DNA of 35,908 nucleotides from a virus: positions 1 through 35,908 of IMG/VR virus record IMGVR_UViG_3300021962_000306; one strand, written 5' to 3'. The notes beneath the pieces are model-generated. The model ran no database searches and was not told the DNA's origin. It saw only the letters and a list, made by a program, of their open reading frames with translations. The stretch's first letter is position 1. Every line of letters starts with the position of its first letter. Positions 1-35,908 of this stretch are shown in pieces. Both the position numbers and the translations under genes were made by a program.

Positions 1-865
1 TAACACCTGCTGATGCAAGAGACGTTCCTCGTCCGTTAGTTGCTGTAACTGTATAGGTGTAAGTGTTTGTTCCAGACTCGGTTACAACAATAGGTGATGT
101 TGTTCCTGTGTTAAAGGCACCGCTAGAAGAGGTAACTTTGTATGAAGTAATTGTTGCGCCACCTGTAGCGTTAGCAGTAAAAGCAACGCTTGCTTGGGGT
201 GCGTTTGCGGGCTGTCCACCCACATTGTTCACTGAAGTAATGGTTGGTGCTTGAGGCACAGATGATGGGGTAATGGACGAACTTGCAGAAGAGGCAAGGC
301 TTGTTCCGTTAGCGTTAGAAGCTGTAACAGTGTAGGTTCTTGGAGTTCCTACGGTGTCAGAAACTGTTATAGGAGATGATGCTCCAGATACAGCAGTGGT
401 GCTAGAAGAGGTCGCTGTAAAGGTAGTAATTGCTTTTCCACCAGTTGCACCTGCAGTAAAAACAACACCGATGTTTGCAGAGCCAGTATATGCCTGACCA
501 TCTGCAAGGGTAGGAGTACCGATTGTTGGAGCCTGTGGGACTGTAGTTGCAGTGATGCTGTTTGATGCGCTAGACGCTGAACTAGTTCCAACAAAGTTTG
601 TAGCAGTTACCGTAAATGTATAGGCAACGTTAGATTGCAAACCTGTAACAGTTAAAGGAGAAGAAGCCCCTGTAGCGGTGTAACCGCCAGGGCTAGAGGT
701 TGCTGTATAAGAGGTTGCTTCAAAACCAACAGGACTTGGGGTAAAGGTAACTGTTGCTGCGCCGTTGTTATAGGCACGAGAGGTTCCTACATCTGTAGCT
801 GTGCCAATTGTTGGAGCGTTAGGTACTTGCCTACGGCTAGAAGCCGTTACTCCAACAATTGACAT
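1..865 (-). CDS. Fn3-repeat virion/surface protein, 3' end cut by window edge
   Basis: The frame is open from an ATG at 865 to the left edge, giving about 288 residues with no stop, so the C-terminus lies outside the window. The protein is Ser/Thr/Ala/Gly-rich and consists of roughly 85-90-residue repeats, about three of them visible. Each has a VPxAPTIG-type start, a central TSY.ATSSPGG or SSP(L/I)TV element, and a YTFTVTATNxxGTSxAS-type strand. This is the pattern of fibronectin type III (Fn3)-like domains in phage tail and fibre proteins, where they often help surface or glycan binding. It is the last visible gene of the fibre block, after a 77-nt gap with a small hairpin. A bacterial-type surface protein is a less likely alternative. 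The exact structural role is inferred. Confidence 0.75.
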   Translation of the reverse strand, partial: MSIVGVTASSRRQVPNAPTIGTATDVGTSRAYNNGAATVTFTPSPVGFEATSYTATSSPGGYTATGASSPLTVTGLQSNVAYTFTVTATNFVGTSSASSASNSITATTVPQAPTIGTPTLADGQAYTGSANIGVVFTAGATGGKAITTFTATSSSTTAVSGASSPITVSDTVGTPRTYTVTASNANGTSLASSASSSITPSSVPQAPTITSVNNVGGQPANAPQASVAFTANATGGATITSYKVTSSSGAFNTGTTSPIVVTESGTNTYTYTVTATNGRGTSLASAGV

Positions 866-899
866 CTATTAGTTCCTATCACAAAACAGGGGAAATACT

Positions 900-916
900 C
901 TGAGATATTGTCTCAG
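900..916 (-). terminator. weak hairpin between fibre genes
   Basis: CTGAGA and TCTCAG form a perfect 6-bp stem with a 5-nt loop in the 77-nt gap between two minus-strand genes. There is no clear U-run after it, so it may be a weak terminator or an RNA-stability element. Confidence 0.3.
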
Positions 917-942
917 TAAGCGGTCTTATTGTGAGGCTAAAA

Positions 943-1221
943 TTACTGCTGTTCTTGAGGAGCTGCAGCCTTTGCTTGTTCAAAACTGAGCATTTTCATA
1001 ACAGTGTATTCAGCAGCGGTCTGTGCCTGAAGGTCCATAAGAATCTCAGAAACAGCACGGCGTACCTCAGCAAGATTTGCTTCGTGGTCTACTTCAACAT
1101 TGAGGATAGATGGGTTTCTCTCAAGAATGATTCCACCATCTGCTCCAATAAAAACTCCAAAACCTGTTAGTGGCTTTGGTGATGCTTCTTCGTGTGTGTG
1201 GTCTGCTGTCTCTTCTGACAT
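943..1221 (-). CDS. hypothetical small phage protein in fibre block
   Basis: A 92-residue protein with an ATG start and a good ribosome site (AAGGA, about 7 nt upstream). I do not recognise the family. It has a His/Glu-rich N-terminus (DHTHEE), then GFGVFIGADGGIILERNP, a beta-like segment ending in a predicted helix (residues 48-90) and a Gln/Ala-rich tail. It lies just downstream of the fibre-assembly chaperone gene, so a tail-fibre accessory or assembly role is plausible but unproven. Confidence 0.6.
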   Translation of the reverse strand: MSEETADHTHEEASPKPLTGFGVFIGADGGIILERNPSILNVEVDHEANLAEVRRAVSEILMDLQAQTAAEYTVMKMLSFEQAKAAAPQEQQ

Positions 1222-1231
1222 TTTGTGTTCC

Positions 1232-1666
1232 TTATCCTATTGGTGATTGAGGCCATACTATATTAGTAGGAAAGCCTTCTTGGTCTGTAATGTCTAGTAA
1301 ATCTTGACGGTATTTAGCAATAACCGCTTGTTGTTCTTCGCTATAGCTAGCCCAACGAAGTGGGTTAGTAAGGACTGTATCTAGATGCCTTAGCAAGGCT
1401 CCACGCTCATTTCGTGCCATCTCAGCTAGGTACTCTTCAGTAGGTGGAGCAGGAGGTGCGTAGTCCTCAATTTCCCCAGCATCACCGCTCATAATCTGTG
1501 CGTATACCCACTGACCTGTTTCAGCAATATCGTCTTTGTCTGCAATGTAGCCAACCGTTTCTGTTACTCCGTTTAAAGTTAAATCTACTGTGCATTGGAA
1601 ACGTTGGTCTGAGCCATCAATTAGACGCTTTACATCTCTTACATTACTTAGTGGATTGTTTTCCAT
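1232..1666 (-). CDS. tail fibre assembly / tail assembly chaperone protein
   Basis: 144 residues, ATG start, ribosome site AGGAG 7 nt upstream. The C-terminal half contains R-x2-LLRHLDTVLTNPLRWASYSEEQ, then an YRQDLLDITDQEGFP segment and a final IVWPQSP. This is the signature of the caudoviral tail fibre assembly family (R-x2-L-x-x-x-D, Y-R-Q-x-L-x-D, FP...WP). Members act as chaperones that help fibre subunits fold or trimerise, and they usually sit next to the fibre genes they serve, as here directly after the three adhesin-like genes. The N-terminal 80 residues are divergent and contain a Pro-rich hinge (APPAPP). Confidence 0.8.
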   Translation of the reverse strand: MENNPLSNVRDVKRLIDGSDQRFQCTVDLTLNGVTETVGYIADKDDIAETGQWVYAQIMSGDAGEIEDYAPPAPPTEEYLAEMARNERGALLRHLDTVLTNPLRWASYSEEQQAVIAKYRQDLLDITDQEGFPTNIVWPQSPIG

Positions 1667-1675
1667 TTTATTCTC

Positions 1676-2065
1676 CTATGCTACTCGTACTACAAAAGCC
1701 TGGGATAGTCCAGACCCTCTTGAAACCCATGTGCCCGATAATACTGTTCCACCAGATGCTCCAGAGGCAGCAGCGGCCTGTAAATGTCCAATACTTCCAT
1801 TGTACAGTAAAGCTTGAGCACCATAAAATGTTGGGCCAGCTGGTGAGGTCATTAGAGTTGGTCCAGTGTAAAATCTTCCCCACCCATCTAGTGGTATAGG
1901 GCTTGTTCTACTGTTGTAGTGCTTTGTGTCTATAAGTAGGTATGTTCCAATTGCATAGTTAGTAGCATTGTGAGCGGTATTGCCGTCCAAAACTCTAAAA
2001 TTTGCAGACTGTTGTTTAGTTCCATCATTGTAGGTAATAAAGTTACCGTCTACTGTCATACTCAT
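1676..2065 (-). CDS. adhesin-tip-like protein, paralogue 3 of a tandem triplet
   Basis: 129 residues, starting with ATG at 2065, which overlaps the previous stop in ATGA; AGGAG lies upstream. It shares a frame with the next two upstream genes: a start of the form M-x-x-T-x-x-G-x-x-x-T-x-x-D-G-(S/T), an IGxYLL element, an LSGTWVSRG element near the end, and a C-terminus ending in RVA. The middle (residues 25-110) is Gly/Ser/Thr/Tyr-rich and unlike its neighbours. It probably forms an exchangeable receptor-binding tip or small fibre subunit. No named family is claimed. Confidence 0.65.
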   Translation of the reverse strand: MSMTVDGNFITYNDGTKQQSANFRVLDGNTAHNATNYAIGTYLLIDTKHYNSRTSPIPLDGWGRFYTGPTLMTSPAGPTFYGAQALLYNGSIGHLQAAAASGASGGTVLSGTWVSRGSGLSQAFVVRVA

Positions 2066-2490
2066 GCAACTCTCCTAAACAACTGGTAGAAGTACTGCTC
2101 GTCAATGTAGTCAGCATCACCTGTCCAGCCAGAAGCTCTCCATACACCAGGTATAGCTGTGTAGTTGGTGTTAGTTGCAGGAAAGTTAACTACGCTAGAT
2201 ACTGATGTGATAAAACCAGTTACAGAAGTATTGGCAAATGGCCCTCCTCCTTGAACGTAGTTCCAATACCAGGTAGGCCAAGGAACTAGAAACCCAGCAA
2301 CTTCGTTTACGGCAACGGAGTCATTCACGTAAGATTGAGGTGTTTTTGGATTTACTTGGATAGACATTACAAAAGCACCAACTGCATACCCAATAGAGTA
2401 ATTACCGCCAATAGCTGCAGCTGTGGGTATTGAAGTATATGATGAACCGTTATTTGCGGTTAAAGTTGTTCCTGATAAAGTGAAAGCCAT
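2062..2490 (-). CDS. adhesin-tip-like protein, paralogue 2 of a tandem triplet
   Basis: 142 residues. I place the start at the ATG at 2490 (MAFTLSGTTLTANNGSS), which shares its A with the TAA stop of the upstream gene (TAATG). A longer frame exists but runs into that gene. It has the same frame as its neighbours: SGTTxT-x-NGSS at the start, an IGYAVGAF element, GVWRASG near the end and a terminal LFRRVA. The interior is Trp/Tyr-rich (PTWYWNY), as often seen in carbohydrate-contacting tips. The role in receptor binding is inferred from context and composition. Confidence 0.65.
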   Translation of the reverse strand: MAFTLSGTTLTANNGSSYTSIPTAAAIGGNYSIGYAVGAFVMSIQVNPKTPQSYVNDSVAVNEVAGFLVPWPTWYWNYVQGGGPFANTSVTGFITSVSSVVNFPATNTNYTAIPGVWRASGWTGDADYIDEQYFYQLFRRVA

Positions 2491-2930
2491 TATGCAACAC
2501 GCTCCAATAAAACAAAAAAACCATTTATTTGGTTTATACCTGCTCCACAAGCCATGCCCCTAGCACGCCATGAACCAGCTAAATCATTAGTTCCTCCTAT
2601 TATAAAATAGGATTGACTTCCGTGACGAGCGTCATTATAAGCAATAAGGTTGTTTACTTTAGGTACTTTAGGGTAAGTTCCTGCTGGAAAACCAAGGCCT
2701 GCAGAGTAGTACCCTTGATTAGTCATATTTAAAGCAAAAAGCCAAAAACTTCCAGCTTCATACCCCGTAGTGTTTGCATTAAAAATAGTATTAGCCAATA
2801 TGAGATGCCCTATGTTAAACGAAGTATCTGTTCTAACCGTATTAGGGGCTGGAGTCAGGGCCCCATTAGCCCCACCCCAAGTAGAGCCATCAGTAAAGGT
2901 AACAGTTGTGCCCGAAATAGTAGTCGCCAT
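2490..2930 (-). CDS. adhesin-tip-like protein, paralogue 1 of a tandem triplet
   Basis: 146 residues, ATG start with AAGGG 7 nt upstream, located inside the end of the S74 fibre gene. It begins SGTTVTFTDGSTW and ends LLERVA, with an FNIGHLIL element and an LAGSWRARGM element near residue 120. These positions match the two following genes. The centre is Gly/Tyr/Asn/Phe-rich. It directly follows the fibre gene carrying the intramolecular chaperone, a usual place for receptor-binding or fibre-accessory proteins. Confidence 0.65.
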   Translation of the reverse strand: MATTISGTTVTFTDGSTWGGANGALTPAPNTVRTDTSFNIGHLILANTIFNANTTGYEAGSFWLFALNMTNQGYYSAGLGFPAGTYPKVPKVNNLIAYNDARHGSQSYFIIGGTNDLAGSWRARGMACGAGINQINGFFVLLERVA

Positions 2931-2933
2931 GTA

Positions 2934-5015
2934 TTAACCCTTAAGTTCTTTTACTTGCTCCTTGAGCGCAGCAATCTCTGCTGACTGTTCTTTAACTGCC
3001 TCAATAAGAAGAGCAACCATGTTTGCGTATGCTACGGCAAGAGTTCCTTCTTCATTTTCTATAATAAGTTCTGGTGCGATTACCTGTACTTCTTGAGCAA
3101 TAACGCCCATCTCAAGTTTTTCAGAACCAATACGGTTGTAATTGTAACCTGTAATAGCCTTAATCTTTTCTACTGCTCCTGTAATAGGAACCAAGTTCTC
3201 TTTTAAACGAGAGTCTGAGTTAATTACAAGGGTACCTTGAACTGTAGTTGTTCCGCTAAATGTTTGGCTATTATTTGAGGTGAATACTCCTGTTGTAGTA
3301 TTAATGATGAACGGGCGCAGTGTATTCCAAGTAGCTGTTGATGGTGAAGTATTTGCATCTGATAACAAGAAGTAGAAGTCAGAACCATCGTTTCTAACGA
3401 TAACTGTTCTACCTGAAGTTGCAGCTGTTGAAGGGTGAAGATACATCTGGTTTCCAGGTCCAGCAACAGTTATTGTTCCCGTCATAGTTCCACCAGTTAA
3501 TGGCAGAGCATAAGAGCTGTAGTTAGAGGTAGTAAGTCCGTTAGTAACAGAAGAGGCTGTTGTAGCAGTAGCAGCGTTACCGTCAATGCTTACACCAGTA
3601 AGTGTCTGAGCACCAGAGGCACGATTGTTAGCAATAGCTGTTGTGCCAACATAAAAAGTATTACCTACAAGGTCAACCGTTCCAGTTGCCGCAGGTAAAG
3701 TTACAGTTGTAGTTCCTGCTGCTGCAGAGGCTTGAAGAGTTGTTGTTCCAGAGGTAGAACCAGGAAAGGCTACGCTAGAAATTCCTGTCAAAGCTAAGTT
3801 TGCAGAGGCACGGTTTAATGTAACCGCTGTAGTTCCTATGTAATGAGTTGAGTTACCAAGAACTGTAGAAGGAATTGTTCCAGTTAAGTTACCTGCTGTA
3901 AGTGAAGTTAGGTTTGCACCTGACACAGCGCCAAAGGAAGCAGACCATGTACCTGTTGTAATAGTTCCAACCGAAGTTAAAGACGAGGCTGTAACACCTG
4001 AGTTAAGCGTAGTTCCAGAAATATTTGCTGCGCTTACTCCGCTTGCAGTAGTTGCTGTTGCTGCGTTGCCATCAATGCTTACTCCACTAAGGGTCTGAGA
4101 AGCAGATGCACGGTTGTTAGTAATGGCTGTAGTTCCTACATAGAAGGTGTTACCAACAAGGTCAACAGTTCCTGTAGCTGCAGGAAGAGTGATTGTGTTA
4201 GTTCCAGCAACAGCTGCAGGTTGTAGCGTGATGGTTCCAGATGTAGAGCCTGGTAATGCCACGCTAGAGATACCAGTAAGAGCAAGGTTTCCTGTTGCGC
4301 GGTTTAACGCAACAGCAGTGCTACCAATATAAACGGTGGAGTTTCCTAGGATAGTAGAGGAGAGAGTTCCACCACTTAGGTTAGAAGCAGTAAGAGTTGC
4401 CCAAGAAGAAGTGGTTCCATCCGTTGTTAAAAACTTGCCGTTGTTGCCTGTCTGGGTTGGGAGGGCGTTCAAAGTTACCCAAGAAGCTGATGTTCCATCA
4501 GTTGTTAGGTACTTTCCGTTATTACCTGTCTGTGTTGGAAGGCTTACAGGAGCAGCAGCCCACTTAACTCCACTAGCTTGGGCGCTATCTGCAGTGAGCA
4601 AATATCCATCTAGACCAACAGTAAGGTTGGTAAATGCAGAGGTAGAAGTTCCTACAAATATTCCGCCCTTAGTGGTGGCGCTAAGTCCTGTACCACCGTT
4701 AGCAATAGTTAAATCGTTAGTAAGGGTTAGACCTGTTGCAGAAATAGCTCCTGTAAAGGTAGCACCAGACAAAGCGGCATAGGAAGCAGAAACTTGAGCA
4801 GCAGTAATTTTGCCATCAAGTTGAGTCTGGATATTCCCAGTTAATCCATCTAGGTATTGAATCTCTTCGTTAGAAACCGCTCCAATAGATGCGGAAGGAA
4901 ACGTAGCATTGCCCAAAACGGTAAGGCTACTGTCAAGGACAGTGTTGCCTTCTACGTTAAGCGAACTTACAAGAAGAGGCTCACCGTAGATATGGTTTAG
5001 CTTATTTAAAGCCAC
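2934..5015 (-). CDS. tail fibre/spike with C-terminal S74 intramolecular chaperone
   Basis: 693 residues, GTG start (MALNKLN) with a strong AAGGAGG 8 nt upstream. Residues 1-200 form a fibre-like shaft with a duplicated LPTQTGNNGK(Y/F)LTTDGT element. Residues 209-490 hold two long internal repeats. The C-terminus (about 595-693) is a peptidase S74 auto-chaperone: the SDSRLKEN motif supplies Ser600 and Lys605 as the expected dyad. It is followed by ITGYNYNRI, MGVIAQEVQ and a long C-terminal helix (EAVKEQSAEIAALKEQVKEL). In this family the domain trimerises the fibre and then cleaves itself off before the Ser. The mature fibre would therefore end near residue 599. Confidence 0.9.
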   Translation of the reverse strand: MALNKLNHIYGEPLLVSSLNVEGNTVLDSSLTVLGNATFPSASIGAVSNEEIQYLDGLTGNIQTQLDGKITAAQVSASYAALSGATFTGAISATGLTLTNDLTIANGGTGLSATTKGGIFVGTSTSAFTNLTVGLDGYLLTADSAQASGVKWAAAPVSLPTQTGNNGKYLTTDGTSASWVTLNALPTQTGNNGKFLTTDGTTSSWATLTASNLSGGTLSSTILGNSTVYIGSTAVALNRATGNLALTGISSVALPGSTSGTITLQPAAVAGTNTITLPAATGTVDLVGNTFYVGTTAITNNRASASQTLSGVSIDGNAATATTASGVSAANISGTTLNSGVTASSLTSVGTITTGTWSASFGAVSGANLTSLTAGNLTGTIPSTVLGNSTHYIGTTAVTLNRASANLALTGISSVAFPGSTSGTTTLQASAAAGTTTVTLPAATGTVDLVGNTFYVGTTAIANNRASGAQTLTGVSIDGNAATATTASSVTNGLTTSNYSSYALPLTGGTMTGTITVAGPGNQMYLHPSTAATSGRTVIVRNDGSDFYFLLSDANTSPSTATWNTLRPFIINTTTGVFTSNNSQTFSGTTTVQGTLVINSDSRLKENLVPITGAVEKIKAITGYNYNRIGSEKLEMGVIAQEVQVIAPELIIENEEGTLAVAYANMVALLIEAVKEQSAEIAALKEQVKELKG
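3546..4391 (-). repeat. two long tandem-type repeats inside the S74 fibre gene
   Basis: Residues 209-329 (4029..4391) and 373-490 (3546..3899) of the fibre are near-copies, offset by 164 residues. Shared blocks include STxLGNST.YIG(S/T)TAV.LNRA, LALTGISSVA(L/F)PGSTSG, TLPAATGTVDLVGN and GVSIDGNAATATTAS. The DNA copies are diverged but still recognisable, so the duplication is not very recent. Confidence 0.85.
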
Positions 5016-5027
5016 CGTGAGGCCTCC

Positions 5028-7970
5028 TTATGCTTGGGCTTCAGTCCAGGATAGACGTCCGTTAAGGCTTGCTGAAGTTACGTTTGCACCGCTTAGGTTA
5101 CGTACACAGATAGTTACAATGTCTGGACCATCAGGGAACACGTTAGTTCCGTCAGCTGAGGCTACGTTTGTATTTCCTCCACCAAGGATAGAGGTTCCAA
5201 GCTCACGTACACGAGAGAGGTCTTGAGCAACCACAGATGCTTCACCAGTAACTGTACTAATAAAGTAAGAGAAGATTGATTCTCCACCAGTAATAAGTGT
5301 GCTAGCTGCGTGGTAGCAAACCTGTGAAAGGCTTGAGCCTCCAACGTTTACCCAGTTATTACCTGTAGTAGTGCTTACTCTTCCGTTCAAAATAACTTCA
5401 ATAAGGAAGATACCTGGGCTACCAGCAACAGAGGCTGTTGACTGTGCAAGTACGTCCATCTGCTTTAGCGTTAGCTGCATACGGTTGATAAGTTCACGCT
5501 GTCCGAGAACACCTACAACACCGTTATCTACAGATGGAGCAAGGCGAAGACTTACAAGACCGTAACGGTTTGTTGAGCTTCCACGAGGAACTGCAACTGA
5601 GTTTGCCATACCTGTTTGGAATACGAATGACTTATCCTCATCAAAACGTCCGTCCATGATTACAGAAGAACCCCAGTGGCTGGTTCCTGTTGCAACCTGA
5701 CGTGAGTAAAGACGAACTGCAATTGGAGCAGTTGCTGAATAAGTGAACGTTGTTGCAGCAGCTCCTCCACCAACAGCTCCAGTGTTTGGGTTAATGACTA
5801 CGTTAGTTAGACCACGAGTCAATCCAGTAAAGCTTGTGGCAGTTTTTCCTGTGTAGGAGATGTACTCAATTGCTTTTGCAGAAACACCTGCTTGAGCAAG
5901 GAACAGTGTTCCAGAAGATGGGAACCCTGCTGTGCTTGCAACTGACATAGAGGCTCCGCCAGAGGCAAGAGTCGCTGTCAATGTAGTGCGAGGAGTTTCG
6001 TTAGATGCTTCGTAACGAGCAGGCAAGTTACCTGAACGAATGTAGGCAGCTGTCTTAACGTTAGCGTGAGTCATACGATGAACGTAAATAACTTCGCCAC
6101 GTTCGTTCTTAAGTCCAAAGCGAATTGCTCCAGCACCATACCATGCATAGTCAATGTAGAACATCTGCATCTTTGACAGGTCTAAGTTAACTCCTGAAGG
6201 ACCTGTGCCATCTACCTTATCAAGGTTAAATGCTGACTGAGGTACGCGGTGTTCAGTTACTTTGCTTACGACACCGCCACCTGCAATAGATGCTCCACGA
6301 TATTCTGGGAAAACGTACATCTGAGTATCGCTAACGATAGACTCCACGTTGTATGCAACACCGCGAATAACAATGTCATCTCCAGGGCTAAGCTGTGTAG
6401 AGAAAGACGTATTAGTACCGTTAATTGTCTGTGAGCCTTGTGTTGTAGAGACTTCACCAGAAATTTGGTCTGTAGAGTCACGACGCACAACGTTAAAGTT
6501 TTGACCATCAAACTCAAAGAAGAATCCGTTTTGGTCATCAAACATACCGATACGAACCTGTGCACCATACCAGTTTGTAGGAGCAATGTTAATAGGCCAT
6601 CCTGGTGCAGGAGTTGTTGCAGGAACAGAGCTTGCAACATAAGTAAAGGACAGAGGTGTTGGAACTGAGGCTACTGTCCAAGTTCCGTTATAAGCAGTGT
6701 CAGTTGAACCAGAGACAAGAATCTGTGCTCCAACTCCAAGGAAGTGCTCATGGTGAGTAGTTACAGTTACAACGTTAGATGAAGAAGTAACTGAGTCAAC
6801 AGCAAACACTGGCTTCATCATTGAGCCTGTAGAGAACTGGATACCCTTACCAGACTGGTAGCGGAAGTACTTACGTGTTTGACGAACAATACGTGAGCCA
6901 GGAGCTGATACACCTGTGCTGAACTTTACTCCACCATCGTATGCACGGTGGATAGACTGAGAACCAGAACGTGGAGTTAGTGATGTTGCTAACGCTGTGA
7001 TTGCACCTGATGGGGCATCTACTACAGAGAAAGTGAATGTGTCTGTTGTTGGAGTTGTAGCAACTTCCCATGCACCATTAGGTGGATTAGATGTTGCCGC
7101 TGTAGTTCCCTTTACATAAATAAGGTCACCAGCAACTAGTCCGTGAGCGTTAGTTGTTGTACAAGTAACAGTTGTTCCAGAAGCAACAAACGCTGCTCCT
7201 GCAGTAGTTGACACTGGAATTGGAGAGGAAGTGTAATCAAAAGCTTTGTAGATAAATGTCTTTGTTGCATCTAAAATAGAGCCGTTTGTAAGAATTGTGT
7301 GACGAGCATAGTAGGTGAATGTATCGTTAGAAACTGTAGTTGTAGAAACAGCCTTAACCATGAACCAGCCGTTTGCATAAGGGTCATTAGTATCTTGAAT
7401 AAAGAACTTATCTCCTGCTACAAGCCCGTGAGCTGATGAAGTCACTACAGTAACAAGACGAGAAGAGCCTGTTCCAGTGAGTGCTGTAATGGTACGAGCT
7501 CCACCTGAAGGCTGAGCAATAGGGTCTTGGATGTCGTAGTATTGGCAAGGCTTGTTGTTTACAAGAGAAAGAACTTCCCACTTTGTAGGCTGTGTTCCGT
7601 ATTCAAAGTCTGTATCAATTAGAGACTGAGGGTCTGATGTGCGAAGCTTTTGTACAGCATCAAATAGCTGTTCTTCTGGCATAAAGCGCTCTGCGTACTC
7701 ATCAACTGTAAATTGGAGCTTGTCGCTTGCACTCATCGCAACGGTGTTGTAGTTCAACACGATGGTTGTTAGTTCAGAGTTATCTGCATTAACTACAGCA
7801 GTGTAAGAGGTTGCCTTTAGGCTAGGGTCAGAAAAATTATAAATGACCTGGTTAGTGGTCACGTTGGTGATGAGGAGAAGGCGCTCTCTTGGGATATGAC
7901 GAGGAACAGTTACTGTACGTGTTGAAGGTACGAAGGTATACGCAGTTTCCCACAAGATTTTTCTAGCCAT
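5028..7970 (-). CDS. large virion structural protein (tail/baseplate-like)
   Basis: 980 residues, ATG start with AAGGG 7 nt upstream. It begins MARKILWETAYTFVP and continues as an all-beta, Gly/Ser/Thr/Val-rich protein. It has recurring small beta modules of the form VT(V/C)TTxxAHGLVAGDxxxVxGTxDxxxNGxWxV (about residues 170-210, 270-310 and 400-440), a pattern common in phage tail and host-contact proteins. It lies between two fibre genes, and its N-terminus resembles that of its neighbours (M-x-R-K). I do not recognise a named family; a baseplate, tail-spike or tail-hub role is likely. Confidence 0.8.
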   Translation of the reverse strand: MARKILWETAYTFVPSTRTVTVPRHIPRERLLLITNVTTNQVIYNFSDPSLKATSYTAVVNADNSELTTIVLNYNTVAMSASDKLQFTVDEYAERFMPEEQLFDAVQKLRTSDPQSLIDTDFEYGTQPTKWEVLSLVNNKPCQYYDIQDPIAQPSGGARTITALTGTGSSRLVTVVTSSAHGLVAGDKFFIQDTNDPYANGWFMVKAVSTTTVSNDTFTYYARHTILTNGSILDATKTFIYKAFDYTSSPIPVSTTAGAAFVASGTTVTCTTTNAHGLVAGDLIYVKGTTAATSNPPNGAWEVATTPTTDTFTFSVVDAPSGAITALATSLTPRSGSQSIHRAYDGGVKFSTGVSAPGSRIVRQTRKYFRYQSGKGIQFSTGSMMKPVFAVDSVTSSSNVVTVTTHHEHFLGVGAQILVSGSTDTAYNGTWTVASVPTPLSFTYVASSVPATTPAPGWPINIAPTNWYGAQVRIGMFDDQNGFFFEFDGQNFNVVRRDSTDQISGEVSTTQGSQTINGTNTSFSTQLSPGDDIVIRGVAYNVESIVSDTQMYVFPEYRGASIAGGGVVSKVTEHRVPQSAFNLDKVDGTGPSGVNLDLSKMQMFYIDYAWYGAGAIRFGLKNERGEVIYVHRMTHANVKTAAYIRSGNLPARYEASNETPRTTLTATLASGGASMSVASTAGFPSSGTLFLAQAGVSAKAIEYISYTGKTATSFTGLTRGLTNVVINPNTGAVGGGAAATTFTYSATAPIAVRLYSRQVATGTSHWGSSVIMDGRFDEDKSFVFQTGMANSVAVPRGSSTNRYGLVSLRLAPSVDNGVVGVLGQRELINRMQLTLKQMDVLAQSTASVAGSPGIFLIEVILNGRVSTTTGNNWVNVGGSSLSQVCYHAASTLITGGESIFSYFISTVTGEASVVAQDLSRVRELGTSILGGGNTNVASADGTNVFPDGPDIVTICVRNLSGANVTSASLNGRLSWTEAQA

Positions 7971-7992
7971 TACTTAACCCTTTTCTAGGCAT
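7963..7992 (-). other. possible 9-codon leader ORF before the 980-residue gene
   Basis: GGAGG followed 6 nt later by ATG opens a 9-residue frame (MPRKGLSNG) whose stop lies just inside the next gene, 8 nt after that gene's ATG begins. This geometry would allow termination-reinitiation. It could equally be chance, since the GGAGG codes the last residues of the upstream gene. Confidence 0.2.
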
Positions 7993-7994
7993 AC

Positions 7995-10900
7995 TTAGCC
8001 TCCTAATAATATATCCACTGCTTTAAATGGATATGCTTTTCCAATAGTATTTACGTTAGGTCCTAGCATTACTCTACCGTCAAAAGTAGAACCTGCAGGT
8101 GGAACTTGCGTAAATGCTATCCAACCGTCACTATCCAATATGAATCCGTCTAAGGGTAACATGGACTGCCACACATAATCAGGATAACTAGGAGTTTGTA
8201 CTGTTCCGTTTAGGTTAATCATCAACCGTAATGGGTTGTACAAATTAACTTTAGTTCCTTGGAACCTAGGCTCAAATCTGCTGGTAACACCATCAAATAT
8301 GTACCGTAGGTCGTCTAGAGGGATGATATCTGGAAGATATGGAAGGCTAGCAAAAATTAAATCATCAACATACTTCTTGCTGGTTGCGTCTGTGTTGTCT
8401 GTTGGGACTAGAGGTACGCTTACGTGCCCAGTAAATGTTGGGTTGTTTGTACGAGCAATAGCTGTAGAGATGTAAGGCTCAGCAATTGGGGTTGCTGCCC
8501 AAGTACCGATTGTTACATAACCCAAGGTCGCAATATTTAGAGGAACACCTGAGTACTGAGCAAAGTCAATGTTGTCTGTTCCAACCTTAATAGCACCGCT
8601 AGTTACGGTAGAGGTTCCAGAGTTTGAAACAATCCAAGAAGAGTTAGCAAGGTAAGTACCAGAAGTAACGAATACATAGTTACCTGGCTTAATAGTTCCT
8701 GCAGTTAAGTTACCGTTAAAGTCTGTAGCACGTGTAAGAACAAACTGAGTATCACCATCACCTGGGTTTGTTGCAACATAAATACCGTTTTGACGAGCAT
8801 CTGTTTGATTCTTAACCAAAATACGCTGACCAGCAGTGACTCCTACGCCATCCAGAATCAAAGCTCCGTTTACAGAGGCAGTAAGAGTTGCACCTACACC
8901 AAGGCCGCCAGTGGAGTCAGAAGTTCCTGCGGTGTATGTCGCGCTTAGGTTTGCTGTAGTTGTGTAGATAGTCTGGTTCTTAATAGTGATACCAGATGCA
9001 ATGTTATCTACGTACTGCTTGTTAGCTGCTTGGTTGTTCTGTGTTGGGTACGGAACAACTACGGTGCTGTTAAACGTTGTAGGAAGATTTATACTCAAGG
9101 CGCCTGTAGCACCGCTAGTTGATGAACCAATGTTTACATTTGTAATAGAGCCAAATGCTCCACCAGTTCCAAGATTGATTGTCTTTGTTAAACCACTTGC
9201 TGTTACGTTAGCAGAGTAGTTATGCGTGATTGCTCCTGTTGGAGTTCCACCAATGTTCAGTGTTGTTGAAGCTCCAGCAAAGCTAACAGTTGTTGCGCCT
9301 GTGTTGTAAAGGTCAACATAGCTTAAGTTACCCTTAACAGTTGGCGCATTAAGAGTTGTAATAGAGGTGGAGTCGTTAGAGCCTAGATTAAGTGTGGTTG
9401 CAGCTCCAGCAAAGTTTATTGTAGTTGCAACGCTGTTGAGCAAGTTAAAGGAGGTTGTTCCAGAAACAATAGAAGTGTTAAGAGTAGGAGAAGTTGCTGC
9501 AGCATAGGAGTTAGTATCAATAGCATAGGTATTAACACCAGTGCGCTTAACAAACCCAGTACCAGTTAAAGCAGCAATCGCTGTGAGTTCATTGCTTGAT
9601 GCTTGGTAAGCGTGAGTGTGAGAGGTGTCTGACTTGCTATTTAGCTGGCTTTGAATGCCTGACGTTACGCCTGTTACATAGTTTAACTGTGTAGTGGTGA
9701 CCGTTGCTCCAGCAAGCTTGTTAAGCTCTGCGGTTGTAGCTGTTAATCCTGTGAGCTTATTTATTTCAGTTGAGGTAGCTGTAACAACAACTGTGTCGTT
9801 TATATAAGGGTTAGTTAACGTTTTATTTGTAAGAGTTTGAGTACCAGTAAGTGTGGCTACTTCTGAGCTTATTGCAAGGGTGTAAGTTCCAGCAGAGTCG
9901 TTATATGTACCAGTAAGGCCAGTGCTAGCTACAAGAGTGTTGTTAATCTCATCCTGGACACGCTCTTGTGTGTAGTAAAGATTAGTTCCCTCTGGAACAG
10001 CAGAAGAAGTTAAAGCAGTAAATTTGCCATCTGTGTATGTATTGGCACTTGTTAAGGTTGATGAATCTCCAGAAATACGAAGAGCAGCTTCTGCAGCAAT
10101 AGCGGTGTTTCTATCGGTAACCTCAGTTGCTATTGCAGATGCAATAGCAGTAGTACGGTTAGTTGTTTCAACTCCAATAGCAGTATTTCTATCTGTTACT
10201 TCCGTTGCAATCTTTGTATCTGTATAAGCTTTGTCCGTAACAGAATTAGCAGCAATAGCAGAGTTACGGTTTGTAACTTCTGTGGATATTGCAGAAGCAA
10301 TAGCCGTATTACGGTCAGTAACCTCAGTAGCAATTGCTGTGCTGACTGAAGTGCTGATAGCTGTGTTACGGTCAGTAACCTCTGTAGCAATAGCAGATGA
10401 GATAGCAGTGTTGCGATTTGTGACTTCTGTTGCAATTGCAGAATCAGAGTAGGCTTTAGTTGCAAGAGCAGCAGTGTCTGCAATTCCGTGCACATCAGTG
10501 GTATCAGAGTTGTGAGTGGAGATAGCTGTATTGCGTGCCGCTATCTCAGCAGCTTCACGAGTATCTGTGTAAGCGTTTGCTGTTGTTAAACTCGTTGCAA
10601 TAGCTGCGTTACGAGCCACTATTTCCGCAGCTTCACGTGTGTCGGTATAAGTTTGTGAGATACCTACAGCTTCGTTCTTAGCGTTTGCAATGTTTACGTT
10701 ACGGTCAAGAACTTCATTAGCAATTTTTGTGTCTGTATAGGCAAGTGCTGCTGTGTGATTTGCTGCGTCTACTCCAAGTGCATAACCAACCGCACCGTTA
10801 ATAGAGTCATAAATGTCCTGTGGAAGAAGACCTATTTTTTGCCAGTCTGTACCATTATCAAGGTACATAAACCCAACGTTGCCAATAAGACTGTAAGTGT

Positions 10901-11129
10901 CTGTGGCTACATAAACACGCCCAGCACTTCCTGCGGTTGGACGAGAGGCAAATAGACCGTACTGAACGTTTGCAGAAGCTCCACCAGCAGCAGTCCAAAC
11001 AGAACCTGTGTAGCTGTAGAGAGTGTTATTGGTCGTGTTAAAGTAAAGGTCACCAGCACGAAGCGTAGGGGTGCTAGGCGCTGACGCTGACGCCAATACG
11101 TTTAACGGCGTTAAACTTTTTCGGCTCAT
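7995..11129 (-). CDS. long tail fibre with repeated EVTDRNTAI-type coiled shaft
   Basis: 1044 residues, ATG start, 3 nt after the previous stop. The N-terminus (M-S-R-K-x-L-T-P...LASASAPSTP...GDLYFNTTNN) resembles the next fibre and is probably the virion anchor. Residues about 110-340 are a helical shaft of repeats such as AIATEVTDRNTA and YTDTREAAEIAARN. Then comes an LTGTQTLTNKTLTNP element and a beta-rich section with TTINFAGAATTLNLG repeats. A roughly 150-residue module around GVTAGQRILVKNQTDARQNG is shared with 11133..12644. The C-terminus (DIIPLDDLRYIFDGVTSRF onward) is a distinct globular tip. Trimeric fibre structure is inferred from these patterns. Confidence 0.85.
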   Translation of the reverse strand: MSRKSLTPLNVLASASAPSTPTLRAGDLYFNTTNNTLYSYTGSVWTAAGGASANVQYGLFASRPTAGSAGRVYVATDTYSLIGNVGFMYLDNGTDWQKIGLLPQDIYDSINGAVGYALGVDAANHTAALAYTDTKIANEVLDRNVNIANAKNEAVGISQTYTDTREAAEIVARNAAIATSLTTANAYTDTREAAEIAARNTAISTHNSDTTDVHGIADTAALATKAYSDSAIATEVTNRNTAISSAIATEVTDRNTAISTSVSTAIATEVTDRNTAIASAISTEVTNRNSAIAANSVTDKAYTDTKIATEVTDRNTAIGVETTNRTTAIASAIATEVTDRNTAIAAEAALRISGDSSTLTSANTYTDGKFTALTSSAVPEGTNLYYTQERVQDEINNTLVASTGLTGTYNDSAGTYTLAISSEVATLTGTQTLTNKTLTNPYINDTVVVTATSTEINKLTGLTATTAELNKLAGATVTTTQLNYVTGVTSGIQSQLNSKSDTSHTHAYQASSNELTAIAALTGTGFVKRTGVNTYAIDTNSYAAATSPTLNTSIVSGTTSFNLLNSVATTINFAGAATTLNLGSNDSTSITTLNAPTVKGNLSYVDLYNTGATTVSFAGASTTLNIGGTPTGAITHNYSANVTASGLTKTINLGTGGAFGSITNVNIGSSTSGATGALSINLPTTFNSTVVVPYPTQNNQAANKQYVDNIASGITIKNQTIYTTTANLSATYTAGTSDSTGGLGVGATLTASVNGALILDGVGVTAGQRILVKNQTDARQNGIYVATNPGDGDTQFVLTRATDFNGNLTAGTIKPGNYVFVTSGTYLANSSWIVSNSGTSTVTSGAIKVGTDNIDFAQYSGVPLNIATLGYVTIGTWAATPIAEPYISTAIARTNNPTFTGHVSVPLVPTDNTDATSKKYVDDLIFASLPYLPDIIPLDDLRYIFDGVTSRFEPRFQGTKVNLYNPLRLMINLNGTVQTPSYPDYVWQSMLPLDGFILDSDGWIAFTQVPPAGSTFDGRVMLGPNVNTIGKAYPFKAVDILLGG
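10050..10700 (-). repeat. degenerate tandem repeats coding the fibre shaft
   Basis: Units of about 30-75 nt encode repeated T-A-I-A-x-E-V-T-D-R-N and E-A-A-E-I-A-A-R-N blocks. The positions are approximate. Such repeats can expand or contract by recombination and change fibre length. Confidence 0.7.
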
Positions 11130-11132
11130 GCG

Positions 11133-12644
11133 TTATCCGTGTACTACAACCCGATATTGACCTGAAGTAGGCGCAACTGAGAATAGTAAAGTGACTGTGT
11201 TGACGCTGGTGTGTTGTACATCGCAGTTAACCTCATCGTATGTGGAGGTCGCTGAGTATACACCTACAGTCACATCACGGGTATTAAGGTTGTGTGTAAC
11301 AGTAATTGAGGTAGCAGTTCCATCACCAATAGCCTGAGCATATTTGCGAACTACTACATCCGTGTCAATGGCTACGTCATTGGCGTTAGAAAGAATACCT
11401 AGACCAGCACCTACATCAAAAGTAGTTCCAGTTTGAGTTAAACCGTTTCCACCTGTGTAAGCGCCTGCACCAGAGAACTGGGTAAATGCAATTGCATCTG
11501 TACCAATCTTAATGCCGTTAGCAGGTGAAGTTGCAGTTCCTTGATTTGACTGTACCCAACCAGTTGATGCCTGACCACCTGCTACTACGTATACAAAATC
11601 ACCAGGAGTAATGTCTCCAGCAACACTGTTATCGCCATCAAGAGTACGGGTAAGGACTGCAGAAACACCAGTTGTACCAGCAGTAGAAACATAGTAAAGA
11701 CCATTTTGAAGTTGTGTAGTTTGGTTCTTAACCAAGATACGGTCATTAAGTGCTGCTACAACTCCGTCAATTGTTAGAGGACCAGTAGCTGTAATTGTGA
11801 GAGTTGCTCCAACACCTGTTCCACCGTCAGCTCCAGCAGAGCCAGGAGTGTAAGTAGCAACAAGGTTAGCTGTTGTAGCAAGCTTTACGCTATCGTGAAC
11901 ATTCAGTCCTTGAGTCGCACTATCTACGTATGCTTTGTTTGCAGCATCTGTGTCTGCAGTTGGTGCAGCAACGTTGATAATCTTATGTGAGTTTAAGTTT
12001 ACGTCTGCTGCTGCAGCTGCAAACGCAGATACAGAGAAGTTTCCAGGAGTAAATCCGTGAACGTGGTCGTCTTTAGCAGGTGCTGTACCTGTTCCATTTG
12101 CCGCAGTTGTAGCGGTGATGTTTGTTGCAGCATTTGAAGAAAGTGACGGTGTTCCGTGTGTATGGTCTGAACGAGAGACTGTAGATGCGGAACCGTTAGA
12201 TGCTGAAAGACCATAGGTTGTTGTACCAGTTGCATTACCAAATCCTGGACCAGCGTGTGTGTGGTCTGCACGTGCATAGTTTGTGGATGTTCCATCTGTA
12301 GATGTTCCTGTAATGCTGACCGCAGATGAAAGACCTGTACCAAAGTTACTTACTTGCTGCCAAGAACCACCGTTTGAGTAGTAGAGCAAGTAGTTATCAA
12401 TTGCATAGTAAAAAGTTCCAGAGTTAGCAGTTGCAGCTGCAGGACGACCTGAAAGAAGGCCAGTAGCAAAACCGTCTGCTTGACGCCATGCAGTACCATT
12501 CCAGCTGAGAAGCTCGTTAACTGCTGTGTCAAAGTAAATCTGTCCTAGAACAGGAGACGATGGAGCACTGGCAAGATTTTGAATAACTGCATTCTGCAGC
12601 TCATTCTTGTTTAAATCTATAGGTGTTAAAAACTTACGTGCCAT
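11133..12644 (-). CDS. tail fibre with DHTHG metal-type motifs
   Basis: 503 residues, ATG start with AAGGAG 9 nt upstream. The N-terminus (MARKFLTPIDLNKNELQNA...LASAPSSPVLGQIYFDT...LLSWNGTAWRQ) is an anchor-like domain found in many fibres. Residues 120-210 carry three DH(T/V)H(A/G) motifs (DHTHAGPG, DHTHGTP, DHVHGFTPG), the H-x-H type that in phage T4 gp37 coordinates metal ions along the fibre axis. A module from VDSATQGLN to IAFTQFSG (about 238-400) is shared with the 1044-residue fibre. The C-terminus (VVRKYAQAIGDGTATSITVTHNLNTRDVTV onward) is a beta-rich tip. Confidence 0.85.
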   Translation of the reverse strand: MARKFLTPIDLNKNELQNAVIQNLASAPSSPVLGQIYFDTAVNELLSWNGTAWRQADGFATGLLSGRPAAATANSGTFYYAIDNYLLYYSNGGSWQQVSNFGTGLSSAVSITGTSTDGTSTNYARADHTHAGPGFGNATGTTTYGLSASNGSASTVSRSDHTHGTPSLSSNAATNITATTAANGTGTAPAKDDHVHGFTPGNFSVSAFAAAAADVNLNSHKIINVAAPTADTDAANKAYVDSATQGLNVHDSVKLATTANLVATYTPGSAGADGGTGVGATLTITATGPLTIDGVVAALNDRILVKNQTTQLQNGLYYVSTAGTTGVSAVLTRTLDGDNSVAGDITPGDFVYVVAGGQASTGWVQSNQGTATSPANGIKIGTDAIAFTQFSGAGAYTGGNGLTQTGTTFDVGAGLGILSNANDVAIDTDVVVRKYAQAIGDGTATSITVTHNLNTRDVTVGVYSATSTYDEVNCDVQHTSVNTVTLLFSVAPTSGQYRVVVHG

Positions 12645-12657
12645 TATTCATGTCTCC

Positions 12658-12978
12658 TTATGACAAATATGCGTTTCCGCTAAACGAGCTTGAAAAGTGG
12701 ATTGTCAAAGAGTCGTTGTCTGTGTACGTAATCTCTCCTTCGCACAAGGAGCCAGCGGAATCGGCAACTGTAACGTTAGGAAAGAAGTTTAGGTTGTGAT
12801 TTATGACCCAAGTATTAGACGGTGTGTTCTGGGTATGATGATACGCAAGAGTTTGAGCAAGCGGTCCCCCAACTACAATTTGATTTACTCCAGCAATACT
12901 TCCAGGTACTGGGGCATCAATTAAAACTACGTCAGCTGTTGTGACAGTTGTTTCACCAGGACGAACGTATTGGGTCAT
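12658..12978 (-). CDS. small fibre-tip/structural protein
   Basis: 106 residues, ATG start overlapping the previous stop (ATGA). The C-terminal 55 residues read WVINHNLNFFPNVTVADSAG...GEITYTDNDSLTIHFSSSFSGNAYLS. This W-x-I-x-H-N-L...P-x-V...D-S-x-G...Y-x-D-x-x-S-L-x-x-x-F...G-x-A-Y-L-S pattern occurs at the ends of many phage fibre and baseplate proteins. It lies between the connector-like gene and the fibre block. Its partner and position in the virion are unknown. Confidence 0.7.
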   Translation of the reverse strand: MTQYVRPGETTVTTADVVLIDAPVPGSIAGVNQIVVGGPLAQTLAYHHTQNTPSNTWVINHNLNFFPNVTVADSAGSLCEGEITYTDNDSLTIHFSSSFSGNAYLS

Positions 12979-14036
12979 TCTGTCACCTGTGGGGTTACAA
13001 ATACTTTTCCAGTAACGTATGTGTGGGTTATTCCATCCGCATCAGTTAGTTGTACGTCGTAATAACAGATTCCAGGAAGCCCAGAGGTTTGCGCACTAGA
13101 CAGGTCTAGTTGCAGTGTGCGAAGACCTGAGCCATCAGAAGGACCTACTACTGGTAAAGATGTGGTGAAAGTAGCTAATAAGATAGGGCTGTTTTGAACT
13201 GGACGAATCTCTGACTTAGCAACGTAAGTATCAATTTCAAAATTAAACTGAATCTGGAAGGTGAATGCATCTCCAGCATATACGTATAGGTCTTGAATAA
13301 ATGCTGTAGTAGGTTTTGCAACAGCGCCATAGGTAGGAATTGGTAGGTATACACGAGACTGTGGCTCTTTGTTGTCTATCTCTTGTGGAACAAACACTGG
13401 TACATAATGGTTTGTTGTCTTTGAAATTCGTCGCAAAGTAAAGACGTCAATCTTGTAAAGTCCAATACCAAGCTGTGAACAAAGCTCTTTGTATTGATTC
13501 TTACGAACTTCAATCATTTGCATTAGCTGACGGTAACGTTCTGAGCGAGGAATCTGCACTCCATCAGGAGCAGTAATGTCAATGTCAAATGAAGCATCTG
13601 TTGCTAGAGTGTATAGAGCTAGCGTAGATGCCCAAACAATAACTGGGTACTCTTCTAGAGTAGACAAAGTAGTTAAAGAAATTGAACGACCATAAGCGTC
13701 TGTATGGTTAGTTGTGTGCTGTTGGAACGCAGTAGTTACAAACTGCTCAATTTCAGCGCTTGTAAAATAACGGTAATAATTTCCAGCAACAACAATAAGA
13801 CGACCAGCAATTGGAGCGGTATCAAAAATAATGTAACCAGTTGCTTCTTCAACTTCTACAGAGGTAGACACGTCTACGCCATTGACGGTCACAATCAAGT
13901 TCAATCCGTCAAGAGGAGAGTAAGGAATCAAGTAACGGCGGGATGTTCCGTCAGCCGTTGTTTGGAAAACAAAAGACTTAGGGAAGTCACCAAGCTCTGA
14001 CCGTAAACGGCTTGCCAAACTTGTAAGAGTAGCCAC
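12975..14036 (-). CDS. head-tail connector / neck-region structural protein
   Basis: 353 residues, GTG start with GGAGG about 4 nt upstream. It is the first gene after a strong terminator. The N-terminus (LASRLRSELGDFPKSFVFQTTADGTSRRYLIPY) is followed by a beta-rich domain with YRYFTSAEIEQFVTTAFQQHT and a central helical region (residues 165-200). The C-terminal half is an Ig-like beta domain (DAFTFQIQFNF...YYDVQLTDADGITHTYVTGKVFV). Its place after the head genes suggests a connector or neck role. I do not recognise a named family. Confidence 0.65.
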   Translation of the reverse strand: MATLTSLASRLRSELGDFPKSFVFQTTADGTSRRYLIPYSPLDGLNLIVTVNGVDVSTSVEVEEATGYIIFDTAPIAGRLIVVAGNYYRYFTSAEIEQFVTTAFQQHTTNHTDAYGRSISLTTLSTLEEYPVIVWASTLALYTLATDASFDIDITAPDGVQIPRSERYRQLMQMIEVRKNQYKELCSQLGIGLYKIDVFTLRRISKTTNHYVPVFVPQEIDNKEPQSRVYLPIPTYGAVAKPTTAFIQDLYVYAGDAFTFQIQFNFEIDTYVAKSEIRPVQNSPILLATFTTSLPVVGPSDGSGLRTLQLDLSSAQTSGLPGICYYDVQLTDADGITHTYVTGKVFVTPQVTE

Positions 14037-14084
14037 GTAACCTCCGAAAACTGTGTGGTGTAATCATCTCAAAAATACACCGAT

Positions 14085-14137
14085 AAAAAAGGTCCAACCC
14101 CAACTGGGAGGAGGGCGGGAACCAGTTGAGGTTGGAC
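14085..14137 (-). terminator. strong Rho-independent terminator between head and connector/fibre blocks
   Basis: On the minus strand a stem of about 16 bp with a single mismatch (GTCCAACC-C-CAACTGG at 14092-14107 against CCAGTTG-A-GGTTGGAC at 14122-14137; 14-nt loop) is followed directly by six T residues (14085-14090). This is the clearest intrinsic terminator in the window. It ends the head transcript before the 353-residue gene. Confidence 0.85.
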
Positions 14138-14151
14138 TACTTGTTGACGGC

Positions 14152-14523
14152 TTAGTTAGGCCGCCAAATATATCCGAGCTCTTCTAGGTAATTAGCAAGA
14201 TGGCTTGGTACTCGGTACTTCACACCAGCTTTAAAGCTGTAGTGATTTCCAACTCCGTAAGTCATCTCGTCAATGTCAGTGATTGTGCGGATGACTACTG
14301 TGTCATTCGCTGTTGTAACTCCAACATTCTCAATTTCATCTAGAACAAGTGGAGCGTCTGGTTTCTTTGGGTCAAAGACATTCTTTTCCAGACTCTCTGC
14401 CTCAATCTGTGCCGCAATTGAAATTTCATCTTTGCGGTCTTGTAATGCTTTTGCGTTCTTCTTTGCTGCTGTTTCTGCAGCACGCCCTGTTGCGTCCAAT
14501 GGACTTGTTGGTGTGTTTGCCAC
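14152..14523 (-). CDS. head-associated conserved protein after capsid gene
   Basis: 123 residues, GTG start with AGGAG 9 nt upstream. The N-terminal 50 residues are helical and Ala/Lys/Glu-rich. The C-terminal half is compact: DTVVIRTITDIDEMTYGVGNHYSFKAGVKYRVPSHLANYLEELGYIW. That KAG.KYRVP...A.YLEE.G pattern is often seen in short proteins next to capsid genes. It may be a head completion or decoration protein; the exact role is not known. Confidence 0.65.
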   Translation of the reverse strand: MANTPTSPLDATGRAAETAAKKNAKALQDRKDEISIAAQIEAESLEKNVFDPKKPDAPLVLDEIENVGVTTANDTVVIRTITDIDEMTYGVGNHYSFKAGVKYRVPSHLANYLEELGYIWRPN

Positions 14524-14562
14524 GGTGTATTTCTCCTAAAGTAGTTTTTTGATTGTTGATGG

Positions 14563-14593
14563 CTGGGGGCCCAGGAAGGAGTAGGGCCCCCAG
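14563..14593 (-). terminator. hairpin after capsid gene
   Basis: A perfect 10-bp GC-rich stem (CTGGGGGCCC at 14563-14572 with GGGCCCCCAG at 14584-14593, 11-nt loop) lies in the 88-nt gap after the capsid gene. It lacks a U-run, so it is more likely a partial terminator or 3'-end stabiliser that keeps capsid mRNA abundant. Confidence 0.6.
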
Positions 14594-14611
14594 ACATCGG
14601 TAAAACAAGTC

Positions 14612-15742
14612 TTAGTTTGTGTAAACCTTGACGATAGCCTGGTCAGTGATAACACCAAGACCCCAGATTGCGTACCATGCAAGAGCGTGCTCACGACCGA
14701 AGTCAAGAACGCCACCATCGCGTAGTTCAACTGGAAGGCTGATTGCGTGACCAAATGCGTTGTCACCAATCATGATTGACTCGTAAACATCAGCTGAGTT
14801 ACCTGTAGCTGAAGTTAGGTAACCCTTTTCAGCTGTGTAGTCTGCAGATGTTGGGTTTCCACCTTGACCTGGTGCAGTGTTTGAAAGCACTGGAACTTCG
14901 GTCTGTGATGCTGGAGCGCCAACGAGTGTTGATGTTGTGTAGGTACCTGAAGCAGCAAGCTTCTTTACCTGTGTTGTCTCAATGAAGACTACGTCGTATA
15001 GACGACCGATTTCACCAAGCATGAAGTTACCTGGAGCAGCGTACTTTGTGACTTCAATGAACTCTGGGTTAGAGCGAAGGTCACGAGACTGCTTTGGGTG
15101 TACGAACTGTACGTATGTCTCACCCAAGCGTGGGATGTTCTTACCAGCAAGGGTAAGAGCTGCATCCTTGATAGCGCCTGTTGTTAGCTTGTGGTTTCCA
15201 TCAAGCTGTGAGATTGCTGTTGCAGGAGTACCTTCATCGTAGTTTGTGAAAGCGCCGCCTGTGATGCCTGAACGGTCGTAACCGAATACTGCAGAAGTTG
15301 CTGCAGAAAGTGTGTTACGTGCCTGTACATCTAGGTACTGTGCCATGTGGCGACCAAGAAGACGTGAAGCTGAAGCCATTACGTCATCAAATGATGCATT
15401 CAAAAGTAGCTCAGAAACTGCTACTGCGTAGCCGTGTTCTGCAACTGTGATTGCAATCTGCTCTGCTGTGAGAGCGTTGGTTGTCATACGGACACCTTCA
15501 GTAAGAGGTGATGGGTCTACTGCGAAGTTCTTGTAACGAAGGAAGTTAACACGAAGACCAGGAGCAACTCCTAGTTCAGTCTTCTTAACTGCAAACTGTT
15601 CAAAACGAAGAATTGGCATTGCCTGGAACAAAATTTCTTTTGACCAGATTGTTTGAATTGCTTGGTTCAAAGATGAGTTTGAACCTGAGTAAGCTGTTGG
15701 AGCACTCGCTAGTTGCGAGGAGCCTGTAATTGCACTTGCCAT
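14612..15742 (-). CDS. major capsid protein, N4-gp56-like
   Basis: 376 residues, ATG start with AAAGGA 10 nt upstream. Residues 31-55 (TIWSKEILFQAMPILRFEQF), GLRVNFLRYKNF at 62-73 and LTEGV at 80-84 match the N4-gp56-type HK97-fold capsid family. A long middle section (EQIAITVAEHGYAVAVSELLL, LLGRHMAQYLDVQARNTL) fits the usual spine and axial regions. The order terminase-portal-scaffold-capsid is canonical. It is likely the most expressed gene here, and a GC hairpin follows it. Confidence 0.9.
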   Translation of the reverse strand: MASAITGSSQLASAPTAYSGSNSSLNQAIQTIWSKEILFQAMPILRFEQFAVKKTELGVAPGLRVNFLRYKNFAVDPSPLTEGVRMTTNALTAEQIAITVAEHGYAVAVSELLLNASFDDVMASASRLLGRHMAQYLDVQARNTLSAATSAVFGYDRSGITGGAFTNYDEGTPATAISQLDGNHKLTTGAIKDAALTLAGKNIPRLGETYVQFVHPKQSRDLRSNPEFIEVTKYAAPGNFMLGEIGRLYDVVFIETTQVKKLAASGTYTTSTLVGAPASQTEVPVLSNTAPGQGGNPTSADYTAEKGYLTSATGNSADVYESIMIGDNAFGHAISLPVELRDGGVLDFGREHALAWYAIWGLGVITDQAIVKVYTN

Positions 15743-15779
15743 TTAGGTCAAGTCCTTTCATTAGATGGTTGGTGGGGGA

Positions 15780-16529
15780 TTAACCGAACAGTCCCTGACC
15801 ACGGTTGCTGGCTGCAGTGCCAAGTAGTTTGGCTCTTTGTTTCGCATAATCTGCCAATGACATGTCCCTGATTGAATCAGGTGTATACGAATTGTGTTCC
15901 GAATCATTATCCAGGGGTCCTGATGCAGGCGCTGTAACTCGTGCGCCTACCATTTGTTGCTTTGCAGATTGCATTGCTGCCTGAGCAGATTGCAAAATAC
16001 TTTGTGACTTCTCACGTAGTAACGTGATACTTGACTCAATTTCCTCTTGCGTATTACCGTTAACAAGGTCAATTAGTTCAGGAACAATGTTGTCACGTTC
16101 CTGCTCTACACGAGTTGCACGGTAGTTAGTTAAGTAGTTGAGTTCTTGTTCCTTATGCAGAAGAGCAAAAGCTTTTTCTCTTTCAAGACGTTCATTCTCT
16201 AGTTGAGCCTGAAATTCTTGCTCCTTCTTAGCGAGGAGTTCCTTGGCAGAAAGTTCTTCTTCTTCCTTAGACTTTCTAGCTTTCTCTTCTAATTCACGTG
16301 CTTGCTTCTCTAGGGAAGCTTTACGTGCGGCTTCTTCTTCTTGCGCTTTCTTTAAAGCTTCAAGTTCTTTAGCCATCTTTTCCATTTGAGGATACAGCTT
16401 AGACTTTTCCTGCGCACGAGCCTTTGCAAGGTCATCTGCAGTAAAAACCTGGTCCACTGGTTCACTCACTTCTTGAGCTGCAACTGCTGCTGCTGTTGCA
16501 TCCTCAAATACTTCTTGATTATCGGCCAT
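15780..16529 (-). CDS. capsid scaffolding protein
   Basis: 249 residues, ATG start. It is highly charged and helical: residues 25-150 are Lys/Glu/Ala/Gln-rich coiled coil (KSKLYPQMEKMAKELEALKK, then repeated KQARELEEKARKSKEEEE-type stretches). Residues 150-200 are a second helical segment. The C-terminus ends in a short hydrophobic tail (NRGQGLFG). This is the composition of phage scaffolding proteins, placed as usual between portal and capsid genes. It would guide capsid assembly and then leave. No protease motif is visible in it. Confidence 0.8.
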   Translation of the reverse strand: MADNQEVFEDATAAAVAAQEVSEPVDQVFTADDLAKARAQEKSKLYPQMEKMAKELEALKKAQEEEAARKASLEKQARELEEKARKSKEEEELSAKELLAKKEQEFQAQLENERLEREKAFALLHKEQELNYLTNYRATRVEQERDNIVPELIDLVNGNTQEEIESSITLLREKSQSILQSAQAAMQSAKQQMVGARVTAPASGPLDNDSEHNSYTPDSIRDMSLADYAKQRAKLLGTAASNRGQGLFG

Positions 16530-16653
16530 TATTGGTCACCTGTTTTTCTTATGTCGTTGTCCGTATGCCTTGCGGCGTATCACATTGGGTTTTAACAAGA
16601 TAATTTCATACCATTTAGAATAAAAAATCTCGTTATATTGCTATTTATTTTTA
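16530..16653 (-). promoter_or_regulatory. AT-rich gap before scaffold/capsid genes, candidate promoter region
   Basis: A 124-nt gap between portal and scaffold, one of the widest in the head block. It is strongly AT-rich with a weak GTATGCC/GGCGTAT hairpin near 16562-16579. It could carry a late promoter for scaffold and capsid, but no convincing -35/-10 pair was identified. Confidence 0.25.
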
Positions 16654-18387
16654 TTACTTGTCTACTGTTCTCCTTTGAGGAATTTTGGTTCCGTAGGCTT
16701 CAGTGACAAGCTTTTCTCTAATAGCAGCCTCTTGGCTTTTTTCAATACCAGCCATCTGTTGCTGCATTGGGTCGTTGACGCTTTCATCAGTTTGAGGGCC
16801 TTCAATGCCGTCTCCCATGATGTCTCCATCACCAAGCTCTGTTGGTTGCATAGGTATAGCGGAGTTTCCGTCTGGGCCTGGCATCATGCCAGTCATATCC
16901 ATAATTGCTTTTTGAATCTGAATCTTTACCAACTGCAGCGCTCCATCGGCACTTGCGTCAGCAATAAGCTCTTGACGAATCTCTTGTAGCTTTTCTTCTG
17001 GGAACTCTTCGCCAAGAGTACGCAAAGCACCTTCTTTAGACTCAAGTCCCATACCAATCTTGGTCTGAATCTCATTCAAAACAATCAGTTTATCCAAAGG
17101 AAGAGGCTGAGGGAACTGGACGTAATTCTTATATGTAATAGGGTCTGCAAAATCAAGCTGTGTTAATTGGCCTTCTTTAATAGGGCCATCTTCTTCTGGG
17201 TTGTACATAAACTGCATTGGCTCTTTTAGAGCAAGAGTGCGCAGAGCAAGTTCATTAATCTTTTCAATACCAATACCGTACTGAGCAATCTTTTGTGAGT
17301 AACGGTTCATCAATGGCTGGTACTGAATAGAAAGAGCTACACCAGAAGTGTTAGAGATAGGTTGAACTTGTCCCAGTGCGGTTTCTGGGATGTTCATTAT
17401 TTCGTGCATTGAGCGCTTTAGAAGCTCTAGGTACTTCAAGGCTCCGTCAATACCTTGTGCACCACCTTCTAGGTTAAAGACTTGAGCATCTTTTGGAAGA
17501 CCGCCCCAAACCTTCTTAGCGCCTTTCTCTAAGTTAGAAGCTTTAGCACCAACAATAACTGTCACAGGGGAAGCGTGATAGTTAATGATGTCTGCTATGT
17601 CAGTTGATATCTCGTTGTAAGCGCGGTTGATGGTGATGATGTCGTGTGCGTCTGGGAGACCCCAAGGTGAACCAGAAACTGGGATGTTTGGAATATGAAC
17701 TATAGGAACTAAACCAAGTGGGTTAGGACGTGAGTCAATTAATTCGTCGTTGATGTACTCTTCAATAGTGTCGTCAGTAAGGATTTCTGTGTAAGTAAAT
17801 ACTTGGCGAGTACCTTCTAGTGATGTTCCCCAGAAACGATACTTCTGCTTAAAACGCAGTAAGCGTGTACGGTCGTGTGGGTGGAACTCAGGAAATGCAA
17901 AAGAAGAGTTAAGAGGAAGAATGCGAACCTTACCTGGGTGCTGTCCTCCTGCAGAATCTACCCATGGTTCTTCGTATGCAATCTTTACAAAACAATCGCC
18001 TGTAATTCCGCCTTGTTGCCCCATCTCAAGTAAGACACGCATTTTGTCGTTGTCTACTTCCCAAATTCGTTCTAGACGGTCTGGAATAATTGCTTCTGTT
18101 GCTTTAGGGGAACGGAAGTGAACACCCTTACCAAATACAAAGCGAGATAAAAAGTCATTAAATGCTCGGTAATAATTGACCGCAATTTGCATTTCGCCAG
18201 ACTCACGGCGGTAACCCCAGTGATGACCAAGGTACATCGCCCAGTTTAGTGAGTAACGGTTTAGGCGGGGACCGTGTACTTCAAATTCTTCATCAGCTAA
18301 TTCCACTAAACCCAGTGGAGAAATAGAGATAGTTAAATCGCTAGATGCGGCTCTATACGATGGCGGAGAAAAATCAAGAAATGACAT
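16654..18387 (-). CDS. portal protein
   Basis: 577 residues, ATG start sharing a base with the previous stop (TAATG). It contains the segments typical of portals: LVPIVHIPNIPVSG, a D-x-I-x-I-N-R-A-Y-N-E-I-S-T-D helix, and near residue 330 HEIMNIPETALGQVQPISNTSGVALSIQYQPLMNR. It is followed by a long stem helix (KIAQYGIGIEKINELALRTLAL). It forms the dodecameric ring at the capsid vertex through which the terminase moves DNA. The C-terminal 80 residues are Gln/Met/Gly-rich and poorly conserved, as usual. Confidence 0.9.
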   Translation of the reverse strand: MSFLDFSPPSYRAASSDLTISISPLGLVELADEEFEVHGPRLNRYSLNWAMYLGHHWGYRRESGEMQIAVNYYRAFNDFLSRFVFGKGVHFRSPKATEAIIPDRLERIWEVDNDKMRVLLEMGQQGGITGDCFVKIAYEEPWVDSAGGQHPGKVRILPLNSSFAFPEFHPHDRTRLLRFKQKYRFWGTSLEGTRQVFTYTEILTDDTIEEYINDELIDSRPNPLGLVPIVHIPNIPVSGSPWGLPDAHDIITINRAYNEISTDIADIINYHASPVTVIVGAKASNLEKGAKKVWGGLPKDAQVFNLEGGAQGIDGALKYLELLKRSMHEIMNIPETALGQVQPISNTSGVALSIQYQPLMNRYSQKIAQYGIGIEKINELALRTLALKEPMQFMYNPEEDGPIKEGQLTQLDFADPITYKNYVQFPQPLPLDKLIVLNEIQTKIGMGLESKEGALRTLGEEFPEEKLQEIRQELIADASADGALQLVKIQIQKAIMDMTGMMPGPDGNSAIPMQPTELGDGDIMGDGIEGPQTDESVNDPMQQQMAGIEKSQEAAIREKLVTEAYGTKIPQRRTVDK

Positions 18388-18653
18388 TACTTATCTTTCT
18401 TCTTATCTTTCTTAGAGTCTTTTTTCTTAGCGGTAACTGTAGCACTCTTCTTCTTAACATCACGGGAATGCTTTTTCTTCTGCATTTCTAATCTGCGAGA
18501 CTGTTCATTTGTTTCAATAAATTTTCCGCCTGATTGAATGTAGCGCTCATGAACCCAGTGACTTGCTCCAGGGTTTGGGTAGTTAGAGTACTTAGCCTTC
18601 GCCTGTGCAACAATCATCTGATACAACTTAATGTTTGCTGGTTTACTAGCCAC
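18387..18653 (-). CDS. small basic head-module protein with Lys-rich tail
   Basis: I place the start at GTG 18653 because AGAGGAG lies 5 nt upstream; a longer frame would run into a hairpin. The 88-residue protein has a structured N-terminal half (KLYQMIVAQAKAKYSNYPNPGASHWVHERYIQSGGKF) and a C-terminal Lys/Ser tail (KKKHSRDVKKK...KKDKKKDK). It is coupled to the portal gene by a TAATG junction. Proteins like this occur between terminase and portal in related phages. Their function is unknown; the tail suggests nucleic-acid contact. Confidence 0.7.
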   Translation of the reverse strand: MASKPANIKLYQMIVAQAKAKYSNYPNPGASHWVHERYIQSGGKFIETNEQSRRLEMQKKKHSRDVKKKSATVTAKKKDSKKDKKKDK

Positions 18654-18678
18654 TACATCTCCTCTTGATAACCCGATA

Positions 18679-18700
18679 GCCCCCACATTACTGTGGGGGC
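18679..18700 (-). terminator. perfect palindromic hairpin, copy 1
   Basis: GCCCCCACA, loop TTAC, TGTGGGGGC: a 9-bp perfect stem between two genes, with no U-run. Its 16-nt core CCCACATTACTGTGGG recurs with one change at 20808-20823. Confidence 0.6.
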
Positions 18701-18719
18701 ATACGGATGTCTGTCTAAA

Positions 18720-19115
18720 TTAGTCGTTTACGACTGTTGCGGATTGACGCTGTGAGCGTCCGCCTGAAACTACCTTTGTCTCAATAACTTGAGCTGAGTA
18801 GTCGTTAGATGTTCCGTGTGCAAACTCACCTAAGAATGTAGGTGCTTCTACCCATGATGCAGAACCTACGTGAGCACGCTCTGCAAGAGTTTCTGCAGCT
18901 GGCTTCTCAAATACGTTTGCATTGTGGTTAGGACGACCTGCTGCAGGAACGTATCCCTGCATCATGCCTTTTTGGAAATCGTTTGGCACATCAGTGTCAG
19001 TTGCGATTCCTTCTTCAAATCGTAGTGGTCCACGACGTGTTGCGTTTCCTGCTGCTTTCATTTCGTACACATGTGGTGCACGCTCTGGAAACTGTGGTGC
19101 TGGGGAAATACCCAT
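18720..19115 (-). CDS. conserved hypothetical protein between terminase and portal
   Basis: 131 residues, ATG start with TTAAGGAGTC upstream. It begins MGISPAPQFPERAPHVYEMKAAGNATRRGPLRF and ends in FLGEFAHGTSNDYSAQVIETKVVSGGRSQRQSATVVND. It has no membrane or enzyme motif. The length, position and mostly extended, Pro/Gly-rich composition suggest a small virion or head protein. I do not recognise a named family. Confidence 0.65.
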   Translation of the reverse strand: MGISPAPQFPERAPHVYEMKAAGNATRRGPLRFEEGIATDTDVPNDFQKGMMQGYVPAAGRPNHNANVFEKPAAETLAERAHVGSASWVEAPTFLGEFAHGTSNDYSAQVIETKVVSGGRSQRQSATVVND

Positions 19116-19189
19116 GATAGACTCCTTAAGGTTATATATGGAAGGCCATTCCAGGTAATAGTCTCTCGCTTTTTAAGCTGCTTGTGTTG

Positions 19190-20785
19190 TTAACCAAAGA
19201 AAGGATTTGAAGAAGCAACTACTTCTGGCATTACTAGGTCTTGGGTCAAAGAGCAGGCTATAGACAGCGAGTCAACAAAATCGTCGTGCGCATAGTTCTC
19301 ATCTGGAGCAGCAACCATAAAATTAGGGCCTTTAAACTGCACTTCAGCATCTGTCATTTGCTGATAAAACCGCTTCCAAGTACGTAGCCTTCGGGTCTTT
19401 GCGTGGGCAGGCCAAGAAATCATTTCTCTTTGAATTAGTGCCTGCAAATGTTTCCAGCGCTTAGACTGCTCACTTGGACTTGAAGTCAATGACATAACTT
19501 CGGCTCTTGGTAAGAGAAGTTTTAAACGTTGAGCTACTGCATCACCCACACCGTTAGCATCTACGCCAACTGCAAGTACGTCGTAGTTCTCTAAAAAGTT
19601 TACGATTTGAAAGTACTGTTCTTCCCAGTCGTCGCCCTGTAGTTCAAGCCAATTTAAAATGCGATGGTCAAAGTAACCAAACTCATCTGGTCTATCCCAA
19701 TCAACCCATACAACAGTCACAACTGTTGAGTCAGTTTTACGTGCAGGGTCAATGCCGACAACACACGGAGTTTTGTGCCATGACTTTACTAGCTCTTGAG
19801 ATGTGTCACCTAGTTCATCCATTTTAGATGATGTGATGAACATTCCGCGTTCAAGAAGCCACTTACAGTTGTACGACATTTGAAACTCATCAGAGTCTTC
19901 TCCAATACGAAGCATTTCTTTTCTAATTGAGCGTTCGTAGTTTTTGTTGTACTTAATAACTTCTTTCCAGTCCCATTGGAAATGATTTTGTCTGTTGCCT
20001 CGTGTTGTTTGACGTCTGCGGTTTAACTGAATTGCTTTATAAAAGTTATTCTTACTTGTTGTTGGTGTTCCTGTTTTTACCATTGTTCCTGCGTAGTATG
20101 CAAGCATAGGAGCAATAGACTTAGAAACTACAAAGTCGTCTGCTTCTTGACACTCGTCAATTACAATCAAATGGAAAGACTTGGATTCAATTTTTGCACG
20201 AGGGTTAGCAGTCATCATTGTGATACTAGAGCCAGAGTTAGCTAGTTTAATTTGACGTGTAACTCCACCTACACGAGCTGCTTTATCGTCAATCTCAACG
20301 TCGTTTAAAATCTCTAATGCACGCTCAGAGGTAAGGCGAGTAACAGCACGACCAAAGAGGGTTTCTGCCTGCCCTTCTGTAGGCGCAAATAAACCTACCC
20401 ACACACCGTCTTTAAACTTGCCCAATAATTCTGGATAAAGTTTTGCAAGACGTGGAAGAAGAATCATTAAAGTAACTACTGTGTCTGCAACCGTCTCGGA
20501 CTTACCTGACTGACGTGCTGCAAGTGCTGTTATTTCTTCAGCATCATTAATTATGACTGATTCCATAATGCGACGTGCTAAAGGTTTTTGGTAGGGGTGT
20601 AAGTCATGACCAACAAGAACTTTTAAAAAGTCCATCATCTTGTCAATTAGTTTGTCAACGAACTGCTGAGAAAGCTCATCAAGAGATTCTTCTTTTTCTA
20701 ACTCAGATTGTTCTGGCTCATCTTCCTGTAAATAAAACTCAGGATTGATTTCCTCAAACTTCTCGTCATCATAATCAATAGGCAT
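19190..20785 (-). CDS. terL: terminase large subunit (TerL)
   Basis: 531 residues, ATG start. The N-terminal ATPase has a Walker A variant ARQSGKSE (residues 90-97), a Walker B strand LIVIDE (206-211) and a coupling motif TGTPTT (238-243). The C-terminal RNase H-like nuclease has Asp346 (VGIDPARKTDST), Asp409 (VGVDANGVGDA) and Asp501/Asp502 (HDDFVDSL), the expected metal-binding acids. It packages DNA into the prohead through the portal. No small terminase was recognised; one of the genes at 20872-22101 could be it, but I see no evidence. Confidence 0.93.
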   Translation of the reverse strand: MPIDYDDEKFEEINPEFYLQEDEPEQSELEKEESLDELSQQFVDKLIDKMMDFLKVLVGHDLHPYQKPLARRIMESVIINDAEEITALAARQSGKSETVADTVVTLMILLPRLAKLYPELLGKFKDGVWVGLFAPTEGQAETLFGRAVTRLTSERALEILNDVEIDDKAARVGGVTRQIKLANSGSSITMMTANPRAKIESKSFHLIVIDECQEADDFVVSKSIAPMLAYYAGTMVKTGTPTTSKNNFYKAIQLNRRRQTTRGNRQNHFQWDWKEVIKYNKNYERSIRKEMLRIGEDSDEFQMSYNCKWLLERGMFITSSKMDELGDTSQELVKSWHKTPCVVGIDPARKTDSTVVTVVWVDWDRPDEFGYFDHRILNWLELQGDDWEEQYFQIVNFLENYDVLAVGVDANGVGDAVAQRLKLLLPRAEVMSLTSSPSEQSKRWKHLQALIQREMISWPAHAKTRRLRTWKRFYQQMTDAEVQFKGPNFMVAAPDENYAHDDFVDSLSIACSLTQDLVMPEVVASSNPFFG

Positions 20786-20807
20786 TTTTCCTCATTAATT
20801 GACTAGA

Positions 20808-20823
20808 CCCACATTGCTGTGGG
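20808..20823 (-). terminator. palindromic hairpin, copy 2
   Basis: CCCACA, loop TTGC, TGTGGG: a 6-bp stem in the 86-nt gap before the terminase gene. It is the same 16-nt core as 18682-18697 except for one loop base. No U-run follows. Confidence 0.5.
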
Positions 20824-20871
20824 CCATCGCCAGACCAGGAGAGAGGTGAAGCAAGAAAATCATAGCACACA

Positions 20872-21099
20872 CTACGCACGTTTCTTCAGTTCCTTAGCGA
20901 TTGCGTGGAACACTTCTGTTCCTAAAACAACTTCATCAAGAAGGTCTTGATTGTGACTCTTCTGCCATTCTGTAATATGTTTGCCAATCGTGTACATGGA
21001 CTGCTCCATCCACAGAATCAAGTCTGGAGTTGATATCTTTGAGACTCTCTTCTCTATCCGAGTCTGGGGCTGTCCATCCTGCTTCTTCCGTAAAATCAT
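20872..21099 (-). CDS. small conserved phage protein overlapping its neighbour
   Basis: 75 residues if started at ATG 21099 (GGAAG 9 nt upstream). The core STPDLILWMEQSMYTIGKHITEW...LLDEVVLGTEVFHAIAKELKKRA is two amphipathic helices. The first 164 nt overlap the 3' end of 20936..21343 in another frame, which is long for a phage. An inner start (Met31 at 21009 or Met36 at 20994) would shorten the overlap, but the helix seems to begin before Met31. Function unknown; it lies next to terminase. Confidence 0.6.
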   Translation of the reverse strand: MILRKKQDGQPQTRIEKRVSKISTPDLILWMEQSMYTIGKHITEWQKSHNQDLLDEVVLGTEVFHAIAKELKKRA

Positions 21100-21343
21100 C
21101 GTATGTTACTTCCCGTGTTTCTAGTGCCGAATTAAGTGCTTCTTCTTCAGTTTTAAAGCCAGTCCACTTGCCGAAGGCTAGTGCTTTGTACTTGGGTAAT
21201 CTTACTAAAATAGGTTCGGAAGTTCTAAACGGCTCTTCAATTTCTTGAGTCCATCCACGAACAAAAAACTTTTTGCCCCAAATAACAGGCAAGTCAATTA
21301 GTTGTACAAAATGTTTTGGTCCGATGTTGTGTACTTTTGGCAT
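20936..21343 (-). CDS. hypothetical protein upstream of terminase
   Basis: 135 residues, ATG start sharing a base with the previous stop (TAATG). It begins MPKVHNIGPKHFVQLIDLPVIWGKKFFVRGWTQEIEEPF, continues in a beta-rich segment, and has an acidic stretch EALNSALETREVTYDDFTEEAG. The C-terminal third is overlapped by 20872..21099 in another frame. I do not recognise it. A DNA-recognition or small-terminase role is possible by position only. Confidence 0.6.
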   Translation of the reverse strand: MPKVHNIGPKHFVQLIDLPVIWGKKFFVRGWTQEIEEPFRTSEPILVRLPKYKALAFGKWTGFKTEEEALNSALETREVTYDDFTEEAGWTAPDSDREESLKDINSRLDSVDGAVHVHDWQTYYRMAEESQSRPS

Positions 21344-22101
21344 TATCTTCCTCTAGGGTTTTTTCCACCTTTAGATGGGTTTTTACCTGCATTTTTTTGA
21401 GAGACGGTTTTATATGTAGTTTTTGTTTGACCAGCGCCTTTGCCCTTCATGTGGATTTGAGCTCCACGACTGTATCGGTAGAACGCTTGCTGCGCTTTTG
21501 CGCCAAGAGTTGACACGTCTGCTGGTCCACGTGGCTTAAAGTCTAACATGCGGTAGATAACCGCTCCTTTAGAACGGTTGGCTTTAAATGCAGCCCACTC
21601 ACTTCCGCTAACCTCATAATAGTTATAGAAAGTTCCATCACGAAAAACAACAGTTAGCTTTTCTTCGTACTCATCATAGCCAGCAGCAACTGTGCGAGGT
21701 CTTGCTGGATTAGTGGTTGAGGTAGGAACTAAGGTTAAATCTGCTGGTGAAGTGTCTTCTTCGTTTTGAGGGCCTTGCATTCCAGGAACAACTAAGTCTC
21801 CCGTTAAGTCTACGACCTCATAAAATGGTCTACTAGAGTAACCTTCTTGGGCGTTATACATGGTGTCCATAGACATTGGGTCACCAGCAAGATTGTTATA
21901 CTCAGTAGGATTGTAGTAATCCATTGACTGAGTGTCGTCAAACATAATGTCGGAGATTTTATTAAAAGCGCCTTTAGAGGCTGCTGTTACTCCGCCTTTA
22001 AAATCATCACCGAAAATATCTCGGCCTATTGCATTCATCATTTCCTGTGCAGACGGCGCAGCCCTCCGAGAAGAGCTGCGACCGCCTACAGGACGTACCA
22101 T
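21343..22101 (-). CDS. KTSC-domain structural protein
   Basis: 252 residues, ATG start. Residues about 140-185 (YDEYEEKLTVVFRDGTFYNYYEVSGSEWAAFKANRSKGAVIY) match the KTSC domain, a small module of unknown function found in phage and bacterial proteins. The N-terminal 100 residues are low-complexity and Asp/Met/Tyr/Gly-rich. The C-terminus is basic and Gly/Lys-rich (KGKGAGQTKTTYKTVSQKNAGKNPSKGGK). It lies in the head module; a virion or DNA-contact role is inferred. Confidence 0.65.
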   Translation of the reverse strand: MVRPVGGRSSSRRAAPSAQEMMNAIGRDIFGDDFKGGVTAASKGAFNKISDIMFDDTQSMDYYNPTEYNNLAGDPMSMDTMYNAQEGYSSRPFYEVVDLTGDLVVPGMQGPQNEEDTSPADLTLVPTSTTNPARPRTVAAGYDEYEEKLTVVFRDGTFYNYYEVSGSEWAAFKANRSKGAVIYRMLDFKPRGPADVSTLGAKAQQAFYRYSRGAQIHMKGKGAGQTKTTYKTVSQKNAGKNPSKGGKNPRGR

Positions 22102-22114
22102 ATTAACTACTTAC

Positions 22115-22765
22115 TTATGCCCAAGGAGTAATAGTTACTGCTGCACCAACTGCAGTTGTTGCTGCATTTGCTGCGATTGACTGTGTCTTGATTGTTCCAG
22201 CTGCACCTTTAAGAGCTGTACCAGGTGTAATAGAACCTGTATCTGCAACAGTCCAACCTGTACCTGAGATAACAAGTGTGCTTCCACTACCACCAGTTAC
22301 AGACCATGTGCCAACAAGTGCTGTTGGGATGCCTGTACCTGAAGCAATAGTTACCTTTGTACCAACAGGCCATGTACCTGTTCCGCCTGATACGTAAACA
22401 GTTGCTGCAGTAGTTGCAGTTACGTTAATACGTGTTGGCTGTGTAGCAGTGTTAGTTGCACCTGCTGCAGTTGTAGGTGTTAGACCAGCGTCTGACATTG
22501 CATCTGAAGCAAGAGCGGTTGTAAGACCAAGAACTGAAGGGACCTTTACGTAATCAGTTGGACCTGCTACGTCAGAACCTGTTGTGTTTGGTGAATACTG
22601 CGGAAAACCATTCCAACCTGATTCAAGATTGATGTGGTCACCTTTAGTTAAATCTAAACGTGTTGTGCGAGCATCGTTTGGCTGTGGAGCAAAGTTACCC
22701 CATACAAAGTCAATTGCGACTTCGCCATTGGAATCAAGAAGATTCCCGTTGTTATTTGTTGCCAT
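22115..22765 (-). CDS. beta-rich structural protein with PASTA-like segment
   Basis: 216 residues, ATG start. Residues about 70-98 (YVKVPSVLGLTTALASDAMSDAGLTPTTAAG) match the PASTA signature V-P-x-V-x-G-x...A...A-G-L. PASTA domains bind peptidoglycan in bacterial kinases and penicillin-binding proteins. The C-terminal half is a Gly/Thr/Ser/Val repeat-type beta domain (VYVSGGTGTWPVGTKVTIASGTG). It is probably a virion decoration protein. PASTA assignment from one segment is tentative. Confidence 0.6.
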   Translation of the reverse strand: MATNNNGNLLDSNGEVAIDFVWGNFAPQPNDARTTRLDLTKGDHINLESGWNGFPQYSPNTTGSDVAGPTDYVKVPSVLGLTTALASDAMSDAGLTPTTAAGATNTATQPTRINVTATTAATVYVSGGTGTWPVGTKVTIASGTGIPTALVGTWSVTGGSGSTLVISGTGWTVADTGSITPGTALKGAAGTIKTQSIAANAATTAVGAAVTITPWA

Positions 22766-22795
22766 GATTTCTACTTTCTCTAGAGAGGTTGTTAT

Positions 22796-22816
22796 TTCCC
22801 CATGCGCTTAGGGGAA
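22796..22816 (-). terminator. weak hairpin before the PASTA-like gene
   Basis: TTCCCC and GGGGAA form a 6-bp stem with a 9-nt loop in the 93-nt gap upstream of 22115..22765. It has no U-run, so it is a weak terminator candidate at best. Confidence 0.3.
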
Positions 22817-22858
22817 CCGTAAAGATAGTATCCAAGACTATTGACGTAATGTCAGTGT

Positions 22859-23089
22859 TTATTCCTCACAGATGTGTTCATCAAGGTCTTCACCAAGCAT
22901 AATCTCGTAACAATCACGACACCTAAAAAACCGTACATCATCTAAGCCTACATGAAGAGAATCAGCGTCACGTGACTCAATAGTCATTTCTGGTTCAGCG
23001 AGTACCTCTGGTGGAAATGGTCCTCTAGGGCTATGGACTACTGAAGGTATTGCATGACCCTGTACCGCAAACTTGCGAATTACAGGCAT
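22859..23089 (-). CDS. small zinc-ribbon-like protein
   Basis: 76 residues, ATG start joined to the previous stop (TAATG). The C-terminus has C-R-D-C...H-I-C (FRCRDCYEIMLGEDLDEHICEE), a likely zinc site. The first 50 residues are extended and Pro-rich. It may regulate transcription or bind protein. Function unknown. Confidence 0.65.
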   Translation of the reverse strand: MPVIRKFAVQGHAIPSVVHSPRGPFPPEVLAEPEMTIESRDADSLHVGLDDVRFFRCRDCYEIMLGEDLDEHICEE

Positions 23090-23376
23090 TACTCTGTTGG
23101 TTCTGCTGGAGTTTCTTCTGCAGGAACTTCTTCTACAACTGGAGTTTCTTCTACAACTTCAGCTTTTTTTGCAGACTTCTTTGTAGGCTTTGATGAAAGC
23201 GCTTCAAAAGCATCAGATGTATCCTGAACCATTTCTTCAGAACGCTTTAACATCCCAGCATTTTTTTGGTCGTTAAGAAACTTTGGCAAGTGTGTTGAGC
23301 AGTAAGGGATTGTATGAGCAGGTGTAATCTCGTAAATCCACACTGAAGTGTTTTCGCAGTTAGCGCATGTAGCCAT
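23089..23376 (-). CDS. small zinc-ribbon-like protein with acidic tail
   Basis: 95 residues, ATG start with AAAGGAG upstream. The N-terminus has a C-A-N-C pair (ATCANCENTS) and later Y-C-S-T-H, giving three Cys and a His that could bind zinc. The C-terminal half is a disordered Lys then Glu/Val/Pro tail (VVEETPVVEEVPAEETPAEP). Such tails occur in phage nucleic-acid-binding and decoy proteins. Function unknown. Confidence 0.65.
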   Translation of the reverse strand: MATCANCENTSVWIYEITPAHTIPYCSTHLPKFLNDQKNAGMLKRSEEMVQDTSDAFEALSSKPTKKSAKKAEVVEETPVVEEVPAEETPAEPTE

Positions 23377-23391
23377 CTTTAAACTCCTTTA

Positions 23392-23682
23392 TTAGCAATC
23401 CCACTTGCGAAGTGAGAGTGCCTTTCTAGTTGGTCTTCCCTTTTCGTCCTTCATAGGACCAGGCATACCGCCCATTCTTGCACAAAACGATTTGCGTCGT
23501 GCTGCAGACTTAGGTGACTTTTTTGCTTGTTCTGCTGAAACAGGAGGCTTTAAGTTATGTCCCTGTGCTTTAGCAGATGCTCGGCCTTTTGCGTTAAGAC
23601 CACCTTCAGGATTTTTTCCTTCTTTGCGAGTCCATGCTGGTGTCTTATGTGCTTTCTTGTGTGCTTTCTTTTTTGTTGTCAT
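23392..23682 (-). CDS. DUF6321-like basic conserved phage protein
   Basis: 96 residues, ATG start sharing a base with the previous stop (TAATG). It begins with a Lys/His-rich segment and then carries PAWTRKEGKNPEGGLNAKGR...LKPPV...SFCARMGGMPGPMKDEKGRPTRKALSLRKWDC. This strongly conserved small protein is frequent in marine and freshwater phages, and I recall it as DUF6321. Its role is unknown; virion association is plausible from its place next to the head genes. Confidence 0.75.
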   Translation of the reverse strand: MTTKKKAHKKAHKTPAWTRKEGKNPEGGLNAKGRASAKAQGHNLKPPVSAEQAKKSPKSAARRKSFCARMGGMPGPMKDEKGRPTRKALSLRKWDC

Positions 23683-24569
23683 TATTTTTTCTTAATCCCT
23701 ACCATGCGACCAGTCTTAGGGTCACGTGTAACTGTTGGCTGTCCTTTAGAAGGAGCTGCTTTCTTTGCAGGAGCTTTTTTTGCTGGTGTTGATGCAACTG
23801 GTGTTGTAGCTTCTTTAAGAGAAACCATACGACCACCAGGTCCACGCTTAACAGTTGGTTGAGGTCCTTTAGGAGTTGCTGCTTGTTGTCGTGCTCCCGC
23901 TGATGCTGCTGCTGCATACACAGCCTTTGGTGCAGATGCACGATTACCAGGCATACCAACAAACGACTTAGTCTGTCGTGGCGCAGCTGTAGGTGTTGGG
24001 CTAGTTGCAGGAGTAGATGGGGTCTTCAAAGTAAACTTTGCTTTAACTCCACTTCCAGAAACATCAACTGCAGTTCCGCCTTGTCCAGCTGCAGCAATTC
24101 TGTTTATTAAATCTCCAGCATGTCTATGAGCCACACGAGCTTCATTCACTGTGTTTGCAGAGGTGTTGTTTGCTTCTGCAACTCTTATCCCAGACTCTGT
24201 GCGAAGTTTATCTGTTGATAGGTGATGTTCAACAGCGGCTTTTTGTAAATCGTTATTGTGTGTAAGAACAATCTTTTTAATCTCATGACGACGAGAGGCT
24301 GCATCTTCTTTTAAACGCTGCCCGTGCTCTTGCGCTGAAAGAGCTGATGTTTGCGAGTGCTCTTGTGCAGATAAAGCAGAGTGTATGTTTCCTGCGTGTG
24401 TTGCGTAATCTTTTGCTAACTCATTTTGATGATGAGCTGCTTCCATGTTCATTCCATGTTGAAGAACCATCTGACCTGTTGTAATGCTTCGTGAAGATGC
24501 AGCACTTAATTTGTCAGAGAGCTTAGTTGTGATAGGGCTAATATTCCCATTGTATCTGCTCAAGTCCAT
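23682..24569 (-). CDS. helical phage protein with basic, repeated C-terminus
   Basis: 295 residues, ATG start. Residues 1-150 are alpha-helical and His/Gln/Ala-rich (QHGMNMEAAHHQNELAKDYATHAGNIHSALSAQEH), with SALSAQEH repeated. The C-terminal 100 residues are Lys/Pro/Ala-rich, with the element Q-P-T-V-x-R-x-P-x-x-G-R-M-V-x-(L/I)-K present twice (about residues 240-257 and 275-293). The basic tail suggests DNA or polymer contact. It may be a minor head or internal protein. I do not recognise a family. Confidence 0.65.
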   Translation of the reverse strand: MDLSRYNGNISPITTKLSDKLSAASSRSITTGQMVLQHGMNMEAAHHQNELAKDYATHAGNIHSALSAQEHSQTSALSAQEHGQRLKEDAASRRHEIKKIVLTHNNDLQKAAVEHHLSTDKLRTESGIRVAEANNTSANTVNEARVAHRHAGDLINRIAAAGQGGTAVDVSGSGVKAKFTLKTPSTPATSPTPTAAPRQTKSFVGMPGNRASAPKAVYAAAASAGARQQAATPKGPQPTVKRGPGGRMVSLKEATTPVASTPAKKAPAKKAAPSKGQPTVTRDPKTGRMVGIKKK

Positions 24570-24583
24570 GCTCTAATCGTCCC

Positions 24584-24943
24584 TTATTTCTCGTCTTCTG
24601 TTGGGGTATTCGTTAAACAATTTTCAATTGAGATAAGACGTTCGCCCATCTCTACAAAGGCGTCCATAATCAAGGCTTGATTTTCATAGAGACGGTCTAC
24701 ACGGTCCTTTACTGTTGTAAATCCACCGTTCTGGCTTAATTCACCATCCATACGATTCATGCGCTCCATCACTCCTGGAACAGCATCACGACCAGGAGCG
24801 GCTTCTTCACCCTCCCAATCACGCATAAAACGTTCCATCCATTGAGCCCAACGCTTTACTTTTTTACGTAAAGGGTTTAGCAAAACTCCCAAGCTAATGA
24901 GAGCACCAGCGACAACGCCGATAGTTGCAAAGGTATTAGTCAC
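24584..24943 (-). CDS. small membrane protein resembling actinophage DUF2746 proteins
   Basis: 119 residues, GTG start with AAGGAG 8 nt upstream. An N-terminal membrane segment (FATIGVVAGALISLGVLLNP) is followed by a basic helix (LRKKVKRWAQWMERFMRDWEGEEAAPGRDAVPGVMERMNRM). The R-D-W-x-G...PG(V/A)MERM pattern, then NGG...VKDRVDRLYE, resembles the DUF2746 family of actinophage membrane proteins. These often occur near lysis genes and are sometimes called holins. Resemblance is judged by eye. Confidence 0.65.
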   Translation of the reverse strand: MTNTFATIGVVAGALISLGVLLNPLRKKVKRWAQWMERFMRDWEGEEAAPGRDAVPGVMERMNRMDGELSQNGGFTTVKDRVDRLYENQALIMDAFVEMGERLISIENCLTNTPTEDEK

Positions 24944-24963
24944 TGGTGCTACTCCTTAAAGTG

Positions 24964-25155
24964 TTACTTTGAGCCGAAGCCGTATGATGGGTCTTTTGGG
25001 TTTACAAACTTTGCTGCTGGTCCAAGCAAACCTGCAATGAAAGCATTGCATAGAGTCTTTGGGTCTGTAACACCGCTCATGTAAAGAGCAGCAACAGCTG
25101 CAAGTGATGCACGAAGCCAAGTAGCTCCTGCAGCTTTAAGTGTGTTGATATCCAT
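24964..25155 (-). CDS. small hydrophobic protein, holin-like candidate
   Basis: 63 residues, ATG start with AGGAG 4 nt upstream. Residues 10-27 (ATWLRASLAAVAALYMSG) and 36-50 (CNAFIAGLLGPAAKFV) could be membrane helices. It sits between two other small membrane proteins. A holin or pinholin-type role is suggested by size and context only. Confidence 0.65.
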   Translation of the reverse strand: MDINTLKAAGATWLRASLAAVAALYMSGVTDPKTLCNAFIAGLLGPAAKFVNPKDPSYGFGSK

Positions 25156-25196
25156 GTTTCTCCTAACGAGGTGCCCGCCTCAGAAGTAATAGTGTC

Positions 25197-25361
25197 TTAT
25201 TCGTCACGATTACGCAGTGGATACGTAATTACCCAAGCAACAATTGTTCCCATAATTGCGTATCCAACAACTGTTTTTGCTGAACCATCAAGAACTACCC
25301 ATGCAATAAACATTCCAAGTAGTGTCCATAGTTGGTCAATCATGTCCTTAATTACCTTCAT
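25197..25361 (-). CDS. 54-residue two-helix membrane protein, holin-like
   Basis: The frame from ATG 25361 to 25197 encodes MKVIKDMIDQLWTLL... and ends PLRNRDE. Two hydrophobic helices (about residues 11-24 and 30-46) are separated by a short loop with one Asp and one Lys. Its ATG overlaps the stop of the large secreted protein gene (ATGA), so the two are likely translated together. Small two-helix proteins with a charged C-terminus are typical holin candidates, but a membrane partner for the large secreted protein is also possible. Confidence 0.7.
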   Translation of the reverse strand: MKVIKDMIDQLWTLLGMFIAWVVLDGSAKTVVGYAIMGTIVAWVITYPLRNRDE

Positions 25362-27799
25362 GGCTTGCGTCTCCTAACGCCTTTACTTTCACCTGATGGG
25401 CCTCCACCACCAGAGTTTCCTCCACCACCAGTAGAACTTCCACCAGTTGTTGTTGCAGCACTCGCAGCTGCAACTGTTGCTGCGTTCATAGCAGCACCTG
25501 CAGCAACAACTGTTGCTACAACCATCTTTTCTGCTTCTTCACGTTCTTCTGGTGACATATCTGCACCAACACTTCCAAGAGCTGCTAAAGCTGCTCCTGG
25601 GTCAGTCAGAGCTGTTGCCAATAGTTCTCCAGGGTTTTCTAGTAACTCAACTTGTGCAGCAACCTCTGCAGTAATGATAACTGCGTTACCGTTTTCGTCG
25701 GTACGCACATCAACGGGTGTTTCTGCTGGTAAGTCTTTGTATTCAAGTCCTGCTTCTTTTACAGCTTCTGCAGATAATGCTTCGCCAGGAGCAACAGACG
25801 CAATAAGCGCAGTTGCAATAACCGTTTTTTGTTCTTCAGTTAGTTTACCTTCTTCAGCAGCTTTCTTCAGCGCTTCTTCTTCAGCTTTTTTAGCTGCTTC
25901 TTCTGCAGCAAGTTTTTCTGCTTCAGCTTTTGCATTTGCTTCCTCTTGTGCTTTTGCTTCAGCTTCAGCTTTAGCATCAGCTTCTGCTTGCGCCTTTGCT
26001 TCTTCTTCGGCAGCTAACCGTTCTGCTTCTGCTTTTGCTGCAGCTTCTTCTGCAAGTCTTGCTTCCTCTGCTTTTGCTGCAGCCTCTGCTTCTGCAGCTA
26101 ATCTCTCTTCTTCAGCTTTCTTTGCTGCTTCCTCTGCTGCAATTCTGTCTGCTTCTGCTTTGGCAGCGGCTTCCTCTGCAGCTATTCTCTCAGCTTCAGC
26201 TTTAGCTGCAGCCTCTGCTTGTGCTTTAGCCTCTGCTTCTGCAGCTAATCTTGCTGCTTCTGCTTCTGCTGCAGCTTTCTCTGCTGCAATTCTGTCTGCT
26301 TCTGCTTTAGCTGCTGCTGCCTCTGCAGCTAATCTCTCTTCTTCCGCTTTCTTTGCTGCAGCTTCTGCTGCAAGTCTTGCTGCTTCTTGTTCTGCTGCAA
26401 GTTTTTCTGCTGCTTCTTTTTCAAGTCTTGCTTTTTCTGCAGCTATTGCGGCAAGTCGTGCTTGCTCTGCTGCTGCTGCAATTCTTGCTGCTTCTGCTGC
26501 AGCAGCTTGTTCAGCAGCAATTCTTGCTGCTTCTGCTGCTGCTTGTTCGGCTGCAACTCTTGCTGCTTCTGCTGCAAGTGCTGCTTGTCTTGCAGCTTCT
26601 GCAGCGGCTGCTTGCTCTGCAGCAATTCTTGCAGATTCTGCAGCGGCTGCTTGCTCTGCAGCAATTCGTGCGGCCTCTGCTGCAGCAGCAGCTGCTTGTT
26701 CGGCTGCAATACGAGCCATGTTTGGAACAAGAACTGACACAACGTTAGACTGCACAGAATAAATATGTTGAGTGTCATTGTCGGAACGAATAGAGAACTG
26801 GTATGTGGAATCTAACCCACCGCTACCAGCAAAGACTTCTTGTCCAATTGTAATCACTGTGTTAAGAGCATTTGAGTCTCCAACATTGCCTGTTGCAATT
26901 CCCCAACCAGCGGAAGTTCCATTACTAAAGAAAATTGCATAACGTTCTGGGGCAATTTCTCCTGTAGGTGCATCCCAATCAAGTGTTACAACTCCATTTG
27001 AAATTGTTGCGATTAAATTTGTAGGAGGATTTAAAACTGGAGGAACATAAGGTTGAATTGCTGCAAGAGCTGCTTGTGCGTTTGCCAGTCTTTGCTGAGC
27101 AGCTTGAAGCACTGCAAGTAAAGCAGGGTTGCGAATCATCGTTACAGTAGATTGCCCAAACCAGGAAGCTGGAACTGCTGAGTAGTTCCCCTCGCTATAG
27201 TAATAAAGAAGAGCACATGCTCCACCGCCATTTTCATAAAACCACGCATCTAGAGTGTATGCGGTTCCAGCAGTGAGCTGGATACCTGGCCCCATATTTC
27301 CGTGACAGCCTTTGTCCACCCACTCGTTGATAACTACCTGACCGTTAATGGTCATGTAGAAACCATCGTCAGCAAAAGTTCTAAACTGGTAAACCGCTGT
27401 AGTGGGCACCGTAATAGTTCCATAGAAGTGAACAGTTACGTTATCGGCATTACATCCTAAAACTCCGCCGCTGCCCCATTGAAAGTAAATTTGAGAAACG
27501 GTTGTTGTGAGACAAAGGTTCTCTTCATTGGGCGTCATGCTGATGGTGTTGTTATAAACTTTGGCAGTTAAACCTGAAGCAGATGTAGCTGTTGAAGTAT
27601 CAGGAATTAATTGAGTATCATAATTTGATTGCGCAAGATTAACAGCTGCTTGAGCAGCGTTAACTTCTTGAGTCGCTGCAGCAACTCTTGCGTTGTACTC
27701 TTGTAAAGTCTCAGCATGTGATGGTGTGACGAGTACTGCGGGTAAAAGTGCCGCAGATATAAATACAAATAGTGCTGCGAATGTTCGCAGTTTTTTCAT
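25358..27799 (-). CDS. large secreted PA14-Fn3-coiled-coil protein
   Basis: 813 residues. Signal peptide at 1-29 (basic start, hydrophobic core, cleavage after SHA). A short coil (30-64) is followed by a PA14-like domain (about 72-216, with FADDGFYMTINGQVVINEW as the key strand pair) and a second coil (224-250). An Fn3-like domain follows (258-357), then a TolA-like Ala/Glu/Lys coiled coil (361-651). A small C-terminal region (652-757) leads to an Ala/Val-rich possible membrane segment (759-782) and a Gly-rich tail ending RRRKP. PA14 and Fn3 often bind glycans. It is exported, possibly membrane-anchored and very elongated. No enzymatic motif is seen. The downstream 54-residue membrane protein is coupled to it. 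Phage proteins with a Sec signal and this build are unusual; function unknown. Confidence 0.8.
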   Translation of the reverse strand: MKKLRTFAALFVFISAALLPAVLVTPSHAETLQEYNARVAAATQEVNAAQAAVNLAQSNYDTQLIPDTSTATSASGLTAKVYNNTISMTPNEENLCLTTTVSQIYFQWGSGGVLGCNADNVTVHFYGTITVPTTAVYQFRTFADDGFYMTINGQVVINEWVDKGCHGNMGPGIQLTAGTAYTLDAWFYENGGGACALLYYYSEGNYSAVPASWFGQSTVTMIRNPALLAVLQAAQQRLANAQAALAAIQPYVPPVLNPPTNLIATISNGVVTLDWDAPTGEIAPERYAIFFSNGTSAGWGIATGNVGDSNALNTVITIGQEVFAGSGGLDSTYQFSIRSDNDTQHIYSVQSNVVSVLVPNMARIAAEQAAAAAAEAARIAAEQAAAAESARIAAEQAAAAEAARQAALAAEAARVAAEQAAAEAARIAAEQAAAAEAARIAAAAEQARLAAIAAEKARLEKEAAEKLAAEQEAARLAAEAAAKKAEEERLAAEAAAAKAEADRIAAEKAAAEAEAARLAAEAEAKAQAEAAAKAEAERIAAEEAAAKAEADRIAAEEAAKKAEEERLAAEAEAAAKAEEARLAEEAAAKAEAERLAAEEEAKAQAEADAKAEAEAKAQEEANAKAEAEKLAAEEAAKKAEEEALKKAAEEGKLTEEQKTVIATALIASVAPGEALSAEAVKEAGLEYKDLPAETPVDVRTDENGNAVIITAEVAAQVELLENPGELLATALTDPGAALAALGSVGADMSPEEREEAEKMVVATVVAAGAAMNAATVAAASAATTTGGSSTGGGGNSGGGGPSGESKGVRRRKP

Positions 27800-27813
27800 T
27801 AACCCCTCAAAAG

Positions 27814-27839
27814 TTAATAAGACCCTCTTTGCTTATTAA
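27814..27839 (-). other. AT-rich inverted repeat upstream of the PA14-protein gene
   Basis: TTAATAAG and CTTATTAA form a perfect 8-bp inverted repeat with a 10-nt loop, 15-40 nt upstream of the start. On the minus strand the loop contains AGAGGG, while GAGGGG lies nearer the ATG. It may be an mRNA hairpin that affects initiation, or an operator. Confidence 0.35.
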
Positions 27840-27847
27840 AGCAGAAG

Positions 27848-28063
27848 TTACATCGGTTTTCTTAGTTTATTAGAAATTTGTTTTGAGCCAACATCTCCAG
27901 AAGAATTTACTGACTCTCCTTGAACTCCGCGTCCTCTGCTTGCCCATGAAAATATAGAGGCACGTGTTTCTGACTTAACTGTTGGTTCAACTGACACAAA
28001 CTTTTGCGCAACACCTTTGCGGTTATTTACTTTTAAAACTTTCCTGTTTAACTGTGGCTCCAT
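27848..28063 (-). CDS. small basic hypothetical protein
   Basis: 71 residues if started at ATG 28063, 1 nt after the previous stop; a longer frame overlaps a better gene. It begins MEPQLNRKVLKVNNRKGVAQKF and is Lys/Arg/Ser-rich with FSWASRGRGV in the centre, ending KQISNKLRKPM. No family recognised. Confidence 0.55.
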   Translation of the reverse strand: MEPQLNRKVLKVNNRKGVAQKFVSVEPTVKSETRASIFSWASRGRGVQGESVNSSGDVGSKQISNKLRKPM

Positions 28064-28064
28064 T

Positions 28065-28361
28065 TTAAGAACCAAGTCCACCAACGTAACCAGCAGCAGT
28101 TCCACCATCACCCATGCCATTAGCATCTCCTGCGGTTTCACCTGTGTGTTGGTCTAAATTTTGTACTGGATTAACGTATGGGTCAGAGTGTGTACGAAGA
28201 AGGTCTCCTGCAATCTGCGTACCAGTTACGTATGGATATGACCCCCACCAGTATCCGTTACCAATAAAACCAGATACCCCTTTTTTGCGAGCAAAACGAC
28301 GACGCTGTGAGTCTTCGTAGGCTTCAATTGCACCATCAAATTGATGACTTAGATTGCTCAT
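28065..28361 (-). CDS. hypothetical Gly-rich small protein
   Basis: 98 residues, ATG start overlapping the previous stop (ATGA). It has a helical N-terminus (QFDGAIEAYEDSQRRRFARKKG), then Gly/Tyr/Trp-rich GFIGNGYWWGSYPYVTGTQIAGDLLRTH. The C-terminus is Gly/Asp/Asn-rich (GDANGMGDGGTAAGYVGGLGS). No catalytic or membrane motif. Function unknown. Confidence 0.6.
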   Translation of the reverse strand: MSNLSHQFDGAIEAYEDSQRRRFARKKGVSGFIGNGYWWGSYPYVTGTQIAGDLLRTHSDPYVNPVQNLDQHTGETAGDANGMGDGGTAAGYVGGLGS

Positions 28362-28507
28362 GATGTTTTATCCAAATTCTCTTTGTTGTAAGCGCCAACA
28401 TCTTGTTTTACAGCGCCGTACATTCCTAACCCACCAAATTGCTGACCAGAAATTGGTTGCCACAGCTTGTAGTAGTCAACCATTGTCATTGGATTATCTG
28501 TCTGCAT
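28358..28507 (-). CDS. small hypothetical protein
   Basis: 49 residues from ATG 28507 (MQTDNPMTMVDYYKLWQPISG...). It overlaps the previous gene by 14 nt and the next by ATGA. An upstream extension exists but lies within the zinc-ribbon gene. Function unknown. Confidence 0.5.
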   Translation of the reverse strand: MQTDNPMTMVDYYKLWQPISGQQFGGLGMYGAVKQDVGAYNKENLDKTS

Positions 28508-28700
28508 AAATAAACAATCCTTCTGGGTCATAAATCTGTACAGATTTCTGTACAAGTGTGTAACCAGTTTCTCGTGCGTGATGACCACAAAAGTACAGTT
28601 CTCCACTTACAAGAGTTGCACGAACCATTGCTCGTGCAGCACACCTGTCACAACGGTCTTCTGCGGTCAACTCTCGTTGAGCGTTGGCTGTGTCTATCAA
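28494..28700 (-). CDS. small zinc-ribbon protein of DUF7455 type
   Basis: 68 residues with a TTG start that overlaps the previous TGA (TTGA). LTAEDRCDRCAARAMVRATLVSGELYFCGHHARETG has C-x2-C...C-G-H-H, a zinc site. The pattern LTA-x-D-R-C-D-R-C-x-A-x-A resembles a family of small actinobacterial and actinophage proteins I recall as DUF7455. Function unknown. Confidence 0.7.
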   Translation of the reverse strand: MIDTANAQRELTAEDRCDRCAARAMVRATLVSGELYFCGHHARETGYTLVQKSVQIYDPEGLFIYADR

Positions 28701-28840
28701 TTGCTAAACCCTGGGCTTGGTGGCTTACTTGCAGTAGCTCCAGCAAAACTATCTTGAGTTGGTTTTGGTGTAATAGGTTTTGGTCCTTCAAACTTAGCAG
28801 TTTGAGGCATTGACCCTTTAAACTCTTCATTTGATAGCAT
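28697..28840 (-). CDS. 47-residue hypothetical protein
   Basis: Frame from ATG 28840 (MLSNEEFKGSMPQTAKFEG) to 28697, Pro/Lys/Thr-rich (KPITPKPTQD, ATASKPPSPGFSN). AGAGG lies about 11 nt upstream. It is the first gene of the leftward run after the plus-strand island. Function unknown. Confidence 0.55.
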   Translation of the reverse strand: MLSNEEFKGSMPQTAKFEGPKPITPKPTQDSFAGATASKPPSPGFSN

Positions 28841-28888
28841 GTATTTAGTTTACCTCTTTCTCAGAATAAGTAAGGGCATAATACGACA
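28841..28888. promoter_or_regulatory. 48-nt divergent intergenic region
   Basis: This separates the leftward gene starting at 28840 from the rightward gene starting at 28889. It holds both ribosome sites (AGAGG for the minus gene, AAGGG for the plus gene). A TATTAT-like box appears on the minus strand near 28878-28883, without a good -35. At least one promoter for the plus-strand pair must lie here or in the neighbouring gene. Confidence 0.3.
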
Positions 28889-29005
28889 ATGGAGTCTAAA
28901 GAGTTCCTGGCACGTTACACTTGTGCTCTCTGCAGTAAACGATATGTAGTACCCGATTTAGCACGAATGTGCGAAGAAAAACACCTGGAGAACAATAATG
29001 CCTAA
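28889..29005 (+). CDS. 38-residue Cys-pair protein
   Basis: ATG 28889 to TAA 29003-29005. The protein reads MESKEFLARYTCALCSKRY and ends with MCEEKHLENNNA. C-x2-C at residues 12 and 15 with later Cys28 and His32 could form a small zinc finger. It overlaps the start of the next gene by 8 nt. One of only three plus-strand genes in the window. Confidence 0.55.
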   Translation: MESKEFLARYTCALCSKRYVVPDLARMCEEKHLENNNA

Positions 29006-29174
29006 GTATGAATACTCTTGTATCCAATGCGATAAAGACTACGAAAAAGAGCGTAGCATCCACGATGCAGAACCTGAATACTTCTGCGACGCTTGCGGCT
29101 ACGCTCTTCAACGAGTGTTTACTTCTTTTGGCCTTCAGTTCAAAGGCTCAGGGTTTTACAAGACTGGCGGTTAG
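28998..29174 (+). CDS. FmdB-type zinc-ribbon protein
   Basis: 58 residues, ATG 28998. MPKYEYSCIQCDKDYEKERSI, then C-D-A-C-G, then RVFTSFGLQFKGSGFYKTGG, matches the FmdB-family zinc ribbon: M-P-x-Y-E-Y-x-C-x-x-C, C-x2-C-G and the end F-K-G-S-G-F-Y. FmdB proteins are putative regulators in many bacteria. It ends 4 nt into the convergent membrane-protein gene. Confidence 0.8.
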   Translation: MPKYEYSCIQCDKDYEKERSIHDAEPEYFCDACGYALQRVFTSFGLQFKGSGFYKTGG

Positions 29175-29524
29175 TTAGTGTTCTCTTCAACAACGGCTGC
29201 TGTAGTTACAAGGCCACCAAACTTAGTTGCCTTGTCTGCTGCTTGACGAGTTTCAACTTCTACGTCTGCAACTGTCTTTGCTCCTTTGTCAACGGTTGCA
29301 AATGCAGCGTTGATTTCATCAAGAGTTAACTTTCCATCATCCATAAATGCACGAGCAAGTTTTTCAACAACTGCTGCTACAGCAGTCAAACCAGCAACCA
29401 ATACTGCTTTTGCTACTGGAATACCTGCAACGGCACCAGCACCAATCACTGCAAGACCGCTAGCTGCAAAAACCGCAACAATGCGCATCAAAACATTTTT
29501 TAGCGTTGACATTAGATTCCTCAT
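29171..29524 (-). CDS. holin-like membrane protein with EF-hand-like element
   Basis: 117 residues. The start is ATG 29524 in an ATGA overlap with the previous gene, with GAGGAG 8 nt upstream; an inner ATG (29512) is also possible. Residues 10-55 are strongly hydrophobic (MRIVAVFAASGLAVIGAGAVAGIPVAKAVLVAGLTAVAAVV), enough for one or two membrane helices. A DDGKLTLDEI motif, EF-hand-like, follows at about residues 62-71. The cytosolic part ends acidic (AAVVEENTN). Small membrane proteins with such a DGK-x-T-x-D-E element are common among phage holins, and the endolysin is two genes upstream. Confidence 0.7.
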   Translation of the reverse strand: MRNLMSTLKNVLMRIVAVFAASGLAVIGAGAVAGIPVAKAVLVAGLTAVAAVVEKLARAFMDDGKLTLDEINAAFATVDKGAKTVADVEVETRQAADKATKFGGLVTTAAVVEENTN

Positions 29525-29868
29525 CCGTTTTTCTCCTCTGGTATGTAGTTTACTGTTTTGTTGTACTCTTCTAGTGCTTTTCTAGCGATTTCTTTTTCTG
29601 ACATTAGGAAGTCTTTGATTTCAGAAGAGCGGAGACCTATTTGTTCAGCAGTCTTTTCTACTATGTCCTCTGAAAGCTCATCCTTGTGAGCGTTAAACTG
29701 CTCAATCATATAGTCAAGGACAGATTGCATAGTTGCAGCTTTTAGTTGGGCTTGTTCCCATCTATCGGTAATTTCTTTTTCTTTTCGTTGCCTAAGAAAA
29801 GCATCGTGTTCTAGTTGCCTTTCAAGTCGTTTCATTTGAGACTTTGACTTGTAGTGTATTTCGTCCAT
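29521..29868 (-). CDS. charged helical hypothetical protein
   Basis: 115 residues, ATG start, overlapping the next gene by ATGA. It is almost all helix (SQMKRLERQLEHDAFLRQRKEKEITDRWEQAQLKAATMQSVLDYMIEQF), highly Lys/Glu/Arg-rich, probably a coiled coil. It sits in the lysis/HslV cluster. Function unknown. Confidence 0.6.
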   Translation of the reverse strand: MDEIHYKSKSQMKRLERQLEHDAFLRQRKEKEITDRWEQAQLKAATMQSVLDYMIEQFNAHKDELSEDIVEKTAEQIGLRSSEIKDFLMSEKEIARKALEEYNKTVNYIPEEKNG

Positions 29869-29885
29869 GCCCTTACCCTAGCAGA

Positions 29886-30434
29886 TTACTTAAACTGCTC
29901 AACAACCTGGATTGGTCCAGAGGTGTTTACATCTAGCTTAGCTGCAATTTCTATTGCCTTTTGAGGCTTTGCTCCTGCATGTAAAGCTCCAATCGCATAG
30001 TCGGAGCCAGAGCCAACTCCGTAGATACCATCTGCAGACCTACAAACCGACAAATCATCGGCAATATCAAATACTTCTCCAGAAACAGCCATAAGGAAGT
30101 TAAAACGGCCTTCACTTGATTTACCGTTTTCTTTGCCCTCGTTGAAGTCGTACCCGTTGTCTACCAAGCATTTACGAAGAGAAGGCATGGCTTTGGTAAT
30201 CATAAAATGATAAATGTCATCTGAGTCTTTTAGGCTTAACTTTGGTGGATTCCACATGTGCTGAACAACGTCGCAAGGTTGAACCTCACCACTTCCTGCA
30301 ATTAAGAAAGAACCACGTTTTGCTATCTTCTTCATATCTGGATGGTTGTAGCGACGACCACCATCACCAGTTACTTGATTATCGGCAGCGATAACGCACT
30401 TATCTTTGTATTGAACTGCGACGATAGTTGTCAT
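29886..30434 (-). CDS. HslV / proteasome-beta-like Ntn hydrolase
   Basis: 182 residues from ATG 30434; a GTG six nucleotides upstream is less likely because AAGGGG lies 5 nt before this ATG. After Met removal the protein would start TTIVAV, so the N-terminal Thr would be Thr1. Asp17 (VIAADNQVTGDG), Lys34/Lys35 (PDMKKI) and the GVGSGSDYAIGAL element correspond to HslV Asp17, Lys33 and AIGSG. Length also fits HslV (about 175). HslV and proteasome subunits cut unfolded proteins after transfer by an ATPase such as HslU or Mpa. No such ATPase lies in this window, so it may use a host partner, act alone or be a decoy. Confidence 0.75.
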   Translation of the reverse strand: MTTIVAVQYKDKCVIAADNQVTGDGGRRYNHPDMKKIAKRGSFLIAGSGEVQPCDVVQHMWNPPKLSLKDSDDIYHFMITKAMPSLRKCLVDNGYDFNEGKENGKSSEGRFNFLMAVSGEVFDIADDLSVCRSADGIYGVGSGSDYAIGALHAGAKPQKAIEIAAKLDVNTSGPIQVVEQFK

Positions 30435-30450
30435 GACCACCCCTTCATAG

Positions 30451-30486
30451 AAGAACCCCCCTAGAATAGCATCTAGAGGGGCTCTT
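30451..30486 (-). terminator. long hairpin between endolysin and HslV-like gene
   Basis: AAGAACCCCCCTAG (30451-30464) and CTAGAGGGGCTCTT (30473-30486) form a 14-bp stem with two G-U pairs and an 8-nt loop. On the minus strand the 3' side ends TTCTTC. It lies in the 61-nt gap, so it probably ends or slows transcripts from the endolysin gene. Both strands could form it. Confidence 0.75.
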
Positions 30487-30501
30487 TAGTTCAATGTCCG
30501 A

Positions 30502-31245
30502 TTAGAGGAGTTTGACCAGTTCTGCCCAAGTCTTTGGGCCAACTACGCCATTTGAGTCAATTAGGTCATGATTGTCCTGAAAAGCTACTACAGCCTTCTT
30601 TGTGGCTGGTCCGTATACGCCGTCTGCACGCAGTCCTAGGGCCTCTTGTACTACCTTGACGCCATCACCCTTATCGCCTGGCTTAATCGTTCCTGGGAAC
30701 GCTGGAGCCTCTGCTGCGGGTACTTCAGCTTGGACCTCGTTACCCTTGTAGTTAGGGCGGCCCCAACCTACGATAGAGACTAAAACCTTCTTCTTGTTTG
30801 GCTTGTATGCACGAACCTGCTCGCACACCTCGCCGCCATTGCGCTGGTCACCTTTCTTCTTTCCAGAGGTGTTTCCTTCAATGGTTGCTACAACTCCGTC
30901 GGCAATAATGCCTGAGCAGATACCTACGTGAGAAATTCGGTTGACACCGTCTCCAGGGAAATCAAAGTAAAGGATGTCTCCTGGTTGTGGGGTTTGACCG
31001 CAATCGGCTTCAAACCATGTGCCCATCTTCTTAAATGCTGCTGCACCTGCAACTGTAGATACAGTATTAGGAATCTTTACACCCGCTTCGTGAGCTACCC
31101 ACATACAGAAGCTTCCACACCATGGTAGGAAGTTAGCGCCTGTAAACTTTCCGTACTTTGTCTCGTTATCCTTTGGACCTTCAATAATCCCAACTTCTTT
31201 GCGAGCAATCTCAATCATTGCTGCTGCTGTACCTAATGCTGCCAT
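30502..31245 (-). CDS. endolysin, CHAP amidase plus peptidoglycan-binding domain
   Basis: 247 residues, ATG start with AAAGG 8 nt upstream. The CHAP (NlpC/P60-like) catalytic domain spans about residues 1-165 with Cys43 (PWCGSFC), His106 (ISHVGI) and Glu123/Asn125 (IEGNTS) as expected catalytic residues. A linker (EVPAAEAPAFPG) leads to a PG_binding_1 domain (185-247: GDKGDGVKVVQEALGLRADGVYG and GVVGPKTWAELVKLL). It cuts peptide bonds in the host wall. No signal peptide is seen, so it needs a holin to reach the wall. Confidence 0.92.
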   Translation of the reverse strand: MAALGTAAAMIEIARKEVGIIEGPKDNETKYGKFTGANFLPWCGSFCMWVAHEAGVKIPNTVSTVAGAAAFKKMGTWFEADCGQTPQPGDILYFDFPGDGVNRISHVGICSGIIADGVVATIEGNTSGKKKGDQRNGGEVCEQVRAYKPNKKKVLVSIVGWGRPNYKGNEVQAEVPAAEAPAFPGTIKPGDKGDGVKVVQEALGLRADGVYGPATKKAVVAFQDNHDLIDSNGVVGPKTWAELVKLL

Positions 31246-31271
31246 TTGGTTTGCCTTTCGTAGTTTAAAAG

Positions 31272-31439
31272 TTACTTCTTCTTTTTAGCTTTCAATGCCT
31301 TAAAGTCATCGCCAGTAATCTTGTTAGTTGGCTTTGCTGCTCCTGCAATCTTAGATTGCTTTGGAGATAGCTTCTTAGCTGACTTCTTAGTTGACTTCTT
31401 AGTTGACTTCTTTCCCATGCATCCACAAGTTGCGCACAT
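31272..31439 (-). CDS. MCATCGC-type Lys-rich microprotein
   Basis: 55 residues, ATG 31439 overlapping the previous stop (TAATG). MCATCGCMGKKSTKKSTKKS has two adjacent Cys pairs, then Lys/Ser repeats, and a short C-terminal part (KITGDDFKALKAKKKK). Very small CATCGC proteins of this kind are familiar in actinophages. They may bind metal and nucleic acid. Function unknown. Confidence 0.65.
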   Translation of the reverse strand: MCATCGCMGKKSTKKSTKKSAKKLSPKQSKIAGAAKPTNKITGDDFKALKAKKKK

Positions 31440-31594
31440 TATTTTTTCTCTGCTTTCTTAGTAGTTGGTTTAGCGACTTTCTTTTTTCCAGAACCTTCTG
31501 GAACGCAATTAGGCACTTTTTTGCCGTTCTTCATCTTCATACCTACCTGGACGTACCCTTTCCAGCATGGGTTCTTTATAGCAACACTTGGCAT
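31439..31594 (-). CDS. conserved KNPCW...VPNCVP microprotein
   Basis: 51 residues, ATG 31594 overlapping the upstream HNH stop (TAATG). The N-terminal 32 residues contain N-P-C-W-K-G-Y-x-x-V-G-M-K-x-K-N-G-K-K-V-P-N-C-V-P, a highly conserved phage motif often fused to larger proteins. The C-terminus is Lys-rich. The two Cys may pair or bind metal. Function unknown. Confidence 0.7.
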   Translation of the reverse strand: MPSVAIKNPCWKGYVQVGMKMKNGKKVPNCVPEGSGKKKVAKPTTKKAEKK

Positions 31595-31860
31595 TATTTC
31601 TTCTTCCTGTGCTTATTGCCTTTACCGATATTATCGCTTGCTTTCATGACTTGTAAGTTTTTCTTGCCATCATTGTGCTTGTTGTTGTCCTTGTGGTCAA
31701 CGTGCTCGTCCTTACGGAGTTTGCGCCCTAGTTCTTTTTCCTTTTCATAACGAGCCGCGTTAGTAGACTTAAACTTCTTGGTCTTTGTGTTGTAGATGGT
31801 CATCTTCTTGCGACCACCCTTGGACTTATCTTCATAAGGTCCGTAAACTTTAACAGTCAC
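31594..31860 (-). CDS. small HNH endonuclease-like protein
   Basis: 88 residues from a GTG at 31860, which overlaps the previous stop (GTGA); an ATG 27 nt upstream would run into the Cys-rich gene. Residues about 46-72 (RKLRKDEHVDHKDNNKHNDGKKNLQVM) match the HNH_3 core: D-H...N...N-L. Its very basic tail ends KGNKHRKKK. A homing-type or packaging-associated nickase is possible. Short for a full endonuclease, so DNA cutting is not certain. Confidence 0.75.
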   Translation of the reverse strand: MTVKVYGPYEDKSKGGRKKMTIYNTKTKKFKSTNAARYEKEKELGRKLRKDEHVDHKDNNKHNDGKKNLQVMKASDNIGKGNKHRKKK

Positions 31861-31955
31861 TCGTCCACCTTCCAGGCACAGATGCATTTACAGGTATCTA
31901 CCTTGCAGACACCCATATCCATTTCGTGCTCACATTTAACACAGACCATGTTCAT
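31857..31955 (-). CDS. 32-residue Cys-rich microprotein
   Basis: ATG 31955 (or 31949) to TGA 31857-31859: MNMVCVKCEHEMDMG, then Cys17, Cys22, Cys24, Cys26. Six Cys in 32 residues suggest a metal site. It overlaps the HNH start by GTGA and faces the plus-strand HNH gene 17 nt away. Function unknown. Confidence 0.5.
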   Translation of the reverse strand: MNMVCVKCEHEMDMGVCKVDTCKCICAWKVDE

Positions 31956-31972
31956 AGTGTAAGGTGTCTGCT

Positions 31973-32347
31973 ATGCCATTTAAGGATAAAGTCAAGCAAA
32001 GAGAAGCGGTACGTAGGCACTACGTTAAAAACGCAGCGGCTATCCAATTAAGGACAGCTCAGAATAATCGCCTTATTAGAAAGCGTAATAAAGCTTACGT
32101 GGACGAAGTGAAGGGCGTAAACCCTTGTGTGGACTGTGGCGTCTCGTATCCACCTTACGTCATGCAATTTGACCATGTGGTAGATGGAAAAGTCTCAAAT
32201 ATTGCGGACATGGTGCGCAATGGGTATTCCATTAAGAACATCCAGGCAGAGATAGACAAGTGCGAGCTCGTGTGCGCAAATTGCCATGCTGAGCGCACAC
32301 ACGGACTCAAAGACGAATTAGAAGAGGACTTTCCTAACGAGGCCTAA
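31973..32347 (+). CDS. HNH endonuclease on the plus strand
   Basis: 124 residues. The start is ATG 31973 (MPFKDKVKQREAVRRHY) because AAGG lies 8 nt upstream. The N-terminal 45 residues are a basic helix. Then C-V-D-C at 52-55, F-D-H at 66-68 (QFDHVVDGK), C-A-N-C-H at 101-105 and T-H at 109-110. This is the zinc-bound HNH fold of many phage endonucleases. It ends 14 nt inside the convergent WhiB gene. Its opposite orientation suggests a mobile homing-type element, but it is not inserted in another gene here. Confidence 0.85.
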   Translation: MPFKDKVKQREAVRRHYVKNAAAIQLRTAQNNRLIRKRNKAYVDEVKGVNPCVDCGVSYPPYVMQFDHVVDGKVSNIADMVRNGYSIKNIQAEIDKCELVCANCHAERTHGLKDELEEDFPNEA

Positions 32348-32627
32348 ACGCCGAGCCGTTAATTTTCTTCGCAACAGTCATTTGGCGTCTATCCATCTCG
32401 GATGTGCCACCCCAAAACCCTAGAGTGTTGTATTTGAGCGCAAAGTTAAGACAGTCTTTTTTCACGGAGCATCTGTTACACACTTGCTTTAACTCTGGAG
32501 GATAAGCCTCTCCTCGCTCAATGAAGAAGCTATCTGTATCTGTTCCTTTGCAATTGGCTTCATCAAACCAAAGTAAATCTTCCTTATCAATATTTGTTGC
32601 GTAGAGTCTGCTCTCTTCAACAGGCAT
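32334..32627 (-). CDS. WhiB-family Fe-S transcriptional regulator
   Basis: 97 residues, ATG start sharing a base with the previous stop (TAATG). Four Cys at 26, 50, 53 and 59 (EANCKG...VCNRCSVKKDC) match the [4Fe-4S] ligands, with GFWGG at 70-74 and the basic stretch DRRQMTVAKK after it. WhiB proteins bind sigma factor domain 4 and act on transcription in Actinobacteria. Phage copies (for example TM4 WhiB) can inhibit host WhiB2 and superinfection. It supports an actinobacterial host. Confidence 0.92.
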   Translation of the reverse strand: MPVEESRLYATNIDKEDLLWFDEANCKGTDTDSFFIERGEAYPPELKQVCNRCSVKKDCLNFALKYNTLGFWGGTSEMDRRQMTVAKKINGSAFRPR

Positions 32628-33115
32628 TACATTCCTTTCAACTCATTGATTAGGGAAGTCCATGTGGTTAGGTGTTTCTTATCTACTTTATAAAATGTCT
32701 CTGTTATCTTGCGATAGGGGTCTTGCGTTGTGTGCTTGAACCAATGTTCCTTAGTGTTGGAGTGAACAACCAACATATTGCCTGACTTCTGGCTTACCAT
32801 CACGTATGCGTATGGCTTTATCTCTTTGGCTTCATAACCTGAGACTGTATCTACATAGATGTTAGATTGCCAGAATACAGATGGGTCTTCTGAAAAGCCC
32901 AAGTTGCGACTCTTTACCTCAAGGATAAGACCGTTATCTAGGATGATGTCTTTCTCTTCTTTAGTTAGGCGGCGAATATCTTCATCCTTAGTTACAAGCT
33001 CTAACTCTGGAACGGTGCAACCAATACCTTCACTACGAAGACGCTGTGCAACTAATTCGTTGTATGAGTGACCTTCCGTCATTGCGGCGTGGTAATCAAA
33101 CTCTACGACGCCCAC
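32627..33115 (-). CDS. PD-(D/E)XK nuclease-like protein
   Basis: 162 residues, GTG start. Residues 60-69 (D-N-G-L-I-L-E-V-K-S-R) give Asp60, Glu66 and Lys68, the D...E-x-K core of this nuclease fold. Glu20 could be the first helix acid. Later strands (PYAYVMVSQKSGNMLVV) fit the same fold. It could be a repair, recombination or packaging nuclease. Assignment is by motif only; its start (GTG 33115 or ATG 33082) is uncertain. Confidence 0.6.
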   Translation of the reverse strand: MGVVEFDYHAAMTEGHSYNELVAQRLRSEGIGCTVPELELVTKDEDIRRLTKEEKDIILDNGLILEVKSRNLGFSEDPSVFWQSNIYVDTVSGYEAKEIKPYAYVMVSQKSGNMLVVHSNTKEHWFKHTTQDPYRKITETFYKVDKKHLTTWTSLINELKGM

Positions 33116-33303
33116 AACTCTTCCTCCAAACGTAGCTCTGCCTCAACAGTAGCAGGGTCTGGCTTTGGATGTTTTAACTTAGCTCTTTCGTGCTCCCATT
33201 TAACTTTAGGATTCTTTGGCTCTACCCATTTGTTTGTAAGGTTTTCATGGAATTGAGATTGACGCTTTTGCTTCTCATATTGCTTCTTGTATTTGTCATC
33301 CAT
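33103..33303 (-). CDS. small charged hypothetical protein
   Basis: 66 residues, ATG start, overlapping the next gene by 13 nt and the previous by 8 nt. Lys/Glu/Gln-rich: MDDKYKKQYEKQKRQSQFHE, then WVEPKNPKVKWEHERAKLKHPKPDPATVEAELRLEEELW. No family recognised. Confidence 0.55.
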   Translation of the reverse strand: MDDKYKKQYEKQKRQSQFHENLTNKWVEPKNPKVKWEHERAKLKHPKPDPATVEAELRLEEELWAS

Positions 33304-33412
33304 TGTTTGCTTCCTTTTTTGAGTGCCACAATTTTATGTGTTCTGCGGCTTGGTCTTCACGATAGGTGGCATCGCATAGTACACAGTTTTTCCATATCTT
33401 AACTACTTGCAT
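33296..33412 (-). CDS. 38-residue C2H2-type zinc-finger microprotein
   Basis: ATG 33412 (MQVVKIWKNCVLCDATYRED) to TGA 33296. Cys10, Cys13, His25 and His30 give a C-x2-C-x11-H-x4-H finger. It overlaps both neighbours by 8-14 nt. A DNA- or protein-binding role is likely; targets unknown. Confidence 0.55.
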   Translation of the reverse strand: MQVVKIWKNCVLCDATYREDQAAEHIKLWHSKKEANNG

Positions 33413-33512
33413 CTTCTTCCTTACATTTAGGACATTGTTTTGTTATCTCTTGTGTTCCGTATGGGACAGTGTATGTGCCTCCGCAATCAAAGCAAAGTAC
33501 TGTTGGACTCAT
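33399..33512 (-). CDS. 37-residue zinc-ribbon microprotein
   Basis: ATG 33512 (overlapping the previous stop, ATGA) to TAA 33399. MSPTVLCFDCGGTYTVPYG followed by QCPKCKEED: two C-x2-C pairs (7/10 and 27/30), a complete zinc ribbon. Function unknown. Confidence 0.6.
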   Translation of the reverse strand: MSPTVLCFDCGGTYTVPYGTQEITKQCPKCKEEDASS

Positions 33513-33637
33513 CGGTAATCTTTTTCAATATTTAGGTAGAAGCAGAGGAAGTGGAAGGTAATAGCCCACTCGCTAGGGTAGAACATTACGCCAAGACCCC
33601 AGCCATCGCCTTTGGCTAGTGTGATTGTTGCTCTCAT
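33509..33637 (-). CDS. 42-residue hypothetical protein
   Basis: ATG 33637, 1 nt after the previous stop. MRATITLAKGDGWGLGVMFYPSEWAITFHFLCFYLNIEKDYR is beta-like and aromatic-rich. A longer frame to 33703 is rejected because it overlaps the previous gene. Function unknown. Confidence 0.5.
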   Translation of the reverse strand: MRATITLAKGDGWGLGVMFYPSEWAITFHFLCFYLNIEKDYR

Positions 33638-33638
33638 C

Positions 33639-33815
33639 TTAGCCTTTTTCTCGGTAATGGCGAAGTAGCTCAACGTTGTACTTAGCATCGGCTTTAGCTT
33701 CATTAATCATGTCATCAACAATAGATGCACGAACTGCTCTGTACACCTCTTCGGGGAATTCAATATCAACCATCTTCACCCAAGGCTTACGTAATGTGTA
33801 TGCGCCGATTTTCAT
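33639..33815 (-). CDS. 58-residue hypothetical protein
   Basis: ATG 33815, overlapping the previous stop (ATGA), to TAA 33639. It begins MKIGAYTLRKPWVKMVDIEF and ends with a helix (NEAKADAKYNVELLRHYREKG). No family recognised. Confidence 0.55.
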   Translation of the reverse strand: MKIGAYTLRKPWVKMVDIEFPEEVYRAVRASIVDDMINEAKADAKYNVELLRHYREKG

Positions 33816-33973
33816 TCGTCACCTCGTGCAACGCCTGCGGCCCAGGTAAGTGCTCTAAACACAGCGTGGTCAACTTCATCCACTGGTGGAAGCATGTCTT
33901 CCATTGCAAGCTCAATTACTTGAGCAATCTCACCGCGTATTTCTTTCTCTCTGATTTCCCATGTCTTTTCCAT
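33812..33973 (-). CDS. 53-residue helical hypothetical protein
   Basis: ATG 33973 (MEKTWEIREKEIRGEIAQVI) to TGA 33812. Acidic helical protein: LAMEDMLPPVDEVDHAVFRALTWAAGVARGDE. Joined to its neighbour by ATGA. Function unknown. Confidence 0.5.
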   Translation of the reverse strand: MEKTWEIREKEIRGEIAQVIELAMEDMLPPVDEVDHAVFRALTWAAGVARGDE

Positions 33974-33997
33974 GGCCCAGAGCCTACTACGGTTTTG

Positions 33998-34159
33998 TTA
34001 AATGCTCCACCAAACGGGGGGAACTTTTAGGTCTTTGTTCTGCTCTTTCCATATTGCGTGAGCTTCGTTGACTTCGGCCCAGTTAATCTCGTGAGTTGGA
34101 CGCCCGCACTTGGGACATAACGCCGCCCCTACGTTTTTATAGACGTGCTCGCAGGTCAT
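33998..34159 (-). CDS. 53-residue zinc-pair microprotein
   Basis: ATG 34159 (overlapping the previous stop, ATGA). MTCEHVYKNVGAALCPKCGR has Cys3, His5 and C-x2-C at 15/18, a probable zinc ribbon. Then it is helical (EINWAEVNEAHAIWKEQNKDL). This start is chosen over an upstream ATG because of the overlap. Function unknown. Confidence 0.6.
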   Translation of the reverse strand: MTCEHVYKNVGAALCPKCGRPTHEINWAEVNEAHAIWKEQNKDLKVPPVWWSI

Positions 34160-34377
34160 TTTTCCTCCGTGACTGTATGTCCAAAGTCTTCTGGGCAAAA
34201 CCAGCTTACACTTGTTACAGGGCCGTACTTATATTGATTTTTACGTTTTCCACCATCTTTAAGGGGAGCGGTACGAACTAACTCTCTCTTACGGTTTTCT
34301 ACAGGAGACATAGGTCCTGCACCACATGTAGGACATGTACGGCCTTGACCTGTGGCAAACTCTTGACTCTTACTCAT
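34156..34377 (-). CDS. 73-residue zinc-ribbon protein
   Basis: ATG start in ATGA overlap with the previous gene. C-P-T-C-G at residues 15-19 (GRTCPTCGAGPM) and a late Cys/His (WFCPEDFGHT). The central part is Lys/Arg-rich (RKRELVRTAPLKDGGKRKNQYKYG). Probably a nucleic-acid or protein adaptor; function unknown. Confidence 0.6.
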   Translation of the reverse strand: MSKSQEFATGQGRTCPTCGAGPMSPVENRKRELVRTAPLKDGGKRKNQYKYGPVTSVSWFCPEDFGHTVTEEK

Positions 34378-34766
34378 TGGCGGCTAAAGTCAATCATGCC
34401 AAACATAGAGGTGTCACGGGAACGAGCAATTCTCTCAGGCATCTCGCCACCGACCTTCTTAGCCCAGCTCTCGCCTGCCTGTGTCATCAAGTCTGAGTGC
34501 TTTGGCTTAACGCCAGCGTTGTCAGAGTTCTTATTGGCAATGTTCCATAACTTGGTGGCTAGACCCTGACCCTGATGCTTTGGGTGGGTCTCAAGTCCTA
34601 GCACTTCGCCATCGTGACCTAAAGTCATGTTGGACATCAACTGACCGCTGTCCTTGTGCTTTAAAACGTAAAAATGAGGATGAGCGGGGGTGAACCAAGG
34701 GTAGTACTCAATCTTGTGGTCACCTGATATCCAGGCCTTGGCTTGTGGGCTACTTTGCTCGCTCAC
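34374..34766 (-). CDS. GNAT-like acetyltransferase
   Basis: 130 residues, GTG start overlapping the previous stop (GTGA), AGGAG 6 nt upstream. GEVLGLETHPKHQGQGLATKLWNIA (residues 53-77) is the GNAT motif A, with H-Q-G-Q-G-L-A as the acetyl-CoA phosphate loop. Preceding strands (YYPWFTPAHPHFYVLKH, LMSNMTLGHD) fit the fold. Targets unknown; phage GNATs can modify host proteins or toxins. The C-terminal 55 residues are less typical. Confidence 0.75.
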   Translation of the reverse strand: MSEQSSPQAKAWISGDHKIEYYPWFTPAHPHFYVLKHKDSGQLMSNMTLGHDGEVLGLETHPKHQGQGLATKLWNIANKNSDNAGVKPKHSDLMTQAGESWAKKVGGEMPERIARSRDTSMFGMIDFSRQ

Positions 34767-35044
34767 TTCATACTCCTACGAATCTGGTCCATCTTGTACT
34801 TAGACCTTGGGTCCTTCTGAATCTTGCCCCAGTTCTTTCTCATCATCTTAACCTGCTTCTTATCTGCTGCAGGCCAGTTGAACGATTCGCCATTTTCAGG
34901 GGTAACTATGGAGATGCGTCCTGGTTCATCTGGGATTGTCTTACCGTTACGGGTAGCCATGCCAGATGGTGTTTTCACAATGCGAAATGACTTCCCATGC
35001 TCTTTACCGAACTGGATATAAGAGAGCTTATCTTGAGCGCTCAA
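34763..35044 (-). CDS. hypothetical protein with TTG start
   Basis: 93 residues, TTG start at 35044 with AAGG 6 nt upstream. It begins MSAQDKLSYIQFGKEHGKSF, much like the next gene's MAAQDNLSKVQ. A beta-rich middle (RIVKTPSGMATRNGKTI) leads to a basic helical C-terminus (DKKQVKMMRKNWGKIQKDPRSKYKMDQIRRSMK). Function unknown; could bind nucleic acid. Confidence 0.5.
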   Translation of the reverse strand: MSAQDKLSYIQFGKEHGKSFRIVKTPSGMATRNGKTIPDEPGRISIVTPENGESFNWPAADKKQVKMMRKNWGKIQKDPRSKYKMDQIRRSMK

Positions 35045-35165
35045 CTGTAACCTTCTTTAGCTTCTTACGGTTGTACACCTTTTTTGAAGGAACAGCTGTA
35101 GCAGCGTTTGAGCGACGAAGCTCTTGGATACGCTGAACTTTAGATAGGTTGTCTTGGGCTGCCAT
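35028..35165 (-). CDS. 45-residue basic protein
   Basis: ATG 35165 to TAA 35028. MAAQDNLSKVQRIQELRRSN, then Ala/Val/Lys/Arg-rich to VYNRKKLKKVTVERSR. It overlaps the next gene by 17 nt and its first eight residues resemble it. Function unknown. Confidence 0.5.
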   Translation of the reverse strand: MAAQDNLSKVQRIQELRRSNAATAVPSKKVYNRKKLKKVTVERSR

Positions 35166-35166
35166 A

Positions 35167-35397
35167 TTACTTACCAAACATTTCTTTCCACTGCTCTGAA
35201 GACAAATGGCTACGAGCCTCGTCTACCTGATATGGAGCAGCGTGCCCTACTACACTTGGGTCTATTTTAAAACAAGCATGGCACGTAGCTGCACTTTCAC
35301 CCTTATGTTCTTTATTACCTTTGCTTTGGTGAGTCCAGTGCCACCTGTCATTCATATCGTTCTCAACTTGAGATGCGTACCACTCGTCGCTAGGCAT
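35167..35397 (-). CDS. 76-residue hypothetical protein, first gene after the right-end region
   Basis: ATG 35397. No strong ribosome site is visible, which is odd for the first gene of a long run and suggests leaderless or unusual translation. The protein has W/H/D-rich MNDRWHWTHQSKGNKEHKGES, C-H-A-C (ATCHACFKI) and a helical C-terminus. One possible zinc site. Function unknown. Confidence 0.55.
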   Translation of the reverse strand: MPSDEWYASQVENDMNDRWHWTHQSKGNKEHKGESAATCHACFKIDPSVVGHAAPYQVDEARSHLSSEQWKEMFGK

Positions 35398-35411
35398 AAG
35401 GACAATGGTAA

Positions 35412-35511
35412 GGCTACTGCCTAGCTTTTACTGGATAAAAAAATATTAGATAGGGGAGGTACGGCCTGTGTCATGCCGCCTCATTTGGCCCATTTGGGCT
35501 ACTGCCTAGCC
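35412..35511. repeat. two copies of GGCTACTGCCTAGC dyad plus a third partial copy
   Basis: GGCTACTGCCTAGC occurs at 35412-35425 and 35497-35510. The second copy, with its next base, is a perfect interrupted palindrome GGCTA-N5-TAGCC. A shorter copy GGCTACTGC lies at 35721-35729. These are candidate repressor or activator sites near the first gene of the leftward run. Confidence 0.45.
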
Positions 35512-35673
35512 TCCAGACCCTCAACCATGCCTGAGCCCTGGGGGTTCCCTGCGTGTTTTTCACTTAATGGTGGGGGCATTTTGTTCCAAAAGATTTTTAT
35601 TTATCACGATTACATTTACAACTTGTTTCTTAAAGAAGTATTTATTGTTCTATCTTCGCGTAAATAATTAAAA

Positions 35674-35900
35674 TAACTATTGTTTGATAGCACTTTTGAT
35701 AGCAAGTAAAAATAACTATTGGCTACTGCTTATTTTTTATTTATTTATTGTGCGAGCAACACCAAGTAAAACAACACCTTGCATACTTGTTATCAAGTAG
35801 TAACACTAACTATTTGCATTGTGTTTCACTTATTAAATAACTATTTATTACTAACTATTTAATCTTCTTTTGCAACTAACAGTTATGTATTCAATAGTTA
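35674..35900. repeat. TAACTATT iterons, five direct and one inverted
   Basis: TAACTATT at 35674-35681, 35713-35720, 35807-35814, 35838-35845 and 35852-35859; the inverted AATAGTTA at 35893-35900. Spacings (start to start) are 39, 94, 31 and 14 nt, so not a simple tandem array. CAAGTA precedes several copies. An array of one box inside AT-rich DNA is typical of initiator or regulator binding. Confidence 0.6.
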
Positions 35901-35908
35901 TGTAATAC

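Follow-up and report, generated by a model that had tools for sequence, protein, structure and literature searches.

The window considered here is a whole IMG/VR virus record, 35,908 bases long. In all likelihood it is part of an actinophage genome, since its terminase has 54% identity to the terminases of BRock, Alone3 and similar Streptomyces myoviruses, and it also carries a WhiB-like protein (32334-32627), named from sequence reading. Our subject is a pair of genes on the minus strand. The first, MAIN (25358..27799), encodes a predicted exported and membrane-anchored surface protein of 813 aa, described here from Pfam, hydropathy and AlphaFold/Foldseek, with homologues in the 80 IMG/VR loci that were kept of the 112 viral loci in the first MAIN scan. 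It is followed by p54 (25197..25361, minus strand), for a membrane protein of 54 aa that alignment, contig counts and a modelled hairpin indicate to be a helical-hairpin partner of MAIN. The stop codon of MAIN and the start codon of p54 overlap as ATGA.

Several small membrane proteins are encoded nearby on the same strand. Directly beyond p54 lie h63 (24964..25155, minus strand), a protein of 63 aa that is holin-like by size and place, and a membrane protein of 119 aa (24584..24943, minus strand) with a weak match to a holin PHROG (phrog_15431, E=4.5e-7). On the other side of the pair are HOL117 (29171..29524, minus strand), a small membrane protein of 117 aa and the commonest gene directly after p54 elsewhere, and an endolysin (30502..31245, minus strand) with CHAP and peptidoglycan-binding domains (PF05257, 5.7e-9; PF01471, 8.7e-9; endolysin PHROG, 4.8e-22). 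We infer from size and place that the small membrane neighbours are holins; a holin-family match was obtained for one of them only, and the PHROG of HOL117 is labelled nuclease. The window also has a tail fibre of S74 type (2934-5015) that is separate from MAIN. Two further genes recur in related loci, one for a DUF6321 protein (23392-23682, E=1.3e-25) and one for a member of an HslV/proteasome-like family, named from sequence only (29886-30440), which is present in 49 related loci and is repeatedly close to the pair.

Structure of the MAIN protein

At its N-terminus MAIN has a predicted Sec signal peptide (residues 1-29; 27713..27799, minus strand), MKKLRTFAALFVFISAALLPAVLVTPSHA, with a hydrophobic core and an AxA site, so that cleavage is expected at SHA/E, before the E. 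Signal-peptide and topology calls are based on hydropathy rules, and the core and AxA site are found across the MAIN homologues, including those with the non-canonical starts discussed below. Residues 74-202 (27194..27580, minus strand) form a PA14 lectin domain by Pfam (PF07691, E=8e-10) and by Foldseek, and an Fn3-like beta sandwich at residues about 260-358 (26726..27022, minus strand) was found with AlphaFold and Foldseek. The AlphaFold model of residues 30-372, made with 38 relatives, has a pLDDT of 88 and gives the order helix, PA14 sandwich, second helix, Fn3 sandwich. In Foldseek the PA14 model matches the PA14 domain of RsgI3 (2e-11) and the sugar-bound PA14 of Marinomonas (1e-8), and the Fn3 model matches the Fn3 receptor EpoR (1e-6). 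Pfam gives an fn3 match in 3 of 51 MAIN homologues, and the Fn3 segment is 49.5% identical in phage DSL-LC01, to which we return below.

The DcisD site of PA14 lectins binds Ca2+ and sugar (PMC8092209). In the PA14 domain of the window the DcisD pair is D144-D145 and a YENGGG loop is present at 188, and D-D-G, W, D and YENGGGA are invariant across 38 relatives. It is very probable that the head binds glycans, and with the DcisD site intact the binding would be expected to be calcium-dependent.

Beyond the head is an Ala/Glu/Lys stalk of 296 residues (residues 360-655; 25835..26722, minus strand), comprising 145 Ala, 66 Glu and 24 Lys, which its composition and tandem repeats suggest to be a repeat-built coiled coil. 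In two loci (L010 and L012) the stalks differ by exactly 24 repeat residues and the proteins are otherwise identical. A preliminary description of the window had reported a TolA-like coil of about 290 residues. Its length and Ala/Glu/Lys composition hold, but there is no TolA match in Pfam or NCBIfam and we reject homology with TolA, as the likeness is one of composition only.

The stalk leads into a conserved module (residues about 651-757; 25529..25849, minus strand), defined by alignment and AlphaFold and predicted to be extracytoplasmic, which is modelled with pLDDT above 90 over most of its length and for which Foldseek found no fold match in the PDB. It is followed by a hydrophobic stretch (residues 759-777; 25469..25525, minus strand) that had been noted in the preliminary description and that we now assign as the anchor of MAIN. 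Over 19 residues the hydropathy of this stretch comes to 1.62-2.27 in each of the 57 distinct homologues, and median flank charges over the same homologues are -5 outside and +4 inside, so on these predictions it is a single stop-transfer helix, which leaves the head outside the cell and the basic, Gly-rich tail (25361..25468, minus strand) in the cytoplasm. The tail ends in RRRKP, and the homologues keep a basic C-terminus, in the form of RRRKP, of RRNERW or of a long K/R tail. With regard to the other features read earlier from the sequence, the Sec-type signal peptide, the PA14-like and Fn3-like domains, the Gly-rich tail and the membrane association of MAIN are all supported by the present data. 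In the window neither MAIN nor p54 has a lipobox Cys, MAIN has no match in PHROGs, tail families included, and the pair has no match among the PADLOC anti-phage defence profiles.

Across the homologues the constant parts by alignment are the C-terminal module and p54, and it is the PA14/Fn3 head that can be exchanged. In pairwise comparisons the first 400 residues of MAIN have a median identity of 23%, as against 66% in the C-terminal module and 69% in p54, and in one pair of loci (L038 and L052) the modules are 98% identical and the heads 18%. Pfam finds PA14 in 38 of 51 diverse heads, and SUEL lectin and GLEYA matches in single members among the 51. There is also a long form of MAIN, of 1,126-1,304 aa, in loci of L015 type (e.g. 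L018:818-1486), with a small recombinase gene before it and c46 and terminase genes after it.

The start codons of MAIN are unusual. Placed by Shine-Dalgarno register in 106 distinct frames, they are TTG in 47, ATA in 17, ATT in 16, ATG in 10, GTG in 2 and others in 2, with no clear site in 10 and no clear signal peptide in 2, so that TTG, ATA and ATT together account for about 80 of the 106. An independent count gave 26 MAIN frames without ATG, GTG or TTG ahead of the signal-peptide core, 1-2 of them probably misassigned, and ATT or ATA is at the aligned start, mostly behind a Shine-Dalgarno sequence, in L022, L025, L040, L052, L054, L057, L059 and others. The neighbouring genes start predominantly with ATG (endolysin 83/84, about 98%; subtilase 31/31; HOL117 67/80; p54 87/116), and it is unusual for one gene to prefer TTG, ATA and ATT beside such neighbours. 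In the window MAIN itself starts with ATG, behind GAGGGG. Translation of MAIN is thus likely to be low in most family members, and possibly sensitive to IF3, with a correspondingly low copy number.

p54, the pairing and its distribution

In the first set p54 is directly after MAIN in 76 of the 78 loci with a conserved C-terminus, MAIN reaching the contig edge in the remaining 2, and in 76/76 it overlaps or abuts the MAIN stop codon. A scan of IMG/VR contigs with p54 gave at least 600 matches, of which 599 were confirmed, and in the two scans together MAIN and p54 are both present in 158/158 testable loci, which is not chance. The preliminary description had drawn attention to the ATGA overlap with a gene for a two-helix protein, proposed that the two are coupled, and named beforehand the lack of such pairing in related genomes as the outcome that would tell against it; the overlap is confirmed and the pairing is universal among the loci where it can be assessed. 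The unit appears to be very common in viruses of lake actinobacteria.

The core of p54 is conserved as DQxWTLLGMFIAWVVLDGSAKTVVGYAI, and it forms a helical hairpin in an AlphaFold model with the MAIN anchor (pTM 0.48), a model that speaks for the hairpin itself and not for contact of p54 with the anchor helix. Neither p54 nor the C-terminal module falls into any family in Pfam, PHROGs or NCBIfam or has a fold match in the PDB, and tblastn of both against 50,697 deposited phage records gave no match at E<=1. We found no description of the MAIN-p54 unit in the published literature, and a survey of freshwater phages (PMC6802176) does not mention PA14 or holins.

Among the 50,697 records the only relative of the unit that was found is a distant, fused form in DSL-LC01, detected by means of the Fn3 segment; DSL-LC01 is a phage known from a Dishui Lake assembly and not from culture (PMC10611076). 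The large protein of DSL-LC01, like that of three IMG/VR contigs (L169-L171), has two extra C-terminal helices. When a p54 profile made without the DSL-LC01 row was aligned with this tail by hhalign the probability was 69.9, with controls at or below 1.4 for nine membrane families and at or below 2.9 for 20 column shuffles; the sequence-only HMM test without that row was weak (E=0.4). The fused form is followed by c46, c71 or h63-HOL117, just as p54 is elsewhere, and on one bacterial chromosome (G391) the DSL type is split as two ORFs. The hhalign result with its controls, the synteny and the split form make a fusion of MAIN and p54 in the DSL-LC01 type well supported. Given also the universal pairing and the overlap of the genes, p54 is probably a structural and obligate hairpin subunit of the MAIN anchor, although we hold this with moderate confidence.

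Copies are also found on bacterial chromosomes. The C-terminal module has a match in only 1 of 84,980 genomes, the acMicro-4 MAG, which has a short version of 301 aa together with p54 between sugar-metabolism genes, and the G391 and G909 chromosomes have DSL-type versions among housekeeping genes. These copies, split or fused (L085 7485-8581; L178 8578-11627; L181 2974-6624), have host genes on both sides of them, with the proviso that the contigs may be from draft genomes and contamination is possible. No phage genes were seen near the three copies, and holin and endolysin are absent beside them in the three genomes. Chromosomal homologues include some with RCC1-like heads. Integration at tRNA genes was considered and rejected, as the tRNAs near two of the copies are not on the side that integration would require, and a search for att-like repeats gave none.

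Neighbouring genes and proposed role

The reading we prefer, which is tentative and falls somewhat short of probable, is that MAIN-p54 is a surface lectin, anchored in the membrane in few copies and produced when the lysis genes are, that alters the glycan contacts of the dying cell by exclusion, masking or adhesion. In the infected actinobacterium the two genes would form a surface-display unit. MAIN would be exported by Sec, lose its signal peptide and come to rest in the cytoplasmic membrane through the late helix, with p54 as the obligate membrane-hairpin subunit of the anchor; outside the cell would be the constant helical module, the long stalk and the exchangeable head, in the window a PA14 lectin with Fn3. 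Weak start codons would hold the copy number down, the unit would be produced alongside the lysis genes, and the head would attach to surface glycans in a calcium-dependent way. The likeliest use would be in changing what the surface of the dying cell binds, either by blocking or occupying glycans of rival or progeny phages or by cell attachment. The earlier proposal of an exported phage protein, made in the host and carrying surface-binding modules on a stalk, is in accord with the signal peptide, the PA14/Fn3 domains and the stop-transfer helix. Simple masking by occupancy is harder to reconcile with the low copy number that is predicted, and this is the main reason for our limited confidence. 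Masking of receptors by a head that is common to the fibre of the phage itself was also considered, and rejected after a search found no domain shared by the tail fibre of the window and the MAIN head.

The gene neighbourhood bears on a second reading, in which p54 and the MAIN anchor are part of the lysis cassette and regulate or assist the holin encoded next to them, acting as an antiholin, a second holin or a tether that disrupts the envelope, with the head sensing or gripping wall or medium and timing resembling T4 lysis inhibition. Of 139 loci, 122 have a small holin-like membrane gene within 700 bp downstream of the pair and 99 have an endolysin (CHAP) within the locus, and in 39 of 135 loci a same-strand endolysin follows 0.24-1.05 kb downstream, typically past one small membrane gene, giving the order MAIN-p54-small membrane gene-endolysin. 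In the window the pair is likewise surrounded by endolysin, HOL117, h63 and the gene with a weak holin match, and low translation would fit a regulator. This adjacency favours late expression of the pair, and because of it we keep the lysis reading as a possibility, although a doubtful one. Against it, the neighbours are themselves putative holins, searches of Pfam, PHROGs and NCBIfam gave no holin family for p54, and in 11 loci the next gene is c46 or terminase and not a lysis gene. Swappable lectin heads would also not be expected of a lysis effector, and it is these heads, together with the chromosomal copies that stand alone without lysis genes, that lead us to prefer an effect at the surface to control of lysis. 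Other exported proteins are encoded at these loci, with an S8 subtilase (Pfam 4.4e-13) often downstream (30 loci, e.g. L056:4145-5023) and SURF14 often upstream of the pair (25 loci), and phages with the pair thus appear to encode several secreted proteins.

It is also possible, but unlikely, that MAIN is an adhesin for attachment between cells or of cells to particles, with aggregation, binding to particles or a change in protist grazing as the outcome, and has no part in interactions with phages. A long stalk that bears PA14, GLEYA or SUEL-lectin heads is adhesin-like, and the variation in stalk length by repeat units and the RCC1-like heads of chromosomal homologues also speak for this reading, but production with lysis genes would put the adhesin on a cell about to burst, and the predicted copy number is low. 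More speculative still, and improbable, is a constant two-gene platform in the membrane, throttled by near-cognate starts, in which the exchangeable lectin heads would be low-copy outward sensors that couple the recognition of outside glycans, whether on nearby cells, on debris or on free phages, to the holin encoded alongside, and so make up a modular receptor for lysis timing specific to freshwater actinophages. PA14 and Fn3 domains are found on tail proteins, and MAIN is a large phage protein encoded upstream of structural genes in the same direction of transcription, but that it belongs to the virion or tail and simply has an unusual N-terminus is very improbable given the cleavable signal peptide across homologues, the membrane anchor with its basic cytoplasmic tail, the weak start codons with the low translation that argues against a bulk virion role, the location among lysis genes outside the tail module, the separate S74-type tail fibre, and the chromosomal copies without structural genes. 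The earlier view that MAIN is not an ordinary fibre is thus upheld by signal peptide, anchor and gene place.

Comparison with known systems

MAIN resembles the PA14 adhesins (MpPA14 of Marinomonas, Flo and Epa of yeasts) in its PA14 sandwich, DcisD calcium site and stalked surface position, but is phage-encoded, has an exchangeable head, and is anchored by a C-terminal module with p54 and not by RTX, GPI or sortase. TolA shares the helical stalk rich in Ala, Glu and Lys, but has an N-terminal anchor where MAIN has a cleaved signal peptide and a C-terminal anchor, and no TolQ/TolR-like partner was seen. The spanins (i/o-spanin and u-spanin) have in common with MAIN a membrane anchor, an envelope-spanning helical stalk, a small partner gene and a lysis neighbourhood; MAIN differs in its lectin head, in its overlapping hairpin partner where spanins have a lipoprotein, and in having no lipobox, and the host group has no outer membrane. 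Two-helix phage holins are, like p54, small helical hairpins encoded near endolysin genes, but p54 has no family match and a strongly conserved core, is always behind one large exported protein, and is found also on chromosomes without an endolysin. Llp of T5 is, as predicted for MAIN, encoded by the phage and exported to the envelope of its host, and superinfection exclusion of the Llp type can possibly block both receptors and adsorption to fragments of lysed cells (PMC9586334). It is a lipoprotein of small size, made early, that blocks a protein receptor, whereas MAIN is a predicted lectin of 813 aa without a lipobox, with a membrane helix and a partner, encoded beside lysis genes.

MAIN-p54 looks like a modular platform, with a constant anchor, a constant partner of 54 aa and interchangeable, putatively sugar-binding heads, in hundreds of virus contigs; phage-encoded proteins that alter the surface of the infected cell are already known as a kind. 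Both the lake actinobacteria and the phages that infect them are abundant in freshwater. Now that Ca. Planktophila and two phages have been cultured (PMC10202952), the effects of such phages on cell surfaces become approachable. A PA14-like match to MAIN is also present in the Pelagibacter phage HTVC008M (L002, 2676-7077), where it adjoins the phage-borne curli genes CsgF, CsgG and CsgB, making this another aquatic phage that carries genes for surface structures.
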